From Leptotrichia wadei (lineage in GTDB: Bacteria; Fusobacteriota; Fusobacteriia; Fusobacteriales; Leptotrichiaceae): a stretch of DNA of 64,000 bases. The stretch spans positions 806,001-870,000 of the forward strand of contig NZ_AP019841.1 in NCBI RefSeq assembly GCF_007990445.1, in the 5' to 3' direction. Below, piece by piece: positions 1-64,000 of the stretch (its first letter is position 1; the number at the start of each line of letters is the position of its first letter). The notes beneath the pieces are model-generated. The model made no database searches and was not told the DNA's origin. It saw only the letters and a program-made list of their open reading frames with translations. The translations under genes were made by a program, and so were the position numbers.

Positions 1-1119
1 GTTGACTTTAAGAGCAGTAAAAAGTTCAAGGCACAGGACGGGACAAAAGGCGCTGCGGCACGTTCTACTGGAAAATCTGGAGAAGATTTGATTATAAAGG
101 TTCCAGTTGGAACAATGGTTAGGGATTTTGAAACGAATAAACTTTTGCTTGATTTGGATATTCCAAATGAAAAAGTTATATTTTTAAAGGGAGGAGATGG
201 CGGACGTGGAAACATCCATTTTAAGTCATCTGTAAAAAAAGCTCCAAGAATAGCAGAAAGTGGACGTGAAGGTGCAGAATTAAAAATAAAATTAGAATTA
301 AAGCTGCTTGCTGATGTGGCACTTGTTGGCTATCCAAGCGTTGGAAAATCCAGCTTTATTAACAAAGTGTCAGCCGCCAGATCAAAAGTTGCAAGTTACC
401 ATTTTACAACATTAAAGCCCAAATTGGGAGTTGTCAGAATGGGAGATGAAGAAAGTTTTGTAGTAGCGGATGTGCCTGGGCTTATTGAAGGGGCTCACGA
501 AGGAGTGGGACTTGGAGATAGATTTTTAAAGCATATTGAAAGATGTAAGCTGATTATTCATATTGTGGATATTTCAGGGATTGATGGACGTGATCCTAAG
601 GAAGACTTTTTGAAAATAAATCACGAATTGAAGAATTATAGTGAAAAATTATCTAAAAAACGGCAAATTGTAGTGGCAAATAAAATTGATATGCTCTATG
701 AAGATGAAAAATACGATGAATTTGAAAAATTTGTGAAGGAAAATGGAGCAGAATTTGTTTATCCAGTTTCTGTAATTGCAAATGATGGATTAAAGCCAGT
801 TTTATCAAAGGCTTGGGAATTAATTCAGGAAATACCTAGGGAAGAATTGGAAGAAGTTCATTCGGTTGAGGAATTGATTCGAGAAAATAATAAAAAGGAA
901 GACTGGATTGTAAAAAAAGTTTCAGACAATGTATTTGAAGTTGATGGAAGAATTGTGGATGACGTATTGAGAAAATATGTATTTATTGGAGAAGAGGGAA
1001 TCATAGATTTCCTGCAAAAGATGAGAAGCCTTGGAATGGAAACAGAGCTTGAAAATGCTGGTGTTGAGCAAGGGGATGTGATAATTATTGCAGGTTATGA
1101 ATTTGAATATGTAATTTAG
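1..1119 (+). CDS. obg: Obg/CgtA family GTPase, 5' end missing
   Basis: Ribosome-associated GTPase that acts in late assembly of the 50S subunit. The open frame is already running at base 1 and reads VDFKSSKKFKAQDGTKG, the end of the glycine-rich Obg fold, so the true start lies before the window. It follows with DLIIKVPVGT, the G1 loop GYPSVGKSS, switch II DVPGLIEGAHEG, the G4 motif NKID, and a C-terminal OCT domain ending at YEFEYVI. About 372 residues are visible against a usual 430. miaA follows after about 80 bases, probably in the same transcript. Identification is secure; only the N-terminus is lost to the window edge. Confidence 0.97.
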   Translation, partial: VDFKSSKKFKAQDGTKGAAARSTGKSGEDLIIKVPVGTMVRDFETNKLLLDLDIPNEKVIFLKGGDGGRGNIHFKSSVKKAPRIAESGREGAELKIKLELKLLADVALVGYPSVGKSSFINKVSAARSKVASYHFTTLKPKLGVVRMGDEESFVVADVPGLIEGAHEGVGLGDRFLKHIERCKLIIHIVDISGIDGRDPKEDFLKINHELKNYSEKLSKKRQIVVANKIDMLYEDEKYDEFEKFVKENGAEFVYPVSVIANDGLKPVLSKAWELIQEIPREELEEVHSVEELIRENNKKEDWIVKKVSDNVFEVDGRIVDDVLRKYVFIGEEGIIDFLQKMRSLGMETELENAGVEQGDVIIIAGYEFEYVI

Positions 1120-1186
1120 CTTAAATTTTTATATAATTTATAAATTTGATATTGAAAAAGTTAAAAAAATGTGGTCTACTTATAGC

Positions 1187-1203
1187 AGGAGGTAAATAAA
1201 ATA
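1187..1203 (+). promoter_or_regulatory. Ribosome binding site of miaA with ATA start
   Basis: AGGAGG at 1187-1192, eight bases, then ATA at 1201-1203. The same geometry is found at infC (39719-39735) and, with GGAGG, at the efeO-like gene (43395-43410). No ATG, GTG or TTG in frame lies at a usable distance. Confidence 0.7.
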
Positions 1204-2109
1204 GCAAAAGGAATTGTGATCGCAGGCGCTACTGGAGTTGGGAAAACTGATTTATCAATAAGGCTTGCAAAAAAGATTGATGCAGAAATAATATCGGCGG
1301 ATGCATCTCAAATTTATAAAGAACTGGATATTGGAACTGCAAAAATAACCGATGAAGAAATGCAAGGCGTGAAGCACTATATGATTGATGTTGCAAGTCC
1401 TGGCGAAGATTATTCTGTGGGAGATTTTGAAAGAGATGTAAATAATATTTTGAATGAAAATTCTTGCAAAAATGGGAAAAATATTATTATTGCAGGTGGA
1501 ACAGGGCTTTATATAAGGTCAATTACAGATGGATTTGCAAAATTGCCTTCAAAGGATGAAAAAATTAGAAAAAAGCTGGAAAGTAAAAGTCTTGATGAAT
1601 TACAGGAAACTTTGAAAAAATTAGATGAAAAATCCTATGAAGAAATTGACTTATCTAATAAGTTGCGGCTGGTTCGTGCCATTGAAGTGTGCCTTTTAAC
1701 TGGTGGGAAATTTAGCGAGTTAAGGACTCAAAATATAAAAAATAATGATTACGACTTTTTGAAGATATTTTTGACACGGAATCGAGATGAGCTTTACGAT
1801 AGGATTAATAGGCGAGTTGAAATTATGATTGCAAAAGGACTTGTCGGAGAGGCAAAAAAAGTATATAATAAATATACAGAAGAGCTTCATAAAATATCTT
1901 CGATTGGGTACAAGGAACTGTTTATGCACTTTGATGGTAAAATTACATTGGATGAAGCAGTTGAGGAAATAAAAAAAGAAAGTAGAAGATATGCAAAAAG
2001 GCAGATGACCTGGTTCAGAAAGGAAAAAGACTATATTATTTGCAATTTGTCAGAAATGTCTGAAAACGAAGCTTTGGATGAGATTTTGAAAAGGTGGGAA
2101 AAGTTTTAG
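1201..2109 (+). CDS. miaA: tRNA dimethylallyltransferase, probable ATA start
   Basis: MiaA adds a dimethylallyl group to A37 of tRNAs that read codons starting with U. Visible motifs are the P-loop GATGVGKTDLS, the substrate motif SADASQIYKELDIGTAK, GGTGLYIRS, and the C-terminal RRYAKRQMTWFRK. The start is unusual. AGGAGG lies at 1187-1192 and an in-frame ATA at 1201, exactly 8 nt later, giving MAKGIVIAGATG, the normal MiaA N-terminus. The first standard start codon, GTG at 1216, would drop conserved residues and sits 23 nt from the Shine-Dalgarno. From ATA the protein has 302 residues. The function is certain; the start codon is inferred from spacing and conservation. Confidence 0.93.
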   Translation: MAKGIVIAGATGVGKTDLSIRLAKKIDAEIISADASQIYKELDIGTAKITDEEMQGVKHYMIDVASPGEDYSVGDFERDVNNILNENSCKNGKNIIIAGGTGLYIRSITDGFAKLPSKDEKIRKKLESKSLDELQETLKKLDEKSYEEIDLSNKLRLVRAIEVCLLTGGKFSELRTQNIKNNDYDFLKIFLTRNRDELYDRINRRVEIMIAKGLVGEAKKVYNKYTEELHKISSIGYKELFMHFDGKITLDEAVEEIKKESRRYAKRQMTWFRKEKDYIICNLSEMSENEALDEILKRWEKF

Positions 2110-2154
2110 AAAAAAAATAAATTAAAGAAAAAAATTTTGAAAGGAGAATGTGGG

Positions 2155-2628
2155 ATTATCCTGCATAAAAATATGAAAATACTAGAATATTTAGTGCCTG
2201 AAAGAGTAAATTTAGATTTGAAGGGAACAACGAAAGCGGAAACTATTAATGAAATGGCACAGCTGTTTGTAAAAAGCGGAATTATTGATTCAGAAGATCT
2301 TGAAGAATTTGTGAGAGAAATAAATGAAAGGGAAAAATTAACACCGACAGGAATGCAAGATGGAATCGCAATTCCTCATGCAAGAACGCCATTAGTAAAA
2401 TCTCTTTCTCTTGCAATGGGAATTTCTCATGAAGGTGTCGATTTTGAAAGCATGGATGGAGAACCTTCAAAGCTAATTTTTATGATTGCCGCTCCAGAAG
2501 GAACTAAAAAGGAGCATTTAGATTTATTGGCAGAAATTTCAAAATTGTCGTTTGAAGAAGAATTAGTGGAACAGCTTGAAGAAGTTAAGACAGTAGAAGG
2601 AATTTTTGAAAAATTAAAAAATATTTAA
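2155..2628 (+). CDS. PtsN-like PTS EIIA (fructose/nitrogen type)
   Basis: Single-domain EIIA of the mannitol/fructose class (PTS_EIIA_2). It carries the phosphorylatable histidine in GIAIPHARTP and the following SLSLAMGISHEGVDF. No EIIB or EIIC is attached or adjacent, so a regulatory role like that of PtsN is more likely than transport. The start is unclear. AAAGGAG at 2140-2146 sits 8 nt before an in-frame ATT at 2155, whereas the conventional ATG at 2173 (MKILEYLVPERV) has no Shine-Dalgarno within 20 bases. The ATG product alone would be a normal family member of 151 residues. I give the ATT start because of the ribosome binding site, with limited certainty about the first six residues. 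Confidence 0.85.
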   Translation: MILHKNMKILEYLVPERVNLDLKGTTKAETINEMAQLFVKSGIIDSEDLEEFVREINEREKLTPTGMQDGIAIPHARTPLVKSLSLAMGISHEGVDFESMDGEPSKLIFMIAAPEGTKKEHLDLLAEISKLSFEEELVEQLEEVKTVEGIFEKLKNI

Positions 2629-2718
2629 ATTTAGCAGGGTAAAAAATATTTTTTATACTGATTTTAAAGGCTTCTTTAGAGAAAAATCATAATTTTTGTG
2701 TTTTATTTGAAAAATTAA

Positions 2719-2747
2719 TTGTATTTTTTTATATAATTTGGTATAAT
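2719..2747 (+). promoter_or_regulatory. Promoter of the fadA-like operon leader
   Basis: TTGTAT at 2719-2724, a 17-base spacer and TATAAT at 2742-2747. A transcript from here would start near 2754 and carry about 230 bases of structured leader before the first operon gene. Confidence 0.6.
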
Positions 2748-2753
2748 AAAAAC

Positions 2754-2960
2754 AAGTGATGATTAAGCAAGTGATTTGATAGTAGTTCCATATTTGGTTT
2801 GTGAATTGAAAATTATTATCATAAATTATAGGATATATAATAATTTTTGAAATATGCAAACCTAAGGAACTACGGGGATAGGCTGGCAAGTTCGATTAAC
2901 TGAACAAAGACAGTTGTTATCCAGTGATTCTGTGACTTTGATGTTACAGAAGTTTTAGGC
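2754..2960 (+). ncRNA. Structured leader RNA or small RNA upstream of fadA-like gene
   Basis: The gap of over 350 bases after the PtsN-like gene is not empty. It contains a long nested hairpin: GTAGTTCC (2782-2789) with GGAACTAC (2866-2873), GGTTTG (2796-2801) with CAAACC (2857-2862), and AATTATTAT (2811-2819) with ATAATAATT (2837-2845). A second stem is AACTG (2898-2902) with CAGTT (2911-2915) inside GGATA/TATCC. A third is TTCTGTGAC (2928-2936) with GTTACAGAA (2943-2951), followed by only four Ts. I recognise no known riboswitch core. It may be a regulated 5' leader of the adhesin operon or an independent RNA. Confidence 0.5.
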
Positions 2961-2986
2961 AAATAAAAAATTAGGAGGAAAATCGA

Positions 2987-3373
2987 ATGAAAAAGACAAT
3001 ATTCTTTTTAGTTGGAATAATGATGGTTTCATCAATAGGTTTCTCTGCTGAAAAAAAGAGCTTAGAAAGCAACTTAAGTACAATTGAAAGCCAATTCAAT
3101 GAATTAATGAGAAAAGAAGATGCGCAAAAACAAAGCTATATTCAACAAAAGGCTCAATTGGAAGCTGAAGTGGAAGACTTGAAAGCAAAACAAACAAGCA
3201 GAGAAAAATTGGTAGAAAAATTAAGAGTAGATTCAGAAGTAAGATGGCATAGAGATAAATATAAAAAAATATTGAACAACTCTGAAACTGTCTACAAAAA
3301 CATAAATAAGAGCATAGCAGAAAAAGAGAAAAAAATTGCTGAATTGGATGCATTATTATCAGTAATGAATTAA
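2987..3373 (+). CDS. FadA-like coiled-coil adhesin
   Basis: Small exported helical protein of 128 residues. The signal peptide runs MKKTIFFLVGIMMVSSIGFSA and cleavage before EKKSL is likely. The mature part is almost entirely charged coiled coil, with the FadA-like segment VRWHRDKYKKIL at about residues 85-96. FadA proteins of fusobacteria are hairpin-shaped filament-forming adhesins of about 110-130 residues. This is the first gene of a run that continues with two more small exported proteins, a lipoprotein and an OmpA protein. A good ribosome binding site (TTAGGAGGAAA) precedes the ATG. Family membership is likely from length, fold pattern and context; binding activity is not shown by the sequence. 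Confidence 0.8.
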   Translation: MKKTIFFLVGIMMVSSIGFSAEKKSLESNLSTIESQFNELMRKEDAQKQSYIQQKAQLEAEVEDLKAKQTSREKLVEKLRVDSEVRWHRDKYKKILNNSETVYKNINKSIAEKEKKIAELDALLSVMN

Positions 3374-3395
3374 TGAAAGGAATGGTAATTAAGAG

Positions 3396-3779
3396 ATGAA
3401 AGCAAAAAAATTATTATTGTGCGGAATAGTAGCTGCATTATCGGTTCCAATGATGGCAGATTCTGCTCAAAGTGTCTTAAAACAAGCTAGAGAAGATTAC
3501 TATAAAAGTTTAAAAGCGCCAAAAGAACGTGAAATGACAACAGAAAAATTAGTAACGATAGATGAAGATGGCGTAGTAGAAGAAAAAGAAAGAGTTAAAC
3601 CAAAATCATCAATTGAAAAACTTGAATACAATGCGGCTAAAGCAGCGGCTAGAGTAGATTTTTACGAAAGAGTAGTAAGAAGTGTACAAAGAGAAGAAAA
3701 AGAGTTAGGAGAATTTGATAGCGTTCTTGGAAGAGATGGCGTTAAAAACGCTCCTAAAAAAACAAGAAGAGTTAAATAA
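3396..3779 (+). CDS. Small exported protein of the fadA-ompA operon
   Basis: A 127-residue protein with a clear signal peptide, MKAKKLLLCGIVAALSVPMMA, cut before DSAQS. The mature part is rich in Lys, Glu and Arg and is predicted helical, ending in a basic tail (KNAPKKTRRVK). It begins 22 bases after the FadA-like gene and is clearly co-transcribed. It could be a second, divergent FadA-type subunit or a periplasmic partner. I recognise no domain, and the role rests on context only. Confidence 0.75.
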   Translation: MKAKKLLLCGIVAALSVPMMADSAQSVLKQAREDYYKSLKAPKEREMTTEKLVTIDEDGVVEEKERVKPKSSIEKLEYNAAKAAARVDFYERVVRSVQREEKELGEFDSVLGRDGVKNAPKKTRRVK

Positions 3780-3837
3780 GCCAATTCAGTTATTTCAACA
3801 AAAATAATATTTAAATGATATTTAGAAAGGAAAATCA

Positions 3838-4332
3838 ATGAAAAAAATATTAGGATTAGCAGCGGTAATGGTTTTGGCAATGAGTCAATTATCATTCTCA
3901 GCTAAAAGTGATACTGATGCCGCAGTGCAAAGATTAGTTAAAGTGGCTAAACAAAGACAAGCTCAACAAGCTAAAGATGCAGCCAAAGGTGTAGTAACAG
4001 AAGAAGTTATAGTAGTTCCAGTTGAAGAAACTGTAACAACAACATCAGATACAGTTCAAGAAGCACGTGATAGAGCTGAAGCGGCTAGAGCGCAAGCACA
4101 AGAAAGAGCGGCAAAAGCAAGAGAAGCAGCTCAACACAGAAAAACAAAAACACCTGAAATAAGAGCTCAAAGAAGAAATATGTCTGAAAGTAAAATGATG
4201 GACGTGGAAATTCAAAGAATTAGAAAAAGAGTAGATCAAATTAACAGCAACATTGAAAAATTCCATAAAACAAATGAAATGTTAGATCAAATGGAACAAA
4301 GATTGGATGCTATCCAAGATAGAATAAACTAG
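3838..4332 (+). CDS. Exported Ala/Arg-rich coiled-coil protein
   Basis: A 164-residue protein with signal peptide MKKILGLAAVMVLAMSQLSFSA. Residues about 75-105 form a low-complexity Ala/Arg/Gln helix (DRAEAARAQAQERAAKAREA). The C-terminal third is a heptad-like coiled coil (IQRIRKRVDQINSNIEKFH). It is the third gene of the fadA-like operon, preceded by AGAAAGGAAAATCA. It probably spans or organises the periplasm next to the OmpA protein, but no family is recognised. Confidence 0.75.
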   Translation: MKKILGLAAVMVLAMSQLSFSAKSDTDAAVQRLVKVAKQRQAQQAKDAAKGVVTEEVIVVPVEETVTTTSDTVQEARDRAEAARAQAQERAAKAREAAQHRKTKTPEIRAQRRNMSESKMMDVEIQRIRKRVDQINSNIEKFHKTNEMLDQMEQRLDAIQDRIN

Positions 4333-4411
4333 AGAGTTATACTGTAATTACAGTAACTGATTAAAAAATTTCAAAAATAAATTTGGATGAAGTAGAAAGG
4401 AAATTAGAAAT

Positions 4412-4618
4412 ATGAAAAAGTTAGCATTAATATTAGTAGGATTAGGAGCTTTGTCTTGTACAAATGCAAAATTAGTAGATTATAACACAACTAGATTAAA
4501 TCATATTGAAGATTATTTAGATGAAAATAAACCAAATCCAGGTAGCCAAAAATATAGATCATTAGAAAGAGAGGCTGAAAAATGGGTAGACGAACAACAA
4601 CCACAACAACAACAATAA
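4412..4618 (+). CDS. Small lipoprotein upstream of ompA-like gene
   Basis: A 68-residue lipoprotein. MKKLALILVGLGALSC ends in a lipobox with the acylated cysteine at residue 16. The short mature part ends in a Gln-rich tail, DEQQPQQQQ. The last 37 bases overlap the next gene in another frame: the CAA repeats that encode the Gln tail also encode the Thr run of the OmpA protein. Such lipoproteins often sit with OmpA proteins in the cell envelope. Function unknown. Confidence 0.75.
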   Translation: MKKLALILVGLGALSCTNAKLVDYNTTRLNHIEDYLDENKPNPGSQKYRSLEREAEKWVDEQQPQQQQ

Positions 4619-5118
4619 TTGCACTAGGGTTGTTAGTTGCTTCACCACTAATGGCAAGAAGGCTGACAACTACTCAAATGAGAGAAAATACAATAAGAAT
4701 TAACGCTCTTGAGATAGAAGAGCCAGCTCCAGAACCAATTCCAGAACCGCAACCAGAACCAAAAACAGTAGAACCAAGTTGGGTATTCGATTCTGGAAGA
4801 TTGAACTTCGATTTCGATAAATCAGTAGTTAAACCTCAATACTTTGAATTATTGAGAAACGTTAAAGACTATGTTGAACAAAATGACTTCAAATTGACAA
4901 TTATAGGGCATACAGATTCTAAAGGTACTGATGCTTATAATATGGCTTTAGGTATGAGAAGGGCAATAGCAGTTAGAGATAAATTGTTAGAATTTGGATT
5001 AGATCCTTCAAGAATCTTAGGTGTAGAATCAAGAGGGGAATCTGAACCAATTGCTACAAATGATACTGAAGAAGGAAGATTTGAAAACAGAAGAATTGAG
5101 TTCAAACCTACAAAATAG
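4582..5118 (+). CDS. OmpA family outer-membrane/peptidoglycan-binding protein
   Basis: A 178-residue protein that ties the outer membrane to peptidoglycan. The N-terminus MGRRTTTTTTT followed by IIALGLLVASPLMA is an atypical but usable signal peptide. A Pro/Glu spacer (PAPEPIPEPQPEPK) follows, then a complete OmpA C-terminal domain from about residue 65: LNFDFDKSVVKPQ, IIGHTDSKGTDAYN, SRGESEPIATNDTEEGR and NRRIEF. No beta-barrel domain is present, so it resembles Pal or short OmpA-like proteins. The start overlaps the preceding lipoprotein gene by 37 bases and has its own AGAGAGG site. A terminator follows at 5152-5199. Confidence 0.92.
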   Translation: MGRRTTTTTTTIIALGLLVASPLMARRLTTTQMRENTIRINALEIEEPAPEPIPEPQPEPKTVEPSWVFDSGRLNFDFDKSVVKPQYFELLRNVKDYVEQNDFKLTIIGHTDSKGTDAYNMALGMRRAIAVRDKLLEFGLDPSRILGVESRGESEPIATNDTEEGRFENRRIEFKPTK

Positions 5119-5151
5119 CAATAATCACAAATTAAATAAAAATATTTTTGT

Positions 5152-5199
5152 AAATTGTCTAGTTATTTCATCAATTGAAAAAATTAGACAATTTTTTTT
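5152..5199 (+). terminator. Rho-independent terminator of the fadA-ompA operon
   Basis: AAATTGTCTA (5152-5161) pairs with TAGACAATTT (5185-5194), followed by a run of Ts. Confidence 0.85.
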
Positions 5200-5285
5200 A
5201 AAAAAATTTAAAATTATAATGAAATAAATTGAATTTTAGTGTATAATATCTACAAAGATTTTAGGAAAGAAGAGGTAAGGTGAAT

Positions 5286-7961
5286 ATGTGGTTTACTAAA
5301 TCATCAAAGGATGTTTTAAAAGAGCTGAATGTTTCGGAAAAGACGGGACTTTCAACTGAAGAAGTAAAAAAGCGGCTGGAAAAATATGGACCTAATAAAT
5401 TGAAAGGAAAGCCGAAAAAAAGTTTGCTGCAGTTATTTTTGGCACAGCTTCAGGATATGCTTATTTATGTGCTAATTGGTGCAGCTGTCATTAATATTAT
5501 TGCACACGGAAAAGATGGAATAGCAGATGCCTTGATAATTTTAGCGGTTGTTCTTATAAATGCAGTAGTTGGAGTTGTACAGGAATCTAAGGCGGAAAAG
5601 GCATTGGAAGCGTTGCAGCAGATGACGACACCTAAGAGCTTGGTTAGAAGAAATGGCGAAGTTATTGAAGTTAATTCGGAAGAACTGGTGCCAGGAGATA
5701 TTTTAGTAATTGATGCGGGAAGATATATTCCAGCGGATGTCAGACTTATTGAAAGTGCTAATTTGCAGATTGAAGAGTCGGCACTTACTGGAGAATCTGT
5801 TCCAAGTGAAAAGGATGCCAATTTTATTACAACTGATGCAAAAATACCAATTGGAGATAAGGAAAATATGGCATTTATGTCAACTATGGCAACTTACGGA
5901 AGAGGAGAAGGAGTTGTAGTTGAAACTGGAATGAATACTGAAATTGGAAAAATTGCACAGATTTTGGATGAAGATAACAATACACTTACTCCGCTTCAAG
6001 TGAAACTGGAAGAACTTGGAAAAATTTTGGGATATGGAGCTTTAGCAATTTGTGGAATTATTTTTGTCATAGGGTTGATTCAAGGAAGAGAAGCGGTTGA
6101 TATGTTTATGACTGCAATAAGTTTGGCTGTGGCGGCAATTCCTGAGGGACTTGTTGCGATTGTTGCGATTGTACTTTCACTTGGGGTAAAGACTATGTCA
6201 AGAAAAAATGCGATTGTGAGAAAATTACCAGCGGTTGAAACATTGGGAGCGGTAAATATTGTTTGTTCTGATAAAACTGGGACGCTTACTCAAAATAAGA
6301 TGACTGTTGTAAAAACTTATACTTTGGATAATTTGAGAGATATTTCCAGTCAAGATGGACAAAAGGCAAATGTTGATGAAACTGAGTTAATTCGTTCGTT
6401 TGTGCTTTGCTCGGATGCATCTGTTGAAAACGGACAGGATATTGGAGATCCGACAGAAGTTGCTTTAATTGTCTTGGGAAATAAATTTGATTTGGAAAAA
6501 AATGCATTGAATGCTAAATATAAAAGAGTTTCTGAAAATCCATTTGATTCGGACAGAAAACTTATGTCGACACTTAATGAAGAAGGTGGGAAATATAGAG
6601 TTCACACAAAAGGTGCGATTGACAACATTCTTATAAGAGCAAATAAAATTCTTGTAAATGGAGAAATTTTACCATTGACTGAAGAAGCGAAAAATAAAAT
6701 ATTGAAAGTTGCTGAAGAAATGTCTGATGATGCATTAAGAGTGCTTGGAGTGGCATTTAAAGATGTTGACAGTCAAATTTCGCCTGAAGAGATGGAAAAG
6801 GATCTGGTTGTAGTTGGAATTGTTGGAATGATTGATCCGCCTAGAACTGAAGTGAAAGATTCGATTGTGGAAGCTAAAAATGCTGGAATTACTCCGATTA
6901 TGATAACTGGAGATCATAAGAATACGGCAGTTGCGATTGCAAAAGAGCTTGGAATTGCGACAGATATTAGCCAAAGTTTGACAGGTGCTGAAATTGATGA
7001 GATTTCAGATGATAAATTTGCTAAGGAAGTGAATAAATATAGAGTGTTTGCAAGAGTTTCGCCTGAGCATAAAGTTAAGATTGTAAAAGCGTTTAAAGAG
7101 CAGGGAAATATTGTGTCAATGACTGGAGATGGAGTAAACGATGCGCCGTCGCTTAAATTTGCCGATATAGGAGTTGCTATGGGAATTACTGGTACAGATG
7201 TTTCTAAAGGTGCTAGTGATATGATTTTGACTGATGACAATTTTACTACGATAATTCATGCGATTGAAGAAGGAAGAAATATTTTTAATAACATCAAGAA
7301 GACAATTATATTCTTGCTTTCTTGTAACTTAGGAGAAGTTTTGTGTGTATTTATCGCAACATTATTTGGATGGTCAATACCGTTAGTCGCAACTCAGCTT
7401 TTATGGGTAAACCTAATAACTGATACATTACCAGCAATTTCGCTTGGAATGGATCCTGGAGATAAGGAAGTTATGACTAGAAAACCTAGAAATCCGAAGG
7501 AGAGTTTCTTTTCTGAAGGTGCGGGAATGAGATCAATTGTTGGTGGAGTGCTGATTGGAGTGCTTACACTTGTGGCATTTTACCTAGGAATTATTCATGG
7601 CGGGACTGTGCCTATTTCAGCCGTAAAAGACAGTAATCCTGCAACACGTGAAATTTTAACTTATGGAAGAACAATGGCGTTTATCGTTCTTACATTCTCG
7701 CAATTGTTTTATTCATTGTCAATGAGAAATAGTAAAAAGACTATTTTTGAAATTGGATTTTTTGGAAATAAATTCTTAATTGGTTCGATTATTATTGGAA
7801 TAGTTTTGCAAATTGGCTTGACTTCAATTCCAAGTATTGCACAAATGTTTAAAGTGACTGCGATAGATCCGAGTCATTGGGGAATGGTAATTGGATTGTC
7901 ACTTGTTCCGTTTGTTGTGAATGAAATTATAAAAGTGATTTCAAGAAGAAAAAATGATTAA
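5286..7961 (+). CDS. Calcium-type P-type ATPase (PMR1/SERCA-like)
   Basis: Type II P-type ATPase that pumps Ca2+, or possibly another divalent cation, across the inner membrane. At 891 residues it has the full architecture: an N-terminal cation-ATPase domain, the actuator motif TGESVPSEK near residue 168, the phosphorylation motif DKTGTLTQNKM near 327, TGDGVNDAPS near 612, and six C-terminal membrane helices. PEGL in the fourth helix (AAIPEGLVAIVAI) is typical of Ca2+ pumps rather than heavy-metal pumps, which have CPC or similar. ATG at 5286 is the best start, about 10 nt after AAGAGG. It stands alone between two terminated units. Confidence 0.93.
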   Translation: MWFTKSSKDVLKELNVSEKTGLSTEEVKKRLEKYGPNKLKGKPKKSLLQLFLAQLQDMLIYVLIGAAVINIIAHGKDGIADALIILAVVLINAVVGVVQESKAEKALEALQQMTTPKSLVRRNGEVIEVNSEELVPGDILVIDAGRYIPADVRLIESANLQIEESALTGESVPSEKDANFITTDAKIPIGDKENMAFMSTMATYGRGEGVVVETGMNTEIGKIAQILDEDNNTLTPLQVKLEELGKILGYGALAICGIIFVIGLIQGREAVDMFMTAISLAVAAIPEGLVAIVAIVLSLGVKTMSRKNAIVRKLPAVETLGAVNIVCSDKTGTLTQNKMTVVKTYTLDNLRDISSQDGQKANVDETELIRSFVLCSDASVENGQDIGDPTEVALIVLGNKFDLEKNALNAKYKRVSENPFDSDRKLMSTLNEEGGKYRVHTKGAIDNILIRANKILVNGEILPLTEEAKNKILKVAEEMSDDALRVLGVAFKDVDSQISPEEMEKDLVVVGIVGMIDPPRTEVKDSIVEAKNAGITPIMITGDHKNTAVAIAKELGIATDISQSLTGAEIDEISDDKFAKEVNKYRVFARVSPEHKVKIVKAFKEQGNIVSMTGDGVNDAPSLKFADIGVAMGITGTDVSKGASDMILTDDNFTTIIHAIEEGRNIFNNIKKTIIFLLSCNLGEVLCVFIATLFGWSIPLVATQLLWVNLITDTLPAISLGMDPGDKEVMTRKPRNPKESFFSEGAGMRSIVGGVLIGVLTLVAFYLGIIHGGTVPISAVKDSNPATREILTYGRTMAFIVLTFSQLFYSLSMRNSKKTIFEIGFFGNKFLIGSIIIGIVLQIGLTSIPSIAQMFKVTAIDPSHWGMVIGLSLVPFVVNEIIKVISRRKND

Positions 7962-8000
7962 AAAAACATAATAAGATATTTTTTTTGTTTTAAGAAATCC

Positions 8001-8028
8001 TTGACAAATACTGAAAATGTGGTAACAT
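8001..8028 (+). promoter_or_regulatory. Promoter of the HU gene
   Basis: TTGACA at 8001-8006, a 16-base spacer and TAACAT at 8023-8028, about 36 bases before the HU start codon. Confidence 0.6.
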
Positions 8029-8063
8029 ATAATAAACAATGAAAAAAGTTTGGAGGAGATAAA

Positions 8064-8345
8064 ATGTCAAAAAAAGAATTTGTAGATGCTTATGCAAAAG
8101 CAACAGGAGAAACTAAAAAAAGAGCTGAAGAATTAGTAAATGCTTTTTTAGAAACAACAGAAGAATCTTTAGTGAAGGGTGAAAGTATCCAATTCGTAGG
8201 TTGGGGAACTTTTGAAGTAAAAGAAAGAGCGGCTAGAGAAGGAAGAAACCCATCAACTGGTGCTCCAATTAAAATTGAAGCTAAAAAAGTAGTTAAATTT
8301 AAAGTTGGAAAAAAATTAGCTGACAAAGTTGCAGAAGCTAAATAA
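8064..8345 (+). CDS. hup: HU family nucleoid protein
   Basis: Histone-like DNA-bending protein of 93 residues, the normal HU length. The dimerising helices (KEFVDAYAKATGETKKRAEE) precede the DNA-binding arm GRNPSTGAPIKI with the intercalating proline, and the protein ends in the usual FKVGKKLADKV. It is a single-gene unit with its own promoter at 8001-8028 and terminator at 8363-8399. The ribosome binding site TTGGAGGAGAT is strong, as expected for an abundant protein. Confidence 0.96.
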   Translation: MSKKEFVDAYAKATGETKKRAEELVNAFLETTEESLVKGESIQFVGWGTFEVKERAAREGRNPSTGAPIKIEAKKVVKFKVGKKLADKVAEAK

Positions 8346-8362
8346 TAGAACTTTTACAAAGG

Positions 8363-8399
8363 CTATCCTGAAGATTTTTCATTTTCAGGGTAGTTTTTT
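8363..8399 (+). terminator. Rho-independent terminator of the HU gene
   Basis: CTATCCTGAA (8363-8372) pairs with TTCAGGGTAG (8384-8393, one G-T pair), followed by six Ts. Confidence 0.85.
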
Positions 8400-8531
8400 A
8401 TTATTTATATTTTTGTAATGAAATTTGCTTCTGACACTATTTATCGTTTAAACATCGAAATAGTTACGAATTTCTTTGCAAGGAATCTAGCAAATAATAT
8501 AAATAAATTTGTAAAAAGAGGAATTTTAATT

Positions 8532-9626
8532 ATGGAAAAAGGAAAAATTTACTTGCATTATGATATGGATGCCTTTTTTGCTTCAATAGAACAGCGGGAT
8601 AACAGCGAGCTTTGTGGAAAGCCCATTGCGATAGGATATGGAGTTGTTACGACTGCCAGCTATGAAGCCAGGAAATATGGTATAAAATCGGCTATGCCTA
8701 CGGTTCAGGCTAAACGTCTATGTCCGAATCTTATTGTTGTAAATCTTAGAAAGGGTGTTTATTTTGAAGAAGGAAGAAGAATACAGGAGTTAATAAAAAA
8801 AGTTCTGAAGAAATGTGAATTTACTTCTGTTGATGAGGGGTACATTGATATTACAGAGTTTATAAGAAATAAAAATGTAAAGCTTAGTAAAAGAGAAGAA
8901 ATTTTAAAAATTGAGAAATTTATAAAAAGATTTAAAAAGTATATTTTTGATAATTCCCGTTTAACTTGTTCAGTTGGGATTGGCTTTAGCAAGATTAGCG
9001 CAAAAATTGCAAGTGATATTGATAAGCCGAATGGATATTTTATTTTTAAAGATCGTGATCATTTTTTGGATTATATTTATGATAAGGAACTGGGCATAAT
9101 TCCAGGAATTGGGAAAAAGACTAGGGAAGTGCTGGAATTGTTTAATATAACAAAGGTTTTTCAGCTGTATGAAATTGGAAAAAATGAACTTGTTAGAAGA
9201 TTTGGGGAAAGTAAGGGGGAATATTTGTATAATTCAATTCGGGGATTGCATATTTCTGAGATAAATACGGATAGAAAGAGACAGTCTTATGGACATGAGA
9301 TTACTTTTCATCAGGCGGAAAATGATATTTTGACATTGTATTCTGAATTGAAAAGGCAGTCTAAAAGATTGAGTGACAGGCTTATTGAGAAAAATGAGTT
9401 TGCAAAGACAGTTACGGTAAAAATAAGATATTCTAATTTTGTGACTCATACCCGATCTAAAACTTTAAAAAGTGCAACAAATAATGGGGATACAATTTAT
9501 GAAGCTGCTCTTGAAAATCTGGAATTTTTTGAAAAAAAGGATGAGGTGCGGCTTATCGGAGTTCAGTTAAGTACAATTTTAAAAAGCGATGTAGTTCAGC
9601 TTTCTCTTTTTGATGATTTGAGATAA
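8532..9626 (+). CDS. dinB: DNA polymerase IV (Y-family)
   Basis: Error-prone translesion polymerase of 364 residues. The palm motif YLHYDMDAFFASIEQRD holds the first catalytic aspartates. TSVDEGYIDIT has the usual S(V/I)DE pair, and SVGIGFSKISAKIASD and the helix-hairpin-helix IPGIGKKTREVLE are standard. The little-finger domain follows to the end. ATG at 8532 gives the normal N-terminus; the frame stays open 114 bases upstream without coding features. cdd follows after 18 bases and is probably co-transcribed. Confidence 0.94.
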   Translation: MEKGKIYLHYDMDAFFASIEQRDNSELCGKPIAIGYGVVTTASYEARKYGIKSAMPTVQAKRLCPNLIVVNLRKGVYFEEGRRIQELIKKVLKKCEFTSVDEGYIDITEFIRNKNVKLSKREEILKIEKFIKRFKKYIFDNSRLTCSVGIGFSKISAKIASDIDKPNGYFIFKDRDHFLDYIYDKELGIIPGIGKKTREVLELFNITKVFQLYEIGKNELVRRFGESKGEYLYNSIRGLHISEINTDRKRQSYGHEITFHQAENDILTLYSELKRQSKRLSDRLIEKNEFAKTVTVKIRYSNFVTHTRSKTLKSATNNGDTIYEAALENLEFFEKKDEVRLIGVQLSTILKSDVVQLSLFDDLR

Positions 9627-9644
9627 AAAAAGGAGGTAGAATAA

Positions 9645-10046
9645 ATGGATGAAAAAGAAATACTAAGTTATATTGATGAAGTGAATTTTCTATTGAAAAG
9701 AGCTTATGTTCCATATTCAAAATTCCCTGTCGCTGCATTATTAATCGACAATAATGGAAAAAAGCATAAGGGAGTTAATGTGGAAAATGCTTCTTTTGGA
9801 CTTACTCTTTGTGCTGAAAGAAATGCAATTACAACGGCAGTTACACAAGGCATGAAGAAAATAAGGCTGCTTATTGTAACTGGTAATACATTAGAGCCGA
9901 TTAGTCCATGTGGGGCATGCAGGCAAGTAATAAGAGAGTTTTCTGATAAAGATACGGTTATAATTTTGGCAAATAGAGATGGAAAATATAAAATTGCTTC
10001 AATCGAAGAACTTCTGCCTTATTCTTTTGGAGCTGAGGATTTGTAA
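9645..10046 (+). CDS. cdd: Cytidine deaminase
   Basis: Deaminates cytidine and deoxycytidine for pyrimidine salvage. At 133 residues it is a standard tetrameric-type enzyme with YVPYSKFPVAA near the N-terminus, the zinc/catalytic motif CAERNAI and the zinc ligands PCGACRQV. The ribosome binding site AAAGGAGGTAGAATAA and its close position behind dinB suggest co-transcription. Confidence 0.95.
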   Translation: MDEKEILSYIDEVNFLLKRAYVPYSKFPVAALLIDNNGKKHKGVNVENASFGLTLCAERNAITTAVTQGMKKIRLLIVTGNTLEPISPCGACRQVIREFSDKDTVIILANRDGKYKIASIEELLPYSFGAEDL

Positions 10047-10110
10047 ATGAAAATAAATAATCTGATTTAAAAAATTTTTTAATAATTTTTCATATTTTTT
10101 TGAACTTTAC

Positions 10111-10138
10111 TTGCAAATCTGTAAAAATGAGTTATAAT
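10111..10138 (+). promoter_or_regulatory. Promoter of the SH3-domain gene
   Basis: TTGCAA (10111-10116), a 16-base spacer and TATAAT (10133-10138). Confidence 0.65.
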
Positions 10139-10202
10139 ACTAGTGAAACGATATTTCAGATTTAATTTTTAAGAATTTTGTAACTTAAAAGGAGTGATTC
10201 TT

Positions 10203-10679
10203 ATGAAAAAGTTTAAAAATGGATTTTTGATTTTAGCTTTGTCTGTAATTTTTAGTACCATTTCAATGGGAACTGCTTTCATAACTTCATCAAAGGATAA
10301 TGCAATTAATATAAGACAATCTGCCACTAAAGATTCTAAGGTAGTAGATACCATTAAAAATGGAGAAATATTGGAAAGTGATGAAAAATCTGGAGATTGG
10401 CATAAGGTGACCTACTATGATGGAGGCATAGACAGAACGTTTACAGGATATATTCATGACAGCCAATTAAAGAAAATCATAGGAAAACTTGTTATAACTT
10501 CAAGTGAAGGTTATAGCAACATAAGAGAAAAACCGACAACAAAATCTACAATAAAATCTAGATTAAAAACTGGGAAAACAGTTTATGCAATAAGCAAAAC
10601 AGCAGATGACTGGTATTACATAAGATATAATGGAAATGAATATGGCTATATTTATAGCAATCAAGTGAATAAAAAATAA
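10203..10679 (+). CDS. Exported protein with two bacterial SH3 domains
   Basis: A 158-residue protein starting at ATG 10203, with AAAGGAG upstream. The signal peptide is MKKFKNGFLILALSVIFSTISMGTA. Two SH3_3-type repeats follow. The first, about 30-85, starts NAINIRQSATKDSKVVDTI; the second, about 98-155, starts GYSNIREKPTTKSTIKSRL. Each ends in a GYI segment. Such domains bind cell-wall peptides or glycans. No catalytic domain is attached. It has its own promoter at 10111-10138. Confidence 0.85.
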   Translation: MKKFKNGFLILALSVIFSTISMGTAFITSSKDNAINIRQSATKDSKVVDTIKNGEILESDEKSGDWHKVTYYDGGIDRTFTGYIHDSQLKKIIGKLVITSSEGYSNIREKPTTKSTIKSRLKTGKTVYAISKTADDWYYIRYNGNEYGYIYSNQVNKK

Positions 10680-10732
10680 AATATTTTTGATTAACTGTTT
10701 AAATTGATAAATTGAAAAAAGTTTTAACAAAA

Positions 10733-10770
10733 AGATAGCAAGAAGTCTCCCTCTTCTATAAGTGGGAGAT
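10733..10770 (+). repeat. IS605-type end hairpin, copy 1
   Basis: AGATAGCAAGAAGTCT leads into the hairpin CTCCC (10747-10751) with GGGAG (10764-10768). The same unit recurs at 10881-10917 and 41552-41595. It looks like the subterminal hairpin of an IS200/IS605 element, but no transposase is nearby. Confidence 0.55.
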
Positions 10771-10786
10771 GAATTGCATTTTTTTC

Positions 10787-10815
10787 TTGAAAAACGCAAT
10801 AAAATATGTTATACT
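10787..10815 (+). promoter_or_regulatory. Promoter of the guide-RNA-like transcript
   Basis: TTGAAA (10787-10792), a 17-base spacer and TATACT (10810-10815). It directly precedes the structured segment 10822-10917 and no protein gene follows it. Confidence 0.7.
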
Positions 10816-10880
10816 AAGCATATCAAGGCAGGGACTGCCCGTAGAGCTCGGTAAATATATCTGCAAAGGCAGATACTTCC

Positions 10881-10917
10881 CAAGAAGCTCCCTCTTCTAT
10901 AAGTGGGAGTAGTTCAC
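10881..10917 (+). repeat. IS605-type end hairpin, copy 2 (most complete)
   Basis: Reads CAAGAAGCTCCCTCTTCTAT then AAGTGGGAGTAGTTCAC. It shares the hairpin with copy 1 (10733-10770) and the GTAG-TYCAC ending with copy 3 (41552-41595). Confidence 0.6.
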
Positions 10918-10973
10918 AGCGTAATTTATCATGGCAAGTAAAAAATTAAGAAAGAAATAGGAAAATAAAAATG

Positions 10974-11005
10974 GCAGGAAATATTAAAAATCCTGCTATT
11001 TTTTT
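10974..11005. terminator. Bidirectional terminator
   Basis: GCAGGA (10974-10979) pairs with TCCTGC (10991-10996), with Ts after it on the plus strand and an A-rich 5' flank that reads as Ts on the minus strand. It can end both the guide-RNA-like transcript and the ABC-F gene. Confidence 0.8.
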
Positions 11006-11112
11006 AATTAATTTAAAAATAGAAGTTATATTCTAACAAGAGATACTGATTCTTTAAAAAAATTTTATAATCAGTTCGATGCTTAAATGAGAAATAGTAT
11101 AATAAAAATTTA

Positions 11113-12732
11113 TTAACTATATAATTCTTTAAGTCTTGCTTCGACATTTTCATCGTTTAAATAATCATCGTATTCCATTTCCTTTTCCAAAATTCCTTTT
11201 GGAGTAATTTCGATTATTTTATTTGCGATTGTCTGAATAAATTCGTGGTCATGTGTTGTAAATAAAATTGTTCCGTCAAATCTTTCCAGTGCCTTATTTA
11301 ACGATGTAATTGATTCAAGATCCAAGTGATCTGTTGGGTTGTCTAGCAGCAGGACATTTGCATTAGATAACATCATTTTTGAAAGCATGCAACGTACTTT
11401 TTCTCCTCCAGAAAGAACTTTGGCTTTTTTTCTGGCCTCTTCTCCTGAAAATAACATTCTTCCTAGGAAACCACGCACATATTCCTCATGCTGATCTTCT
11501 GAAAATTGTCTTAACCAGTCAATTAGTGATAAATCAACGTTTTCAAAATATTCTGAATTATCTTTTGGGAAATAGCTTTGTGAAGTTGTAACTCCCCATT
11601 CAACTTTTCCAGAATCAGGTTCTAATTCTCCAGCTAAAATTCGGAAAAGAGTAGTTTTAGCTATATCATTTTTTGACAAAATGACAACTTTATCTCCAGT
11701 ATTTACCGTAAATGAAATATTATCAAGAATTTTTTCCCCATCGACAGTTTTTGTCAGATTTTCAACTCTTAGCATATTATTTCCAGCTTCTCTTTCAGGC
11801 TTAAATTCAATATATGGATATTTTCTGTTGGAAACTTGCATATCTTCAAATTGTAATTTTTCCAATTGCTTTTTACGGCTAGTAGCCTGCTTTGATTTTG
11901 AAGCGTTGGCAGAGAAACGGGCAATAAAGTCTTGCAGTTCCTTTTTTTTCTGCTCCATTTTTTTATTTTGGTTTCTAATTAATTCCTGCATTAGTTGATT
12001 TGATTCGTACCAGAAATCATAGTTCCCAACGAACATTTTAATTTTCCCGTAATCAATATCGGCAATGTGAGTACAAACTTTATTTAAAAAGTGTCTATCG
12101 TGGGAAACAACAAGTACAGTTGTGTTTTCCAAATCCACCAGAAAATCTTCAAGCCATTTTACAGCATGCAAGTCAAGTCCATTTGTAGGCTCATCTAGTA
12201 ATAGAATATCAGGATTTCCGAAAATAGCCTGTGCAAGCAGCACTTTTACCTTTTCAGGCTCTGTTAATTCCTTCATTAATTTGTGATGCATTTCAGCGGG
12301 GATTCCAAGCCCAACTAGAAATTTCTCAGCATTTGTTTCAGCTTCCCATCCGTCTAATTCTGCAAATTCTCCTTCAAGTTCGGCTGCTAAATTTCCATCT
12401 TCTTCTGTAAATTCAGTTTTTGCATATAGTGCATTTTTTTGAAGCATAATATCATATAATTTTGCGTGTCCCATCATTACTACATTTAGCACTTCCTCAT
12501 CTTCATATGCAAAGTGATCCTGTTTTAAAAATGACAGTCTTTTATTTTTTTCTACAATAACTTCTCCAGAAGTAGAATCAAGCTCTCCAGTTAAAACCTT
12601 TAAAAATGTCGATTTTCCAGCCCCGTTCGGTCCAATAATACCGTAACAGTTCCCTTCTGTAAATTTTATATTTACTTCATCAAAAAGTTTTCGTCCACCA
12701 AACTGGACAGATAAATTACTTGTTGAAATCAA
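11113..12732 (-). CDS. ABC-F family ATPase (YbiT/YkpA-like)
   Basis: A soluble tandem ATPase of 539 residues that acts on the ribosome rather than in transport; there are no membrane helices. The first half has Walker A GPNGAGKST and Walker B ILLLDEPTNGLD. The linker follows at about 240-300. The second half has signature LSGGEKVR and Walker B LLLDNPTDHLD. Two motifs are degenerate: the first signature reads LTEPEKVKV instead of LSGGE, and the second Walker A reads LSKNDIAKTT. Degenerate second-site Walker A is known in this subfamily; the altered first signature is less usual. It is transcribed alone, divergent from the PHP gene. Confidence 0.9.
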   Translation of the reverse strand: MISTSNLSVQFGGRKLFDEVNIKFTEGNCYGIIGPNGAGKSTFLKVLTGELDSTSGEVIVEKNKRLSFLKQDHFAYEDEEVLNVVMMGHAKLYDIMLQKNALYAKTEFTEEDGNLAAELEGEFAELDGWEAETNAEKFLVGLGIPAEMHHKLMKELTEPEKVKVLLAQAIFGNPDILLLDEPTNGLDLHAVKWLEDFLVDLENTTVLVVSHDRHFLNKVCTHIADIDYGKIKMFVGNYDFWYESNQLMQELIRNQNKKMEQKKKELQDFIARFSANASKSKQATSRKKQLEKLQFEDMQVSNRKYPYIEFKPEREAGNNMLRVENLTKTVDGEKILDNISFTVNTGDKVVILSKNDIAKTTLFRILAGELEPDSGKVEWGVTTSQSYFPKDNSEYFENVDLSLIDWLRQFSEDQHEEYVRGFLGRMLFSGEEARKKAKVLSGGEKVRCMLSKMMLSNANVLLLDNPTDHLDLESITSLNKALERFDGTILFTTHDHEFIQTIANKIIEITPKGILEKEMEYDDYLNDENVEARLKELYS

Positions 12733-12887
12733 AAAATTTCCTCCTTAAATATTTATATTTTATTTACATTATATCAAAAATTTTCACTAAAAACAAAATA
12801 AATTTATTTAAAACCTTTATTTTTTCCAAAATAATTGGTAAAATATACAAAAGAAAAAAATTTGAAAAGGATAGAATGGGGTAAACT

Positions 12888-13664
12888 ATGAATAAGACAA
12901 ATTTTCATACTCACAATTATCGATGTGAACATGCTGCTGGAAATGTAGAAGATTACGTAAAAGTAGCAATCAAGGAAGGCTATACTGAACTTGGAATCTC
13001 AGATCATGCTCCAATGCCTGAATATTATGAAAATAACCGAATGAAGGAAGAGGATTTTGATGGATATTTAAAGGAAATTGAAGAGGCACAGGAAAAATAT
13101 GGAAATAAAATTAAAATTTACAAATCACTAGAAATCGAATATTTTCCAGAATTTATTGAAAAATATGATAAATATCGAAAAAAGTTAGATTATCTCGTTT
13201 TAGGCTTACACGCATTTAGAAAACCTGGTGATAGCACAAATTATAATGCATGGAAAATAAAAACAGGCGAAGATGTGTTAAATTATGCAAAATATATGGC
13301 TGAAGCGATAGAAAGCGGGAAATTCGACTACATCGCACATCCAGATTTATATGTAATAAATTATCGGAACTGGGATGAAAGCTGTGAAAAAGCAGCGCAT
13401 ATTATTTCTGAAGCAGCAGAAAAAATGGATGTACCGCTTGAAGTAAATGCAAATGGAATAAGAAAATCTTTTGAAAGACATCCAGATTGGGATAGATATA
13501 TGTATCCATATAAGGAATTTTGGGAAATCGTGAAACAGTATAATGTTAGGACAATAATTGGTTCAGATGCACATGATTTTAACAGGATGGAAGATAGGGA
13601 GATGGAAATTGCAAGGGAGTTTGCAAAGAAAATTGGGCTGAATGTGATTGAGAGTATTTTTTGA
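12888..13664 (+). CDS. PHP-domain histidinol-phosphatase-like hydrolase
   Basis: A 258-residue metal-dependent phosphoesterase of the HisK/YtvP type. The PHP metal ligands are visible: NFHTHNYRCEHA near residue 5, SDHAPMPEYY near 39, a conserved LEIEY Glu, GLHAF, IAHPDLY and the final GSDAHDF. No other histidine biosynthesis gene is in the window, so the substrate may be another phosphate ester. It diverges from the ABC-F gene across about 155 bases. Confidence 0.85.
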   Translation: MNKTNFHTHNYRCEHAAGNVEDYVKVAIKEGYTELGISDHAPMPEYYENNRMKEEDFDGYLKEIEEAQEKYGNKIKIYKSLEIEYFPEFIEKYDKYRKKLDYLVLGLHAFRKPGDSTNYNAWKIKTGEDVLNYAKYMAEAIESGKFDYIAHPDLYVINYRNWDESCEKAAHIISEAAEKMDVPLEVNANGIRKSFERHPDWDRYMYPYKEFWEIVKQYNVRTIIGSDAHDFNRMEDREMEIAREFAKKIGLNVIESIF

Positions 13665-13693
13665 AATTATAAAATTTAATAGGAGGAATTAAA

Positions 13694-14155
13694 TTGAAGA
13701 AAATAATTTTACTTATTTGTATTTTGATAGGGGTGAGTTCATGTGATATGATTGCTGAAGATATTCAAGAATCAAAAAACTATTTTGAAGACAAAAAAAT
13801 TAGAAAGAATCAAAATAAAATTGGCTTGGAACTTTTAGAAAAAAGTACTGAAAAAATATTGTGGAACAGGATGGAATTAATAATACCTAAAAATTCAAAA
13901 ATAAATGAAGTAAACGGAAGATTAGAATACGATGGACAAGCATTAGAAATAGAATTTAAATATATTCCTAATAAAAATAACGATGATATTTGTTTTGATG
14001 TACCAACTTCGTTTAAAGAATGGTATAAAAAAAGAAATAATGAGCTATATCTTATGTATTCCAATAATTTTCAATCTACAAAGAGTAATATGAGATTAGC
14101 TGAGAAAATAGCAAAAGAAAATGGCTTTATTGAATGTAAGAACGGATTAATATAA
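13694..14155 (+). CDS. Putative lipoprotein, TTG start
   Basis: A 153-residue protein starting at TTG 13694, 7 bases after a perfect AGGAGG (13681-13686). The N-terminus MKKIILLICILIGVSSC is a lipoprotein signal with the acylated cysteine at residue 17. The rest is charged and soluble, with no recognised domain. It follows the PHP gene after 29 bases. Function unknown. Confidence 0.75.
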   Translation: MKKIILLICILIGVSSCDMIAEDIQESKNYFEDKKIRKNQNKIGLELLEKSTEKILWNRMELIIPKNSKINEVNGRLEYDGQALEIEFKYIPNKNNDDICFDVPTSFKEWYKKRNNELYLMYSNNFQSTKSNMRLAEKIAKENGFIECKNGLI

Positions 14156-14199
14156 AATTTTTATAAAATTAAGATTGAAGAATCAAAAGAAAGGAGAGC

Positions 14200-14226
14200 A
14201 TGGTATTATTATCATGTAATAAATAA
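14200..14226 (+). CDS. Possible 8-codon leader peptide (MVLLSCNK)
   Basis: GAAAGGAGAGC precedes an ATG at 14200 that opens an 8-codon frame ending in TAA at 14224-14226. The next gene starts at ATG 14229, two bases later, and has no Shine-Dalgarno of its own. Translation of the NUDIX gene is therefore probably coupled to this short frame. Confidence 0.45.
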   Translation: MVLLSCNK

Positions 14227-14228
14227 AA

Positions 14229-14729
14229 ATGGATAATAGTTTTAAATTTTTAAAAGGGGCAAAAATGATACATCCGACAACTGGGATAACTTTGGAATAT
14301 CTGGATAAGTCTAATGCAGTTTGTTTTGTATTGTTTAATGAAACTAAAGAAAAGGCGATTTTGGTAAAACAGTTTCGTCCAGGTCCGAAAGATTATACTT
14401 TAGAGGTTTGCGCTGGGCTGATTGATGGGGATGAAGATCCTAGGACAGCGGCTTTTAGGGAATTGCGAGAAGAAACTGGATATTTGGAAAAGGATATTGC
14501 GGATGTGGAAGAATTGCCGCAGGGGCTATATGTGTCACCTGGGTATACTACGGAAAATCTGTATTTTTTTAGCGGCAGATTGAAATCAGATGATATTGAG
14601 CCGCTTGAGCAGTCGCTGGATAATGGAGAAGATGTGAAGGTTGTCTGGGTTGATGTGAAGGATATTTTAAGACTTTCAAATGATATGAAAACGATACTTG
14701 CAGTAACTTATTTTTCAAGAAAAAAGTAG
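14229..14729 (+). CDS. NUDIX hydrolase, ADP-ribose pyrophosphatase type
   Basis: A 166-residue protein that probably hydrolyses ADP-ribose or a related nucleoside diphosphate sugar. The NUDIX box reads GLIDGDEDPRTAAFRELREE and continues TGY. The proline-containing motif LYVSPGYTTE, about 16 residues after the box, fits the ADP-ribose subgroup. It is immediately preceded by the 8-codon frame at 14200-14226. An internal ATG at 14265 after AAAAGGGGC is possible but would remove the first strand of the fold. Confidence 0.88.
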   Translation: MDNSFKFLKGAKMIHPTTGITLEYLDKSNAVCFVLFNETKEKAILVKQFRPGPKDYTLEVCAGLIDGDEDPRTAAFRELREETGYLEKDIADVEELPQGLYVSPGYTTENLYFFSGRLKSDDIEPLEQSLDNGEDVKVVWVDVKDILRLSNDMKTILAVTYFSRKK

Positions 14730-14780
14730 GATATTTAAAAATAAAAAATAAAAATGTAAGATGATAGAAAGGGGGAATTA

Positions 14781-16295
14781 ATGGCTCAAAATAATAAAAT
14801 AAATTTAGCTGAAGAAAATATTGACATTAATGCTGACATTGATACTAAAGAAATAACTCAAGAGGAGAAAACACAACAGAATGTGGAAAAATTAAAAGAT
14901 GAAATCAGAAACCGTATGTCTGAAGAGGATGTCCAGAATTTTGAAGAGGAAGAAGAAGTATCGCCTGAAGAAATGGCTGAGGAAATTCAGAAAATTGAGA
15001 CAGAGAAAGAGCTGGAAGAATATTTTGAGGATAATCATTCGATTGATATTGCGGAAAGTTTTGAAGAATTGGATGATGATGAGCTTTTAAGAGTGTTTGA
15101 ACTTTTGAGTGATGAAAATAAGGCTAGTGTTTTGGAGCAGGCGGATGAAGAATTGCAGACGAGAATTATAGATTTGCTTTCAGATGAGGAAGATATTGAT
15201 ATTTTGGGATATATGTCGCCAGATGACGTGGTTGATATTTTAGGATATATTGACATTCAAAAAAGCAAGTCGATCCTTGACAAGATGAAACGTTCGCAGG
15301 CAAATAAATTTCGGGAATTGCTAGGTTATGAGGAAGATACTGCTGGAGGGATTATGACAACCCAGTACATTGCATTTAAACAGAATTTGGAAATAAAAGA
15401 TGTAATGGCTAAACTGAAAATAATTGCTCCAAAGACAGAAGTAATTGAAACTATTTTTGTTACAAATGAAAAGAAAGAATTAGTGGGGGAAGCGGATTTA
15501 CGGGATATATTGATTTCTTCTGAAGAAACAAAACTTGAGAATATAATGGATGAAAATGTAAAATATGTCTATGTTGAGGAAGATCAGGAGGAAGTGGCGA
15601 GGATAGTGTCAAAATATGATTTACGTGTAATACCAGTTATTAATCATAAAAAGAATATATTGGGAATTATAACTGTAGACGATATTATTGATGTAATCCA
15701 AGAGGAAAATACTGAGGATATTTTGAAATTAGGGGGAGTTTCTGAGGAAGAAGAAATTGATTCGCCATTTTTATTTTCTGTTAAGCAGAGATTACCTTGG
15801 CTAGTTATAAATCTTGCAACAGCCTTTCTGGCTTCATTTGTAATCGGACTGTTTTCCAATACAGTTGAAAAGGTAGTTATCTTATCTTCAATAATGACAA
15901 TAATTAGCGGAATGGGCGGAAATGCAGGAACTCAGGCTCTATCTGTAACAATTCGGGCATTAGCGCTGGGAGAAGTTGATTTAAAGGATACGATTGAGAT
16001 AATTGGAAAGACGCTTTTAGTTGGAACGGTAAACGGGGCAATTTTAGGATTGCTTTGTGGCGGGATTTTATGGGTGCTTTACGGAAATTTTTATATGGGA
16101 TTAATTGTATTTCTGGCAATGATTGGAAATCTTGTAATTGCCTGTATGATTGGATTTTTAATTCCAGTAACGTTAAAGGCATTGAAAATTGATCCTGCGA
16201 TGGCTTCGGCTGTGGTATTAACAACAGCGACAGATTGTTTTGGATTTTTAATATTTTTAAGTTTAGCAACAGTATTTCTAAATAAATTAACTTAA
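14781..16295 (+). CDS. mgtE: MgtE family magnesium transporter
   Basis: Mg2+ channel/transporter of 504 residues. After an acidic N-terminal extension (about 1-60) come the MgtE N superhelical domain with EEDTAGGIMTTQYI at its end, a pair of CBS domains (about 200-315), and five C-terminal membrane helices. The pore signature GMGGNAGTQALSVTIRALALG is intact from about residue 377. The cytosolic half senses Mg2+ and gates the pore. It has a strong AAAGGGGGAA site. No Mg2+ riboswitch is visible in the short upstream gap. Confidence 0.95.
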   Translation: MAQNNKINLAEENIDINADIDTKEITQEEKTQQNVEKLKDEIRNRMSEEDVQNFEEEEEVSPEEMAEEIQKIETEKELEEYFEDNHSIDIAESFEELDDDELLRVFELLSDENKASVLEQADEELQTRIIDLLSDEEDIDILGYMSPDDVVDILGYIDIQKSKSILDKMKRSQANKFRELLGYEEDTAGGIMTTQYIAFKQNLEIKDVMAKLKIIAPKTEVIETIFVTNEKKELVGEADLRDILISSEETKLENIMDENVKYVYVEEDQEEVARIVSKYDLRVIPVINHKKNILGIITVDDIIDVIQEENTEDILKLGGVSEEEEIDSPFLFSVKQRLPWLVINLATAFLASFVIGLFSNTVEKVVILSSIMTIISGMGGNAGTQALSVTIRALALGEVDLKDTIEIIGKTLLVGTVNGAILGLLCGGILWVLYGNFYMGLIVFLAMIGNLVIACMIGFLIPVTLKALKIDPAMASAVVLTTATDCFGFLIFLSLATVFLNKLT

Positions 16296-16329
16296 TATTT
16301 TATAAAAATGAATTTGGAAGGAGGAAATT

Positions 16330-16755
16330 ATGCGGATTAATTTGCCATTGCCTACAATAATATTGATTTTATACATAGTTTACGTGATTTTTTCTATGAT
16401 TATGAAAAAAATAAGATTTAATGCAGAAAATTTAGAAGAATTGGATGGGGAGTTTATATTTACTTTTATACCAAAAATAAAAAAACAGCAAATATATTTT
16501 AATATTAATGAAGTAAAACTTTGTATTTTGACAAGAATTTTTATTCGGCAGGGAACTTTTAAGACAATAAATTTTAATATTCTCTTAAATGATGGATATA
16601 GTTTGAGATTAAAGAAAAAAAGGGATTGTCTGTTATTTTTAAAAGTATGTCGGGAAAAAAGGGAGGAACTGTATCAAAAGATTTTGAGTATGATACCTGC
16701 AGATACGACAGTTATTTTGATTTTAGAAAAGGAGCTGGATAATTTTGAGCGTTAA
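16330..16755 (+). CDS. Unknown small membrane-anchored protein
   Basis: A 141-residue protein with one N-terminal membrane helix (PTIILILYIVYVIFSMIM) and a basic, soluble C-terminal part that may be a PH-like beta domain (FNILLNDGYSLRLKKKRD). No family recognised. It lies between mgtE and an equally unknown 409-residue protein with a 23-base gap, so the two probably act together. Confidence 0.7.
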   Translation: MRINLPLPTIILILYIVYVIFSMIMKKIRFNAENLEELDGEFIFTFIPKIKKQQIYFNINEVKLCILTRIFIRQGTFKTINFNILLNDGYSLRLKKKRDCLLFLKVCREKREELYQKILSMIPADTTVILILEKELDNFER

Positions 16756-16778
16756 AAAATACAGAAGGGAACAATAAA

Positions 16779-18008
16779 ATGGATCTATGGAATTTATTTA
16801 AAAGAAAGAAAAAAATAAAAACAGGTATCTGCTTTTCAAATGAAAAATCAGTTGAAGAACTTTTAAAGAATTTTTTGGAAACTTATGCGGATAAAATTAA
16901 TACAGTTACTTTGGAAAATGGAGAAAAGTTGACTGAAAAAACTAAAAAGTTTTATCTTGAATTGAAAAATGGGAGAAAAATAGAAGTATTAATAAATCCA
17001 GAACGTAATTTTCTTTTAAAAAAGCAAATTGCAATAGAGATTTTTTTAGAAAAGTTAAATCCAGAGAGCTTTAAAAATATAAATGAAGAGGAGCTGGTTA
17101 AATACAATAGCTTGCTTATAAATTTTGAAGCCTTAGATAAGGAAGAGGAAAAAAATGAAGAAAAATTTATGATGGAAACCGCAAAATTTTTAAGGGAATT
17201 TCATAAATTCACTATACAGAAAAAATTAAACCACTATCACTTTGGAGATAGAAGAATGATTCAAAATGATGAAAAATGGGAAATTTCAGACTTTATTCCG
17301 CCACTTTCAGAAAAAATGTTTTTGGAATATGACCTTGAAATGACTGATAACGATCTTGAAAGAATGAAAAAAAATATTGAAAGAATGAAGAAGGATAAAC
17401 TTCCATATAACGAAAAAATGGAAGTAAACATATCTGAAAAAAATGTAAAAATACGTAAAAAATGGGATATTATAAGAAGAATCGCAGCAATAACAATGAC
17501 ACGGCTTGCTGCGGAAACCTATCTTGAAAAAAAAGAAAATGGACAAAAGGAACTGGAAACGATTATTGATATTTTTGAAAAAAGATACCAGTTTAAGCAG
17601 GTATTGACTGAGCGTGAAAAAAATTATCTGGAAAATCCGTCAGATGATAAAGAATTGAATGTTGAATTTTATTTTATGCTGGAAGCTGCTAAAATGCTGC
17701 TTTGGGTATTGTCAGTTATTGATATTGAATTTGATGACTTTAACATATTTTGTGATATTTCCATTCTTACCGATGGATTGAAATATGATAATTTAAAGTC
17801 CTTTGCCAGAAAATGTGAAATTCGTTCGCAAAACAAGATTTTAGACATGCTGGATTATATATATAGACTAAATTGGGCAAATGTTGAAATAAAATTAGAG
17901 GGCTATGATGGAATTGTAAATGAAAGTATTTTGTATTTTAGCAGGCTTGCATTGGAATGGGTTGTTCAAGATGGAAAAAGCATAGAGGAAATTATTATTC
18001 ATACATAA
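16779..18008 (+). CDS. Unknown cytosolic protein
   Basis: A 409-residue soluble, Lys/Glu-rich protein without a signal peptide or membrane helix. I recognise no motif. The ribosome binding site AGAAGGGAACAATAAA and codon use match the neighbours, so it is a real gene. It is the last gene of the mgtE group and is followed by a 200-base AT-rich spacer that carries the pfkA promoter. Confidence 0.7.
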   Translation: MDLWNLFKRKKKIKTGICFSNEKSVEELLKNFLETYADKINTVTLENGEKLTEKTKKFYLELKNGRKIEVLINPERNFLLKKQIAIEIFLEKLNPESFKNINEEELVKYNSLLINFEALDKEEEKNEEKFMMETAKFLREFHKFTIQKKLNHYHFGDRRMIQNDEKWEISDFIPPLSEKMFLEYDLEMTDNDLERMKKNIERMKKDKLPYNEKMEVNISEKNVKIRKKWDIIRRIAAITMTRLAAETYLEKKENGQKELETIIDIFEKRYQFKQVLTEREKNYLENPSDDKELNVEFYFMLEAAKMLLWVLSVIDIEFDDFNIFCDISILTDGLKYDNLKSFARKCEIRSQNKILDMLDYIYRLNWANVEIKLEGYDGIVNESILYFSRLALEWVVQDGKSIEEIIIHT

Positions 18009-18123
18009 AGTATATATTTAAAAAATTAAACAAATTAAATTTATTTTAAAAATGACTTTGTTTTTAAAAAATCTAAAAAATAATGAAAAATACGGCTTTA
18101 GTCAAAATAATTTTAAAAATTAA

Positions 18124-18152
18124 TTGACAATGGATTTTAAAAATGATAATAT
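18124..18152 (+). promoter_or_regulatory. Promoter of pfkA
   Basis: TTGACA (18124-18129), a 17-base spacer and TAATAT (18147-18152), about 67 bases upstream of the start codon. Confidence 0.7.
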
Positions 18153-18218
18153 AAAAATGTAAAGATTGAAATTAATTTTTTAAGTAATTATAAATGTCAT
18201 AGAAGGAGAAAAAATACG

Positions 18219-19181
18219 ATGAAAAAAATCGCAATTTTAACAAGTGGGGGAGACTCACAAGGTATGAATACAGCGATAAGAGCTGTGACAAAGGCTGCCA
18301 TTAACAAAGGAATGGAAGTTTATGGCATAAAAAGAGGATACAAAGGTATGCTTGAAGATCAAATTACTCCATTAACATTATTGGATGTAAGTGGAATTGC
18401 TGATAAAGGAGGAACAATTTTATTATCAGCAAGATTGCCTGAATTTAAAGATCCTGAAGTTAGGGCAAAAGCGGCGGCTAATTTGAAAAAATATGGAATT
18501 GACGGATTAGTTGTAATTGGTGGAGATGGATCGTTCCATGGTGCACATTACTTATATGAAGAACATGGAATCAAAACAATCGGAATTCCAGGAACTATTG
18601 ATAATGATGTAGCCGGAACTGATTACACAATTGGTTATGATACAGCATTAAACATTATATTGGATGCAATTTCAAAATTGAAAGATACGGCAACTTCTCA
18701 TGAAAGAACATATTTAGTTGAAGTAATGGGAAGAAACTGTGGAGATTTAGCGCTTTATTCTGCAATCGCAGGAGGTGCAAGTGGAGTTATGATTCCAGAA
18801 AATGAAAGTTCAATTGATGATTTAGCTGAAGTAATCAAAAAAAGACGTGCTGAAGGTAAGTTGTATGACATAATTGTTGTTGCTGAAGGTGTTGGAAATG
18901 TTGTTCATCTTAAAGAGGAATTATCAAAAAGAGTTGACACAAGTATAAGAGTTACAATTTTGGGTCATATTCAAAGAGGTGGAGCTCCAACAGCAGCTGA
19001 TAGAATTTTAGCTACAAGATTAGCTGTTAAAGCTGTTGAATTAATTGAAGAAGGAAAAGGTGGATTAATGGTTGGAATCCAAAGTGAAGAAGTAACAACT
19101 CACAAATTATCTTATGCTTGGGAAAATTATTCAAAAGCATCAGCAGCTGATTATGTAATTGCAAATATGTTATCATTATAA
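18219..19181 (+). CDS. pfkA: 6-phosphofructokinase (ATP)
   Basis: Glycolytic enzyme that phosphorylates fructose 6-phosphate. At 320 residues it has ILTSGGDSQGMNTAIRA at the N-terminus, the ATP motif GGDGSFHGA, the catalytic PGTIDNDVAGTD, and the substrate motif VEVMGRNCGDLAL. A glycine after the GGDG motif marks the ATP-dependent, allosteric class. pyk follows after about 130 bases in the same direction, a common pairing in low-GC bacteria. Confidence 0.97.
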   Translation: MKKIAILTSGGDSQGMNTAIRAVTKAAINKGMEVYGIKRGYKGMLEDQITPLTLLDVSGIADKGGTILLSARLPEFKDPEVRAKAAANLKKYGIDGLVVIGGDGSFHGAHYLYEEHGIKTIGIPGTIDNDVAGTDYTIGYDTALNIILDAISKLKDTATSHERTYLVEVMGRNCGDLALYSAIAGGASGVMIPENESSIDDLAEVIKKRRAEGKLYDIIVVAEGVGNVVHLKEELSKRVDTSIRVTILGHIQRGGAPTAADRILATRLAVKAVELIEEGKGGLMVGIQSEEVTTHKLSYAWENYSKASAADYVIANMLSL

Positions 19182-19314
19182 TTTAATGAAAAAGTTATGT
19201 TAGTTTAATAATTTTTTTGATTTAACGAGATGTAAATGAACTCTCTTGCATTTAGCAAGAATTCATTGATAATTCAAGACAATGAAAATTTTAAATTAAA
19301 TTTTAGGAGGAAAA

Positions 19315-20739
19315 ATGAAAATTAAAATGACTAAAGTTGTTTGTACCATTGGTCCAAAAACTGAAAGTGTTGAAATGTTGACAAAATTAGTAGAAAGCGG
19401 AATGAACGTAATGAGATTAAACTTCTCTCATGGTGATTTTGCTGAACACGGACAAAGAATTAAAAATATTAGAGAAGTAATGAAAAAAACAGGTAAAGAA
19501 ATAGGGATTTTATTAGATACTAAAGGTCCTGAAATCAGAACAGGAAAATTAGAAGGTGGAAACGATGTATTACTAGAAACTGGTAAAAAAGTAATTATGA
19601 CAACTGATTATGATTTTGTCGGAAATGCTAGTAAATTCGCAGTTTCATATCCTGGAATCGTAGATGACTTAAAAATTGGAAGTACTGTTTTATTAGATGA
19701 CGGTTTAGTTGGATTAAAAGTTGAAGCTATCAACAAAGAAGCTGGAGAAGTTGAATGTGTTGTTACAAATACTGGAGAATTAGGAGAAACTAAAGGTGTA
19801 AACTTGCCAGATGTTTCAGTTGGTTTACCAGCATTAGCTGCAAAAGATATTGCTGACTTGAAATTTGGTTGTGAACAAGGTGTTGACTTTGTAGCAGCTT
19901 CATTTATAAGAAAAGCTTCTGACGTTGCTGAAGTAAGAAAAGTGTTAGATGACAACGGTGGAAAAAATATTCAAATTATTCCTAAAATTGAAAGCCAAGA
20001 AGGTGTTGACAACTTCGATGAAATCTTGGAATTAAGTGATGGAATCATGGTAGCAAGAGGAGACTTAGGAGTAGAAGTTCCTGCAGAAGAAGTTCCTTTC
20101 ATGCAAAAAATGATGATCAGAAAATGTAACAAAGCTGGAAAACCAGTTATTACAGCAACTCAAATGTTAGATTCAATGATTAGAAACCCAAGACCTACAA
20201 GAGCAGAAGCAGGAGACGTTGCTAACGCTATCTTGGATGGTACAGATGCAGTTATGTTATCAGGAGAATCTGCAAAAGGTAAATATCCAGTAGAAGCTGT
20301 TAAAATGATGGCTACTATTTCAAAAAGAACAGATGAATTTAAAAAATTCAAACCAGTTGAAACTCCAGGAACAGATATTTCTGTTACAGAAGCAATTTCA
20401 AGTGGTGCAGTAAGTACTACACAATCATTGGATGCTAAATTAATCGTATGTTGGACAAAAACAGGAAGATCTCCTAAGATGATTAGAAAATATGGACCAA
20501 CTGTACCTATAATCGCATTAACTGACAACGAACAAACTGCTAGACAATTGGCATTAGTAAGAGGAGTTAGAGCTTATGTAGAAAAAGGATTAGATAAAAC
20601 TGATGACTTTTTCGCAAAAGCAAGAGAAATTGCAGCTAATCACGAAGAAGCTAAAAAAGGTGATTTAGTAGTATTAGTAACTGGAATTTCTAAAGAAGGA
20701 ACAACTAATACATTCAGAGTAGAAAGAGTTGGAGAATAG
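19315..20739 (+). CDS. pyk: Pyruvate kinase
   Basis: Converts PEP and ADP to pyruvate and ATP. The 474 residues cover KVVCTIGPKTES, the barrel with DTKGPEIRTG, IPKIESQEGVDN, MVARGDLGVE, the active-site block ATQMLDSMIRNPRPTRAE, MLSGESAKGKYPV, and the C-terminal allosteric domain. It lacks the extra PEP-utiliser-like domain found in Bacillus enzymes. It ends in a strong terminator at 20782-20812. Confidence 0.97.
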   Translation: MKIKMTKVVCTIGPKTESVEMLTKLVESGMNVMRLNFSHGDFAEHGQRIKNIREVMKKTGKEIGILLDTKGPEIRTGKLEGGNDVLLETGKKVIMTTDYDFVGNASKFAVSYPGIVDDLKIGSTVLLDDGLVGLKVEAINKEAGEVECVVTNTGELGETKGVNLPDVSVGLPALAAKDIADLKFGCEQGVDFVAASFIRKASDVAEVRKVLDDNGGKNIQIIPKIESQEGVDNFDEILELSDGIMVARGDLGVEVPAEEVPFMQKMMIRKCNKAGKPVITATQMLDSMIRNPRPTRAEAGDVANAILDGTDAVMLSGESAKGKYPVEAVKMMATISKRTDEFKKFKPVETPGTDISVTEAISSGAVSTTQSLDAKLIVCWTKTGRSPKMIRKYGPTVPIIALTDNEQTARQLALVRGVRAYVEKGLDKTDDFFAKAREIAANHEEAKKGDLVVLVTGISKEGTTNTFRVERVGE

Positions 20740-20781
20740 TTAAATTTAATTGTTTGACATTTTAATCATAAATATTTTTAT

Positions 20782-20812
20782 AAGGGAATGGTTTTATACC
20801 TTTCCCTTTTTT
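20782..20812 (+). terminator. Rho-independent terminator of pyk
   Basis: AAGGGAA (20782-20788) pairs with TTCCCTT (20802-20808), followed by Ts. Confidence 0.85.
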
Positions 20813-20851
20813 AAAATTATTTAAAATTAAAAAGGAGATGAGATAACAAAT

Positions 20852-21448
20852 ATGAAGAAATTAGATGATTTAATTGATGTTTTTGCAAAACTGCCTGGAA
20901 TTGGGAGAAAAAGTGCGGCGAGAATTGCATTTGACGTGCTTGATAGAAGTGAAGCGGAAGTTGATAGAATGTTGGAAATAATAAAGGATTCACATATAAA
21001 TATTAAACATTGTAAAATTTGTGGAAATTTATCAGAAAATGAAATTTGTGAAATTTGTGAGAATGAAAAAAGAGACAGGGAAGTAATTTGCGTTGTGGAA
21101 GGTGTAAGAGATGTGATTGCATTTGAAAAGTCTGAAACATATAATGGGCTTTATCACGTTTTAGGCGGGAAAATTGATCCGTTAAATGGAGTTACTATTG
21201 AAGATTTGAATTTGAGAAATCTGTTGGATAGAATAGATGGAAGTGTTAAGGAAGTTATATTAGCTTTAAATCCTGATTTGGAGGGAGAAACTACAAGTCT
21301 TTACTTAACAAAATTTTTAAAGGCGAAAGATGTTAAAATTTCTAAAATTGCTAGTGGTATTCCAATGGGTGGAAATATTGAATATACTGATATGGCAACT
21401 CTCGGAAGATCTTTGGAAGGTAGAATTAATGTGGATGATGAAAATTAA
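20852..21448 (+). CDS. recR: Recombination mediator RecR
   Basis: Helps RecFOR load RecA at gaps. At 198 residues it has the usual helix-hairpin-helix KLPGIGRKSAARIAF, a four-cysteine zinc finger (CKICGN and CEICEN), the Toprim domain with CVVEGVRDVIAFE and ALNPDLEGETT, and the C-terminal IPMGGNIEYTD segment. dnaX and the YbaB gene, frequent neighbours, are absent. Confidence 0.96.
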   Translation: MKKLDDLIDVFAKLPGIGRKSAARIAFDVLDRSEAEVDRMLEIIKDSHINIKHCKICGNLSENEICEICENEKRDREVICVVEGVRDVIAFEKSETYNGLYHVLGGKIDPLNGVTIEDLNLRNLLDRIDGSVKEVILALNPDLEGETTSLYLTKFLKAKDVKISKIASGIPMGGNIEYTDMATLGRSLEGRINVDDEN

Positions 21449-21481
21449 ACTCGTTTTAGGAAATTTTAAAAGATGATGTAA

Positions 21482-21564
21482 ATACTCAAGCGATAATATT
21501 AATGCTATTTACCATTAGAATAATGGATTTAGTCAAATAAGCTATTGCTTGAGTATATTTTTTT
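21482..21564. terminator. Long hairpin terminator between recR and the mur operon
   Basis: ATACTCAAGC (21482-21491) pairs with GCTTGAGTAT (21547-21556) across a 55-base loop that holds its own small hairpin (CCATT with AATGG), followed by seven Ts. It sits between two convergent genes. Confidence 0.65.
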
Positions 21565-21570
21565 ATAATT

Positions 21571-22986
21571 TTATTCACTGTACATTTCTTTTATTTTATT
21601 TTCATCAATTCCGAAAAAATAAGTTAAAATAAAACCTCCTAAGTATGCTCCAAGCATTGAAATTATAAAGTAAATCCAAGTTCCTGGAACTACTATGAAA
21701 AGTCCAAATAGCCCTGAAACACCTTGTGAAATTGTCCCTAAATGAAATAAAACGGCTAAAATTCCACCAAATCCAGAACCTAGGCAAGCTGTGACAAAAG
21801 GTTTTCCCAGTGGCAAAGTTACGGCATACATCAACGGCTCACCAATTCCAAGTATCCCAACAGGAATAGAATCCCTGACCATATTTTTAAGTCTTTGGCT
21901 TTTAGTTTTTACATAAATTGCAATTCCAGCTCCAACTTGACCTCCGCCTGCCATCATAAGAATTGGTAATAAATAATTAATTCCTTTTGTAGGGCCTTCT
22001 GGATTGTTTAACATTACGTGGATTGGAGTTAGAGCTTGATGCAGCCCGACAGAAACGAGAGGTAAAAATCCTGCTGCCAGGAGATAGCCGCCGAATATTC
22101 CCAATTTATTGTAGGAAAAATCAAGAATGGCGTATATAAAGTTTGTTAGGCAAGTTCCCAAAGGCTGAATTATTAATAGAGCGATAAAAACTCCAATTAT
22201 TAATGTTAAAAGCGGAGTAAGAAAAGTATCAAGCATTGCTGGAATTATCTTTCTTATCTGCTTTTCTAGATATGCAACAATCATTCCCATAAATAGTGCT
22301 GTAAGCAGTCCTCCCATTCCTGGTGAAAAAGGTTCTCTAGTAAAAGGGAGTATAACTGCACTTTTTCCTTCAGTTTTTAAAATTAATGGCAATGCTGGAT
22401 TTACGATAAATATTGATCCTATAATTCCACCAAGAACTGCTGTTCCGCCAAATTCCTTTGCAGAATTCATTCCTACATAAATCGCAAGATAGCTGAACAT
22501 TACAAATCCGGCAGTTCTTATGGCTGCAAACCACCATATTCCATTATAGGTATTTTTTGCCGTAGTATTTATAACATTTGTAAGTCCTATTATTAGGCCT
22601 GCTGCAATTATTCCAGGCAGTAGGGGGACAAATATGTTTGCAACTTTTTGGAGAAATCTCTGGACAGGTCCATTATGTTTTTGATTATTAGACTTTTTAT
22701 TCTCACTTGCTATATCTTTGGCATTTCTATTTGAAAATCCCAATGGAATTCCTGTAAGTTTTGAAAATTCATTTCCTATTGCATTTACTTTCCCTGGCCC
22801 TAAAATAATCTGTAAAGTGTCAGAATTTACCACATTTAAAACTCCGTCAATTTTTTTTAGTTTTTCCAAATCCACATCTTCACGAATTTTAACTCTCAAT
22901 CTTGTCATACAAACTGCATTTGAAACAATATTTTCTTTACCTTTTAAAATATTATAAATTTCTTTTGCTATTTTTTTCTCGTTCAT
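21571..22986 (-). CDS. PTS EIIBC, probable N-acetylmuramate transporter (MurP-like)
   Basis: A 471-residue sugar permease of the glucose superfamily of PTS. The EIIB domain (1-80) has the phospho-cysteine in NAVCMTRLRVKI, and the EIIC domain with about ten membrane helices has the GIGEPLMYAV signature. No EIIA domain is attached, so it needs a Crr-type EIIA from elsewhere, as E. coli MurP does. The sugar is inferred from neighbours: MupG-like immediately upstream and murQ in the same operon. The start at 22986 has AAAGGAGAT upstream; longer in-frame starts would overlap the MupG-like gene. Confidence 0.8.
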   Translation of the reverse strand: MNEKKIAKEIYNILKGKENIVSNAVCMTRLRVKIREDVDLEKLKKIDGVLNVVNSDTLQIILGPGKVNAIGNEFSKLTGIPLGFSNRNAKDIASENKKSNNQKHNGPVQRFLQKVANIFVPLLPGIIAAGLIIGLTNVINTTAKNTYNGIWWFAAIRTAGFVMFSYLAIYVGMNSAKEFGGTAVLGGIIGSIFIVNPALPLILKTEGKSAVILPFTREPFSPGMGGLLTALFMGMIVAYLEKQIRKIIPAMLDTFLTPLLTLIIGVFIALLIIQPLGTCLTNFIYAILDFSYNKLGIFGGYLLAAGFLPLVSVGLHQALTPIHVMLNNPEGPTKGINYLLPILMMAGGGQVGAGIAIYVKTKSQRLKNMVRDSIPVGILGIGEPLMYAVTLPLGKPFVTACLGSGFGGILAVLFHLGTISQGVSGLFGLFIVVPGTWIYFIISMLGAYLGGFILTYFFGIDENKIKEMYSE

Positions 22987-23012
22987 AATGTCTATCTCCT
23001 TTTGAATAAATT

Positions 23013-24119
23013 TTATTTTTTTACAAAAGAAAATTTTTGCCAAGGCTTGATATAATCAATTAGAAATATTTCATTTTCACTTATTTTTCCAACAACATTT
23101 GATTTTCCAGTATTTTTCATATCTGTTTTAGCAATTAAAAGTTCGCCTGCATAATGTCCGTATTCACTGCTTTCAATAATTACATCTCCCTTTTTTATTA
23201 TTTCAGGAGTATTAAAAACTTTAAAATTATGTTCTTTATATTTTACACGGCTATTTGTAGAACGAATCAAATTTTCAGAAATATCGCCTCTATTAAAGTG
23301 AAATTCATCAAAAATTATTTGCTTTTCTGTTTCTGGAATATCTTTTTCCAATTCAATTGAAAAACTTACCATATCTTTACGAACTTTTTTAAATTCATTT
23401 AATTCTTCATCTGTCGGATAGCAGTTTGAAATAATAATATCATCAATTGTTTCCAATGCGACAAAATGTTTAAACTGAACTATTAGCGGCAAATTACGAT
23501 GCATTTCTAAAGTTGGTAAGCCTTGAGTCACTGGCCAAGGCCCAAAACTGTTTTTAGCTTGAGAAGTTATAAATGCTGCAGTTCGTAATCCATATTTTGT
23601 AAAATTTTCTGTACATTTTCTAAAAAATTCTAAACCTAATCCTGTATAAATATGAGGATAAAAATTATGACATCCGATTAAATTATTTTTATTAGGGCAG
23701 TAATCCATAATTGTGTCAATATAATGAGTATCGTTACTCATATTTATCTCAATTTTTAAATTTTCCCTGTTAAATGTCATAATACTTTCCTGCAGTCCAG
23801 TAAATCCAACATCAAGCCTAATTCCATCAGCTCCCATTTCCTTAAAAAATGCCAAGTCATCATAACTAATTCCCAAATCTTTAAAAACTTTCGGATTTAC
23901 ATCTAGAATAATTTCAAATCCCTTTTCCTTAGCATAATGATTTATTTTTTTAAATTTTTTCAAAATTATTTCCTTATCTTCAATTCCTTTATTTTGGGCA
24001 GAAGAGAGCAGACAGCTGAATATGCGGCTAAAACCGGCATTATAAGCCCTGTCAATATAATTTATTAATTTTTCTTCAGTTGTCTTTTCAGGATAAATTG
24101 AAATTCCTAATTTTCTCAT
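23013..24119 (-). CDS. mupG: 6-phospho-N-acetylmuramidase (MupG/DUF871 family)
   Basis: Cytosolic glycosidase of 368 residues that releases MurNAc-6-phosphate from phosphorylated peptidoglycan disaccharide. Family signs are the start MRKLGISIYPE, GFSRIFSCLLSS, the barrel residues GADGIRLDVGF and NNLIGCHNFYPHIYTGL, and the small C-terminal beta domain. MupG proteins are typically encoded with murQ and murP, as here. The gene ends 26 bases before the MurP-like start. Confidence 0.85.
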   Translation of the reverse strand: MRKLGISIYPEKTTEEKLINYIDRAYNAGFSRIFSCLLSSAQNKGIEDKEIILKKFKKINHYAKEKGFEIILDVNPKVFKDLGISYDDLAFFKEMGADGIRLDVGFTGLQESIMTFNRENLKIEINMSNDTHYIDTIMDYCPNKNNLIGCHNFYPHIYTGLGLEFFRKCTENFTKYGLRTAAFITSQAKNSFGPWPVTQGLPTLEMHRNLPLIVQFKHFVALETIDDIIISNCYPTDEELNEFKKVRKDMVSFSIELEKDIPETEKQIIFDEFHFNRGDISENLIRSTNSRVKYKEHNFKVFNTPEIIKKGDVIIESSEYGHYAGELLIAKTDMKNTGKSNVVGKISENEIFLIDYIKPWQKFSFVKK

Positions 24120-24243
24120 TTTATGCTGTTTCCCTTCTTTTTATCTCTATTTTAATAATTTTTTATTTAACAGGAGATCAATATCCCTTGCTTCATAATA
24201 TTTGTTTTATTAAATTTTAAGCAAATATAGTTTTTGAACAAGT

Positions 24244-25587
24244 TTATTCTTGTGTTTCAGCCTGTTCTTCCGCTAATAATTTTTTTTCATAGGCTGTAAA
24301 GAATGGATAGTAGATTACAATAGAAATTATAATTAAAAGTATACTTAAAATTACTGCTCTGTAATCTCCATTTGTTGCTAAAAATGCTCCTATTGGTCCA
24401 GGTAAAGTCCAAGGCGGCGTTGAAGTTACACGGTTTACTAAGCCTGTTGCCATTGCAAAATAAGTGATTGAGGCATTGACTATTGGAACAATTATGAAAG
24501 GTGGCAATAACGTAGGATTTAATACGATTGGAGCTCCAAAAATAATTGGTTCGTTTATATTAAATATTGAAGGAAGAATTGCCGCTTTTCCTAAAGTTTT
24601 TCCGTAAGCTGATTTTGATTTTAGCAATAATAATATTGCAAATCCTATCGTTGTTCCTGAACCGCCAATCCAGATAAACCATTGGTATAAAGGTTCTGCT
24701 GCAATGTGCGGAATATGCTGTCCGTTTGCCAAAGCTGTTGCATTTTGTTCAAGAAGCATAAGCCAGAGTGGACGTACAATTGAGCCGACTATTGAATCAC
24801 CGTGAATTCCAAAGCTCCAGAAAAATGTAATCATAAATACTATGATTATTACAGAAAACCATGAATCACTGAATTTTAAAATTGGTTTTATGATTGAACC
24901 GATTATTTCGTGCAGATCAATTTTTAGCCAATAAGTTAAAATTGTCAATGTAAAAATAATTATTGCCGCTGGAGTCAATGCTTCAAATGAACGTGCAACT
25001 GATTCTGGCACAGCTTCAGGCATTTTTATCCTAAATCCAGTTGTGGTTGTCAGTCGATACACTTCAACTGCAAATATTGCCGCAATTATTCCTACAAATA
25101 AACCTGCAGATCCTAATCTTGACATTTGCAGGGCATACCCAATATCCTCCTGAATAATCTGAGAACCTTTTGTTCCTTCCTCAACAATAATTTGTATGGC
25201 TTTTCCCCCGACAGTCTGATTTATTACCTCAATCGGATTTATCATTTTAGGCATAATAGTAAGTAAAAATGCGCAAACTGATAAAATCGCACCTGTAATA
25301 CCATCTAATTTATAAGATTTTGCAAGGCTGTAACCGATTCCCATAACTGCATAAAGTCCCATTATGAACATTGTCATTCTGTAGGGAAGCAGCATTTGCA
25401 CTGCATATTTTTTTGCTAAAATTGAAATTCCCCATTCTTTTGGAAATGGCGGGAACGCTAAAATTAAAAATATTGATCCAATAATAATTAGCGGCAATGT
25501 GGAAACTATACCGTCACGTATTGCCCTTAAATGTCTTTGTTCAGATATTTTTGCCATTTTTATTGAAAGTTGTTCTAAAACTGCCAT
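24244..25587 (-). CDS. PTS EIIC, lactose/cellobiose family
   Basis: A 447-residue membrane permease of the CelB/ChbC type that brings a beta-disaccharide across the inner membrane with phosphorylation. About ten helices are visible, with the start RHLRAIRDGIVSTLPLIIIG and the conserved NINEPIIFGAPIVLNP. Its EIIB partner is the next upstream gene, and the EIIA domain is fused to the glycosidase further upstream, giving a complete three-part system. Confidence 0.92.
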   Translation of the reverse strand: MAVLEQLSIKMAKISEQRHLRAIRDGIVSTLPLIIIGSIFLILAFPPFPKEWGISILAKKYAVQMLLPYRMTMFIMGLYAVMGIGYSLAKSYKLDGITGAILSVCAFLLTIMPKMINPIEVINQTVGGKAIQIIVEEGTKGSQIIQEDIGYALQMSRLGSAGLFVGIIAAIFAVEVYRLTTTTGFRIKMPEAVPESVARSFEALTPAAIIIFTLTILTYWLKIDLHEIIGSIIKPILKFSDSWFSVIIIVFMITFFWSFGIHGDSIVGSIVRPLWLMLLEQNATALANGQHIPHIAAEPLYQWFIWIGGSGTTIGFAILLLLKSKSAYGKTLGKAAILPSIFNINEPIIFGAPIVLNPTLLPPFIIVPIVNASITYFAMATGLVNRVTSTPPWTLPGPIGAFLATNGDYRAVILSILLIIISIVIYYPFFTAYEKKLLAEEQAETQE

Positions 25588-25685
25588 AATTTACTTCCTT
25601 TCCTATTACAATATTTTTTTGATTTAAATAATAATTAGTTTCAAGAAATTGAGATTTTTAGTAAAATTTAATATCTTAAAATTTA

Positions 25686-25994
25686 TTAATTAGATAACAA
25701 TTCCTGAATCTGCTTTAATAATTTAGGGCCTCCAAGTGGGCTATATCCTTGTGGCGTAATCATTGCGCAAGGTACTTGGGCTTCCTTTGCTTGTGCACTT
25801 AATGTATCAAATCTGTGTCTTATTTGAGGCGCAACCATTGCTACGTCATATCCATTTTTCACTTCATCTTCAAATTGCTGTGTACTTACAGCCTTCACTT
25901 CAATTTCTACACCTTTTGATTTTGCCTCCTTTTCCAGTGCCTTTACCGCCACTGCGCTTGACATTCCTAGCGAACATACAAATAATACTTTCAT
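25686..25994 (-). CDS. PTS EIIB, lactose/cellobiose family
   Basis: A 102-residue EIIB of the CelA/ChbB type. The phosphate-accepting cysteine is residue 7 in VLFVCSLGMSS. It lies between the GH4-EIIA fusion gene (18 bases upstream) and the EIIC gene. Confidence 0.93.
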   Translation of the reverse strand: MKVLFVCSLGMSSAVAVKALEKEAKSKGVEIEVKAVSTQQFEDEVKNGYDVAMVAPQIRHRFDTLSAQAKEAQVPCAMITPQGYSPLGGPKLLKQIQELLSN

Positions 25995-26012
25995 TTTAAA
26001 TCCTCCTAATTT

Positions 26013-27710
26013 TTATTTTTTTTCAAGTTTATCAATTCTTTTATACATTTTTATCATTCCTTCAATTAATGTTTTAGCTTCAATCGCTGTCATTAAATGA
26101 TCCTGCGAGTGAACAAACAAAACTGAAGGTGTAATTCCTTCTCCATTTACTTCTGCCTGAATTATGTCGGTTTGAATATTATGAGCCGACAGCAGCGCCT
26201 CATCCGCTTCTTTTAATAAATTTTCCGCCTTTTTAAAGTTTCCCTTTTCCGCTTCACCCAATGCCTCATAAGCCAGTCCTTTTGCCATTCCAGCACTGTT
26301 TACAATTTCAAATACAACTAATTCCATTTGTTCCTTATCCATAATTTTGTATTTTCCTCCCTTTTGATATTTTTCTCTATTTTCATAATAATCCTTAAAC
26401 TGTGGTAAATATTTTTTGTGTGCATCCAGAAGTTCATTCAAAACCTTTCTTCCAATTGTAGTTCCAGGAATTAACGGATTTGTAGTAAATGCCTGTAATG
26501 CAGTATAATAATTTCCAGTAACAGCCGCTTCCACAGTCAATTCCTCCATTGCCTTCATCAATTGAATATACCCTCTTTGTCCAGCATTTGGAAATTTACC
26601 AAAGGTTATTGGCTTAGGCCCGCTTGCTGTAATGTATGATGAAATTTCAACTGCCGAATTATACGGTAAATCTGCAATAGCTCCTTTATTTCTAGTATTT
26701 ACAGCCATTATTATGCCTTTATCGTTATAAATTGCGCTGATAAGTTCACAAGCTGCATCAGAATAATAAGCTCCTCCTCTTTTTTCCAGCTGTTTAGGCT
26801 TTTCCTTCAAATTAACATCTTTATAAAGTTCAAACAATTCAGCTTCAACTTTTTTTACAATTTCTCCTCTAGTTCCATTTTCCCTATAGGATTTCAATCC
26901 TTCCTTTAACATTTCATCCTGCAAATAATAATAACGATGGTAATCGCAAGGCAGCATTCCTAGATTTTTTATCTGATCATAATCATAATTTATGCTTACA
27001 ATATTTTTTACACCAAGATTTTCCTTATCCTGTCTTTTATCCCATAAATCTGCCGTAAGTTCATTTCCTTTCTTATCCCAAACTCTATACCAGACAAAGT
27101 GATTTAACCCTGCAAATTGAAACTTAAACTCGCTAATGTCTTTTTCATAAAGGCTTGCACAATCCATCTGAGTATGTACTGGAATATTGCAAAGTCCAAC
27201 AACTTTTTCAAAGTTTCCATAATTTAGGACAGCTTCTGTCACGATTCCAGCAGGATTTGTAAAGTTTATAAGCCAAGCCTCTGGAGCAAGTTCCTTTATG
27301 TCCTTCACAATATCAAGTATCACAGGAATTGTCCTAAATGCCTTAAACATTCCTCCAGCTCCATTCGTTTCCTGTCCTAGAAGTCCATTTTCAAATGGTA
27401 TTCTTTCATCCTTGATTCTCGCATCAAGAAGTCCCACACGAAATTGAGTAGTTACGAAGTCCGCATCTTTTATAGCTTCCCTTCTATCCAGCGTCAAATA
27501 AACCTTGCAGTCAATACCAGCCTTTTCCACCATTCTTTTAGCTAAATTTCCAACAATTTCCAGTTTTTCCTTCCCTTCCTCAATATCAACCAGCCAAATT
27601 TCTTTAACAGGAAGTTCTTTTATTCTCTTAATAAAACCTTCTATCAATTCAGGAGTATAGCTGGATCCGCCCCCAATTGTAACAATTTTGATTCCATCCT
27701 TTTTTTTCAT
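26013..27710 (-). CDS. GH4 6-phospho-beta-glucosidase fused to PTS EIIA(Lac/Cel)
   Basis: A 565-residue two-domain protein. Residues 1 to about 445 are a family GH4 glycosidase: NAD loop TIGGGSSYTPELIEGF, the Mn2+ site with GLCNIPVHTQMD (CNIP marks 6-phospho-beta-glucosidases) and GLNHFVWYRV. Residues about 457-565 are a full EIIA domain of the lactose/cellobiose class: FEIVNSAGMAKGLAYEAL, AHNIQTDIIQAEV and the phospho-histidine motif FVHSQDHLMTAIE. GH4 enzymes usually have about 440 residues, so the extra length is the EIIA domain. The fusion supplies the EIIA missing beside EIIB and EIIC and ties uptake to cleavage. No frameshift or internal stop separates the halves. Confidence 0.9.
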   Translation of the reverse strand: MKKKDGIKIVTIGGGSSYTPELIEGFIKRIKELPVKEIWLVDIEEGKEKLEIVGNLAKRMVEKAGIDCKVYLTLDRREAIKDADFVTTQFRVGLLDARIKDERIPFENGLLGQETNGAGGMFKAFRTIPVILDIVKDIKELAPEAWLINFTNPAGIVTEAVLNYGNFEKVVGLCNIPVHTQMDCASLYEKDISEFKFQFAGLNHFVWYRVWDKKGNELTADLWDKRQDKENLGVKNIVSINYDYDQIKNLGMLPCDYHRYYYLQDEMLKEGLKSYRENGTRGEIVKKVEAELFELYKDVNLKEKPKQLEKRGGAYYSDAACELISAIYNDKGIIMAVNTRNKGAIADLPYNSAVEISSYITASGPKPITFGKFPNAGQRGYIQLMKAMEELTVEAAVTGNYYTALQAFTTNPLIPGTTIGRKVLNELLDAHKKYLPQFKDYYENREKYQKGGKYKIMDKEQMELVVFEIVNSAGMAKGLAYEALGEAEKGNFKKAENLLKEADEALLSAHNIQTDIIQAEVNGEGITPSVLFVHSQDHLMTAIEAKTLIEGMIKMYKRIDKLEKK

Positions 27711-27776
27711 TTCTCCATCCTTTCTATGTAACTTTATATAAGTTTCCGATAGATCTGCTTAACAACTTAATCTTTT

Positions 27777-28685
27777 TTATTTCAAGTTTTCATGTATTAT
27801 TTTTGCTACATTTTCATCACATTGATTCAATTTTTCCATTGCCATATTTTTATCAATATCCAAAAGTATCATAACAATAGCAGTTTTCACATCATTCCCA
27901 GCTTTTTTCAAAGCATCGCTTGCCTTTTCATAATCACAGTTTGCGGTTTTCATTATTATTCTTTTTGCCCGCTCAATTAATTTCTGATTGGAAGTTTTAA
28001 CATCCACCATATATCCAGAAAATACTTTTCCCAGCTTTATCATAATCGTTGTAGAAATCATATTAAGTATCATTTTTTGTGCTGTTCCAGCCTTCATTCT
28101 AGTAGAACCTGTAATAATTTCTGCTCCAACAGGAACTTCTATTGGATATTGGCTAACTTTCGACAAATCAGAGCTTTTAGAGCAAGTAATGCTTCCTGTA
28201 ATTGCGCCAATGCTGTTTGCATATTCAATTGCCCCTAAAACATAGGGAGTTCTGCCAGAAGCGGCAAGTCCTATAACCACATCATTTTCTGTAAGATTAA
28301 TATTTAACAAATCCTGTTTTCCCAGTTCTGGCTTATCTTCAGCATTTTCCTTAGCCTTAAATATCGCCTCATTTCCACCGGCAATTATTCCTTGAACCTT
28401 CTCAAAGGAAACTCCGTAAGTAGGAGGACATTCCGAAGCATCAAGAATTCCAAGTCTTCCTGATGTTCCTGCGCCAATATATATAATTCTTGTTTCTTTT
28501 TCATATCTTGACAAAATAGCATCTATCAGCCGTGAAATACTGCCCAGTTCCTTTTCCACGCAAAATGCCACTTTCTTGTCTTCCTCATTTATTCTTCTTA
28601 CAATTTCAAGGCTATCCTGCAATTCAATATCCTTGCTGTTTGGATTATTTTCTTCAGTAGACAATTTTTCCAGCTCGATCATCAT
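27777..28685 (-). CDS. murQ: N-acetylmuramic acid 6-phosphate etherase
   Basis: Cleaves the lactyl ether of MurNAc-6-phosphate to give GlcNAc-6-phosphate and lactate. The 302 residues show IYIGAGTSGRLGILDASE, CPPTYG, GLAASGRTPYVLGA and STRMKAGTAQK, all standard for MurQ, and a C-terminal UBA-like helical tail. It is the first gene of the operon, with a putative promoter at 28710-28745. Confidence 0.96.
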   Translation of the reverse strand: MMIELEKLSTEENNPNSKDIELQDSLEIVRRINEEDKKVAFCVEKELGSISRLIDAILSRYEKETRIIYIGAGTSGRLGILDASECPPTYGVSFEKVQGIIAGGNEAIFKAKENAEDKPELGKQDLLNINLTENDVVIGLAASGRTPYVLGAIEYANSIGAITGSITCSKSSDLSKVSQYPIEVPVGAEIITGSTRMKAGTAQKMILNMISTTIMIKLGKVFSGYMVDVKTSNQKLIERAKRIIMKTANCDYEKASDALKKAGNDVKTAIVMILLDIDKNMAMEKLNQCDENVAKIIHENLK

Positions 28686-28709
28686 TTACCACTTCCTTTA
28701 GGTCAGTCT

Positions 28710-28745
28710 ATGTTATAATTATATCTCGATTTTTCTCAAATGGAA
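28710..28745 (-). promoter_or_regulatory. Putative promoter of the murQ operon
   Basis: Read on the minus strand, two options overlap: TTGAGA, 18 bases, TAACAT (28710-28739); or TTCCAT, 16 bases, TATAAT (28718-28745). Either would give a short leader to murQ. Confidence 0.4.
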
Positions 28746-28861
28746 GTCTATTTTTAAATTTATCTAAAAAATTTCTTTAAAAGTGAAAAAGCAAAAGAAA
28801 TTCATAATAAATCAGATATTTAAATGAAAAATAGTATTTTATTTTTTAAAAATCTAAGTGC

Positions 28862-28901
28862 AAAAAAAACAAGAGAATAATTATTTTCTAAACTCTTGTT
28901 T
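28862..28901 (-). terminator. Terminator of the seven-gene lipid operon
   Basis: On the minus strand AAACAAGAG (28901-28893) pairs with CTCTTGTTT (28875-28867), followed by Ts. It lies 8 bases after the UbiA stop codon and marks the end of the operon. Confidence 0.85.
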
Positions 28902-28908
28902 CTTTAAT

Positions 28909-29973
28909 TTATTTTATCAAGCTAAATACAAAATACGGAAGAAGCCCCAGCCCCATACTAGAAAAAACAATCCAAAGCCCCGATACGCTTTCTACAATTT
29001 TCCCCGATAAATCCTTTTTCAAAAATTTTATCATAAAATATATTGAAATTATCAGAATTATAAGCAGTACCAATCCGCTGAATAAAAAATATTTTTCATA
29101 AGTATAAGAAAGTCCAAGAATGACAAGAAAATATTCAACAGCAAAAAGTAAACTTAAAATTACTACAGCCTTTTTCTTTCCCCAAAGTTTACTATAAGTC
29201 TGCACTCCATGTTCCTCTTCATCAGCTCTTCTCGTTTTTCTTCCTATTTCCAGTACGATTCCATTTAAATAATTTAATGCGAAAAGAGGAATTAATGCAA
29301 AATCAATATTATGTTTATACCATTGTAATATAAAAACGTCAAAAATATTTTTTGGTACAATGTATTGTGTAGCTTCTACAATAACAAGAGTAATGAATAC
29401 CATTATTACAACGTGGGAGAGAGCATAAATCAAAATTCTTTTTGTAAGCCATTTTTTTATAAAAAATTCCTTTGCCATTAAGAACATATAAATCCATACA
29501 AATATCATAAAATAGATAATTTCAGGATCTATAACGTGTGCAAGCATTATTTGTATTATAACAGTTGCAATTCCTATTTTTCTCAACGCTTTTAACGAAA
29601 TTACACCTCTTTGAACAGGTCTGTAAGGCCTATATTTTAAATCTTCTTCATAATCCTTAAATTCATCTGTAATTCTCAACTGAAAGAAAAACATGAATAT
29701 TATGATAAACAAAGGAAGAAATTTATACCAGATTATTGGTACTTTATCAATTTCTTTATCCCAGAATAGTAGCACTCTATTGACTTCTTTTGACAAAGTT
29801 GGCTTTATAATTTTTGAATTATATAGTAATCCTGTAAAAATATATCCTGACAAAGTAAAAATCAGTACAAAAAATGAATTTTTTCCTAATGGAAACCGTT
29901 CATTCAGATATATTTTGAAGTTTTTTATATTTTGGATTATTGATTTTTTTGAATTTATATTACTTTGGTTCAT
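28909..29973 (-). CDS. UbiA-family prenyltransferase
   Basis: A 354-residue integral membrane protein with about eight to nine helices. The first Asp-rich site reads RITDEFKDYEEDLKYRPYRP and the second GRKTRRADEEEHGVQTYSK, both at UbiA-family positions; the second is typical of (D/E)xxxD-G-x-TY. These enzymes move a prenyl group from its diphosphate to an acceptor. No quinone genes are adjacent. It is the last gene of a tight seven-gene operon whose other members suggest an unusual lipid, so the acceptor may be a polar lipid head group rather than an aromatic ring. Confidence 0.8.
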   Translation of the reverse strand: MNQSNINSKKSIIQNIKNFKIYLNERFPLGKNSFFVLIFTLSGYIFTGLLYNSKIIKPTLSKEVNRVLLFWDKEIDKVPIIWYKFLPLFIIIFMFFFQLRITDEFKDYEEDLKYRPYRPVQRGVISLKALRKIGIATVIIQIMLAHVIDPEIIYFMIFVWIYMFLMAKEFFIKKWLTKRILIYALSHVVIMVFITLVIVEATQYIVPKNIFDVFILQWYKHNIDFALIPLFALNYLNGIVLEIGRKTRRADEEEHGVQTYSKLWGKKKAVVILSLLFAVEYFLVILGLSYTYEKYFLFSGLVLLIILIISIYFMIKFLKKDLSGKIVESVSGLWIVFSSMGLGLLPYFVFSLIK

Positions 29974-30010
29974 TTATTTCTCCTCTTACAATATTATATA
30001 TAAATAGATT

Positions 30011-30394
30011 TTACTGACAATAGAAGTCAATCATGGAAAGTAAATATCCTGTATTACTGTCTACTGGTGTACTTTCAATAAAATCTTTAATTTTATACCT
30101 TAATATTAATTTTTTTTCATTATACTGTTCACGCTTTTCAATAGTCATTGCTCTATCCAGAGAATGACTAAACGGACTTCCTGAACTTGCAATGCCTTCT
30201 ATAATTCCCCCTAAAAAATCAAAAAACAGTCCTCTTGTTTTAGAACGCATATGAGTCTGATACTTTTCATCGAGATATGACAAGTCTGCCTCACTCTTTT
30301 CTGCTGAAAGATAGAATCTTTTCAAAGCTCTTCTATCATATAATGAAAATAATTTTAATCCCTCCTGAATTAATTCTTTTGCTTCTGTTTTCAT
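30011..30394 (-). CDS. Unknown 127-residue protein of the lipid operon
   Basis: A soluble, charged protein without signal peptide or recognised domain. It has a Gly/Ser segment near the middle (FFDFLGGIIEGIASSGSPFS) flanked by predicted helices. Gaps of 37 and 26 bases to its neighbours place it firmly in the operon. It could be a small carrier or regulatory subunit, but it has no clear phosphopantetheine site. Confidence 0.65.
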   Translation of the reverse strand: MKTEAKELIQEGLKLFSLYDRRALKRFYLSAEKSEADLSYLDEKYQTHMRSKTRGLFFDFLGGIIEGIASSGSPFSHSLDRAMTIEKREQYNEKKLILRYKIKDFIESTPVDSNTGYLLSMIDFYCQ

Positions 30395-30420
30395 AAAATT
30401 TCCTTTCTGAATTTAAATTT

Positions 30421-31956
30421 TTAAAGTTTTTCAACTATCTCTTCCAGCCTTTTATAATCCGTCTTGCTGTTATGCCTCTTATCCATTGGAATTTCAGTTT
30501 CGATTATTTTAAATATTCCAAATTTTTCTTTTAATTCTTTAATTTCACTATCCTCAGACAAATCTCCTTTAAATTCAGGGTTTCTTTCAGCAAAGAGGTA
30601 TAATTTATCATCTTTTGAAGTAAGAACAGATTTTTTCAAGTTTTTGCAAAATGAAAAGGCAGTTTCTACAGTAAAGGGATAATAAATGTTTTCTTCAATC
30701 TGTATTCTTCCTTTAACCCTTCCAAGCAGTATAAGTTGCCCTTTTCTGTTAATATATCCCATATCTCCTGTCCTATGCCAGTTTTCATCAGGATTTTTTT
30801 CAACATTTAGGTAACCATTGACTACATTTTCTCCTCTTACAAGTATTTCACCTTTTAATTCTGAAGAATCTTTAACATTGTCTGATTTTTCTAGTTTTTC
30901 TATTTTAAGCTCTATTTCATTAACTATTTTCCCAGCCAGCAGCCCTTCTCCATTTTTCATATTTTCAATATCTTCTTTTGTTATATCTTCAAAATTTAAT
31001 GATGATATTGGCTCAGCTTCCGAAGCTCCATATAAGGCTGTAATTTTTGCATTTGTAAAGACCTTTTTAATTTTTTCCATAAGGCTGTAAAAAACAGGAG
31101 CACCACCTGTATATACCTTTTGAACATTTTCAAGCGTTATTTTTTCATCTTTGCAAAATTTTACGATATTTTCAAATATTGCAGGAGGGAGAATGACATT
31201 TTGAATATTATTTTCCATTATTTGCTGAACAATATTTTTAAAATTTGATTCTGCAGGTTTTTTCCAGTTTAAATCAGGAATAAAAGTAGTTGTTCCTGTG
31301 GCAATGTGGGAAAAAAGAAATATTGGGAATGAAGAATAAACCGATGTTTCCTTTTCAAATTTTATATTTTTTTCAAGTACATTATGCTGTCCCAGCAAAA
31401 ATTTATGAGTTCTCATAATAATTTTAGGAAATCCAGTACTTCCACTTGTAAAACTGATAAGAGCTGGTGTATCTTCTTCAATTTTTTCATAATTCTCAAT
31501 TTTTTTATTTTCTTTTACTTGACAATTTTCATTTATTGAAAATTTTTCAGAGTATTCCATCACTTTAATATAATTAATTTTTTTCCCAATTTTTCTGATT
31601 CCTTTTAGAAAAAATCCCTTCAAAAGTGTTTTTCTGCTTCCAATTATCCCATCAGGCGAAATCATCTCACAGCATTTATTAATATGCTCAATCCCAGCAT
31701 AAGGGTCAATAAATACAGCCTGTATTCCCATTTTAAATATTGCTGTCAAAATCAAGTAAAATTCCACTCCAATTGGAATAAAAACTACAATTTTATCTCC
31801 TTTTTTAAAATTTTTTTTCCTTAAATAATCACATACATAATTTGATTTTTCATCTATTTGGGTAAAAGTAACTTTTTTGCCTGTATTCAAGTCAAATAAA
31901 GCTGTCTTATCTGGATAAAGACTTCTTAATTCTTTTATTTTGTCAACTATTGTCAT
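30421..31956 (-). CDS. Acyl-adenylate-forming enzyme (acyl-CoA synthetase-like)
   Basis: ANL superfamily protein of 511 residues that activates a carboxylic acid with ATP. The phosphate loop reads ISFTSGSTGFPKIIMR, and the later motifs are YTGGAPVFYSL, ALYGASEAEP, WHRTGDMGYIN and GRVKGRIQIEENIYYP. The C-terminal lysine region (KRHNSKTDYKRLEE) is present. The general layout is like long-chain fatty-acid CoA/AMP ligases and OleC-type proteins. In this operon it probably activates a fatty acid for the GNAT or for a lipid acceptor. Confidence 0.85.
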   Translation of the reverse strand: MTIVDKIKELRSLYPDKTALFDLNTGKKVTFTQIDEKSNYVCDYLRKKNFKKGDKIVVFIPIGVEFYLILTAIFKMGIQAVFIDPYAGIEHINKCCEMISPDGIIGSRKTLLKGFFLKGIRKIGKKINYIKVMEYSEKFSINENCQVKENKKIENYEKIEEDTPALISFTSGSTGFPKIIMRTHKFLLGQHNVLEKNIKFEKETSVYSSFPIFLFSHIATGTTTFIPDLNWKKPAESNFKNIVQQIMENNIQNVILPPAIFENIVKFCKDEKITLENVQKVYTGGAPVFYSLMEKIKKVFTNAKITALYGASEAEPISSLNFEDITKEDIENMKNGEGLLAGKIVNEIELKIEKLEKSDNVKDSSELKGEILVRGENVVNGYLNVEKNPDENWHRTGDMGYINRKGQLILLGRVKGRIQIEENIYYPFTVETAFSFCKNLKKSVLTSKDDKLYLFAERNPEFKGDLSEDSEIKELKEKFGIFKIIETEIPMDKRHNSKTDYKRLEEIVEKL

Positions 31957-31974
31957 TTTTATACCGCCTTTTAT

Positions 31975-33009
31975 TTAAAGTTCCTTTATAAACAAAGTAT
32001 ATCTTCTCAATTCATCTCCCAATAGCAATCCTATATTTTTAGATATATTCTTTTCATACATCAAAGCATAAATCACATTTTTATAACCTGATTTTTCCGT
32101 TTCCTTCACAAGTTCATCAATTAAGATATATCCCATTCCTTTTCCGTTATATTTGGGAGAAACTGCAATCGTCTTAAGTATCATTGTTTCTATTTTTCCT
32201 TTATACTGAAGCTCTGCATAATCAGGTATTCCAAACACATAGCCAATTAATTCATCCTTGAGATAAAGCGTTTTAAAGAATTTTTTTACAATTTTATCTT
32301 CATATCTCATATACATTTTTATAAAAATTTCCCTTTCCAGTTCAGAATATAAAAAATTATTTTTAAATGCCTGAATTGTCAAGTCGTAGACTTTATTTAG
32401 TATTTCTAGTATATTTTCGTTTTCAGCAGATTTTACCTTTATATCCTTATAATAATCAAATTTTTTTATTTTTTCAATTTTCTTAGATAGATTTTCCCTT
32501 TTAACAGGATTCATATTTTCCATTATTGTAGAAATATAATTGGCAAGAGGATTAAATCCAGTTTTTTGAAATAATTCCACATAATAGCCTTCATTCCAAG
32601 GTTCCATCAAGAAAGGCTTTCTATTTCCAGTTTTTGTCACATACCGATATGTATTCCAAGTAGTTCCATTCAAAGGCCCAATTATTAATTCAATCCCATC
32701 TTTTTTCAATTCTTCAAAAAGTTCATCAAATATTTTCTTTTCAAATTCTTCTTTTCTATATTTTTCAAAAATCATTACGTTTCCAATATAAGATGTTTTT
32801 TTCTCATTATAATCTGGCCGATTGTGCCACAAATTTAGGCTTCCTGCCATTTTTCCTGCTTCATCTTGAAAAACTATAATTTCTGATGGTCGTTCTATTT
32901 GAATTTTTGCTATTTCATTTTGAGAAATATCATTTTCTGTAACGTATTTTTTTAGATAATCGTTATTTATTTTTTTATTTTCTGTTATTGTATATCTTTT
33001 TATTTTCAT
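31975..33009 (-). CDS. GNAT-type N-acyltransferase
   Basis: A 344-residue protein with a C-terminal GNAT domain: KTIAVSPKYNGKGMGYILID carries the acyl-CoA pyrophosphate loop (here NGKGMG), and VIYALMYEKN follows. The N-terminal half looks like a second, degenerate GNAT fold (SYIGNVMIFEKYR, IIGPLNGTTWNTYRYV), as in tandem GNAT acyltransferases. In an operon with an acyl-activating enzyme, acylation of an amine on a lipid is a fair guess. Function not established. Confidence 0.75.
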   Translation of the reverse strand: MKIKRYTITENKKINNDYLKKYVTENDISQNEIAKIQIERPSEIIVFQDEAGKMAGSLNLWHNRPDYNEKKTSYIGNVMIFEKYRKEEFEKKIFDELFEELKKDGIELIIGPLNGTTWNTYRYVTKTGNRKPFLMEPWNEGYYVELFQKTGFNPLANYISTIMENMNPVKRENLSKKIEKIKKFDYYKDIKVKSAENENILEILNKVYDLTIQAFKNNFLYSELEREIFIKMYMRYEDKIVKKFFKTLYLKDELIGYVFGIPDYAELQYKGKIETMILKTIAVSPKYNGKGMGYILIDELVKETEKSGYKNVIYALMYEKNISKNIGLLLGDELRRYTLFIKEL

Positions 33010-33034
33010 ATTTATAATTTCTCCTGTTTTAATC

Positions 33035-34366
33035 TTATAACATTCCTATTCCCAGTAATAACATTGAGCAAGCAAAAACAATTCCTGAAGTTAAAAATAC
33101 TTTGCTTTCTCCGCTAAGTTCATTTTCCTTTTCAAAAATATAAAAAATCTTCATGCATGTTTCGTAAATAAATATTCCGCCAAACATAAGAATTGCTATT
33201 CCAGTTAGCATTTTAAAATCCAGAATTCTTGACAAAATAAAATAATTTACTAGAAAGAAAACGGCCGCTTTACATATGCTTTCCATCAAAAAGTTCATTC
33301 TAAATGTTTTCCTGTAGATATTTCCGGCATTATCCCTTATTAAATTTATAATTCCAAAAAATAGTGAAAATGAAAAAATATAAATAAGAAACATTTTATT
33401 TTTATCCATTACTATGCTTAATGCAAGCCACATTGATGTGGTAAATGCTATTGCTAATAGCCCTTTTAGCGAGTCCTTAACCTGCCCTTTAACTTTTGGC
33501 GTAAAATGATAATATCCAAGATACATTATTAATGGTGGAACGACCCATTTTATTCCGCCTATAATCATAACGATGTAAAGGAAAAATAAACTTGCAGTTT
33601 GGGCAACTTTTGTAAGAGTAGTTTTTTTTCTATTTAATATTATAATTATAAGAAGCATAACTATTACCCAAAGTTTATACATAAGTTCTCTCGCTGTTAA
33701 ATATAAGTTTAATTTTAGGAACAAATATACGAAAAGCGGGACAAAAATATTATCCAGCCCATTCCACGAAATCATTTCAAGAATCATTGCAAGAATGCTT
33801 AAAAGCAGTGAAACAAGCACGATATTTATACTTTTAATGTTACTGAAAAATAAAAAGAAATTTATGCAAATAAAATATGTTGTAAGAAAAAATGTCACAG
33901 ATCCTTCTACCGACTTTGTTCCAAATCCCGTATCAAACTTATATTTACTATAAAATTCTCCGATAAGAGCCGCAAAGGCATCGGAAAACATAAGTATTAT
34001 AAGCGGAAGTGAATACATTATTTTATCTTCACTTGACACAATCCATAATCCTAAAATACTTATAATAAAATATATATCTCCAAATGTTTTCCTGTTTTTT
34101 GTTTCCAGAACTTTTCTAAATCCAGATATTCTATTTTTTATCAGCCTAATGGAAATAAGCACTGCAAGAAAAATCACTCCAAGTATCATAACCGAACTTT
34201 TTTTCTCAAATATAAACGGAAGAGCCAGTCCCCCAAATCCCGAACCTATATGTAAAATTTTCCGTATAAGTTCTGAATTTAACGTTTCACTTTTTTCAAG
34301 TTTATTTAGCAAAAGAAAAAACATTATAAAACCAATAAAAACAAGTATCATCTTAGTTATTTCCAT
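33035..34366 (-). CDS. Dolichol/phytol-kinase-like membrane protein
   Basis: A 443-residue protein with about twelve membrane helices. The N-terminal half carries the CTP-dependent polyprenol kinase pattern: ELIRKILHIGSGFGGLALPF near residue 32, then LMFSDAFAALIGEFYSKYKF and TGFGTKSVEGSVTFF at about 130-165. These match the SEC59/VTE5 family, which also resembles CDP-diglyceride synthases. The C-terminal half adds membrane helices with no recognised motif; it could be a second kinase or a transport module. The start overlaps the end of the BtaA-like gene by 14 bases, showing translational coupling. Confidence 0.7.
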   Translation of the reverse strand: MEITKMILVFIGFIMFFLLLNKLEKSETLNSELIRKILHIGSGFGGLALPFIFEKKSSVMILGVIFLAVLISIRLIKNRISGFRKVLETKNRKTFGDIYFIISILGLWIVSSEDKIMYSLPLIILMFSDAFAALIGEFYSKYKFDTGFGTKSVEGSVTFFLTTYFICINFFLFFSNIKSINIVLVSLLLSILAMILEMISWNGLDNIFVPLFVYLFLKLNLYLTARELMYKLWVIVMLLIIIILNRKKTTLTKVAQTASLFFLYIVMIIGGIKWVVPPLIMYLGYYHFTPKVKGQVKDSLKGLLAIAFTTSMWLALSIVMDKNKMFLIYIFSFSLFFGIINLIRDNAGNIYRKTFRMNFLMESICKAAVFFLVNYFILSRILDFKMLTGIAILMFGGIFIYETCMKIFYIFEKENELSGESKVFLTSGIVFACSMLLLGIGML

Positions 34367-35519
34367 ATTTTATCACCTTTTCAACTACAAAATCATTATA
34401 AAAAAACGTTTTATCCTTCTCATGAAGTTTTTTATCAAATTCTTCCATTCTTTGAAAATTTTTCCAAATGTTATTTTTCCCGTTTTCTATATTTTCCTTC
34501 ATTTCATTTTCTTTATAATCTAATTTTGATGAATTTCTTTCCACTATCAAGTTCCAGTATGCCAATATTGCACTATTATCAGCATTATCATAAATTTTTT
34601 TCATCAAATTTCTATAATTTTCCAAAGACATATATTCAAATATATCACTTAAATTAAATTTATTTATTTTAAAATCTATTTCATCAAGATATTCTTCCAC
34701 AGAATTTTGAACAATTTCCAATTTGTGAAGATTTTTCTTAATATTTTCAAAATTTTCCCTTCTTAAAAAGTAAGGCAAGCAGTCTAAACGGTAATTTCCC
34801 ATCATAATATAATGAATATAAGGATTTTCATAGCTGTCCAGCTCGCAAAGAGCATACCTGCTTCTTTCCTTCATTTCTTTGGAAATATCTTTTTCTGCAT
34901 ACCTAAAAAATTCCTTATCTCTTCCAAATTTTCCAACTACAGATTTAGAAAGAAATAATTTAAACATCAGTTTCCATCTAAAATTATTCCAATGCTTATT
35001 ATAATATTCCTCTCTTTCCTGTTTCGACTTTTTCTCAAAAAGCCCTTCCACTCTTTTTTTATTATGTATCAAAGGAAGTATTTTTTCCCTAAAAATTTTA
35101 AAGAATTTTTCAAATTTTCCAATATGAATCACCCCAGTTTCAATCGCTTTTCTATTAAGATCCCAATAATCTCTCACATCTTTATCAAGTTTTTCACGTA
35201 TTTTATCATACATCCTAATTCTTTCAGCAGAATTTTTTACTCCCATAAATTCCAGCATTTTTTCATAATCAAAATTTTTAAAAATTTCCCTTTTAAGTTT
35301 AGCAAGAGCAATTTGGGGAAAACTTATATCGAGAGCCACCACTTTTTCAGGATTTTCAGCAAGCATTGAAAATACATTATCTCCTGCCGACAAGATCCCA
35401 AAGCATACATCCTTTTCTTTTATATCAAGACTTTCCAATAATACTTCCGTATCTTCCCAGCATTGGGAATATCTTATCAATGAAAAATCAACTTTATTTT
35501 CTTTTACTTCACTTTTCAA
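34353..35519 (-). CDS. BtaA-like aminocarboxypropyl transferase (DUF3419)
   Basis: A 388-residue cytosolic enzyme. The family start RYSQCWEDTEVLLESLDI is followed by the SAM-binding segment GILSAGDNVFSMLAENPEKV and ALDISFPQIALAKLK. LDSYENPYIHYIMMGNY and YWNLIVERNS fit later parts of the family. Characterised BtaA moves a 3-amino-3-carboxypropyl group from SAM to diacylglycerol to make a homoserine lipid. The usual partner BtaB, which methylates the amine three times, is absent. The lipid could therefore keep a free amine or be acylated by the neighbouring GNAT. Confidence 0.8.
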   Translation of the reverse strand: MKSEVKENKVDFSLIRYSQCWEDTEVLLESLDIKEKDVCFGILSAGDNVFSMLAENPEKVVALDISFPQIALAKLKREIFKNFDYEKMLEFMGVKNSAERIRMYDKIREKLDKDVRDYWDLNRKAIETGVIHIGKFEKFFKIFREKILPLIHNKKRVEGLFEKKSKQEREEYYNKHWNNFRWKLMFKLFLSKSVVGKFGRDKEFFRYAEKDISKEMKERSRYALCELDSYENPYIHYIMMGNYRLDCLPYFLRRENFENIKKNLHKLEIVQNSVEEYLDEIDFKINKFNLSDIFEYMSLENYRNLMKKIYDNADNSAILAYWNLIVERNSSKLDYKENEMKENIENGKNNIWKNFQRMEEFDKKLHEKDKTFFYNDFVVEKVIKYGNN

Positions 35520-35565
35520 TTATGTTCCTCCTAATTTGTTTGTAATTTTAAATTTTTAATAAAAA

Positions 35566-38268
35566 TCAACCATTCAATTTTTTAATAATTCCCGTACTTC
35601 CGTCAAATTGAACCATATCTCCTGTTTTCAGAATACTTGTTGCCCCTTGTACTCCTACTATGGCAGGGATGTTCATTTCCCGTGAAATAATTGCACTGTG
35701 GGATAAAAGGCTTCCCTTTTCTACTATAAGTCCCTTCAATAAAGGAAAAACCATAACCCAGCTTGGATCTGTAGATTTTGTAATGACGATATCTCCGTCT
35801 TCAACTTGAGTATCCATAGGATTTAAGACAATTTTTACTTTTCCTTTTACAATTCCTTTGCTACATCCAGTCCCTTGCAAAGTATTTTCGTCGAGTTGAG
35901 AATTTCCTGCCAAATCTTCATAATAAAAGTTTTCTCCTAGGAATCCTCTTGTTAAAAATCTATCAGGAAGAATTGCCTCTGTTTCGTATTTTTTATATTC
36001 TTCTTTTCGCAGTTCTATAAGTTTTTTTAAGTCAACATCAATTATTGAGCCGTCAATAAGTCCAAAAATTTCATCGACAGTAAGATAGAATACATCTTTT
36101 TCATTATTTATAAGGTTATTATTTTTTAGATGTACTCCCATTTTTTTCATAATCTTTCTGACTGTTCCAAAAACCTTTGTCCGTTCATATCTCAAATTTT
36201 CCCTTAATCGTATAAATTTTTTTGCATAAAATAAAGTTTTTTTCAATAAATATTTTTTTATAGGATTTATTTTCAGGTTGTCATATATTTTTTTCTGTTC
36301 TTCCAATATGTTTCTCTTAGTATGTTCCTGAACATTTTCTGTTATTGAAAGCGAATATATCATTTTTATTAAAAATAAAGGCTCTTCCCTTAATGTTGGT
36401 GCTTCCAGTTTTAGTTCGTGGACTGTCCTGTCACCAAATTTTTCCATATATTCATTCAAAGTAGAATTAAATTCTGCATTTTGAGTTAATTTAAATATTT
36501 CAACAAGTGATTTTTCGTTTTTGTTTATTATATTTCCTATTTCATCTTTTAAAGATTTGTCATTTTTTATCATAAGGCTCATTTTTTTTATATATTTCGA
36601 TGGTTCAACACTAATCATGCTGTTTCCTTCTTGAGCAATAAGTGTATTATGTGCCTTTTCAAAATCTTCCTTTATATATTTTTCAGCCATTTTCTTTGAA
36701 AGTCCAAACCAGACCATTACAAGAAAGTCATTTATAATTGGTATTTCCCAGTTTTTTAAAAATTTATTTTCAAGAAATTTGTAATATTTTTTCAGCTCTT
36801 TTATATTTTTTTTGTTCAAATTACTTTTTTCCCCATTAAGATTTTCAGCTATAATTTTATAAAATTTTTCAGCCTTTTTTTCAATAAGGAACATATTCAT
36901 AAACAAGGTAAATCCAGCCTTAGATTTTTCCAGTTTATTTCTAAATTTTTCCCATCCAGTCATTTTCCCTTCAGCTTCCAGCAAATTCTCATTCAGATTT
37001 TCTTCAGACAATTCTTTTTTTACCCCCATCATCTGTTCCATAAATTTACTATTGCCTTTAGAATTTGGAAACAGCATCAAAAGTTTATACCAGTTTATCA
37101 AGTTGTAATAAACTCGCCCTTTCAGCAATCCAAGCATATTATCATAAACATCCTGATAACTTTCCACAACTTTAGCAGGAACTCCCGTTATTTCTGAAAA
37201 TCTTTTATAAACATCAGAATATGCCTTTCTTATAAAGCTGAATGTAAGTGGCAACGTAATCTCAGGATAACTTTCTACAATATTGCTGTTATCCCATATT
37301 ATTGTGTTATATGTTTTTTTACCTGTTTTTTTCAGTGTAGTTATAGGTCTTGACTGCAATATATATAGTTTTCCCTTTTCAAATGCCCATTCCATATCCT
37401 GAGGCTTTCCATAATATTTTTCAATATTTATAATATTTTCTCCCAGTTCCGTAATTTCAGCATCATTTAAAACCTCATCTTCAACATTTATTTCTTCAAC
37501 TTTTATCCCATGATTTTCAAAATCAAGGCTTTGCTTCACCTTCTTAATCCCTATTTCTTTTTTTATTTCCTTAGTTTCCTTATTATAAATGAACAGATCC
37601 CCATTCTCATCTCCATCCACAATACTTGTCCCTAATCCAAAAGTCCCAGAAATAACAATTTCATCATGATCCCCATTAACAGGATTTACGCTAAATCCAA
37701 CTCCAGCCTTTTCAGAATTAATCATCTCCTGAATTATTACAGCCGGAACATTTACCTCGTTATTTATTTTTCCCTCTTTCCTATATCTCATCACATGAGA
37801 AGAAAACGAAGAAATCCAAACTTCCTTTACTTTTTTCAGCATATTTTCTTTTCTCACATAAAGATATGTTTCAAACTGTCCAGCAAACGAAAAATTACTG
37901 CTGTCTTCCTCAACCGAAGATGACCTGACAGCATAATAGCTCCCATCTTTTACAATTTTTTCAATCTCCCTTTTAAATTCTTCCCTAATCTTATGATTTT
38001 TTATAACTTCAATCATATTTCCAATTTTTTCTTCACTATCTCCCTCAAAAACACTATCCCAATCTGTTATTTCACTTTTACAATATTCCCTTATTTCATC
38101 CAATATAACTTCCTTAAAGTATCTATTAGTAATCACCGAAAAATCAGGCACATTAAACCCATGAATCGCCAGTTCAAATAAATTTTGAGCCTTTTTCCCA
38201 ATTTTTTCTTCAAATGCACTATTTTCATCGTGATTTTTTAACCCGTCAATATTATAAATATATTTCAT
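35566..38268 (-). CDS. PEP synthase/rifampicin-phosphotransferase-like dikinase
   Basis: A 900-residue three-domain enzyme. The ATP-grasp part (about 1-320) has KAQNLFELAIHGFNVPDFSV, YAVRSSSVEEDSSNFSFAGQ, and MEWAFEKGKLYILQSRPIT. A large middle region (about 330-790), rich in Lys and Glu, matches no motif I know. The C-terminal swivelling domain (about 810-900) has the phospho-histidine site GSLLSHSAIISREMNIPAIV. The standard PEP-binding barrel is missing, so this fits the RPH-type architecture, in which ATP is split to AMP, phosphate and a phosphorylated substrate. It is the first gene of the lipid operon and probably phosphorylates the pathway substrate. Confidence 0.8.
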   Translation of the reverse strand: MKYIYNIDGLKNHDENSAFEEKIGKKAQNLFELAIHGFNVPDFSVITNRYFKEVILDEIREYCKSEITDWDSVFEGDSEEKIGNMIEVIKNHKIREEFKREIEKIVKDGSYYAVRSSSVEEDSSNFSFAGQFETYLYVRKENMLKKVKEVWISSFSSHVMRYRKEGKINNEVNVPAVIIQEMINSEKAGVGFSVNPVNGDHDEIVISGTFGLGTSIVDGDENGDLFIYNKETKEIKKEIGIKKVKQSLDFENHGIKVEEINVEDEVLNDAEITELGENIINIEKYYGKPQDMEWAFEKGKLYILQSRPITTLKKTGKKTYNTIIWDNSNIVESYPEITLPLTFSFIRKAYSDVYKRFSEITGVPAKVVESYQDVYDNMLGLLKGRVYYNLINWYKLLMLFPNSKGNSKFMEQMMGVKKELSEENLNENLLEAEGKMTGWEKFRNKLEKSKAGFTLFMNMFLIEKKAEKFYKIIAENLNGEKSNLNKKNIKELKKYYKFLENKFLKNWEIPIINDFLVMVWFGLSKKMAEKYIKEDFEKAHNTLIAQEGNSMISVEPSKYIKKMSLMIKNDKSLKDEIGNIINKNEKSLVEIFKLTQNAEFNSTLNEYMEKFGDRTVHELKLEAPTLREEPLFLIKMIYSLSITENVQEHTKRNILEEQKKIYDNLKINPIKKYLLKKTLFYAKKFIRLRENLRYERTKVFGTVRKIMKKMGVHLKNNNLINNEKDVFYLTVDEIFGLIDGSIIDVDLKKLIELRKEEYKKYETEAILPDRFLTRGFLGENFYYEDLAGNSQLDENTLQGTGCSKGIVKGKVKIVLNPMDTQVEDGDIVITKSTDPSWVMVFPLLKGLIVEKGSLLSHSAIISREMNIPAIVGVQGATSILKTGDMVQFDGSTGIIKKLNG

Positions 38269-38304
38269 AGTTTATTCCTTTTCTAAAAATTTATTTTTTA
38301 TATT

Positions 38305-38333
38305 ATTATACTCTAAAAAATTTATTTTTTAAA
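38305..38333 (-). promoter_or_regulatory. Putative promoter of the seven-gene lipid operon
   Basis: On the minus strand TTTAAA (38333-38328), a 17-base spacer and TATAAT (38310-38305), about 37 bases before the start codon. The rest of the 300-base divergent gap is AT-rich and shows nothing else I can support. Confidence 0.5.
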
Positions 38334-38569
38334 GTTATATGTGTATATTTTTTCATTTGAATTAAAATATAAGAATTTTTTTAAAAATAAGATTTGAATA
38401 TTTTCTTGAATAGCACTTTAAGATTGGGTATAATTTATAGGTAGGGGAATTGAGGAGGTTTTGGAGTTAAATTTTTTTGCTCTGTCCATAAAAATCTTTT
38501 AATTGTATTCTAAAAAAATCTTTGATATACTTAATATTGTAGAATATTTTGCAGGAAAGGGGTAATAAA

Positions 38570-39424
38570 ATGATTGAAATTTTTAAAGAATTTTTAGATA
38601 AGGAACGTCCGTTAAATGAAGGTATTTTGAAAAAACTTCAAAATTATTTGAAGACAGAATTTATATATAATTCAAATGCCATAGAAGGTAATACTTTAAC
38701 TTTGCGTGAAACGGATATAATTCTTCAATATGGGGTAACAATAAAGGGAAAATCGTTAAAAGAACATAATGAAGTAAAAGGGCAGGAATATGCACTGGAT
38801 TTTTTAAATGATGTTTTAAAGACAAAAGAGTCATTATCGGTTAGGATTATACGTGAATTTCATGCTTTAGTGCTGAATGATGACTTTAAAAATAGGGGAA
38901 AATTTAAGCAGGAAAATAATATAATATTGGGAGCGAAATTTCAGACAACTCCATTTTATCAGGTGGAAGAAAAACTGCAAGAACTTATAGATAATTTTTT
39001 AAAAAGTAAAGAGAATATAGTTGAAAAAGTGGCTAAATTTCATGCAGAATTTGAAAAAATACATCCGTTTAATGATGGAAATGGGCGGACAGGAAGGCTT
39101 TTGATGAATTTGGAGCTGATGAAAAATGGTTATCCGATAACAATAATAAAAAATGAAAATAGAAATGACTATTATAATGCTTTAGAAAAAGCACAAGTAG
39201 AGTTTGATTATGAATTGATTATAAAATTTATTAAAAGTAGTATCGAAAATACATTTTGGCTGTACTATAAACATTTTAATGAAGAAACCAAAGAAAAATT
39301 TGAAAATTATTTGGAACAAAATGGTATTAATATAGAAGATTTTTATAAGGAATGGATTGGTAAAAAACCAGAAATATTAATAGATTTACCTAGAAAATGG
39401 CATAATAAAATTAATATGGAGTAA
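38570..39424 (+). CDS. Fic/DOC family protein
   Basis: Probable AMP-transferase of 284 residues. The active motif is complete: HPFNDGNGRTGRL, with catalytic histidine and the anion-binding loop. The N-terminal inhibitory helix carries NSNAIEGNTLTL, matching the (S/T)xxxE(G/N) pattern, so activity is self-inhibited (class II). ATG at 38570, after GGAAAGGGGTAATAA, is the likely start. It stands alone, without a separate antitoxin. Confidence 0.9.
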   Translation: MIEIFKEFLDKERPLNEGILKKLQNYLKTEFIYNSNAIEGNTLTLRETDIILQYGVTIKGKSLKEHNEVKGQEYALDFLNDVLKTKESLSVRIIREFHALVLNDDFKNRGKFKQENNIILGAKFQTTPFYQVEEKLQELIDNFLKSKENIVEKVAKFHAEFEKIHPFNDGNGRTGRLLMNLELMKNGYPITIIKNENRNDYYNALEKAQVEFDYELIIKFIKSSIENTFWLYYKHFNEETKEKFENYLEQNGINIEDFYKEWIGKKPEILIDLPRKWHNKINME

Positions 39425-39440
39425 AAAATTCAAAATTTCC

Positions 39441-39469
39441 TTGCAAAATATAATAAAATATGATAAACT
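39441..39469 (+). promoter_or_regulatory. Promoter of infC-rpmI-rplT
   Basis: TTGCAA (39441-39446), a 17-base spacer and TAAACT (39464-39469), giving a leader of about 255 bases. Confidence 0.5.
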
Positions 39470-39475
39470 ATTTTA

Positions 39476-39718
39476 GTAATTAAATTAGAAGTAGAAACAT
39501 TGTTTCTCACCTTTCCATCAATATATTCAGGTTTTGGATTGATTTTCCAAATAGAAATAGAATGGTCGGTTCTATTTTAGGATGAGTTGGGTATTAGTTA
39601 TTTGATATTTTGTAATGAAATGAGTATTTTTATTGTGCTGATTTTATTGCGAGATTTATTTATATGATAACTATTGAGCAAGGTTTCTTATATCTTGTTT
39701 TTTTATTGTAAAAAAATT
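39476..39718 (+). promoter_or_regulatory. infC leader with hairpin and attenuator
   Basis: The 300-base gap before infC holds a structured leader. AAATAGAA (39555-39562) pairs with TTCTATTT (39570-39577). A terminator-like hairpin, CAAGG (39679-39683) with TCTTG (39693-39697) plus seven Ts, stands just before the Shine-Dalgarno. Leaders of this operon in other bacteria bind L20 and attenuate transcription; the same is inferred here. Confidence 0.55.
39679..39704 (+). terminator. Attenuator-like terminator before infC
   Basis: A five-base-pair stem followed by a T run, ending 14 bases before the infC Shine-Dalgarno. The stem is short, so it may need an upstream alternative structure to matter. 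Confidence 0.5.
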
Positions 39719-39732
39719 AGGAGGTGTTTTTT

Positions 39733-40257
39733 ATAAGAGGGAATAACCGATCTGATGAGCCACGAATGAATGAGCGAATTAGAGTGAGAGAAATTAGAGT
39801 TGTTGGTGATGATGGGGAGCAGTTTGGAGTAATGTCTACACGAGATGCATTGGCGCTTGCGGCAGAAAAAGAACTGGATTTAGTTGAAATTTCACCAAAT
39901 GCAACACCGCCTGTGTGTAAGATTATGGACTATGGAAAATTCAAGTATGAGAAAACGAAGAAAGACAAGGAAAATAAGAAAAAGCAAAAAAATATTGTCG
40001 TTAAAGAGATTAGAATTAAACCTCATATTGATGAACATGACAAGGATACAAAGATTTCTCAAATTGAAAAATTTATAGCCAAAGAACATAAGGTAAAAGT
40101 AAGTCTAAGACTTACAGGTAGAGAAAGATTACATGCAGAATCTGCTATTAAAGTATTGGATGAGTTTGCAAGTCATTTTGAAGAAATTGCGACAGTTGAG
40201 AAAAAATACGGAAAAGAGCAAATTCAAAAATTTATTTTATTATCGCCTAAAAAATAA
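39733..40257 (+). CDS. infC: Translation initiation factor IF-3, ATA start
   Basis: IF-3 binds the 30S subunit and checks the start codon and initiator tRNA. The 174 residues include NERIRVREIRVVGDDGEQFG, EISPNATPPVCKIMDYGK and RLTGRERLHAES. The start is ATA at 39733, 8 bases after AGGAGG (39719-39724); GTG at 39724 lies inside the Shine-Dalgarno and cannot serve. Non-AUG starts are known for infC in many bacteria and allow IF-3 to repress its own synthesis. rpmI and rplT follow, the usual order. Confidence 0.95.
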   Translation: MRGNNRSDEPRMNERIRVREIRVVGDDGEQFGVMSTRDALALAAEKELDLVEISPNATPPVCKIMDYGKFKYEKTKKDKENKKKQKNIVVKEIRIKPHIDEHDKDTKISQIEKFIAKEHKVKVSLRLTGRERLHAESAIKVLDEFASHFEEIATVEKKYGKEQIQKFILLSPKK

Positions 40258-40301
40258 AGGCAAAATTTAAAAAAGTGAAAAGTGATTTAGGAGGAAAGAA
40301 A

Positions 40302-40508
40302 ATGCCAAAAATGAAAACACATAAAGGAACAAAAAAAAGAGTTAAAGTTACAGGAAGTGGAAAAATTTCTTTAAGACACTCTGGAAAGAGCCATATCTTA
40401 ACTAAAAAGACTCATAAAAGAAAGAAACGTCTAGGACAAGACGTAATCGCTCCAAAAGGTGCTGAAAGAAAAATCAAAAAAGTATTGGCTGGACAAGAAG
40501 GAAGATAA
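40302..40508 (+). CDS. rpmI: 50S ribosomal protein L35
   Basis: A 68-residue basic protein with the family start MPKMKTHKGTKKRVKVTGSG and HILTKKTHKRKKRL. The start at 40302 has the site TTAGGAGGAAAGAAA. It lies 44 bases after infC. rplT follows, but only after a 209-base gap. Confidence 0.97.
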   Translation: MPKMKTHKGTKKRVKVTGSGKISLRHSGKSHILTKKTHKRKKRLGQDVIAPKGAERKIKKVLAGQEGR

Positions 40509-40717
40509 TTCCAATAATTGTTTTAAAAAAAATATTTTTGAAAAAAGTGATTTAGCAAAATTTGCAACTTTTTATTCAAAGATAAAATTAAAAAAAGCAG
40601 TTTAAAATAGTAATTAACGGCTTTTTATTTGAAAAATTAAAATTAAAGATTGACAGAAGTTAGTTCTAAAAATAAATAAAGAACAGAAAACGGCTAAAAT
40701 ATTAAGGAGGAAAAAAT
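40509..40717 (+). promoter_or_regulatory. Unusually long rpmI-rplT spacer
   Basis: A 209-base AT-rich gap where about 30 bases are usual. It holds a small hairpin, AGTTCT (40662-40667) with AGAAC (40680-40684), shortly before the rplT ribosome binding site. It may be a control site or a secondary promoter region; nothing decisive is visible. Confidence 0.35.
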
Positions 40718-41062
40718 ATGCCAAGAGTAAAAACAGGAATAGTTAGAAGAAAAAGACATAAAAAAGTTTTAAAAGAAGCAAAAGGTTATAGAGGAGCTAT
40801 AAAAACAAATTATAAAAAAGCTAATGAAGCAGTTAAAAAAGCTATGGCTTATGCAACTGAACATAGAAAATTGAAAAAAAGAAAAATGCGTGAATTGTGG
40901 ATTATCAGAATTAACGCTGCTGCAAGATTAAACGGAATTTCTTATTCAAGATTAATGAACGGACTTAAAAAAGCTGGAATTGAACTTGATAGAAAAGTTT
41001 TAGCAGACTTAGCATTAAACAATCCTGCTGAATTTGCAAAATTAGTAGAAAAAGTTAAATAG
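40718..41062 (+). CDS. rplT: 50S ribosomal protein L20
   Basis: A 114-residue L20 with [32 protein letters not shown], and the C-terminal [20 protein letters not shown] and [10 protein letters not shown]. In other bacteria L20 binds its own operon mRNA to limit synthesis. Terminator at 41084-41139. Confidence 0.98.
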
Positions 41063-41083
41063 TGATTCAAATAGAAATAAATC

Positions 41084-41139
41084 AATACTCAAATGGTGAT
41101 TTTTAAATTAAAAGCAGCTGTTTGAGTATTACTTTTTTT
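41084..41139 (+). terminator. Terminator of infC-rpmI-rplT
   Basis: AATACTCAAA (41084-41093) pairs with TTTGAGTATT (41121-41130), followed by seven Ts. Confidence 0.85.
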
Positions 41140-41221
41140 AAATTAAAAAGAATTATAATAAAAAAAGAATTTTAATTTTTTATCTAAATAGGAGATCGAG
41201 TAACATCTAATAAAAAATTGA

Positions 41222-41442
41222 AATAAAAAAAAATCTAAATGAATTAGATTTAATTAAAAGGACTATACTTGTAAATCTTACTAAATAGATTAACTCTGAG
41301 TTATGAGATAGCCCTTTTTATATAGGGAAATTAAATAAATAATGTTTTTTTGGGCTATCTCATAAAATGGTCTTTTATTCAAAAAAACAAATTTCCCTAT
41401 ACAGCCATGAGATTGTTAAACATCGTTTAACTTTCCCTTGAC
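41222..41442 (-). ncRNA. Probable minus-strand non-coding RNA with interleaved stems
   Basis: The 760-base gap between rplT and hpt contains what looks like an RNA gene read on the minus strand. It has a strong promoter (41449-41476) and a terminator hairpin with a T run (41251-41222), giving a transcript of about 215 bases. In transcript order it holds the hairpin GTTAAAC/GTTTAAC (41431-41415); TATAGGGAAATT (41401-41390); TTATGAGATAGCCC (41365-41352); then AATTTCCCTATA (41332-41321), complementary to the second; and GGGCTATCTCATAA (41314-41301), complementary to the third. The two long pairings are perfect and interleaved, so they form a pseudoknot or compete. No protein frame fits. Not recognised as tmRNA, RNase P, 6S or SRP RNA. 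Confidence 0.6.
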
Positions 41443-41448
41443 ATTAGT

Positions 41449-41476
41449 ATTATAGCACAAAAATTAAAAAAGTCAA
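41449..41476 (-). promoter_or_regulatory. Promoter of the minus-strand RNA
   Basis: Read on the minus strand: TTGACT (41476-41471), a 16-base spacer and TATAAT (41454-41449). Confidence 0.7.
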
Positions 41477-41551
41477 TAGTACGAATTAAAAAATTTTAAA
41501 TTTTTAGGGTATTATTAAATTTGAGCAGTAATAATATTTATTTAACCATAA

Positions 41552-41595
41552 AGATAGCAAGAAGTCTTACGCTTCTAAAAGCGGGAGTAGTCCAC
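41552..41595 (+). repeat. IS605-type end hairpin, copy 3
   Basis: AGATAGCAAGAAGTCT is identical to copy 1, followed by a hairpin (ACGCTT with AAGCGG), GGGAG and GTAGTCCAC. The hairpin has changed on both sides (CTCCC to CTTAC; AAGTGGGAG to AAGCGGGAG). No transposase nearby. Confidence 0.5.
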
Positions 41596-41702
41596 TGTAT
41601 TGACTAAAGGTTATGGAATTTTATAAGTAATTATAAAATGTAAATTAGGCAATTGTAAAAATAAAAGTGGTAATATCAAACAGCAATAATATTTATTAAT
41701 CA

Positions 41703-41724
41703 CAAAGAACCAAGATTCTTTGTC
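41703..41724. repeat. Hairpin upstream of hpt
   Basis: ACAAAGAA pairs perfectly with TTCTTTGT around a six-base loop. No T run follows, so it is not a simple terminator; it may lie in the hpt leader. Confidence 0.4.
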
Positions 41725-41823
41725 AAGGAGCGAAGAGAGATAAGAAAATCAAGCATAAAACTGTGTTTGTTAGATTTTTAGATTTTTACAAATGAATGAA
41801 ATAAAAATAACAGGGAGGAAAAT

Positions 41824-42378
41824 ATGAACAGAGATTTTGAATTTGGAATAAAAAGACAGTTGATTACGAAGGAAGAACTTCAGAAAAAGGTAAAGGAACT
41901 GGGAGTAAAGATTACTGAAGATTTTAAAAATGAAAATGAGCCGTTAATAGTGATAGGGCTATTGAAGGGATCTATTGTGTTTATGGCTGATTTGATTAGG
42001 GAAATAAAATTGCCGCTTGAAATTGACTTTATTGAGGCTTCCAGTTATGGGGAAGGGACTCAAAGTTCTAGAGAAGTTAAGATTTTAAAGGATTTGAGAA
42101 GTACGATTAGCGGGAAAAATGTTCTGGTAGTTGAAGATATTATTGATTCAGGATTTACGTTAAAAAAAGTATTGCAAATTTTGGGAAGCAGAAACCCTAA
42201 GAAAATATCGCTTTGCACACTTTTAGATAAGCCTGAAAGAAGAGAAGTTGAAGTTGATGTGCAATATGTTGGATTTGAAATTCCAAATGAATTTGTTGTT
42301 GGATATGGGCTTGATTTTAATGAAAATTATAGAAATTTGGAATATATAGGAGTTGCTGAACCATCAGTATTTGAGTAA
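41824..42378 (+). CDS. hpt: Hypoxanthine phosphoribosyltransferase
   Basis: Purine salvage enzyme of 184 residues that joins hypoxanthine or guanine to PRPP. VIGLLKGSIVFMADLIREI is the N-terminal loop; the PRPP motif is VLVVEDIIDSGFTLKKVL; FVVGYGLDFNENYRNL is the C-terminal base-binding part. The site AGGGAGGAAAAT precedes ATG. rsmA follows after nine bases. Confidence 0.95.
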   Translation: MNRDFEFGIKRQLITKEELQKKVKELGVKITEDFKNENEPLIVIGLLKGSIVFMADLIREIKLPLEIDFIEASSYGEGTQSSREVKILKDLRSTISGKNVLVVEDIIDSGFTLKKVLQILGSRNPKKISLCTLLDKPERREVEVDVQYVGFEIPNEFVVGYGLDFNENYRNLEYIGVAEPSVFE

Positions 42379-42387
42379 GGAGTAAAA

Positions 42388-43236
42388 TTGAAGGGGAAAA
42401 ATAAAAAATATAAGAAAAGAGATAAAAATTTTGAAAATGAAAGTCATAAGGCTAAAAAGAAGTATGGGCAGAATTTTTTAAATGACAGCAATTTGTCGGA
42501 TGAAATTTTAAATGTGGCGAATATTGACAAAGAAACGGAAGTTCTGGAAATTGGGCCAGGATTAGGATTTTTAACAGAAAAATTAATTGAAAATTCTAAA
42601 TTTTTGACTGCTTTTGAAATAGATGATGATTTAATTCCGTTTTTGAGTAAAAAATTTGAAAAAAAGGAAAATTTTAAGTTGATTCATCAGGATTTTATGG
42701 AAGCAGATTTGAAAGATTTTTTTGAAAATAAAAAAGATGTGAAAGTTGTAGCAAATATTCCGTATTACATAACTTCGCCAATTATTAACAAATTGCTTGA
42801 ATATCGTGAAAATATTGATGAAATTTATTTGATGGTACAAAAGGAAGTGGCAGAACGGATTGCTTCACAGCCTCATAGCAAAAATATGAGCCTGCTTACT
42901 CATGCTGTTCAATTTTACGCTGAAGCAGAATATTTGTTTACTGTTCCAAAAGAAAAATTTGATCCTGTTCCAAAAGTTGATTCAGCATTTTTAGGAATAA
43001 AAATTTTAAAAAATAAAAAATATGAAAGTCAAATTTCAGAAGAAAAATATTTTAAATATTTGAGAGAAGCGTTTTCAAATAAGAGAAAAAGTATTTCTAA
43101 TAATTTATCGAATTTAGGATTTTCAAAAGATTTTGTAAAAGAATGCTTGAAAAAAGTTGGCAAAACAGAATTGGCTAGAGCAGAAGAATTTTCTGTGCAA
43201 GGATTTATTGATTTTATTGGGATTTTGGAAGGTTAA
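42388..43236 (+). CDS. rsmA: 16S rRNA dimethyladenosine transferase
   Basis: KsgA-type enzyme that dimethylates two adenines near the 3' end of 16S rRNA. The 282 residues show KKYGQNFLNDSNL, the SAM motif EIGPGLGFLTEKL, the catalytic VVANIPYYITSPI, and the C-terminal substrate domain with FSNKRKSISNNL. It starts at TTG 42388 after AAGGAGTAAAA, with a basic N-terminal extension (KGKNKKYKKRDKN) longer than usual. It ends in a terminator at 43268-43296. Confidence 0.95.
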   Translation: MKGKNKKYKKRDKNFENESHKAKKKYGQNFLNDSNLSDEILNVANIDKETEVLEIGPGLGFLTEKLIENSKFLTAFEIDDDLIPFLSKKFEKKENFKLIHQDFMEADLKDFFENKKDVKVVANIPYYITSPIINKLLEYRENIDEIYLMVQKEVAERIASQPHSKNMSLLTHAVQFYAEAEYLFTVPKEKFDPVPKVDSAFLGIKILKNKKYESQISEEKYFKYLREAFSNKRKSISNNLSNLGFSKDFVKECLKKVGKTELARAEEFSVQGFIDFIGILEG

Positions 43237-43267
43237 ATTGCCTATATTTTATTGAATAAAAAATAAA

Positions 43268-43296
43268 AAGTTCTCTAGATTGTTGAGGACTTTTTT
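43268..43296 (+). terminator. Terminator of hpt-rsmA
   Basis: AAGTTCTC (43268-43275) pairs with GAGGACTT (43285-43292, one G-T pair), followed by Ts. Confidence 0.8.
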
Positions 43297-43407
43297 AGTT
43301 ATATAATAATTTTTTTAGCAAAAAATTTTGTAAATCAAATATTTTTACTTTATAAATAATAAAATAATGAGTATAATATAGCAAATATAAATTGGGAGGA
43401 ATTTTTT

Positions 43408-44289
43408 ATAAAAAAAATGGGAATTTTATTGCTTATTGGAGCATTAATGGCGATAAGCTGTGGCAAAGATACTGGAGCAAAGGAAGGTGGAAAGGCTGGT
43501 ACAACAGCTGGAAAGACAGTTGAACAAGGGAAAACTGATTTAAGCAAGGAAACTTCTGAATATAAAAAATATGTTGAAGGTCAGATTGATATACTTTTAA
43601 AGGATACAGAAAATTTTGCACAATTATTAAAGACTGGGAAATTAGATGAAGCTAAAAAAGTTTATCCGCTAATCCGTATGGATTATGAAAGATCTGAGCC
43701 TATCGCTGAAAGTTTTGGAGAATCGGATATTAAGATAGATTACCGTCTTGTAGACTTCAAGGAAGAATTTAAAAATGAGGAAGGCTGGAAAGGATTTCAT
43801 AGAATTGAAAAAATACTGTGGGAGCAAAACACTACAAAAGGAACTGAAAAATACGCAGACGATCTTGTAAACGACATTAAGGAGCTAAAGGCAAAAATTG
43901 CCACAATTGAAGTAACGCCTGATTTAATGGTTACAGGAGCAATTGACCTGTTAAATGAAGTTTCGACTCAAAAAATTACTGGAGAAGAAGAAGTGTTCTC
44001 GCATACTGATTTATACGACTTTAGAGCGAATATCGAAGGGGCTCAGAAAATTTTTGAACTGTTCAGAACTAAATTAGAACAAAAAGATGCTAAGCTCGTA
44101 ACAACTTTAGATACTGAATTTAAAGCTGTAAATGCACTTCTTGACAAATATATGACAGATGATAAAAATTATAAATTATACACAGAGTTGAAGCCAGAAG
44201 ATACAAAAGCTCTAGCTGAAGCAGTTACTAAACTTGGAGAACCTTTATCGCAAATGGGAATTGTAATAGACGCAACTCCTAAGAAATAA
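43408..44289 (+). CDS. EfeO-like iron-binding lipoprotein, probable ATA start
   Basis: A 293-residue lipoprotein of the EfeO/imelysin family, part of a ferrous iron uptake system. The lipobox ends in LMAISC. The conserved HxxE metal motif is in GFHRIEKILW. LRTGKLDEA-like and YERSEPIAESFG segments, plus FSHTDLYDFRANIEGAQK, fit EfeO. ATG at 43417 would give MGILLL without positive charges, 17 bases from GGAGG (43395-43399). ATA at 43408, exactly 8 bases away, gives MKKMGILLLIG, a normal lipoprotein signal. The gene precedes the EfeB::TatC chimera and tatA. Confidence 0.88.
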   Translation: MKKMGILLLIGALMAISCGKDTGAKEGGKAGTTAGKTVEQGKTDLSKETSEYKKYVEGQIDILLKDTENFAQLLKTGKLDEAKKVYPLIRMDYERSEPIAESFGESDIKIDYRLVDFKEEFKNEEGWKGFHRIEKILWEQNTTKGTEKYADDLVNDIKELKAKIATIEVTPDLMVTGAIDLLNEVSTQKITGEEEVFSHTDLYDFRANIEGAQKIFELFRTKLEQKDAKLVTTLDTEFKAVNALLDKYMTDDKNYKLYTELKPEDTKALAEAVTKLGEPLSQMGIVIDATPKK

Positions 44290-44364
44290 TACACTTATTC
44301 GGTAACTAATAGACCTGTTCGATAACTATACAAACTTAGAATTTAATAAAATAAATATCTTGAA

Positions 44365-44386
44365 GCAAGGAGTCTTGACCCCTTGT
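44365..44386. repeat. GCAAGG-CCTTG intergenic hairpin, copy 1
   Basis: GCAAGGAGTCTTGACCCCTTGT: CAAGG pairs with CCTTG. Related copies lie at 48407-48428, 51228-51248 and 53329-53351. The flanks of copies 1 and 3 are also similar over about 90 bases. Confidence 0.6.
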
Positions 44387-44529
44387 ATAGATAAAAAAAC
44401 TTAGGTTATCAAACATATCTAATATGTTTAACTATTATTAAATAGGGAATTAATTCCCTTTGTTAAAATTAACATTTAGATTATTGAACACATCTAAATA
44501 AAACTTACAGTATAAAAAGAGGTAAAATA

Positions 44530-45360
44530 ATGAGTGATGAAAATGAAAAAAAATGGTTTGATAAAAAAATATCACGTCGTGATTTTTTGAAAAAAGCAGG
44601 AATGGTTGGAGCAGGTGCTGCAATTGGAGCGAGCGGAGCGGGTGCAATTTTTGCAAATATGTTTAGCGGCAAGGCAAATCAAGTTGTTGGAAATGAAGAA
44701 ATTTCATTTTATGGAGAACATCAGTCAGGAATTGCTACTCCTGTTCAGAAAAATGTTTATTTTGCGGTATTAGATTTACATTCTACGGATAGGGAAGAAA
44801 TAAAGCAGATGTTCAAGGACTGGACAGATTATTCTGAAAAACTTATGAAGGGTGAACTTGTAGCACCAGAACTTGCAAATCATCTAGTTCCTCCGATAGA
44901 TACAGGAGAAACAGTGGGATTAAATCCGTACCGTTTGACAATAACTTTTGGAATAAGTCCGTCTTTTCTAGATAAATTGAAGCTGGATAATAAGAAAATG
45001 GAAGAATTTAAAGATTTGCCACATTTTCCGAGAGATCAGATAAAGGACAAGTATAAAGGTGGAGATATTTGCATTCAGGCTTGTGCGGATGATGCACATG
45101 TATTGCATACATCGTTACCGCTTGGTGTAATATTTGAATTGCCCGTTATTGTGGCATTTCTAACCTCGCTGCATATCTTGACGCCGCAATATTTAATAAA
45201 AAACAGGCGATATGGCTACTTTATTTTGCTCGTAGTTGCAGTCGTTCTGACACCAGCTGATTTTATAAGCGATTTAACAATGGCAGCACCATTAATCTTA
45301 CTTTATGAAGTGAGTATTTCTGTTTGTAAATATGTCTACAAAAAAAGGAGGGATGATTAA
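44530..45360 (+). CDS. Chimeric gene: EfeB (DyP peroxidase) N-terminus fused to TatC C-terminus
   Basis: A 276-residue hybrid. Residues 1-50 are a twin-arginine signal (ISRRDFLKKAGMVGAG). Residues about 60-188 are the N-terminal part of EfeB/DyP peroxidase: YGEHQSGIATP, VYFAVLDLHS, and GGDICIQACADDAHV, where EfeB normally continues for about 200 more residues with the haem histidine. From about residue 192 the sequence is the last third of TatC: SLPLGVIFELPVIVAFL, LTPQYLIKNRRYGYF, and LTPADFISDL. Both halves are incomplete: no haem site and no first four TatC helices. The junction is at about 45090-45115 and is in frame. An internal deletion joining two neighbouring genes explains it; an assembly error cannot be excluded. 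Neither function is expected to survive. Confidence 0.85.
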   Translation: MSDENEKKWFDKKISRRDFLKKAGMVGAGAAIGASGAGAIFANMFSGKANQVVGNEEISFYGEHQSGIATPVQKNVYFAVLDLHSTDREEIKQMFKDWTDYSEKLMKGELVAPELANHLVPPIDTGETVGLNPYRLTITFGISPSFLDKLKLDNKKMEEFKDLPHFPRDQIKDKYKGGDICIQACADDAHVLHTSLPLGVIFELPVIVAFLTSLHILTPQYLIKNRRYGYFILLVVAVVLTPADFISDLTMAAPLILLYEVSISVCKYVYKKRRDD

Positions 45361-45362
45361 AA

Positions 45363-45566
45363 ATGGGAATTTTTCGAGATATAGGAGCACCAGGATTAAT
45401 AGTTCTTATACTTGGTGCATTACTTATTTTTGGACCTAAAAGACTGCCTGAACTGGGAGAAGCTATAGGAAAAATGATTCGGGAATTTAAAAAGTCAGTT
45501 TCTGGAATTGAATCAGAGGCTGATAATAAAAATGTAGAAGATAAAAAAGAAAAAGAGTGTAAATAA
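45363..45566 (+). CDS. tatA: TatA/TatE-type twin-arginine translocase subunit
   Basis: A 67-residue single-helix protein: the hydrophobic stretch APGLIVLILGALLIF is followed by GPKRLPELGEAIGKMIREFKK, the amphipathic helix with conserved FGPKRLPE. It starts two bases after the chimeric gene, with AAAGGAGGGATGATT inside that gene. Its TatC partner survives only as a fragment in the gene upstream, and no complete tatC is in the window. Confidence 0.93.
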   Translation: MGIFRDIGAPGLIVLILGALLIFGPKRLPELGEAIGKMIREFKKSVSGIESEADNKNVEDKKEKECK

Positions 45567-45627
45567 ACTAATCTTAGTTTATAAGCTATTTTTCGATTAT
45601 TATATTTGAATTATAAAAGGCTTGGAA

Positions 45628-45888
45628 TTATAACACTCCAAGCCATTCTCTTTTTTCTAGTACTTCCATTTCGATATTTTTTTGTTTTAACGTTTCAATC
45701 GCTTTATCCATATCATCTAAAAGATATGAATTTGTAAGAATTTTTATCAGACCGCTCTGGTTATCAAGTGTTCTAACATTTCCTAAACCGTCGTAAGCTT
45801 CAATGACTTTGTTGATAAAATCAATGTATTCTTTTTTTGTTTGAATAATATATTCCCAGCTTGTTATATTTTTTTCTTTATTTTCCAT
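45628..45888 (-). CDS. DUF4911-like small protein
   Basis: An 86-residue soluble protein. WEYIIQTKKEYIDFINKVIE and the central AYDGLGNVRTLDNQSGLIKI resemble the DUF4911 family, small proteins of unknown role. It is co-directional with ttcA, 21 bases downstream, and probably shares its transcript. Confidence 0.65.
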   Translation of the reverse strand: MENKEKNITSWEYIIQTKKEYIDFINKVIEAYDGLGNVRTLDNQSGLIKILTNSYLLDDMDKAIETLKQKNIEMEVLEKREWLGVL

Positions 45889-45909
45889 AATTTACTTTTA
45901 CCTTTCTTT

Positions 45910-46833
45910 TTAAAAATTATCTAAATACGAGTATCTTCCATTTGAATTCTTCCAGCCTAGTATTTTTTCTAAATTTACATTTTGAGTTGACTGAATGATA
46001 CGTTTTTTTATGTCTGGATTGTTTTTTACAAGTTGTGCAATTAATTCCTTTGTTTCACGGCGCTTGCTTGAAGTCCTTTCGGCAGCGACTGTACAGCCGC
46101 AGTTCATCGGAAGGATTCCGTTATTTCGTACCCATTTTATAATTGCCTTTTCTTCAACATAAAATAGGGGACGTATCAATTCTATGTTAAAATTATCGGA
46201 CTTTAATTTTGGCAGCATTGTTTCAAATTTTCCCATATAAAACATACTCATAAGAGTTGTTTCAATAACGTCATCAAAATGGTGTCCAAGTGCAAGTTTA
46301 TTGCAGCCAAGTGAAGTTGCTTTTGTATAAAGGCTGCCACGACGCATTTTGGCACACATATAGCAAGGATAGTCTTTTGCGATTTTTTCGGCAATTTCAA
46401 AGATATTGTCATCATAAATTTCACACGGGATATTTAGATGTTTTAGATTTTTTTTCAAATTATTTAAATTAGCAGGATTAAATCCTGGATTCATTGAAAT
46501 AAAAACCACTTCAAAGTTAGTTCTGCTGGCTCTTTTCAATTCTTGAAACAGCTTTGAAAGCAAGAGGCTGTCTTTTCCGCCAGAAATAGCCACTGCAATT
46601 CTATCTCCATCCTTTACCATCTCAAATTCCTTTAAGGCTCGCACAAATGGTGTCCAAAGTGCTGAACGATATTTTTTTTGTATGCTTTTTTCAATGGTTT
46701 CTAATGGCTGAAGTGGAACCGATGGTAAAACTGTTTCACAAACTGCGCTTCCAAGGGAAGTAGAGGCGATTTTATCAGCATTTGCTTCATTATTTATCGT
46801 ATTTTTGTCATCGAGATCATTTTCTAAATTCAT
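45910..46833 (-). CDS. tRNA 2-thiocytidine synthetase TtcA-like
   Basis: A 307-residue PP-loop ATPase that puts sulfur on tRNA, probably C32. The P-loop is AVAISGGKDSLLLSK. A CxxC pair is in DYPCYMCAKMRRG and a third cysteine in MNCGCTVAA, fitting an iron-sulfur-dependent TtcA/TtuA enzyme. LALGHHFDDVIETTLM is typical. The first 45 residues are an acidic, poorly conserved extension. Confidence 0.88.
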   Translation of the reverse strand: MNLENDLDDKNTINNEANADKIASTSLGSAVCETVLPSVPLQPLETIEKSIQKKYRSALWTPFVRALKEFEMVKDGDRIAVAISGGKDSLLLSKLFQELKRASRTNFEVVFISMNPGFNPANLNNLKKNLKHLNIPCEIYDDNIFEIAEKIAKDYPCYMCAKMRRGSLYTKATSLGCNKLALGHHFDDVIETTLMSMFYMGKFETMLPKLKSDNFNIELIRPLFYVEEKAIIKWVRNNGILPMNCGCTVAAERTSSKRRETKELIAQLVKNNPDIKKRIIQSTQNVNLEKILGWKNSNGRYSYLDNF

Positions 46834-46998
46834 TATCTGTAACTCCTTTTAAAGTTCATATTAGCCTTGATTTATTTAAGTAATCAAAAAGTATTATAAC
46901 ATAAAAAAATACTCCAATCAACTGTAATAAAATTATATTTTTTTGCTTTATTATTTTGAAAATATTAAATTAATAAATATTAAATTTAAAAACAAAAT

Positions 46999-47028
46999 TT
47001 GATAAGAATATTGAAAATATGGTATAAT
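46999..47028 (+). promoter_or_regulatory. Promoter of khpA group
   Basis: TTGATA (46999-47004), an 18-base spacer and TATAAT (47023-47028). Confidence 0.6.
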
Positions 47029-47077
47029 AACCGTAAGAAAATATAAATTTTGGATAAAAAATGGAGGGAAAAAATAA

Positions 47078-47320
47078 ATGAGCAAGTATTTTGAAACTGT
47101 AGATTTTTGGATTGAGAATTTATTGGATTCGACTGAAAGTTATACGATTGAAAGTAATGAAAAAGGGAAGTTTGTAGATATTACAATTAATGTGACAAAG
47201 GAGGATATGGGAAAAGTTATTGGTAAAAATGGAAGAATCATTACAGCACTTAGAGTTCTTATGTCATCAATTGGGAAAAAAGATAAAAAAAGTATAAAAA
47301 TTGAAGTTAAGGAAATGTAA
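47078..47320 (+). CDS. khpA: KH-domain RNA-binding protein KhpA
   Basis: An 80-residue single KH domain with the GxxG loop in GKVIGKNGRIITALRVL. KhpA binds RNA, often with KhpB/Jag, and in fusobacteria KhpA-type proteins are of interest as small-RNA binders. The neighbouring rpsP and rimM, common elsewhere, are absent. Strong GGAGGGAAAAAATA site and its own promoter. Confidence 0.92.
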   Translation: MSKYFETVDFWIENLLDSTESYTIESNEKGKFVDITINVTKEDMGKVIGKNGRIITALRVLMSSIGKKDKKSIKIEVKEM

Positions 47321-47380
47321 GTTTGAAAAAATATTCAAATAAAATAACACTAGATTTTATAATAATCAAGGAGTGAATTT

Positions 47381-47788
47381 ATGAAAACTTGCAACTTAAG
47401 GAAAAAGAGCTTTAAACTTAGAGTTTACTATTATGATACTGATAAAATGGGAGTTGTGTACCATTCAAATTATCTGAAATGGATGGAAATGGCACGAACT
47501 GAGTATTTTAGGGATGTTTTTCCATATAAAAATATGGAGGATATGGGATTTATTTTGCCAGTAAAGACACTGAATATTGAATATGTTAATTCGGCAAAGT
47601 ATGATGAGGAAATTGAGATTTTTGTAAAGATTGAGGAAATAAATAATATTAAGATTAGATTTTCTTATGAAATGTATAATTTAGATGGAGTTTTAAAGGC
47701 AAAGGCTGAAACTGTGAATGTTTTTGTGGATGAAAATGGGAAATTAAAGAGAATTTCAAATGAATTGCTGGAGAAAATTACTAAATAA
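47381..47788 (+). CDS. YbgC-like acyl-CoA thioesterase
   Basis: A 135-residue hotdog-fold enzyme. The catalytic motif YYYDTDKMGVVYHSNYLKWM with the Asp and the helix MARTEYFRD are typical of the 4HBT/YbgC group. It hydrolyses acyl-CoA thioesters; the substrate is not determined by sequence. Confidence 0.88.
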   Translation: MKTCNLRKKSFKLRVYYYDTDKMGVVYHSNYLKWMEMARTEYFRDVFPYKNMEDMGFILPVKTLNIEYVNSAKYDEEIEIFVKIEEINNIKIRFSYEMYNLDGVLKAKAETVNVFVDENGKLKRISNELLEKITK

Positions 47789-47937
47789 TTGAATAAAATA
47801 TTTGTATAATTACAAAATTCATTGTTTAAAAGGGAAATTTAAATATATATTTAAAATTTGGTAGGACAAATATTTTAAAAGATTAAGAAAATAAAATTTA
47901 AAATTATTATAAAAAATAAAGAAGAGAGGCTTTACAA

Positions 47938-48366
47938 ATGAAAATAGTAATTGGAAATGACCATGCGGGTGTAGAATTTAAAAATAAAATTATGAAGGCA
48001 CTTAGAAGTAAAGGGCATGAAATTATAAATGTGGGAACTGATACATTAGATTCAGTTGATTATCCTGATATTGCGAAGGAAGTTAGTAAAAAAATTATAA
48101 ATAAAGAGGCGAATTTTGGGATTTTAATTTGTGGAACTGGAATTGGAATTTCTATTGCTGCAAATAAAATAAATGGAATTCGTGCTGCTCTTTGTCACAA
48201 TGAATATACGGCAAGACTTTCAAGACTTCATAATGATGCGAATATAATCGCTTTGGGAGCTAGAGTTTTGGGAGAAGACTTGGGATTGGCCTGTGTTGAA
48301 ACTTTTATAAATACCGAATTTGAAGGTGGCAGACATGCTAGAAGAGTTGGGAAAATTGAACAGTAA
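47938..48366 (+). CDS. rpiB: Ribose 5-phosphate isomerase B
   Basis: A 142-residue RpiB of the pentose phosphate pathway. It has IGNDHAGVEFKN, the active-site cysteine in LICGTGIGISIAANK, and GIRAALCHNEYTARLSRLHND. Family members LacAB are paired, whereas this is a single gene, so RpiB is the better call. Confidence 0.93.
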   Translation: MKIVIGNDHAGVEFKNKIMKALRSKGHEIINVGTDTLDSVDYPDIAKEVSKKIINKEANFGILICGTGIGISIAANKINGIRAALCHNEYTARLSRLHNDANIIALGARVLGEDLGLACVETFINTEFEGGRHARRVGKIEQ

Positions 48367-48406
48367 TTAGTAAATGTTAAAAATAGCAGTAACTTTTTAA
48401 AAAATG

Positions 48407-48428
48407 GCAAGGGGTTAAGATCCCTTGC
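48407..48428. repeat. GCAAGG-CCTTG intergenic hairpin, copy 2
   Basis: GCAAGGG pairs perfectly with CCCTTGC between rpiB and the HIT gene. Confidence 0.6.
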
Positions 48429-48474
48429 TAAAATTAAAAAATAATAAGAAAAATAAAAAAGGGAAGTGATTTTT

Positions 48475-48816
48475 ATGTCAACAGTTTTTAAAAAAATAAT
48501 AGATAAGGAAATACCTGCAAATATTGTGTATGAAGATGATGAGTTTTTGGCTTTTCATGATATAAATCCTGCGGCGAAAGTTCACGTGCTTGTAATTCCA
48601 AAAAAGGAAATCAAAAGTTTGGATGCGGCAACTGAAGAAGATGCTTTGTTACTTGGAAAACTGCAGTTGACTGTGGCAAAAGTGGCAAGAATTTTAGGGA
48701 TAGATAAAGATGGTTATAGAGTTATAACTAATATTGGAGAAAATGGCGGACAGGAAGTTTTACATATTCATTATCATATTTTAGGTGGGGAAAAATTGCC
48801 AGTTAAATTAAAATAG
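48475..48816 (+). CDS. HIT family nucleotide hydrolase
   Basis: A 113-residue HINT-type protein. The histidine triad is in EVLHIHYHILGG, and FHDINPAAKVHVLVIPKKEI is the conserved N-terminal half. These hydrolyse purine nucleoside phosphoramidates. ATG at 48475 after GGGAAGTGATTTTT is the likely start. Confidence 0.93.
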   Translation: MSTVFKKIIDKEIPANIVYEDDEFLAFHDINPAAKVHVLVIPKKEIKSLDAATEEDALLLGKLQLTVAKVARILGIDKDGYRVITNIGENGGQEVLHIHYHILGGEKLPVKLK

Positions 48817-48848
48817 AAGAAGTAAAATTTTTATTCTGGAGGAAATTT

Positions 48849-51044
48849 ATGGTAAATAAGTTTTCTAAAATTGTTGTGCTTGTCTTTCTTTTGGCAAATT
48901 TGGGAATGGCTGAGTATATAAAAAAAGATGATGCTGTTTACTATATGGATAAAATATCGCAGACTGATGAAAGAAAAGTGGAAGACGCAGATTTTAAGAC
49001 ATTTGTGAAATTAAATGATATTTATGGGAAAGATAGTAAAAATGTTTTTTGTATTGACAAGAAGCTAGAAGATGCTGATGTTAAGACTTTTCAGGTAATT
49101 GGGGAAGTCAATGGGAAAGATAAAAAATATATTTATAATTATGATGAAAAAATGGAGATAAATCCAAAGGATTTCAAACTTTACAAAAATAAGGATAAAC
49201 TTTTGTATTTTAGAAATAATGGTAAACTGTATATTGGAGGAAGTTTTTTTGAAGTTGAATATGTTCAGGATTTGGACAGTTTTGAAGCAATTGATGAAAG
49301 TTATTCAAAGGACAGGTATAATATTTATTATGCTGGAACACCGATATACGATGTTGATAAAAGTACATTTCAGATAATAATGCCTGATTATTACGCAAAA
49401 GACAAGAATAATGTGTACAGTGGCTCTGATAAAATAAAGGATGCGAATCCTGATACGATAAAAATATTAAATCAGGTTTATTTAAAGGATGATAAAAATG
49501 TATTTTTGAATTTTGGACAAAAGATGGAAAATGTTGATGTAGCTACTTTTGAAGCCATAGAGGGAAACGTAGCTTATGGAAAAGATAAAAATAATGTTTA
49601 CTTTCTTGGTGAAAAAATAAAAGGAGCTGATGCAAAATCTTTTGAAGTTATTTTAGAGCCTAGTGATCTTGTTCAGATGTATTCAAAAGATAAAAATAGT
49701 GTCTTTATTGGAGGACGCAAAATAAAAGAGGCAGATTCAAAAACTTTTGAAAGACTTCCTGAAACAACGTATTATTCAAAGGATAAAAATAATCTTTATT
49801 ATCGGGAAGTAAAAATTGATAAAATTGACAATAAAACTCTTAAAATTTTATATTCTGATGGAATTGACGTGGTAAAAAATAGAAATAGAATTTTTGCAGA
49901 AGGGAAAAAATTGAATATAAAAAGTCCAGAAACTTTTGAAATAATTTTGAGTAAATATTATAACTTTCCAAATTTTATTTATGGAAAAGATGATAAAAAT
50001 GTATATGCAATTTCAAAATTTGATGAAACTTATTCAAGCAAAATAATAAAAAATGCAGATGTAAATTCTTTTGAAGTAATGAAAAACAGTATGTATACAA
50101 AAGATAAAAACAATATTTATTTTACACATTCTGATGTTGTACAAATGAAAAATGTAGATAAAGACAGTTTTACTATTGGAGAAAATGGCTTTTCGCATGA
50201 TAAGAACAGTGTTTATTTTTATGGAAAAAAGTTAGACAGAATAAGTCCACAAGGATTTAAAATTATTGATTTTACTGTTAACTCTGGAGATTCTGAAAAA
50301 ATTGCTTTTTTGACAGACAGCAGGAATTTGTATAAATTTACTTATGGATTTGATGATGAAAGATATAATTTGAAAAATATAAAATTGTCTAATGTAACAA
50401 ATGTGAAAGTGGATGCTCCGAGCTTTGAACTTGTTAAGGAATATACGGGGAGTTATTACAGAGATAAGAACAACGTTTTTTATTATGATATGAATAAGAA
50501 GGAACTGAAAAAGGTCGAAGGTAGTGATAGGAGCAGCTTTGTCGAAATGGATAATTTTTTTGCAAAGGATAATAAAAGAGTCTATTATCTTGGAAAACAA
50601 ATTGAGAATATTAGTTCAGAAGGATTTAAATTTGTCGGTTCAGATATTGTAAAAAATAAAAATGGTGTATATTTTTGGAAAGATGAAACTGGGACAGGAG
50701 ATTATGAGATAGTACCTTTAAATTTTGACAGTGCTTCATTTGATATAGCAAATAAAGATACAAGCAATTATTTTAAAGATAAAAATGGGATTTATTATCT
50801 TGATTATGGAAAATTATTAAATTCGGAAGCAAAGGATGTGCAGAATGCCTTTATTAAACTAGAAGGGGCTGATATTCCAACATTTAAAGCATTTGGATAT
50901 GGATATTCCAAAGATAAGAATAGAGCTTATTGTAAATATAAGGAATTTAAAGGGGTGGATGTGTCAAGTTTTACTGTCGTACTGGAAGATGAGGGAGTTG
51001 TAGTTAAGGATAAAAATAGAGTTTATAAAAATGATTGTGAGTGA
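48849..51044 (+). CDS. Exported DKNYY-repeat protein 1
   Basis: A 731-residue exported protein. The signal peptide is MVNKFSKIVVLVFLLANLGMA. The mature part is built of about twenty repeats of roughly 30 residues, each with a core like YSKDKNNVYY or YGKDKNNVYF, followed by G-x-K-(I/M) and a D-(A/V)-x-(T/S)-F-(E/K) segment. This is the DKNYY family. No anchor, enzyme motif or membrane helix is seen. The repeats suggest an extended beta surface. A close paralogue follows at 51323. Confidence 0.88.
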   Translation: MVNKFSKIVVLVFLLANLGMAEYIKKDDAVYYMDKISQTDERKVEDADFKTFVKLNDIYGKDSKNVFCIDKKLEDADVKTFQVIGEVNGKDKKYIYNYDEKMEINPKDFKLYKNKDKLLYFRNNGKLYIGGSFFEVEYVQDLDSFEAIDESYSKDRYNIYYAGTPIYDVDKSTFQIIMPDYYAKDKNNVYSGSDKIKDANPDTIKILNQVYLKDDKNVFLNFGQKMENVDVATFEAIEGNVAYGKDKNNVYFLGEKIKGADAKSFEVILEPSDLVQMYSKDKNSVFIGGRKIKEADSKTFERLPETTYYSKDKNNLYYREVKIDKIDNKTLKILYSDGIDVVKNRNRIFAEGKKLNIKSPETFEIILSKYYNFPNFIYGKDDKNVYAISKFDETYSSKIIKNADVNSFEVMKNSMYTKDKNNIYFTHSDVVQMKNVDKDSFTIGENGFSHDKNSVYFYGKKLDRISPQGFKIIDFTVNSGDSEKIAFLTDSRNLYKFTYGFDDERYNLKNIKLSNVTNVKVDAPSFELVKEYTGSYYRDKNNVFYYDMNKKELKKVEGSDRSSFVEMDNFFAKDNKRVYYLGKQIENISSEGFKFVGSDIVKNKNGVYFWKDETGTGDYEIVPLNFDSASFDIANKDTSNYFKDKNGIYYLDYGKLLNSEAKDVQNAFIKLEGADIPTFKAFGYGYSKDKNRAYCKYKEFKGVDVSSFTVVLEDEGVVVKDKNRVYKNDCE

Positions 51045-51227
51045 CAAGTAAAAATTATTTTATTTATATTTTAGTAAAACTGCTTTAAAAAAGAATTTAG
51101 AAAATCATAATTATCCTGCTAAAATTCTTTTTAATTATCTAATTCAATTTTGAAGGGTTTTAAATGTTTTTAAGCGTTTATTAGACTTGTTTGTAAACTT
51201 AGAATTTAATAAAACAAATATTCTGAA

Positions 51228-51248
51228 GCAAGGGTTTTTGCCCTTTCG
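51228..51248. repeat. GCAAGG-CCTTG intergenic hairpin, copy 3
   Basis: AAGGG pairs with CCCTT. The flanks (AAACTTAGAATTTAATAAAA before, AAAAAAATTAAGTTATCAAA after) match those of copy 1 at 44327-44420. Confidence 0.6.
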
Positions 51249-51322
51249 TGAAATAAAAAAATTAAGTTATCAAATAGGTCTGTTGAATAAATTATTTAAA
51301 AAAGGATTTGGAGGGATTTTTT

Positions 51323-53263
51323 ATGAAAAGTAAATTTTTTAAAATTATTGTTGGAGTATTTATTTTAGCTAATTTAGGAATGGCAGAATATGTGAAAAAG
51401 GATAATGCAGTTTATTACAAATACAGTGAAGAAGATGATTCAGAATTTAAAGTTGAAAATGTGGATTTAGGAACGTTTAAAATACTGAATGATAAATATG
51501 CAAAGGATAGGAAAAATGTTTATTTTTCAGGAAATAAATCGTTTGAAGATGTGGACAGTAAAACTTTTGAAGTGCTGCCACAGTATTATTCAAGAGATAA
51601 GAATAATGTTTACAGACCAATTAATGAATGGATTCACAAAATAAATGGAGCAAATCCAAAAACAATAAAAGTTTTGAATGAATATTATTCAAAAGATGAT
51701 AAAAATGTGTATTATGATTCAGACAAAATTTCAAATGCAGATGTAAATTCATTTGTAGTTCTGGAAGGAGACCATAGTTATGCAAAAGACAAAAATGCGG
51801 TCTATTATTCAGGAGAAAAAATTAAAGGTACGAATCCAAAAACATTTAAAATAATTGAGGATGGAATGTATTCAAAGGATGATAAAAATGTGTATGCTGC
51901 AGTAGACATTATAAAAGATGCAGATCCTCAAACTTTTAGAAGAATTCCTGAAACAAATTACGCCAGAGATAAAAATAATTTGTACTATTACTTTGGAGAT
52001 GTTAAAAATCTTGGGAAAATAAATGAAAAAGATTTTAAAGTTTTGGATAGTAATTTGATTAAAAATGGAAATGAAGTCTACTATTTGGGAGAAAAAGTGA
52101 ATATAAAAAATCCTGATAAATTTGAAATAATAGAAAATTATTTAAGCAGTCCAAGTATGGTTGTTTATGGAAAAGATGATAAAAATGTATATGTGATGAC
52201 ACCGTATAAGGAAGCTGGTTATCTTAAAATAATAAAAAATGCTGATAAAGATACTTTTGAAGTAATGGAAAATAGTGATTATTCTAAAGACAGAAATAAT
52301 GTTTATTACGCAGGATACAATGTTGTGCAGTTGCAGGATGTGGATAAAAACAGTTTTACTATTGGAGAAGAAAATGGTTTTTCGTATGACAAGAAAAATG
52401 TTTATTACGCAGGAAGAAAATTAAATGATATAAGTTCAGCTGGATTTAAAGTTACAAGACTTGTTAACAGACCAAATTTACCAGTCAATTTTTTAAATGA
52501 TAATAAGAATATATATAAACTTATTGCAGTATTTGATGAAGAAACTGGTGAGCTAAAAAGTGTAAAAACAGCTGTTGTAAAAAATCCTAAAGTAGATTCT
52601 AAAACTTTTGAAACGTTTAGTTATTCGGGAAATTATTTTCGTGATAAAAATAACGTGTATTATGAAAATGAATTGTATAAAATGGACTTGAAAAAAATAG
52701 CAGGTGCAGATAGAAATAGTTTTGAGGTTTTGAATGATGAATTTTCAAGAGATAAAAACAATGTTTATTATTATGGAAATAAAATGAAAGGTATAAATCC
52801 AGATGGATTTGAATTTGTGGGCCGTGACTTTAAAAATAATGAAGATATTATTTATTTCTTAAAAACTAAAGATAAAGTTTATGTGTTAAAAAATAAAGCT
52901 GGTAAAGAAGTATATGAAATAGTTCCTTTAAATTTTGATACAAATTCTTTTAAATATTCTAATGCTGATAATTCGTATGAATCTGAGTCTGCGGGTTATT
53001 TTCAAGATAAAAATGGAGTTTATTATTTTGACGCATTTAGATTAGATGAATTAAATCCAAATAAAGTTTTTGCCAAAGTAGAAGGGGCTGATACTTCATC
53101 ATTTGTACAGTTAATGTTTGGTTATGCAAAAGATAAGAATAAAGTGTATATTGAAGATCGGGAAATTAAAGGTGCAGACCCAGAAAGTTTTAAGATAATT
53201 GAGACAAGTGATGGAGTTACAATAAGAGATAAAAATAAAATTTATAAAGAATTTAAAAAATAA
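51323..53263 (+). CDS. Exported DKNYY-repeat protein 2
   Basis: A 646-residue paralogue of the protein at 48849. The signal peptide MKSKFFKIIVGVFILANLGMA ends identically (ANLGMA, then EYVKKDNAVYY). About eighteen repeats with the core KDKNNVYY cover the whole mature part. ATG at 51323 has GGAGGGATTTTTT upstream. Differences between the two copies are spread along the length, so the duplication is old. Confidence 0.88.
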   Translation: MKSKFFKIIVGVFILANLGMAEYVKKDNAVYYKYSEEDDSEFKVENVDLGTFKILNDKYAKDRKNVYFSGNKSFEDVDSKTFEVLPQYYSRDKNNVYRPINEWIHKINGANPKTIKVLNEYYSKDDKNVYYDSDKISNADVNSFVVLEGDHSYAKDKNAVYYSGEKIKGTNPKTFKIIEDGMYSKDDKNVYAAVDIIKDADPQTFRRIPETNYARDKNNLYYYFGDVKNLGKINEKDFKVLDSNLIKNGNEVYYLGEKVNIKNPDKFEIIENYLSSPSMVVYGKDDKNVYVMTPYKEAGYLKIIKNADKDTFEVMENSDYSKDRNNVYYAGYNVVQLQDVDKNSFTIGEENGFSYDKKNVYYAGRKLNDISSAGFKVTRLVNRPNLPVNFLNDNKNIYKLIAVFDEETGELKSVKTAVVKNPKVDSKTFETFSYSGNYFRDKNNVYYENELYKMDLKKIAGADRNSFEVLNDEFSRDKNNVYYYGNKMKGINPDGFEFVGRDFKNNEDIIYFLKTKDKVYVLKNKAGKEVYEIVPLNFDTNSFKYSNADNSYESESAGYFQDKNGVYYFDAFRLDELNPNKVFAKVEGADTSSFVQLMFGYAKDKNKVYIEDREIKGADPESFKIIETSDGVTIRDKNKIYKEFKK

Positions 53264-53328
53264 TTTTTGATTATATTTGAATTATTTAAAATCAAACTAG
53301 GATATAAGTAAACTAAATAGTTATTTTA

Positions 53329-53351
53329 GCAAGGGGCTTTGACCCCTTGTT
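53329..53351. repeat. GCAAGG-CCTTG intergenic hairpin, copy 4
   Basis: CAAGGGG pairs perfectly with CCCCTTG around CTTTGA. It sits after the second DKNYY gene. Confidence 0.65.
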
Positions 53352-53511
53352 GTAATAAAAGTGGCTTAAAACAAAACTTAAAAGTTATGACTATTTTACC
53401 CAAATCCTAAAATTTATATGATTTTTAATAGTTTAATTTTGAATATGTTTGAGTATATTAATAAAAAATATTATTTTTAAGTTTAGAAAATAGAAAGTGA
53501 AAAAATAGAAA

Positions 53512-54282
53512 ATGAGAGATGTAATAGCGAGTTCAGATAACAAATTTTATAAATTGCTAAAAAAGCTGGATAAAAAGAAGTATCGTGATGAAAACAGCAT
53601 TTTTAAGGCTGAAGGGGAAAAGTTTTTAAATGAGAATATTAATTTTAATAAAATTATTGTAAAGGAATCGAAGTTTGAATATTTTGATGAAAGATATGGG
53701 ATTTCTGAGCACGATAATTTGACAATTTTAAAGGATAATCTGTTTGATGAGGTTTCAACACAGGAAAATAGTCAAGGGATAATGTTTTTGTATTCTAAAA
53801 ATTTGAATACGATTGAGGATGTAAAAGGCGATGTGGTAATTTTAGATGATGTTCAAGATCCAGGAAATGCTGGAACAATTATTAGAACGATGATTGCTGC
53901 GAATTTTCAAAATTTAATTTTGACAAAAGGATCTGTAGATGTTTACAATCCTAAAACAGTACGTGCCACAATGAGTGGAATTTTTAAATTAAATATAATT
54001 TACGAAACACCTGAAAATATCGTAAAATTTTTGAATGATAAAAATTACTTGAAAATAGCGACAGCTTTACATGAAGATTCGATTTCTTATGAAAAAATTG
54101 AATTACGGGAAAATAATGCGTTTATTTTTGGACATGAAGGTGGCGGAGTGTCTGAATATTTGATAGAAAATTCAGATATAAAGGCAATTATTCCAATTTA
54201 TGGGAATATTGAGTCGTTGAATGTAAGTGTGGCAACAGGGATATTTTTGTATAAAATGAGAGAGAAACTGGAAAATCTGTAG
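53512..54282 (+). CDS. SpoU/TrmH-family RNA methyltransferase
   Basis: A 256-residue SPOUT enzyme that 2'-O-methylates rRNA or tRNA. The C-terminal knot shows VVILDDVQDPGNAGTIIRT, FIFGHEGGGVSEYL, IPIYGNIESLNVSVATGIF. The N-terminal domain (about 1-95) is a SpoU substrate-binding type. The next gene begins one base after its stop, so they are coupled. Confidence 0.92.
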   Translation: MRDVIASSDNKFYKLLKKLDKKKYRDENSIFKAEGEKFLNENINFNKIIVKESKFEYFDERYGISEHDNLTILKDNLFDEVSTQENSQGIMFLYSKNLNTIEDVKGDVVILDDVQDPGNAGTIIRTMIAANFQNLILTKGSVDVYNPKTVRATMSGIFKLNIIYETPENIVKFLNDKNYLKIATALHEDSISYEKIELRENNAFIFGHEGGGVSEYLIENSDIKAIIPIYGNIESLNVSVATGIFLYKMREKLENL

Positions 54283-54283
54283 A

Positions 54284-54928
54284 ATGGAGAATTTTATGTT
54301 TGATAATACAAAAAAATTAACAAAAAATAAAAAATATACTCAAGTTGAATTGTTTAAAATGGTTTTAGAAAATGAAGATTTGAGAGAAAAAACAGAAGCA
54401 TTATTTGCATTGGATTTTAAAGAATTGTTATCGGTGAAAGATGAATATCCAGATTATGAATTTAATATTGATGGAAAGGTTTTTGCCGAAGATGGTGGAG
54501 CTGGGGTTTATGTTTTGCTGGAAGATGGCAGTATTGGATTTGTCTGTTTTGATTCTCCGCTTGAGTGCGGGAGAATCGCTGAGAATTTGGTAGAATGGTT
54601 TGAACTGCTTTTAAATTGTGCTAATTTTTGGTGGAATTATGCGAATAGGAAATATTTGGAAAATTTTGAAATGCTGGAAAAGGAAGTGGAAAAAGCAGAA
54701 CCAGAAGGGCGAGAAGATTTTGAAGATGCTTATGGGGACGATATGCCGTCTTATCTTGAATTGCAAAAGGAACTGTCGGAGAAACTGGATATAAAAATAT
54801 ACGACAATATTGCAAAAGATGTTTTACAAAGATTTTTTAAAACGGCGGAAAGAGAGCCTAAATTTATAACAAAGTATGTTCCAGATGATGAAATTGCAAA
54901 AGACTTAATAAAGGAATTAGGAAGATAA
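54284..54928 (+). CDS. Unknown acidic protein, possibly SUKH-like
   Basis: A 214-residue soluble acidic protein. The segment FAEDGGAGVYVLLEDGSIGF and SPLECGRIAENLVEWFELLL resembles the SUKH (Smi1/Knr4) fold seen in many immunity proteins, but the match is by eye only. It is translationally coupled to the RNA methyltransferase. Function unknown. Confidence 0.65.
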   Translation: MENFMFDNTKKLTKNKKYTQVELFKMVLENEDLREKTEALFALDFKELLSVKDEYPDYEFNIDGKVFAEDGGAGVYVLLEDGSIGFVCFDSPLECGRIAENLVEWFELLLNCANFWWNYANRKYLENFEMLEKEVEKAEPEGREDFEDAYGDDMPSYLELQKELSEKLDIKIYDNIAKDVLQRFFKTAEREPKFITKYVPDDEIAKDLIKELGR

Positions 54929-55061
54929 TCTATAAGAATTAAATAGATACAGATTCAGAACTAACTATTGACAGGGCATTGGAAACATATTTGAAAAAAG
55001 GATATTCAAAACATAGTTAAAAATTCTAAAGATGAAGAAAAAAGAAAGGAGTGAATTAAAT

Positions 55062-55382
55062 ATGGCTTCAAGTAAAGAATATTTAAATTTTGTATTGGAA
55101 CAGTTGTCGGAAGTGGAAAATGTTAGATATAGAGCGATGATGGGGGAATATATTCTTTATTATAGGGAAAAAGTTATTGGTGGGATTTATGATGACAGGT
55201 TTCTTGTAAAGGCTGTAAAATCGGCGAAAGAACTTATGCCGAATGCTTTACATGAAATTCCTTATGAAGGGGCAAAGGAAATGTTGCTTGTTGATGACGT
55301 TGAAAATAAAGAGTTTTTGAAGAATTTATTTGAAGCGATGTATGATGAACTTCCTGTTTTAAAGAGAAAAAAGAAACAATAG
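55062..55382 (+). CDS. TfoX N-terminal domain protein
   Basis: A 106-residue protein with a TfoX_N domain: [20 protein letters not shown] and [13 protein letters not shown]. The name comes from competence regulator TfoX, but short single-domain forms occur widely and their role is unclear. ATG at 55062 follows AGAAAGGAGTGAATTAAAT. The short stretch before it (54929-55061) holds a fragment frame (TIDRALETYLKKGY) that looks like debris of another gene. Confidence 0.85.
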
Positions 55383-55405
55383 AAATAAAGAAAGGTAAAA
55401 AAGAA

Positions 55406-56329
55406 ATGTCAAAAAAAGAAATTTTTAAAATCGGATCACATGTGGGAATGAGTGGGAAAGATATGCTTTTGGGATCGGTTAAGGAAGCAGTTTCTTATGG
55501 ATCGAATACTTTTATGATTTATACTGGAGCACCTCAGAATACACGGAGAAAGCCGATTGAAGAACTGAATATTGAAGCTGGGCTTAAACTTATGAAGGAG
55601 AATAATATTGATATTGATGATATTGTTGTGCATGCTCCTTATATAATTAATCTTGGGAATGCTGTAAAGCCTGAAACTTTTGAGATTGCGGTGCAGTTTT
55701 TGAGAACAGAGATTGAAAGAACAGATGCTATTGGGGCAAAAAGGATTGTTCTTCATCCAGGTGCTCACGTTGGAGAAGGTGCAGAAGTTGGAATTAATAA
55801 AATTATTGAAGGATTGAATGAAGTTTTGACAAAAGATCAGAAAACAACTGTGGCACTTGAGACGATGGCTGGGAAAGGTACGGAAATTGGGAGAAGTTTT
55901 GAGGAAATTGCGAAAATTATTGATGGTGTGAAATTGAAAGATAAGCTCAGTGTTTGTTTTGATACTTGCCATGTTCATGATGCTGGGTATGATATTGTGA
56001 ATGATTTTGAAGGAGTTATTGAGCAGTTTGACAAGATTGTTGGAATTGACAGAATTTCAGTAATTCACTTGAATGATAGTAAAAATCCTGTTGGGGCACA
56101 TAAAGACAGACATGAAAATATTGGTTTTGGATATATTGGATTTGAAGTGTTGAATAAAATTGCACATTTTGAGAAATTTTCTCATTTGCCTAAGATTTTG
56201 GAAACACCTTATGTGGCTTTGAGTGATGATAAGAAGGCTAAAAAAGTTCCGCCGTATAAATTTGAGATTGAAATGCTTAGAGCTGGGAAATTTGATGAAG
56301 ATGTGATGGAGAAGATAAAAAATCAATAA
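55406..56329 (+). CDS. nfo: Endonuclease IV
   Basis: AP endonuclease for base-excision repair, 307 residues. Metal and substrate residues are seen in [32 protein letters not shown]-type [57 protein letters not shown] and ILETPYV. All zinc ligands are present. Confidence 0.96.
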
Positions 56330-56389
56330 AATTTTTTTGAGATAAATATAGAATTAAAAATAAAAAAATAATAGAAAGAAGTGATTGAA

Positions 56390-57049
56390 ATGACAAAAAA
56401 TGAAGAAATATTGGAAGTATTTAATAAAAGATATGCTTGCAAAAAATTTAGTACAGAAAAAAGAGTGTCTGATGAAGATTTGAAGACAATTTTGGAAAGT
56501 GCGAGATTGTCACCGAGTTCATTTGGTATGGAGCCTTGGAAATTTTTACTTTTAAGAAATGAAGAAATGAGAAATGATTTTAGACAATTTGCTTGGGGAG
56601 CTTTGAATAGCTTGAATGGAGCAACTGAAATTGTGATAATTTTGGCAAGAAAAGATATTACTGGGGATAGTGAATATTTTAGAGATAATTGGAAAAACTT
56701 GAAGAAAGTTTCTGATGAAGCATTTGAAGCGGTGAAAGATAAATTTACGAAATTTCAGAAAGAACATTTAAAATTATTGGAAAATGAAAGAACACTTTTT
56801 GACTGGGCTTCAAAACAAACTTATATTGCACTTGGAAATATGATGACAGTTGCGGCTTATTTAGGAATTGACAGTTGTGCGATTGAAGGATTTAATAAAG
56901 AGCAATTGGAAAAATATTTATCGGATATGGGCCTTCTTGACTTGAATGTGTATGGAGTTTCTGTGATGGTAAGTTTTGGGTATAGGGATGAAGAACAACC
57001 TAAAAAGATAAGACGAGAGTTAAAAGATGTTTTGGAAATAATTGAATAA
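56390..57049 (+). CDS. Nitroreductase family protein
   Basis: A 219-residue FMN-dependent NAD(P)H oxidoreductase. RYACKKFSTEKRVSDEDLK, SARLSPSSFGMEPWKFLLL and YIALGNMMTVAAYLGIDSCAIEGF are the conserved parts. It is probably an NfsB-like enzyme. ATG at 56390 follows AAGAAGTGATTGAA. Confidence 0.92.
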   Translation: MTKNEEILEVFNKRYACKKFSTEKRVSDEDLKTILESARLSPSSFGMEPWKFLLLRNEEMRNDFRQFAWGALNSLNGATEIVIILARKDITGDSEYFRDNWKNLKKVSDEAFEAVKDKFTKFQKEHLKLLENERTLFDWASKQTYIALGNMMTVAAYLGIDSCAIEGFNKEQLEKYLSDMGLLDLNVYGVSVMVSFGYRDEEQPKKIRRELKDVLEIIE

Positions 57050-57102
57050 AAAATATATAGGTTGTCCATTCTTTATAAAAAAATTTTAAGGAGGCTGAAA
57101 TT

Positions 57103-57115
57103 ATGGAAAAAAATT
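57103..57115 (+). pseudogene. Start of a gene cut by an IS3 element
   Basis: A strong site, AAGGAGGCTGAAATT, precedes ATG GAA AAA AAT at 57103, after which the IS3 left end begins at 57116. The frame is lost inside the IS. The rest of the gene is not found beyond the IS right end. Confidence 0.55.
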
Positions 57116-57486
57116 TGGAGTGTACCCAAAACCTTGGACAAATAAATTGAAAACTAGTTTTCTATTTATTAAAATATAGTTAAGGAAAGGAATTTGATTA
57201 TGAACAAGAGAAGTAAAAGGTATACAGCAGAAAAGGGAATCCTTACGATAATGCCTGTATAGAATCATTCCATGCAACATTGAAAAAAAAATATGTACAT
57301 AATGAAAAATTTGAAAATTTAGAAAGTTTAAGAACTGGAATGTACGAGTATATAGAAATATGGTATAATAATAGCAGAATACACAGTAAAATAGGATTTA
57401 TAAGTCTAAATGAATACGAAGAAAGCCATAAAGAAAGGAAACAAAGAAATTGTTTAAAAATAGTCTGAATTTTTGGGGACACTCCA
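57116..57486 (+). mobile_element. IS3-family deletion derivative
   Basis: A 371-base element with intact terminal inverted repeats: TGGAGTGTACCCAAAA (57116-57131) and TTTTGGGGACACTCCA (57471-57486), 15 of 16 matching, ending TG...CA. The left part keeps the first codons of OrfA (MNKRSKRYTAEK at 57200-57235); it then jumps to the C-terminal end of OrfB (GNPYDNACIESFHATLKKKY at about 57235), with the last catalytic Glu. The joined frames do not match. About 900 bases of a normal IS3 are missing, so it cannot move by itself but might be moved by a full copy. No target duplication is seen. Confidence 0.85.
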
Positions 57487-57544
57487 TAAACAGTTAAATA
57501 TCAATGATTATTTAGAAAATTTAAGAAAAAAGATAGGTGAATAA
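57487..57544 (+). pseudogene. Broken toxin C-terminal tip 1
   Basis: Directly after the IS right end an open frame reads KQLNINDYLENLRKKIGE and stops one base before the next gene's ATG. A similar ending (DINEQLKKLRERVGN) precedes the next lipoprotein gene. This is the position of a toxin C-terminus before its immunity gene. Confidence 0.45.
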
Positions 57545-57545
57545 T

Positions 57546-58136
57546 ATGAAAAGTTTGAAGTTTGTATTATTGATAATAGTATCAATAATTTGTTTAAATT
57601 CTTGTTTTACCCTTGCAAGTTTCTGTGCAGATCATGGATGTATGATGACAGGAATGCCTAAGGCAACTAAAAAAGATCCACAAGGAATTTATATAGTTCT
57701 TGATAAAAAGGAGTATGAAAATTATTTAAAAGAAATATTGGAAAGAAAGAAAGAATATGTAGAGATTGAAGGAAGAAAAATATTATTGCCAGAAAATATA
57801 ACATTAAAGAAATATAACCATGATAGTGACGATATATTTGGAGGATATGGATCTTTGGTTAGTTACTATTTATATGATAAAGAAAAACAAATAGGTTTTC
57901 CTTTGGGATTTAGATTAGATGAAAATGAAAATTTAATGACTGGAGTAATAGATGGAACAAATGAGTATATAAATAAAATAGGAGAGCATATTTATTTTTC
58001 AAAATCTTATCCTTCCGAGAAAGATTATGTAAATAGAATAGGTAAGGATATTTATTTTACTTTTGGTATACTCTCAAGCACTGAAAATGAGAAAAAGATT
58101 ACGAATTTTTTAAAAGAGTTAGTTAAAGAATGGTAA
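57546..58136 (+). CDS. Putative immunity lipoprotein 1
   Basis: A 196-residue protein with MKSLKFVLLIIVSIICLNSC, a lipoprotein signal ending in Cys 20. The mature part contains several charged segments and YYLYDKEKQIGFPLGF. It is paralogous to the protein at 58399: same signal, cysteine-containing start, and the YYLYDKEKxIGF motif. Each is preceded by a similar toxin-like tip, so immunity to a periplasm-acting toxin is a reasonable inference. Family not recognised. Confidence 0.65.
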   Translation: MKSLKFVLLIIVSIICLNSCFTLASFCADHGCMMTGMPKATKKDPQGIYIVLDKKEYENYLKEILERKKEYVEIEGRKILLPENITLKKYNHDSDDIFGGYGSLVSYYLYDKEKQIGFPLGFRLDENENLMTGVIDGTNEYINKIGEHIYFSKSYPSEKDYVNRIGKDIYFTFGILSSTENEKKITNFLKELVKEW

Positions 58137-58140
58137 GAAA

Positions 58141-58259
58141 ATGATTGAATTTGAAAAATCAAGACTGTATTTTAATAATGATGGTAACAAAGAAAACTAT
58201 GATAATACCTTTAAAAAACAGGAAGATTTGATTAAACAAAGAAAGAACAAATACTTATG
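58141..58259 (+). pseudogene. Gene fragment in toxin-tip region
   Basis: A 39-codon frame, MIEFEKSRLYFNNDGNKENY and on, ending KQRKNKYL, overlaps the following frame by ATGA. It may be the remnant of a toxin body or of an earlier immunity gene. Confidence 0.35.
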
Positions 58260-58397
58260 AATGTTCCAAGAAATAATCCATATAAGAATATAAATCCTGA
58301 TGAAGGTGTAAATATGCTAAAACCTGAAATAAATAGAGAAAAATCTCAAGATATAAATGAACAGTTAAAGAAATTGAGAGAAAGAGTGGGTAATTAA
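58257..58397 (+). pseudogene. Broken toxin C-terminal tip 2
   Basis: A 46-codon frame (MNVPRNNPYKNINPDEGVNM ... QLKKLRERVGN) that stops one base before the ATG of the next lipoprotein gene. It resembles tip 1 in its end and position. Asn/Pro-rich tips with this layout are common at the C-terminus of polymorphic toxins. Confidence 0.45.
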
Positions 58398-58398
58398 T

Positions 58399-59019
58399 AT
58401 GAAAAAGTTAAAGTTTATATTATTAATATTGATAAGCATTTTTTGTTTAAATTCCTGTTTATTAACAACAGCAGCGGCAGGAACATATTTATTGGGGACA
58501 ATGGGGACTTATTATTGTGCTGAATATGGTTGTACTCGTGATAGAACAGAAAAAGATGTAGATGGATTAAATATTTTTACAAAAAATAACCCTTTAAAAG
58601 TTAAAAATTATTTTGAATCCATAAAGAAAAGAGAATTAATAAAAATTAAAGTCAAAGGTAATAATGAAGTTTTTACTGTTACTTTACCTAAAAATTTTAT
58701 ATTGAAGAAAATAAGTGATGGTTATTATTTATATGATAAAGAAAAAAATATAGGTTTTTTTTCAATAACTGATTCAAAAGATGAAAGAATAGCGTTTGAA
58801 GAATTGTACAATAGTGCAAAAAAACAAGAAAATTATAAACTTCTAAATACTTATGAATATAAATTTTTAAATACCTATAAAGGAGTTTTTACATTTATAA
58901 TTGACGGAAAATACACTTATAGAATGAAAAAAATTTCAGAACATTACTATGCGTATTATGAACAAGAATTACAAGAAGAAGCACATGAGATATATGATTA
59001 TCTTATTGAAAATTTATAA
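58399..59019 (+). CDS. Putative immunity lipoprotein 2
   Basis: A 206-residue lipoprotein: MKKLKFILLILISIFCLNSC with the acylated cysteine at residue 20, then TTAAAGTYLLGTMGTYYCAE. It shares the signal, a second Cys pair and the YYLYDKEKNIGFF motif with the protein at 57546. The two look like duplicated immunity genes that have diverged. Confidence 0.65.
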   Translation: MKKLKFILLILISIFCLNSCLLTTAAAGTYLLGTMGTYYCAEYGCTRDRTEKDVDGLNIFTKNNPLKVKNYFESIKKRELIKIKVKGNNEVFTVTLPKNFILKKISDGYYLYDKEKNIGFFSITDSKDERIAFEELYNSAKKQENYKLLNTYEYKFLNTYKGVFTFIIDGKYTYRMKKISEHYYAYYEQELQEEAHEIYDYLIENL

Positions 59020-59038
59020 AATCAATATCTTAAAAAAT

Positions 59039-59066
59039 TAAGTGTACCTAAAATTTTGTACAATCA
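59039..59066 (+). mobile_element. Possible IS end scrap
   Basis: AAGTGTACCTAAAATTTTGTAC resembles the segment GAGTGTCCAAAATTTTGTGT at 59616 and is of the kind found at IS ends. No transposase is attached. Confidence 0.3.
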
Positions 59067-59090
59067 ATTGCTTACAAGAGCTTTAAATGA

Positions 59091-59194
59091 AAGGCTACAT
59101 ATAATGTTAATAATCCAGACATAGATAAGTTGGTAAAAAAATCAAGGAAAAAAATGAATTTACTCATCATTGTATTGATGGTAAATTTGAATAA
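59091..59194 (+). pseudogene. Broken toxin C-terminal tip 3, frameshifted
   Basis: The frame KATYNVNNPDIDKLVKK runs into a run of seven As (59123-59131 region); with one more A it would continue KEKNEFTHHCIDGKFE and stop at 59194. So it is a toxin-tip-like frame broken in a homopolymer. A small exported protein follows at 59226. Confidence 0.4.
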
Positions 59195-59225
59195 TTAATA
59201 ATTCTTAAAGGAAAGAGAAAGTATA

Positions 59226-59477
59226 ATGAAAAAATTATTATTAGGAACTATAGTTACAATCTGCTGCTTAAATGCAGTTGCTAAAAATAATGAAGTAATT
59301 AAGTTAAAAAGTTCATCAAGACAAGTTGTTGCTGATAAAATTGATGAAAATTTAGAAAAAACATTAGATTTTAGTCAATCTAATATAATTGGTTCAGAAG
59401 CATTAAAGGAATTAAAAAAATCTTCAACAAACGAAGATAATGAAACTTCTAAAAATATTTTAGTTCCTTTGAAATAA
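59226..59477 (+). CDS. Small exported protein after tip 3
   Basis: An 83-residue protein with signal peptide MKKLLLGTIVTICCLNAVA. The mature part is hydrophilic and acidic, ending NILVPLK. It is followed by the repeated terminator segment. It may be a truncated immunity protein. Function unknown. Confidence 0.55.
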   Translation: MKKLLLGTIVTICCLNAVAKNNEVIKLKSSSRQVVADKIDENLEKTLDFSQSNIIGSEALKELKKSSTNEDNETSKNILVPLK

Positions 59478-59486
59478 ACTAAAACT

Positions 59487-59582
59487 TCAAAATGACCGTT
59501 GTTGTAAAAGACATCGGTTATTTTTTTTGTATATTGTATGTAATTTGAATATTTAAAACAACTTTTTATCCAACAGATTCTA
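59487..59582 (+). repeat. Duplicated terminator segment, copy 1
   Basis: About 95 bases, from a hairpin (ACCG with CGGT, then eight Ts) through GTAATTTGAATATTTAAAAC to CAGATTCT. It is nearly the same as 63502-63592. The two copies enclose the AAA-ATPase gene and two immunity-like genes. Confidence 0.75.
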
Positions 59583-59615
59583 TAAAAGTAAAAAAAGATA
59601 AAACAATATTGATAA

Positions 59616-59789
59616 GAGTGTCCAAAATTTTGTGTAAACTCAAAACATAATATATTCCAGAGTGCGTAAAAATTTTGTACAAATTCAGAATCGAAGTTGA
59701 GACAGTCTCTTTTAGATTTCCATCAATGCTCTCCAGTCCATGTTCCCAAACCAATTCTCAAAATATTTCAAATTCTCAAATTTAAAAAG
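59616..59789 (-). mobile_element. Transposase C-terminal scrap with IS end
   Basis: On the minus strand a short frame reads FKFENLKYFENWFGNMDWRA and LMEI, then stops (59712-59714). It is followed by terminal-type motifs (AAAATTTTTACGCACTCT and AAAATTTTGGACACTC). This looks like the last 25 residues and outer end of a transposon. A stop codon lies just upstream, so only a scrap remains. The rest of the 400-base gap up to 59890 shows the next gene's promoter region only. Confidence 0.4.
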
Positions 59790-59890
59790 AAAACATCACA
59801 GAGCGTTCAAATGACTTTATTTTAAATATCAAGTTGTGGTATAATTAACATATATTGAAATTTATAAAAAATAAAAGAGGGAGTGATTTT

Positions 59891-61555
59891 ATGAGAAAAA
59901 AAACTGTTCCTGTGGGAATTGAAGATTTTAAAGAGTTGATACAAGAAGGATATTATTATATAGATAAAACTTTACTAATAGATGAAATGTTAATGAACAG
60001 GTCGAAAGTTACATTATTTACAAGACCTCGACGATTTGGAAAAACGTTGAATATGTCAATGTTGAAATATTTTTTTGATGTAAAAGATAAAGAAGAAAAT
60101 AAAAAGCTTTTTGAAAATTTGAAAGTATCTGATAGTGAATATATGAGTGAACAAGGGAAATATCCTGTAATTTTCATTTCACTGAAGGATTTAAAAGGAA
60201 ATACTTGGGAAGAAAATTTTATGTTGATAAAAAAACATATAAAAAACTTATACATGGAATTTTATGATTTAAAAGATAAATTGAATCCTATTTTTAAAAA
60301 TGATTTTGAAAAGATAGTTATGGAAAAAGAAGATGCTGACTGGATTTATTCTCTTAAAAACTTATCAAATTATTTGTACGAATATTATAGAAAAAGTGTA
60401 ATAATTTTAATTGACGAATACGATGCTCCAATAATAAATGCTTTTGATAAAGGATATTACAATGAAGCGATAAATTTTTTTCAAACATTTTACAGTTCAG
60501 CACTAAAGACAAACAATTCCTTGAAATATGGTGTTTTAACAGGTATAACAAGGATTATAAAGGAAGGGATATTCTCTGGTTTAAACAATCTTTATGTGAA
60601 TACGATTTTAAGCAAGGATTATTCGGAATATTTTGGACTTCTTGAAAATGAAGTAATTGAAATGCTTGAGTATTTTGACATGAAATACAAAAATGAAGAA
60701 GTTAGAGAATGGTATAACGGATATATTTTTGGAGAAAGTAAAGTGTACAATCCTTGGTCTATTGTAAATTATGTGAGAGAAAAAGAAATCAAGGCATATT
60801 GGGCAAATGTTTCAGGAAATACACTTCTAGAAAATATGCTTGATCATGCTGGGGAAAGTGTTTATGATGATTTAAAACGGTTTACTGATGGAGAAAGTAT
60901 TGAAAAATATATTTCAGATGGAACGACAATAAAAAGTCTTTTAAATAATGATGATGAAATATGGCAATTACTTTTATATAGTGGATATTTGACAAAGGAT
61001 GAAAAGCAGAAGGAAATAGATGTAACTTCAGAATATACAGATGTTTATAACTTGAGAATTCCAAATAAGGAAATACGAAAATATTTTGGGAATATGTTCT
61101 TAAATAGATTTTTTGGTACAAAAGTGAAAACTAATACTTTGATAAAAGCACTTGAAAATGGAGATATTAAAAAATTTGAAAAGACATTGGGAGAAATAAT
61201 GATAAATATGCTGAGTCATTTTGACTTGGATAAGGAAATGGAGAAAATTTATCAGGTGTTTATGATAGGGCTTGTAGGATTTTTAATGGGGAAATATGAG
61301 ATTATTTCAAATGATGAAAGTGGATATGGAAGATACGATCTTGCGATGATTCCAATAAAAAGTAATGAGAAGGCGTATCTCATGGAATTTAAAATATCAA
61401 AGACAAAAAATGAAATGGAAAAGAGAGCACAGAAAGCTTTGAAACAGATTGATGAGAAGAAATATGATACGAAATTGAAGGCGAGAGGGATAAAGAATAT
61501 TTTGAAGATTGGGGTTGCGTTTTATGGGAAAGAAGTGAAGGTTGTTTTTAAATAG
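59891..61555 (+). CDS. AAA-ATPase-like / PD-(D/E)XK nuclease-like protein
   Basis: A 554-residue protein of a group abundant in fusobacteria and Bacteroidetes. The N-terminal AAA-ATPase_like domain has VPVGIEDFKELIQEGYYYID and the Walker A-like TRPRRFGKTLNMSMLKYFF, with Walker B IILIDEYDAPI. The C-terminal PDDEXK_9 domain has GRYDLAMIPIKSNEKAYLME and FKISK, the D-ExK core. ATG at 59891 after AGAGGGAGTGATTTTT is the start. Role unknown; possibly mobile or defence-related. Confidence 0.85.
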   Translation: MRKKTVPVGIEDFKELIQEGYYYIDKTLLIDEMLMNRSKVTLFTRPRRFGKTLNMSMLKYFFDVKDKEENKKLFENLKVSDSEYMSEQGKYPVIFISLKDLKGNTWEENFMLIKKHIKNLYMEFYDLKDKLNPIFKNDFEKIVMEKEDADWIYSLKNLSNYLYEYYRKSVIILIDEYDAPIINAFDKGYYNEAINFFQTFYSSALKTNNSLKYGVLTGITRIIKEGIFSGLNNLYVNTILSKDYSEYFGLLENEVIEMLEYFDMKYKNEEVREWYNGYIFGESKVYNPWSIVNYVREKEIKAYWANVSGNTLLENMLDHAGESVYDDLKRFTDGESIEKYISDGTTIKSLLNNDDEIWQLLLYSGYLTKDEKQKEIDVTSEYTDVYNLRIPNKEIRKYFGNMFLNRFFGTKVKTNTLIKALENGDIKKFEKTLGEIMINMLSHFDLDKEMEKIYQVFMIGLVGFLMGKYEIISNDESGYGRYDLAMIPIKSNEKAYLMEFKISKTKNEMEKRAQKALKQIDEKKYDTKLKARGIKNILKIGVAFYGKEVKVVFK

Positions 61556-61567
61556 AGGTTTAAGTAA

Positions 61568-61752
61568 AAGTATAAAAATGGAATAAGAGTATATTCATCA
61601 GGAGTTGCAACTAAAGGTGAGTATACAACAACAGTTTATCAAGGTAAAGAGGTTACGATTTATATGGAAAGTAATGCTAATTTGCGTACTTCGTATGGTT
61701 CATAAAATATCTTATGAAGAATTTCTAAAATTAGTGAAGAAAGCAGGAAAAT
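61568..61752 (+). pseudogene. Broken toxin C-terminal tip 4, frameshifted
   Basis: A frame without a start reads KYKNGIRVYSSGVATKGEYT, then TTVYQGKEVTIYMESNANLR and TSYG. A frameshift at about 61700 lets it continue HKISYEEFLKLVKKAGK to a stop 6 bases before the next gene. It is a typical toxin end placed before an immunity gene. Confidence 0.5.
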
Positions 61753-61758
61753 AAAATT

Positions 61759-62388
61759 ATGTTTAAATTTAATTATTTAATATACGATAGTATGAAAAAA
61801 AAATTAAAAAATATTTCGATAAAAGAATTTGAAGAAGAATATAGTATGATTTATGGAGCTTTTGAACTTTTAATTAATGGTAAAATGTATAATTATATTG
61901 TAAGGTATGAAGATCAAAAATTTTGTAATGAAAAAGAAAAAGAAGAATTTGATGATTTATTTGAACTTCAAGATATTATAAGTTTATGGATAATAATTTT
62001 TTTAGAAATTTGTATCGAATTGAAAAAAAAGGATTATGTTGCTGTAATGGATATTGAATCGGAAAATTGGCTTGAATTTAAGAAAATATATAACGAATTA
62101 TATATAAGTCAAATTGAAGAAGAAAAAGTAAAATCAAAAATAAAAAATTCACATATTGTAAAAGTATATAATAAATTTTATGATGAAGATAAGAATAAGA
62201 ATATTTTTTTCAAAGAGGAAAAAATTAATTTTGAAGAATTTATATCAGAAATACAAATAACTACTAAAAAATTTATTAAAGAAATAAAAGAAATAAATCC
62301 AGTTTTATTGAAAAGTAAAGAAGTTAGTAATATAATAAAAAAATATAATATTTTGACATCTAAAGAGTATTCGGCAGAAGAAAATTAG
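61759..62388 (+). CDS. Putative immunity protein after tip 4
   Basis: A 209-residue soluble protein, rich in Lys, Glu and Ile, with no signal or known motif. Its position right after a toxin tip suggests immunity. FEEEYSMIYGAFELLINGKM and EFDDLFELQDIISLWIIIFL are its most distinctive parts. Confidence 0.6.
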   Translation: MFKFNYLIYDSMKKKLKNISIKEFEEEYSMIYGAFELLINGKMYNYIVRYEDQKFCNEKEKEEFDDLFELQDIISLWIIIFLEICIELKKKDYVAVMDIESENWLEFKKIYNELYISQIEEEKVKSKIKNSHIVKVYNKFYDEDKNKNIFFKEEKINFEEFISEIQITTKKFIKEIKEINPVLLKSKEVSNIIKKYNILTSKEYSAEEN

Positions 62389-62395
62389 AATTATG

Positions 62396-62595
62396 AGAGT
62401 TTCAAATAAAGGGGTAGGTGGAGCTAGACAGATGTCTCCTGACTGGGTAAGAAATGTATTAAACAAATTAGAAAACAAAAACATACAATTGAAAATGCTA
62501 AGAATAGCGGAAAATTGAATACAGGATTAGTTGGAGTGATAAAAAACAGGGGAATTAATTTTTGTACCTGTAAGGATTACAAAATAAATAATTAA
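62396..62595 (+). pseudogene. Broken toxin C-terminal tip 5, frameshifted
   Basis: RVSNKGVGGARQMSPDWVRN and VLNKLEN, then after a frameshift near 62480, HTIENAKNSGKLNTGLVGVI and KNRGINFCTCKDYKINN, stopping at about 62595. The Imm49 gene starts 17 bases further on. Confidence 0.45.
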
Positions 62596-62611
62596 TGAGC
62601 AAGGATTTAAA

Positions 62612-63496
62612 ATGAGTGTAGTAGCAAGTAAAAATAAATATGAAAAAGGAATTAATTTAATTTCAAGTTTTTTAAGAAAGGAAGAAGATTTTGATAAAGA
62701 TGAATTGAAATATATAGAAAATAAGAAAGGGGATCAATTTGCCTGTATGTGGACTCTATCTAATGATTATAATAAATTTTCTTCAATAGATTTAGTAATT
62801 GAAAAAAATATAAAAAAACACAGATTAAATTGCCATATAGGTGGAAAATTATTAATATTGGGTTGTAGTAGAAGTAATAGGCTGTTTACTCAGGCTTCTC
62901 AAATGTTTGAAATGTTGATGTCTAACAATCCAGATTTTATAATATTTTTTAAAAATAATATTGATACGATAATGCCTGATGATTATGATAGTAAAAAAAA
63001 TAAATATGGTTATTTAAAAAATGATTATGGAACATTTTTCTTAATTCGTGTAATTCTTCATGCAATAAGAGGAGATTTTGAAGAAGTCAAAAAAAGATGT
63101 ACTGCATATTTGGAAAAGCCATTGAAAGACAGTTATTATAAATATGGGGAATTGCATTATGAATTTTTAAGTGCTTTGGCAGATAAAAATATTGATGAAA
63201 TGAAAAAAGCGATGGATGGGATGATGGAACAGAAAGTGGCAAGAAAATTTTCAAATGATAATAATCCAAACTATGAATTTTACTTGCATGTATATGTCAT
63301 AATATATGCCAAAATAGCATTATATCACGGAATAGACTTGGAAATTGACAATGAAGTAGCACCAAAAGAATTAATAGACAACACACCGCTAGAAAGTTAC
63401 GAAGATCCGTATGATTTTATGAAAGATTTTGATTTGGCAACAGTAACACCAAAAGAATGGAAAGAATGGAAAAATAGTTGGAATTTAAATTTATAA
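62612..63496 (+). CDS. Imm49-like immunity protein
   Basis: A 294-residue soluble protein. Its C-terminal half matches the Imm49 pattern: YKYGELHYEFLSALADKNID, NYEFYLHVYVIIYAKIALYH, GIDLEID, and PKELIDNTPLESYEDPYDFM. Imm49 proteins protect against polymorphic toxins and lie next to toxin genes. Here the toxin gene is only a broken tip (62396-62595). Call made by pattern memory, not by a profile search. Confidence 0.75.
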   Translation: MSVVASKNKYEKGINLISSFLRKEEDFDKDELKYIENKKGDQFACMWTLSNDYNKFSSIDLVIEKNIKKHRLNCHIGGKLLILGCSRSNRLFTQASQMFEMLMSNNPDFIIFFKNNIDTIMPDDYDSKKNKYGYLKNDYGTFFLIRVILHAIRGDFEEVKKRCTAYLEKPLKDSYYKYGELHYEFLSALADKNIDEMKKAMDGMMEQKVARKFSNDNNPNYEFYLHVYVIIYAKIALYHGIDLEIDNEVAPKELIDNTPLESYEDPYDFMKDFDLATVTPKEWKEWKNSWNLNL

Positions 63497-63501
63497 AATT
63501 T

Positions 63502-63592
63502 TCAAATAATCGTTGTTGTAAAAGACAGTGGTTATTTTTTTTGTATTGTATACAATTTGAATATTTAAAACAATTTTTTAACCGACAGATTC
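63502..63592 (+). repeat. Duplicated terminator segment, copy 2
   Basis: Near copy of 59487-59582: a similar hairpin with a T run, then CAATTTGAATATTTAAAACA and CAGATTCT. Confidence 0.75.
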
Positions 63593-63604
63593 TTAAAAAT
63601 AAAA

Positions 63605-63782
63605 AAATTTGAAAATCTAGAAAGTTTAAGAACCGGAATGTACGAGTATATAGAAATATGGTATAATAACAGCAAGATACACAGTAAAATAGGATTTACA
63701 AGTCCGAATGAATACGAAGAAGGCATAAGGAAAGGAAATGAAGAAATTGCTTAAAAATAGTCTAAATTTTGGGGATACTCTA
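63605..63782 (+). mobile_element. IS3-family orfB 3' fragment with right end
   Basis: A 49-codon frame, KFENLESLRTGMYEYIEIWY and NNSKIHSKIGFTSPNEYEE, then stop at 63754, nearly the same as the end of the element at 57116-57486. It is followed by TTTTGGGGATACTC (63767-63780), a right inverted repeat. The left part and the IR are missing. Confidence 0.75.
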
Positions 63783-63783
63783 G

Positions 63784-63969
63784 ACTTGTTCCAGATAAAA
63801 ATTGGGAAAAAATGAAAAAGATTATTAGAAAGATATTAAAAGATGGACAAAAAAAGTGTTTAATTCAAAAAAACAAGTTTTTGAAAAAACTTTAAATATT
63901 GATGGACATAAGGTGCAAGTAAGATATAAAAAATTTCCAGATGGAACAATAAAAGTTAGCGATAATTAG
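63784..63969 (+). pseudogene. Broken toxin C-terminal tip 6, frameshifted
   Basis: LVPDKNWEKMKKIIRKILKD GQ in one frame, then after a frameshift at an A run near 63855, VFNSKKQVFEKTLNIDGHKV and QVRYKKFPDGTIKVSDN to a stop at 63969. This layout is typical of toxin ends. The next ATG is at 63998. Confidence 0.5.
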
Positions 63970-63997
63970 ATAGTAGAATAAGGAGATAAATAGAGAG

Positions 63998-64000
63998 ATG
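63998..64000 (+). CDS. Start codon of a gene running off the window
   Basis: AAGGAGATAAATAGAGAG precedes an ATG at the very last three bases, 29 bases after toxin tip 6. It is probably the next immunity gene. Nothing more can be seen. Confidence 0.4.

Follow-up and report, generated by a model that had tools for sequence, protein, structure and literature searches.

A widespread bacterial gene cassette in Leptotrichia wadei that may make an undescribed membrane lipid

Overview

A minus-strand operon of the oral bacterium Leptotrichia wadei, within a 64,000-nucleotide stretch of DNA (NZ_AP019841.1, positions 806,001 to 870,000; the window), contains a cassette of six conserved genes, encoding a UbiA protein, a dikinase, a DUF3419 protein, a phytol-kinase-like membrane protein (DGK), a tandem GNAT and an acyl-adenylating enzyme. 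In bacteria of at least fifteen phyla these genes lie side by side, and the cassette is almost certainly a genuine functional unit. Tentatively, and with somewhat less than even confidence, the operon is read as the local representative of a biosynthetic cassette that has spread horizontally and makes an undescribed membrane lipid. The chances appear evenly balanced for the broader proposal that a single mobile cassette, shared by fifteen or more phyla, makes an undescribed bacterial membrane lipid class or prenylated metabolite, a proposal that would also explain orphan class I HMG-CoA reductases (HMGRs).

A gene set that so many phyla retain, and that has been transferred among them, must yield a useful product. 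Its function, if known, would explain the DUF3419 clade of the cassette and the family misnamed "PEP synthase", and would give a role to stray HMGRs in bacteria lacking HMG-CoA synthase. As named isolates (Leptotrichia, Brevibacillus laterosporus, Methylomonas and Calothrix) carry the cassette, a search for the product can begin straight away. The preliminary description of this DNA knew of no pathway using the set, and the open-access literature agrees, giving it neither product nor name: the cassette is not described in work on DUF3419, BtaA with UbiA or phytol kinase, HMGR with UbiA, PEP-utilising enzymes, COG5379 or Leptotrichia lipids. Judged by a search of their terms, the eLife lipocone paper (PMC12419801), the Ubi-297 paper (PMC9235831) and the ebo paper (PMC5133447) concern other operons.

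Operon organisation

The seven-gene operon proposed in that description is confirmed, all seven open reading frames lying as listed in Table 1 and separated, from the dikinase towards UbiA, by 46, -14, 25, 18, 26 and 37 bases; the terminator proposed at 28862 also looks genuine. The promoter placed near 38305 matches the consensus well and is plausible only, because such sites (77 observed) are hardly commoner than in shuffles (66 +/- 7).

Table 1. Features of the operon, in coordinates of the window
Feature	Position	Strand	Description
Candidate promoter	38305-38333	-	TTTAAA-17-TATAAT; ~36 bases upstream of first ATG; consensus match 10/12
Dikinase gene	35566-38268	-	900 aa
DUF3419 gene	34353-35519	-	388 aa, TTG start
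DGK gene	33035-34366	-	443 aa
Tandem GNAT gene	31975-33009	-	344 aa
Acyl-adenylating enzyme gene	30421-31956	-	511 aa
127-aa protein gene	30011-30394	-	no known family
UbiA gene	28909-29973	-	354 aa
Intrinsic terminator	28862-28905	-	directly past UbiA; AACAAGAG...CUCUUGUUUUUU; 13-bp stem, U-tract, -14.1 kcal/mol, z = -3.1

Spread and conservation

A scan for the DUF3419 protein showed that distantly related phyla retain six of the seven genes as neighbours, and for this reason the joint function proposed earlier is well supported. Carriers in the DUF3419 scan include Cyanobacteria, Planctomycetes, Acidobacteria, Gemmatimonadota, Clostridia, Deinococcota, Chloroflexi, Verrucomicrobia and Proteobacteria, among others. 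Outside Leptotrichia, 33 loci extended 8 kb or more on both sides of DUF3419; among these, UbiA and the dikinase were each present in 32, GNAT and the adenylating enzyme each in 29, DGK in 27 and HMGR in 21. The genes are co-directional in nearly all loci, and pairwise tree distances of five cassette genes over 49 loci correlate with r of 0.78-0.91. A Roseinatronobacter plasmid holds a full six-gene copy, and within the Leptotrichiaceae the cassette occupies differing chromosomal contexts. Of 13 Leptotrichia genomes, 3 are without the cassette.

The cassette enzymes

The dikinase (PF01326, PPDK_N, 1e-65; PF00391, PEP-utilizers, 4e-23) combines an ATP-grasp (PPDK_N) domain, a middle domain and a swivelling His domain in the Rph/PigC-type architecture. 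Its predicted catalytic residue, His857, is invariant across the alignment of cassette dikinases, and the His motif aligns with that of the nearest solved relative, the rifampin-phosphotransferase-type "PEP synthase" 5fbs (E 6e-70). Rph and PigC, the prodigiosin ligase, have the ATP-grasp, middle and phospho-His domains in common with the cassette dikinase; however, the middle domain of solved Rph is not alignable with its counterpart here, and the cassette enzyme falls below curated cut-offs.

The DUF3419 protein belongs to the BtaA family (PF11899, 1.6e-62) and is a putative BtaA-related SAM 3-amino-3-carboxypropyl transferase. In a tree with a small outgroup sample, the BtaA reference being the BtaA-BtaB pair of locus L153, the cassette clade is separate from the BtaA that adjoins BtaB, at ~23% identity, and its enzymes may act on an acceptor other than a lipid hydroxyl. 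Such a transferase is common to the cassette and to BtaA/BtaB betaine-lipid (DGTS) synthesis, but no methyltransferase (BtaB) recurs in the cassette neighbourhoods, and four to six further enzymes are kept alongside.

The family assignments made earlier stand for these two proteins, GNAT, the AMP-binding enzyme and UbiA, which pass Pfam cut-offs; DGK, an integral membrane protein, lacks a confident Pfam match. Its N-terminal half aligns with a stand-alone cyanobacterial kinase-type family of ~240 aa (hhalign probability 99.9%), which we take to be VTE5, and appears to be of the phytol/dolichol-kinase type, kin to the SEC59/DGK1/VTE5 CTP-dependent lipid kinases. DGK residues D129, G136, K151, G155, E197, D205 and N206 are invariant. 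The C-terminal half has a possible, weak likeness to DUF92 (VTE6, phytyl-phosphate kinase), seen at E 0.02 in the relative L031 alone and as a local match to a DUF92 protein at E 0.01, with an hhalign probability of just 2%. A Foldseek search of solved structures with the DGK model gave no significant match, and viral contigs held no relatives of the protein. DGK is absent from about a fifth of loci, and a search of one entire carrier genome (G063) found no homologue.

GNAT (PF00583, 2.7e-11) is a tandem GNAT N-acyltransferase, the AlphaFold model of which (pLDDT 94.5) best matched the tandem GNAT MAB_4324 (7q3a, E 3e-14) in Foldseek, with mycothiol synthase also matched. Its gene adjoins that of the acyl-adenylating enzyme (PF00501, AMP-binding, 6e-43) in nearly all loci. 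The latter keeps the predicted catalytic Lys498, and the motifs TSGSTG, TGD and DKRHNxK are invariant in the alignment. OleC beta-lactone synthetase and the PRK09274 ligases are its closest named relatives; however, its scores (NF006754, 319 bits; OlefBLtnSyn, 197 bits) are both under the curated cut-offs and the remaining cassette genes differ from the ole genes.

The UbiA protein is a member of the UbiA superfamily (PF01040, 42.5 bits against a cut-off of 34.2). The protein has the motifs DEFKDxEED...YRPxR and EIGRKxR...DEExG, examined in 36 sequences; its two acidic diphosphate-binding motifs, DEFKDxEED and ExxRKxR...DEExG, carry D/E changes relative to NDxxDxxxD. The nearest solved relative is digeranylgeranylglyceryl phosphate (DGGGP) synthase (6m31, E 6e-6), which makes the prenyl ethers of archaeal lipids, although the cassette enzyme could prenylate carbon or a ring instead of oxygen. 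Archaeal ether-lipid synthesis also resembles the cassette in that class I HMGR is a mevalonate enzyme of archaea too, but glycerol-1-phosphate dehydrogenase and GGGP synthase are missing from the cassette, and HMG-CoA synthase from the genomes.

The ebo cluster (EboA-F; PMC5133447, PMC6282210) is, like the cassette, a bacterial gene cluster that has become widespread by horizontal transfer, and it includes a UbiA-superfamily member, EboC, of unknown substrate. That superfamily is the sole overlap with the cassette, and identity with the ebo cluster was rejected, as there is no EboC-level match (15 bits for the cassette UbiA against a cut-off of 250) and HMGR is the only extra recurrent gene in the neighbourhoods.

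The link to HMG-CoA reductase

Around two in three of the loci with good coverage also include a class I HMGR. The cassette HMGR keeps the catalytic Glu, Lys, Asp and His in an alignment with 6hr7 (E 5e-88). HMG-CoA synthase was found in none of 42 cassette carrier genomes; among the Leptotrichiaceae it was found in neither of the two with a cassette HMGR, against nine of nine others tested. As the carriers lack this enzyme, the cassette HMGR feeds no normal mevalonate pathway. Leptotrichia has no HMGR in its cassette, but possesses its own mevalonate enzymes. HMGR is absent from all Clostridia and Melainabacteria carriers and DGK is sometimes missing, which means that some steps are optional. 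The cassette is not peculiar to Leptotrichia, and HMGR is a frequent extra member of it.

Proposed product and alternatives

Two of the enzymes are integral membrane proteins from prenyl/lipid families and another is a BtaA relative, which points to a lipid. The enzyme families, from which the chemistry is inferred, fit best with an aminocarboxypropyl-headed, N-acylated prenyl/alkyl ether lipid, in keeping with the amino-acid-headed or prenylated lipid suggested before. The DGK-type enzyme would use CTP to phosphorylate a prenyl or alkyl alcohol, and the dikinase, through ATP and phospho-histidine, could add a second phosphate to the prenyl/alkyl lipid or activate an acceptor hydroxyl. UbiA would transfer the prenyl/alkyl chain to a hydroxyl, giving an ether as in DGGGP synthase, and DUF3419 would add a 3-amino-3-carboxypropyl (homoserine-type) head from SAM, with the adenylating enzyme activating an acid that the tandem GNAT then places on the amine of the head. 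Where HMGR is present, it may supply an alcohol building block, mevalonate or a similar compound, by reducing a thioester; Leptotrichia could draw this building block from its own mevalonate pathway. The order of these steps is a guess.

A small secreted amino-acid/isoprenoid metabolite, for example a mevalonate-like acid adenylated, moved to an amine by GNAT and then prenylated, is an unlikely product. Fungal SidI and SidF perform such an adenylation and transfer in siderophores, and a route of this kind would suit the co-occurrence of HMGR, adenylating enzyme and GNAT, the near-constant adjacency of the latter two, and a catalytically intact HMGR in genomes without HMG-CoA synthase; yet HMGR is dispensable, no exporter or uptake gene recurs in the neighbourhoods, and two membrane enzymes are of lipid type. 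A quinone- or tocopherol-like product, serving as a prenylated redox cofactor or an antioxidant, is distinctly improbable; for it the DGK-type enzyme would supply prenyl phosphate. The pairing of a phytol-kinase-type N-terminal half with UbiA is that of tocopherol synthesis, where prenyl phosphate is supplied in the same way, but the neighbourhoods show no recurrent aromatic-ring gene, cyclase or ring methyltransferase, and fermenters such as Leptotrichia carry the cassette.

Membership of the BtaA family would allow a variant DGTS pathway in which DUF3419 yields diacylglyceryl-homoserine; the lack of BtaB, the separate clade and five remaining enzymes unaccounted for make this very improbable. 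It is barely credible that these genes are neighbours by chance or only loosely associated, with a rifampin-inactivating dikinase among them: chance is refuted by conservation across phyla and agreement between gene trees, and rifampin resistance was dropped, despite the likeness to Rph, with the curated Rph model scoring 302 against a cut-off of 999.

The 127-aa protein, which the preliminary description had counted in the joint set, does not belong there and is encoded by a recently inserted accessory gene outside the conserved cassette. The gene is missing from five of 14 carriers, and has 92-98% DNA identity to seven carriers in which the flanking genes drop to 75-84%.

Conservation of the Cassette Across Phyla

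The operon contains a cassette of six genes, coding for a UbiA prenyltransferase, a 900-aa Rph/PEP-synthase-like dikinase, a DUF3419 protein, a 443-aa phytol-kinase-like membrane protein (DGK), a GNAT and an adenylating enzyme. Scanning a DUF3419 alignment against 84,980 species genomes returned 301 relatives, and in nearly all loci of the best 80 of these, many of them metagenome-assembled genomes (MAGs), the cassette was detected with HMMs from the Fusobacteriota proteins. The 80 fall within Deinococcota, Verrucomicrobiota, Krumholzibacteriota, Cyanobacteriota, Proteobacteria, Planctomycetota, Bacillota, Gemmatimonadota, Bacteroidota/Rhodothermales, Acidobacteriota, Chloroflexota, Actinomycetota, Desulfobacterota, Latescibacterota, Armatimonadota and Fusobacteriota. 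Isolates carrying the set include Brevibacillus laterosporus, Methylomonas, Alkalilimnicola, Desulfobulbus, Calothrix and Phormidium. Among 33 non-Leptotrichia loci from the best 80 of 301 with at least 8 kb on each side, UbiA and the dikinase each occur in 32, the GNAT and the adenylating enzyme each in 29, DGK in 27 and a class I HMG-CoA reductase (HMGR) in 21. As the query was DUF3419 alone, the presence of the other genes is not built in, and the neighbourhood search proposed in the preliminary description finds DUF3419 kept together with UbiA, AMP-binding and PEP-utiliser genes across phyla; the 80 loci being the closest of 301, remoter DUF3419 proteins may lack the set. Three verrucomicrobial cassettes are without DGK and carry a second dikinase-like protein before DUF3419; in one of them (L033), ahead of this second protein, there is an 840-aa protein containing a class III aminotransferase domain.

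For the five genes found most often, pairwise tree distances agree across 49 loci (correlations of r 0.78-0.91); shared species history would explain part of this, so that the agreement supports, without proving, joint transfer of the genes. Direct evidence of a mobile context is a Roseinatronobacter plasmid that carries the cassette in full (annotated UbiA family, PEP-pyruvate-binding, DUF3419, hypothetical, hypothetical, AMP-binding). Within the 5.39 million open-access papers searched, the cassette is not described, which agrees with the earlier statement that no known pathway uses the set but is not proof of absence; the four of these papers in which DUF3419 is named do not concern this gene set.

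Operon Structure and Distribution in Leptotrichiaceae

The seven minus-strand ORFs lie where they had been placed, in a tight unit (gaps of 46, -14, 25, 18, 26 and 37 bases) with a 13-pair hairpin and U-tract directly 3' of the last stop codon (z -3.1) as terminator. Some 36 bases 5' of the first ATG there is a TTTAAA-17-TATAAT match, but shuffled sequence has almost as many such matches. Pfam agrees with the PPDK_N/PEP-utilizers, DUF3419, GNAT, AMP-binding and UbiA assignments, and gives no confident family for DGK or the 127-aa protein. A Fic-domain protein is divergent from the operon.

The DUF3419 protein is present in 14 of the 60 genomes searched, the window's own included: 10 of 13 from the same genus and four from three further genera within the family. 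In all 13 relatives fetched the remaining five core genes adjoin it, while the chromosomal neighbours vary. Two large genomes (4.3-4.5 Mb) of one genus have the order HMGR-UbiA-dikinase-DUF3419-DGK-GNAT-adenylating enzyme, at 34-50% protein identity to the window. In L. hongkongensis the GNAT is split into two frames.

The 127-aa gene, previously counted as part of the unit, is located in the operon but stands outside the conserved cassette, being absent from 5 of 14 carriers. It shares 92-98% DNA identity with seven carriers, in which flanking or other operon genes fall as low as 75-84%, and 74-75% with two more; it is a recent arrival in the operon. Distant paralogues (31%) occur elsewhere, one within an apparent trp operon (L149).

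Coordinates of the features discussed, in the window or in loci (L) and genomes (G) of other organisms
Feature	Location	Strand	Remark
127-aa orphan gene	window 30011-30394	minus	recent spread among Leptotrichia operons
Fic-domain protein	window 38549-39424		
Verrucomicrobial cassette	L033:4622-9269		
Verrucomicrobial cassette	L048:1752-3944		
Verrucomicrobial cassette	L058:2542-4725		
L. hongkongensis GNAT	L018:10082-11112		
L. hongkongensis GNAT	L029:12955-13985		
HMG-CoA synthase/HMGR frame	G012:C1:1926352-1928145		
Rhizobial plasmid DUF3419 locus	L152:1677-5155		
Rhizobial plasmid DUF3419 locus	L185:1683-5155		

HMG-CoA Reductase

Clustering of all neighbours gave a single strongly recurrent extra gene, the class I HMGR (35 loci), whose catalytic Glu, Lys, Asp and His are retained in an alignment with the solved HMGR 6hr7. 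HMGR was found in 17 of 42 cassette genomes and HMG-CoA synthase in none of the 42, with control genomes giving the anticipated results; with respect to the classical mevalonate pathway the cassette HMGR is therefore an orphan, and its HMG-CoA may come from leucine breakdown. The two Leptotrichiaceae genomes with a cassette HMGR have neither HMG-CoA synthase nor a second HMGR, and all nine others tested, with or without the cassette, have the synthase, which in the window's genome adjoins a different HMGR remote from the cassette. On one reading, Leptotrichia's own mevalonate enzymes have replaced the cassette HMGR; against this, Clostridia and Melainabacteria carriers (mostly MAGs) have no HMGR at all, so that it may be dispensable. 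One same-genus genome holds HMG-CoA synthase and HMGR in a single 826-aa frame, possibly a fusion.

Enzyme Families and Putative Product

UbiA keeps its acidic motifs, with Asp/Glu exchanges (36 sequences), and among solved structures it is closest to digeranylgeranylglyceryl phosphate synthase, whose product is a prenyl ether. The DUF3419 protein belongs to the BtaA family of betaine lipid synthesis, but in a clade apart from a BtaA that adjoins BtaB. Both ends of the dikinase are Rph-like, with the catalytic His kept, whereas its substrate-binding middle is not alignable. The N-half of DGK shows clear kinship with a free-standing cyanobacterial protein, which we take to be phytol kinase, and its C-half may resemble DUF92, of which the plant member VTE6 makes phytyl diphosphate. 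The GNAT is confidently modelled as a tandem GNAT fold, and the adenylating enzyme, nearest to PRK09274/OleC, keeps its catalytic Lys. From these families we infer a lipid pathway and the chemistry of each step; the lipid or prenyl product suggested earlier accords with the enzyme families, but its individual steps stay putative. Each protein is in a known superfamily, and the system is probably a lipid/prenyl biosynthetic operon, a kind already known. Another DUF3419 subfamily, on rhizobial plasmids, adjoins a CoF-synthetase-like and a hypothetical protein.

What the first reader, a model, noticed from the sequence alone, without database searches (positions are those of the whole stretch)
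41222..41476. Probable new minus-strand RNA with two perfect interleaved inverted repeats
A strong promoter and a terminator bound a 215-base transcript that holds 12- and 14-base perfect complements in a-b-a'-b' order. A third segment, ATCTCAT (41413-41407), can also pair with the 14-base arm (ATGAGAT). This is either a pseudoknot or a set of competing stems, i.e. a switch, but no gene follows.
Basis: seen in the sequence. Interest (0 to 1): 0.7.

Follow-up and report, generated by a model that had tools for sequence, protein, structure and literature searches.

The report
Conserved two-state small RNA in Leptotrichia
Between two ordinary genes, ten Leptotrichia species carry an unannotated small-RNA gene whose core has hardly changed and can fold in two equally good, mutually exclusive ways, so it looks like a free-standing RNA switch, but what it controls is not known.

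Summary
The finding holds. The window is from a Leptotrichia chromosome. Between rplT and hpt, on the minus strand, lies a promoter-to-terminator unit of about 218 nt with the 12-nt (a/a') and 14-nt (b/b') perfect arms in a-b-a'-b' order; 0 of 400 shuffles gave any 14-nt arm. The locus is single-copy and syntenic in 10 of 13 Leptotrichia species, absent from a sister clade of three and from 85 other Fusobacteriota genomes. Its 75-nt core is 93-100% identical between species, while fourfold-degenerate sites of adjacent hpt average 63%. It is not 6S or SRP RNA (both elsewhere in the genome), matches no Rfam family and holds no conserved ORF. The 5' hairpin covaries. Both a:a' and b:b' are kept in all ten species, but b/b' never varies, so covariation cannot test it. 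Two nested folds (a:a' + b':d, or b:b' + a5':d) differ by at most 3.4 kcal/mol in nine of ten cores, each mostly about 4 SD better than shuffles; a pseudoknot is also possible. Best reading: a new lineage-specific small RNA with a bistable core, probably trans-acting. Transcription was not tested; no target was found.

The parts
41449..41476 (-). Promoter: -35 TTGACT (41476-41471), -10 TATAAT (41454-41449), extended -10 TG
   Evidence: 11 of 12; both hexamers invariant in ten species
41225..41442 (-). Predicted small RNA, about 218 nt (start inferred from promoter spacing, end from the U-run)
   Evidence: conservation; transcription not tested
41404..41442 (-). P1, 5' hairpin with compensatory changes
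   Evidence: Six of 15 pairs with changes on both sides
41390..41401 (-). Arm a (TATAGGGAAATT); its 5' flank GGCTGTAT (41406-41399) pairs with d in state B
41380..41389 (-). Arm c (TGTTTTTTTG), pairs with c' 41352-41343 and extends the a hairpin
41352..41365 (-). Arm b (TTATGAGATAGCCC), in the loop of the a:a' hairpin
   Evidence: invariant in ten species
41315..41351 (-). A/U-rich stretch, a 37-nt loop exposed when b pairs with b'; proposed seed
   Evidence: Near-invariant; seed role inferred
41321..41332 (-). Arm a' (AATTTCCCTATA)
   Evidence: paired with a in every sequence
41301..41314 (-). Arm b' (GGGCTATCTCATAA), pairs with b or, alternatively, with d (P3)
41261..41268 (-). Segment d (GTATAGTC), pairs with b' (P3) or with the 5' flank of a (P4)
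41225..41250 (-). Intrinsic terminator, A/T-rich stem and U-run
   Evidence: kept in seven of ten species

Best explanation
An independently transcribed small noncoding RNA gene found only in part of the genus Leptotrichia. Its core is a four-segment switch in which GGCTAT occurs twice (5' flank of a, and b') and ATAGCC/ATAGYC occurs twice (b and d). In state A, a pairs with a' (extended by c:c') and b' pairs with d; this masks the A/U-rich stretch and leaves b in a loop. In state B, b pairs with b' and the 5' flank of a pairs with d, which exposes a 37-nt A/U-rich loop. Most likely the RNA acts in trans by base pairing through that loop, whose complement resembles a ribosome-binding site with start codon, and the A/B balance sets whether the loop is available. 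Shown: the locus, its conservation and distribution, P1 covariation, and retention of both pairings in ten species. Computed only: the near-equal energies. Inferred: transcription, switching in the cell, trans-action and the seed.
For: Ten syntenic species and none elsewhere in 98 Fusobacteriota genomes; invariant promoter; core 93-100% identical against a mean of 63% at hpt fourfold sites and 70% in the adjoining part of the RNA; P1 covariation, 0 of 500 shuffles reach the covariation score; a:a' and b:b' perfect or G-U in all ten; states A and B within 3.4 kcal/mol in nine of ten cores, each mostly about 4 SD below shuffles; no gene follows on the minus strand; no conserved ORF; 6S and SRP RNAs lie elsewhere.
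Against: No transcript data. b/b' never varies, so the helix is untested by covariation. Terminator degraded in three species. Predicted pairing with 375 start regions is no stronger than for shuffled RNAs, and no conserved near-perfect target exists in the genus. In G001 state A is 6.4 kcal/mol worse than B.
Confidence: 0.45

Rival explanations
1. One static pseudoknotted RNA: a:a' and b:b' form together in a compact fold that binds a protein or small molecule (or titrates a protein), and the alternative states are only computed.
For: The a-b-a'-b' order; 39-44 kcal/mol of stacking before the pseudoknot penalty, comparable with either nested state after it; near-invariance of loops as well as stems; no mRNA target found.
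Against: Conserved segment d offers b' and the 5' flank of a an alternative partner in all or nearly all species, which a static pseudoknot does not need. The 10-bp c:c' pair, kept in nine of ten species, would have to open for it on geometric grounds (inference).
Confidence: 0.3
2. The RNA acts on its neighbours: it controls the convergent rplT operon (as antisense by read-through, or as an L20-binding RNA) or the divergent hpt promoter.
For: The position next to rplT and hpt is fixed in ten species; the terminator is degraded in three species, so read-through into rplT antisense is possible there. L20 is known from E. coli to bind structured RNA (own knowledge).
Against: The RNA is not complementary to either gene within its own bounds; seven species keep a terminator; three species do without the RNA while keeping rplT-hpt adjacency; stable synteny is common for small-RNA genes.
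Confidence: 0.12
3. Not an RNA: a conserved DNA element (protein-binding inverted repeats) or a mobile-element relic.
For: Perfect inverted repeats in A/T-rich DNA; transcription untested.
Against: Single copy and syntenic; invariant promoter; compensatory changes in a hairpin that starts at the predicted +1.
Confidence: 0.05

Closest known systems
6S RNA (Rfam RF00013)
   Same: Stand-alone bacterial RNA of about 200 nt with a strong fold
   Different: The genome has its own 6S at C1:2133854-2134056, over the Rfam cut-off; this RNA has no 6S match
Riboswitches and transcription attenuators (including the Leptotrichia manA-II and fhsA motifs, PMC11109978)
   Same: Ordered segments that pair in mutually exclusive ways; the fhsA motif may also form a pseudoknot
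   Different: Those act in cis on a gene of the same transcript; here no gene follows on the strand
Trans-acting fusobacterial small RNAs such as FoxI and FoxJ of F. nucleatum (PMC11005410)
   Same: Intergenic, own promoter and terminator, conserved sequence and synteny within a lineage
   Different: FoxI/FoxJ have a sigma-E type promoter and a C-rich seed; this RNA has a sigma-70 type promoter and an A/U-rich candidate seed; no target is known
Metastable RNAs such as hok mRNA (own knowledge)
   Same: Two exclusive folds built into one RNA
   Different: hok encodes a toxin peptide; no conserved ORF here

Membership tests
6S RNA (RF00013) | Match to the 6S covariance model at the locus | tested here: not met
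   No match even at E <= 10; the true 6S is elsewhere in the genome
Bacterial SRP RNA (RF00169) | Match to the covariance model at the locus | tested here: not met
   SRP RNA is at C1:658434-658531
Any Rfam 15 family | Score at or above the gathering cut-off | tested here: not met
   best is rhtB, 26.2 bits against 55, on the other strand
Trans-encoded small RNA (general class) | Own promoter and terminator, intergenic, noncoding, conserved in relatives | tested here: met
   terminator kept in seven of ten
Trans-encoded small RNA (general class) | Expressed as a discrete transcript | not testable with these tools
   No RNA-seq or Northern data available; none found in papers
Trans-encoded small RNA (general class) | Conserved complementary target | tested here: inconclusive
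   A partial search found no target better than chance
Riboswitch or attenuator | Regulated gene downstream on the same strand | tested here: not met
   rplT lies convergent, on the other strand, in ten species
Bistable RNA switch | Two mutually exclusive folds of similar energy, both conserved | tested here: inconclusive
   Both sets of pairs retained and near-equal model energies, but b/b' never varies and nothing was measured

The most novel reading that the evidence does not exclude
A free-standing RNA switch: a trans-acting small RNA whose seed is masked or exposed by a built-in, near-isoenergetic two-state core, set by a ligand, temperature or a partner RNA, with no gene on its own transcript.
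Probability: 0.2. Interest if true: 0.75.

Novelty: new member of a known kind. Interest (0 to 1): 0.5.

Why it matters
Little is published on small RNAs in Leptotrichia, an oral genus best known as a source of Cas13a. A 75-base core that is nearly frozen while neighbouring synonymous sites have drifted marks an RNA under strong selection. If both states are real, it would be an uncommon case of a switch-type RNA that is its own gene, and it is simple enough to test by probing and deletion.

Tried and rejected
Rfam at gathering threshold and relaxed: only chance-level hits. 6S and SRP identity: rejected. Phage or mobile origin: a pattern scan of viral contigs gave one record, and of genomes two Leptotrichia records plus twelve unrelated ones, which were not examined further. 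The b motif as a target signature: TGAGATAGCC occurs 32 extra times in the ten genomes against 13 for its reversed control, but the sites lie inside genes or in ordinary terminators, for example after a DegP/HtrA-like gene. A candidate target, the start region of a 260-aa gene of unknown family at C1:2007380-2008159, matches over 28 of 33 nt and ranks first of 376 for the a' segment, but only by -21.6 against -21.4 kcal/mol, and the gene is absent or divergent in several species that have the RNA, so it is not accepted. Small ORFs on either strand: no frame is kept in all species.

Full report
What is there. The window is a stretch of a Leptotrichia chromosome (2.4 Mb assembly; relatives carrying the same element include L. 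hongkongensis JMUB5056 and Leptotrichia sp. oral taxon 879). Between rplT (40718-41062, +, Pfam Ribosomal_L20) and hpt (41824-42378, +, Pfam Pribosyltran), the minus strand carries TTGACT-16-TATAAT with an extended -10, then about 218 nt, then an A/T-rich terminator hairpin with a U-run (41250-41225). In 400 dinucleotide shuffles of the RNA, five had any perfect arm of at least 12, none had 14 and none had the interleaved combination. The predicted RNA folds 5.25 SD below shuffles.

It is conserved. A search of 40 related genomes finds it in 10 of 13 Leptotrichia genomes and in no other genus at a meaningful score. A covariance model of the core run over 98 Fusobacteriota genomes gives the same ten and none of the 85 genomes outside the genus. 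In all ten it lies between rplT and hpt in the same orientation. The three genomes without it (G004, G006, G012) have a short rplT-hpt gap and form a sister clade to the ten in an rplT+hpt tree, so one gain or one loss explains the pattern. The promoter hexamers are invariant. Over columns 76-150 of the alignment the species are 93-100% identical (mean 98%), against 87% for hpt overall, 63% at hpt fourfold sites and 70% in the adjoining part of the same RNA. This is strong purifying selection on a noncoding segment; no ORF on either strand keeps its frame in all species.

Structure. P1, a hairpin beginning at the predicted transcription start, has compensatory changes in six pairs, which argues for an RNA on this strand rather than a DNA element. 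The a:a' helix is paired in every sequence and varies only by G-U. The b:b' helix is perfect in every sequence, but its 28 positions never change, so it is retained without being tested by covariation. The a hairpin is extended by a further perfect pair, c:c'. RNAalifold prefers a third helix, P3, in which b' pairs not with b but with a downstream segment d, GUAUAGYC. d can instead pair with the 5' flank of a (P4, 96% of cells paired, with one both-sided change, at a column that also keeps its P1 pair). The motifs are thus GGCTAT (a flank), ATAGCC (b), GGCTAT (b'), ATAGYC (d): a four-segment arrangement that allows a:a' + b':d (state A) or b:b' + a-flank:d (state B).

Energies. With each state forced on the core alone, A and B are -35.3 and -35.0 kcal/mol in the window sequence. 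They differ by at most 3.4 kcal/mol in nine of ten species, and by 6.4 in favour of B in G001. z-scores against shuffles are mostly near -4 (A from -2.0 to -5.0, B from -3.3 to -4.5). In the full-length RNA the nested ensemble favours A in seven species, B in two, and is about even in one. The pseudoknot a:a' + b:b' without c:c' totals -39 to -44 kcal/mol before a penalty of several kcal/mol, so it competes with both. These are model energies; nothing was measured.

How it probably works. No gene follows in the RNA's direction, so this is not a leader. The genome's 6S RNA and SRP RNA are elsewhere and no Rfam family matches. The simplest reading is a trans-acting small RNA. The A/U-rich stretch that state B exposes as a 37-nt loop and state A masks is nearly invariant, and its complement (AGGGAAAUUAAAUAAAUAAUG) resembles a ribosome-binding site with a start codon, so blocking of translation initiation is the mechanism I would test first (inference). 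I could not find a target. Duplex energies to 375 start regions from a 464-kb sample of the genome plus one candidate were no stronger than for shuffled RNAs, and near-perfect complements elsewhere in the genus are few and not conserved. A protein partner is therefore a serious rival.

The RNA, its strand, its bounds and the two interleaved helices are right. The ATCTCAT third strand is intact only in the window species and already altered in its two closest relatives; the genuine competitor is d. The terminator is weaker than implied and is degraded in three species.

Known or new. The nearest published work found is a 50-genome survey that included L. buccalis and reported the manA-II and fhsA leader motifs (PMC11109978). 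Its main text describes nothing like this, but the supplementary lists could not be read here, so an unnamed entry there is possible. The F. nucleatum small-RNA study examined (PMC11005410) mentions neither Leptotrichia nor rplT. I file the element as a new member of a known kind (small RNA), with the two-state core as the feature that could raise its importance.

Noticed in passing
44530-45360 (+): One ORF joins the N-terminal part of a Dyp-type peroxidase (with Tat signal) in frame to the C-terminal part of TatC. In nine other Leptotrichia genomes the two parts lie in separate, longer open frames (about 2.8 kb apart in G002), so a deletion in this genome, or an assembly join, probably fused them; tatA follows directly.
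   Followed up: partly
41480-41823 (+): The hpt leader is about 340 nt long and holds two imperfect copies of a GCAATAATATTTATT...CA(T/C)AAAGA segment; the close relative G002 lacks about 60 nt of the first copy. No Rfam match.
   Followed up: partly
L119, L120, L122, L128, L131, L135, L137, L143, L145 (near 1001): Leptotrichia genomes reuse a GGCT(T/A)TCTC...TGAGATAGCC hairpin with a U-run as the terminator after a DegP/HtrA-like gene; it shares the b motif with this RNA.
   Followed up: partly
L057 (G000:C1:2007380-2008159, -): A 260-aa protein with no Pfam match, patchily distributed in the genus, with a more divergent second copy in several genomes; one relative has it interrupted by stops.
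   Followed up: no
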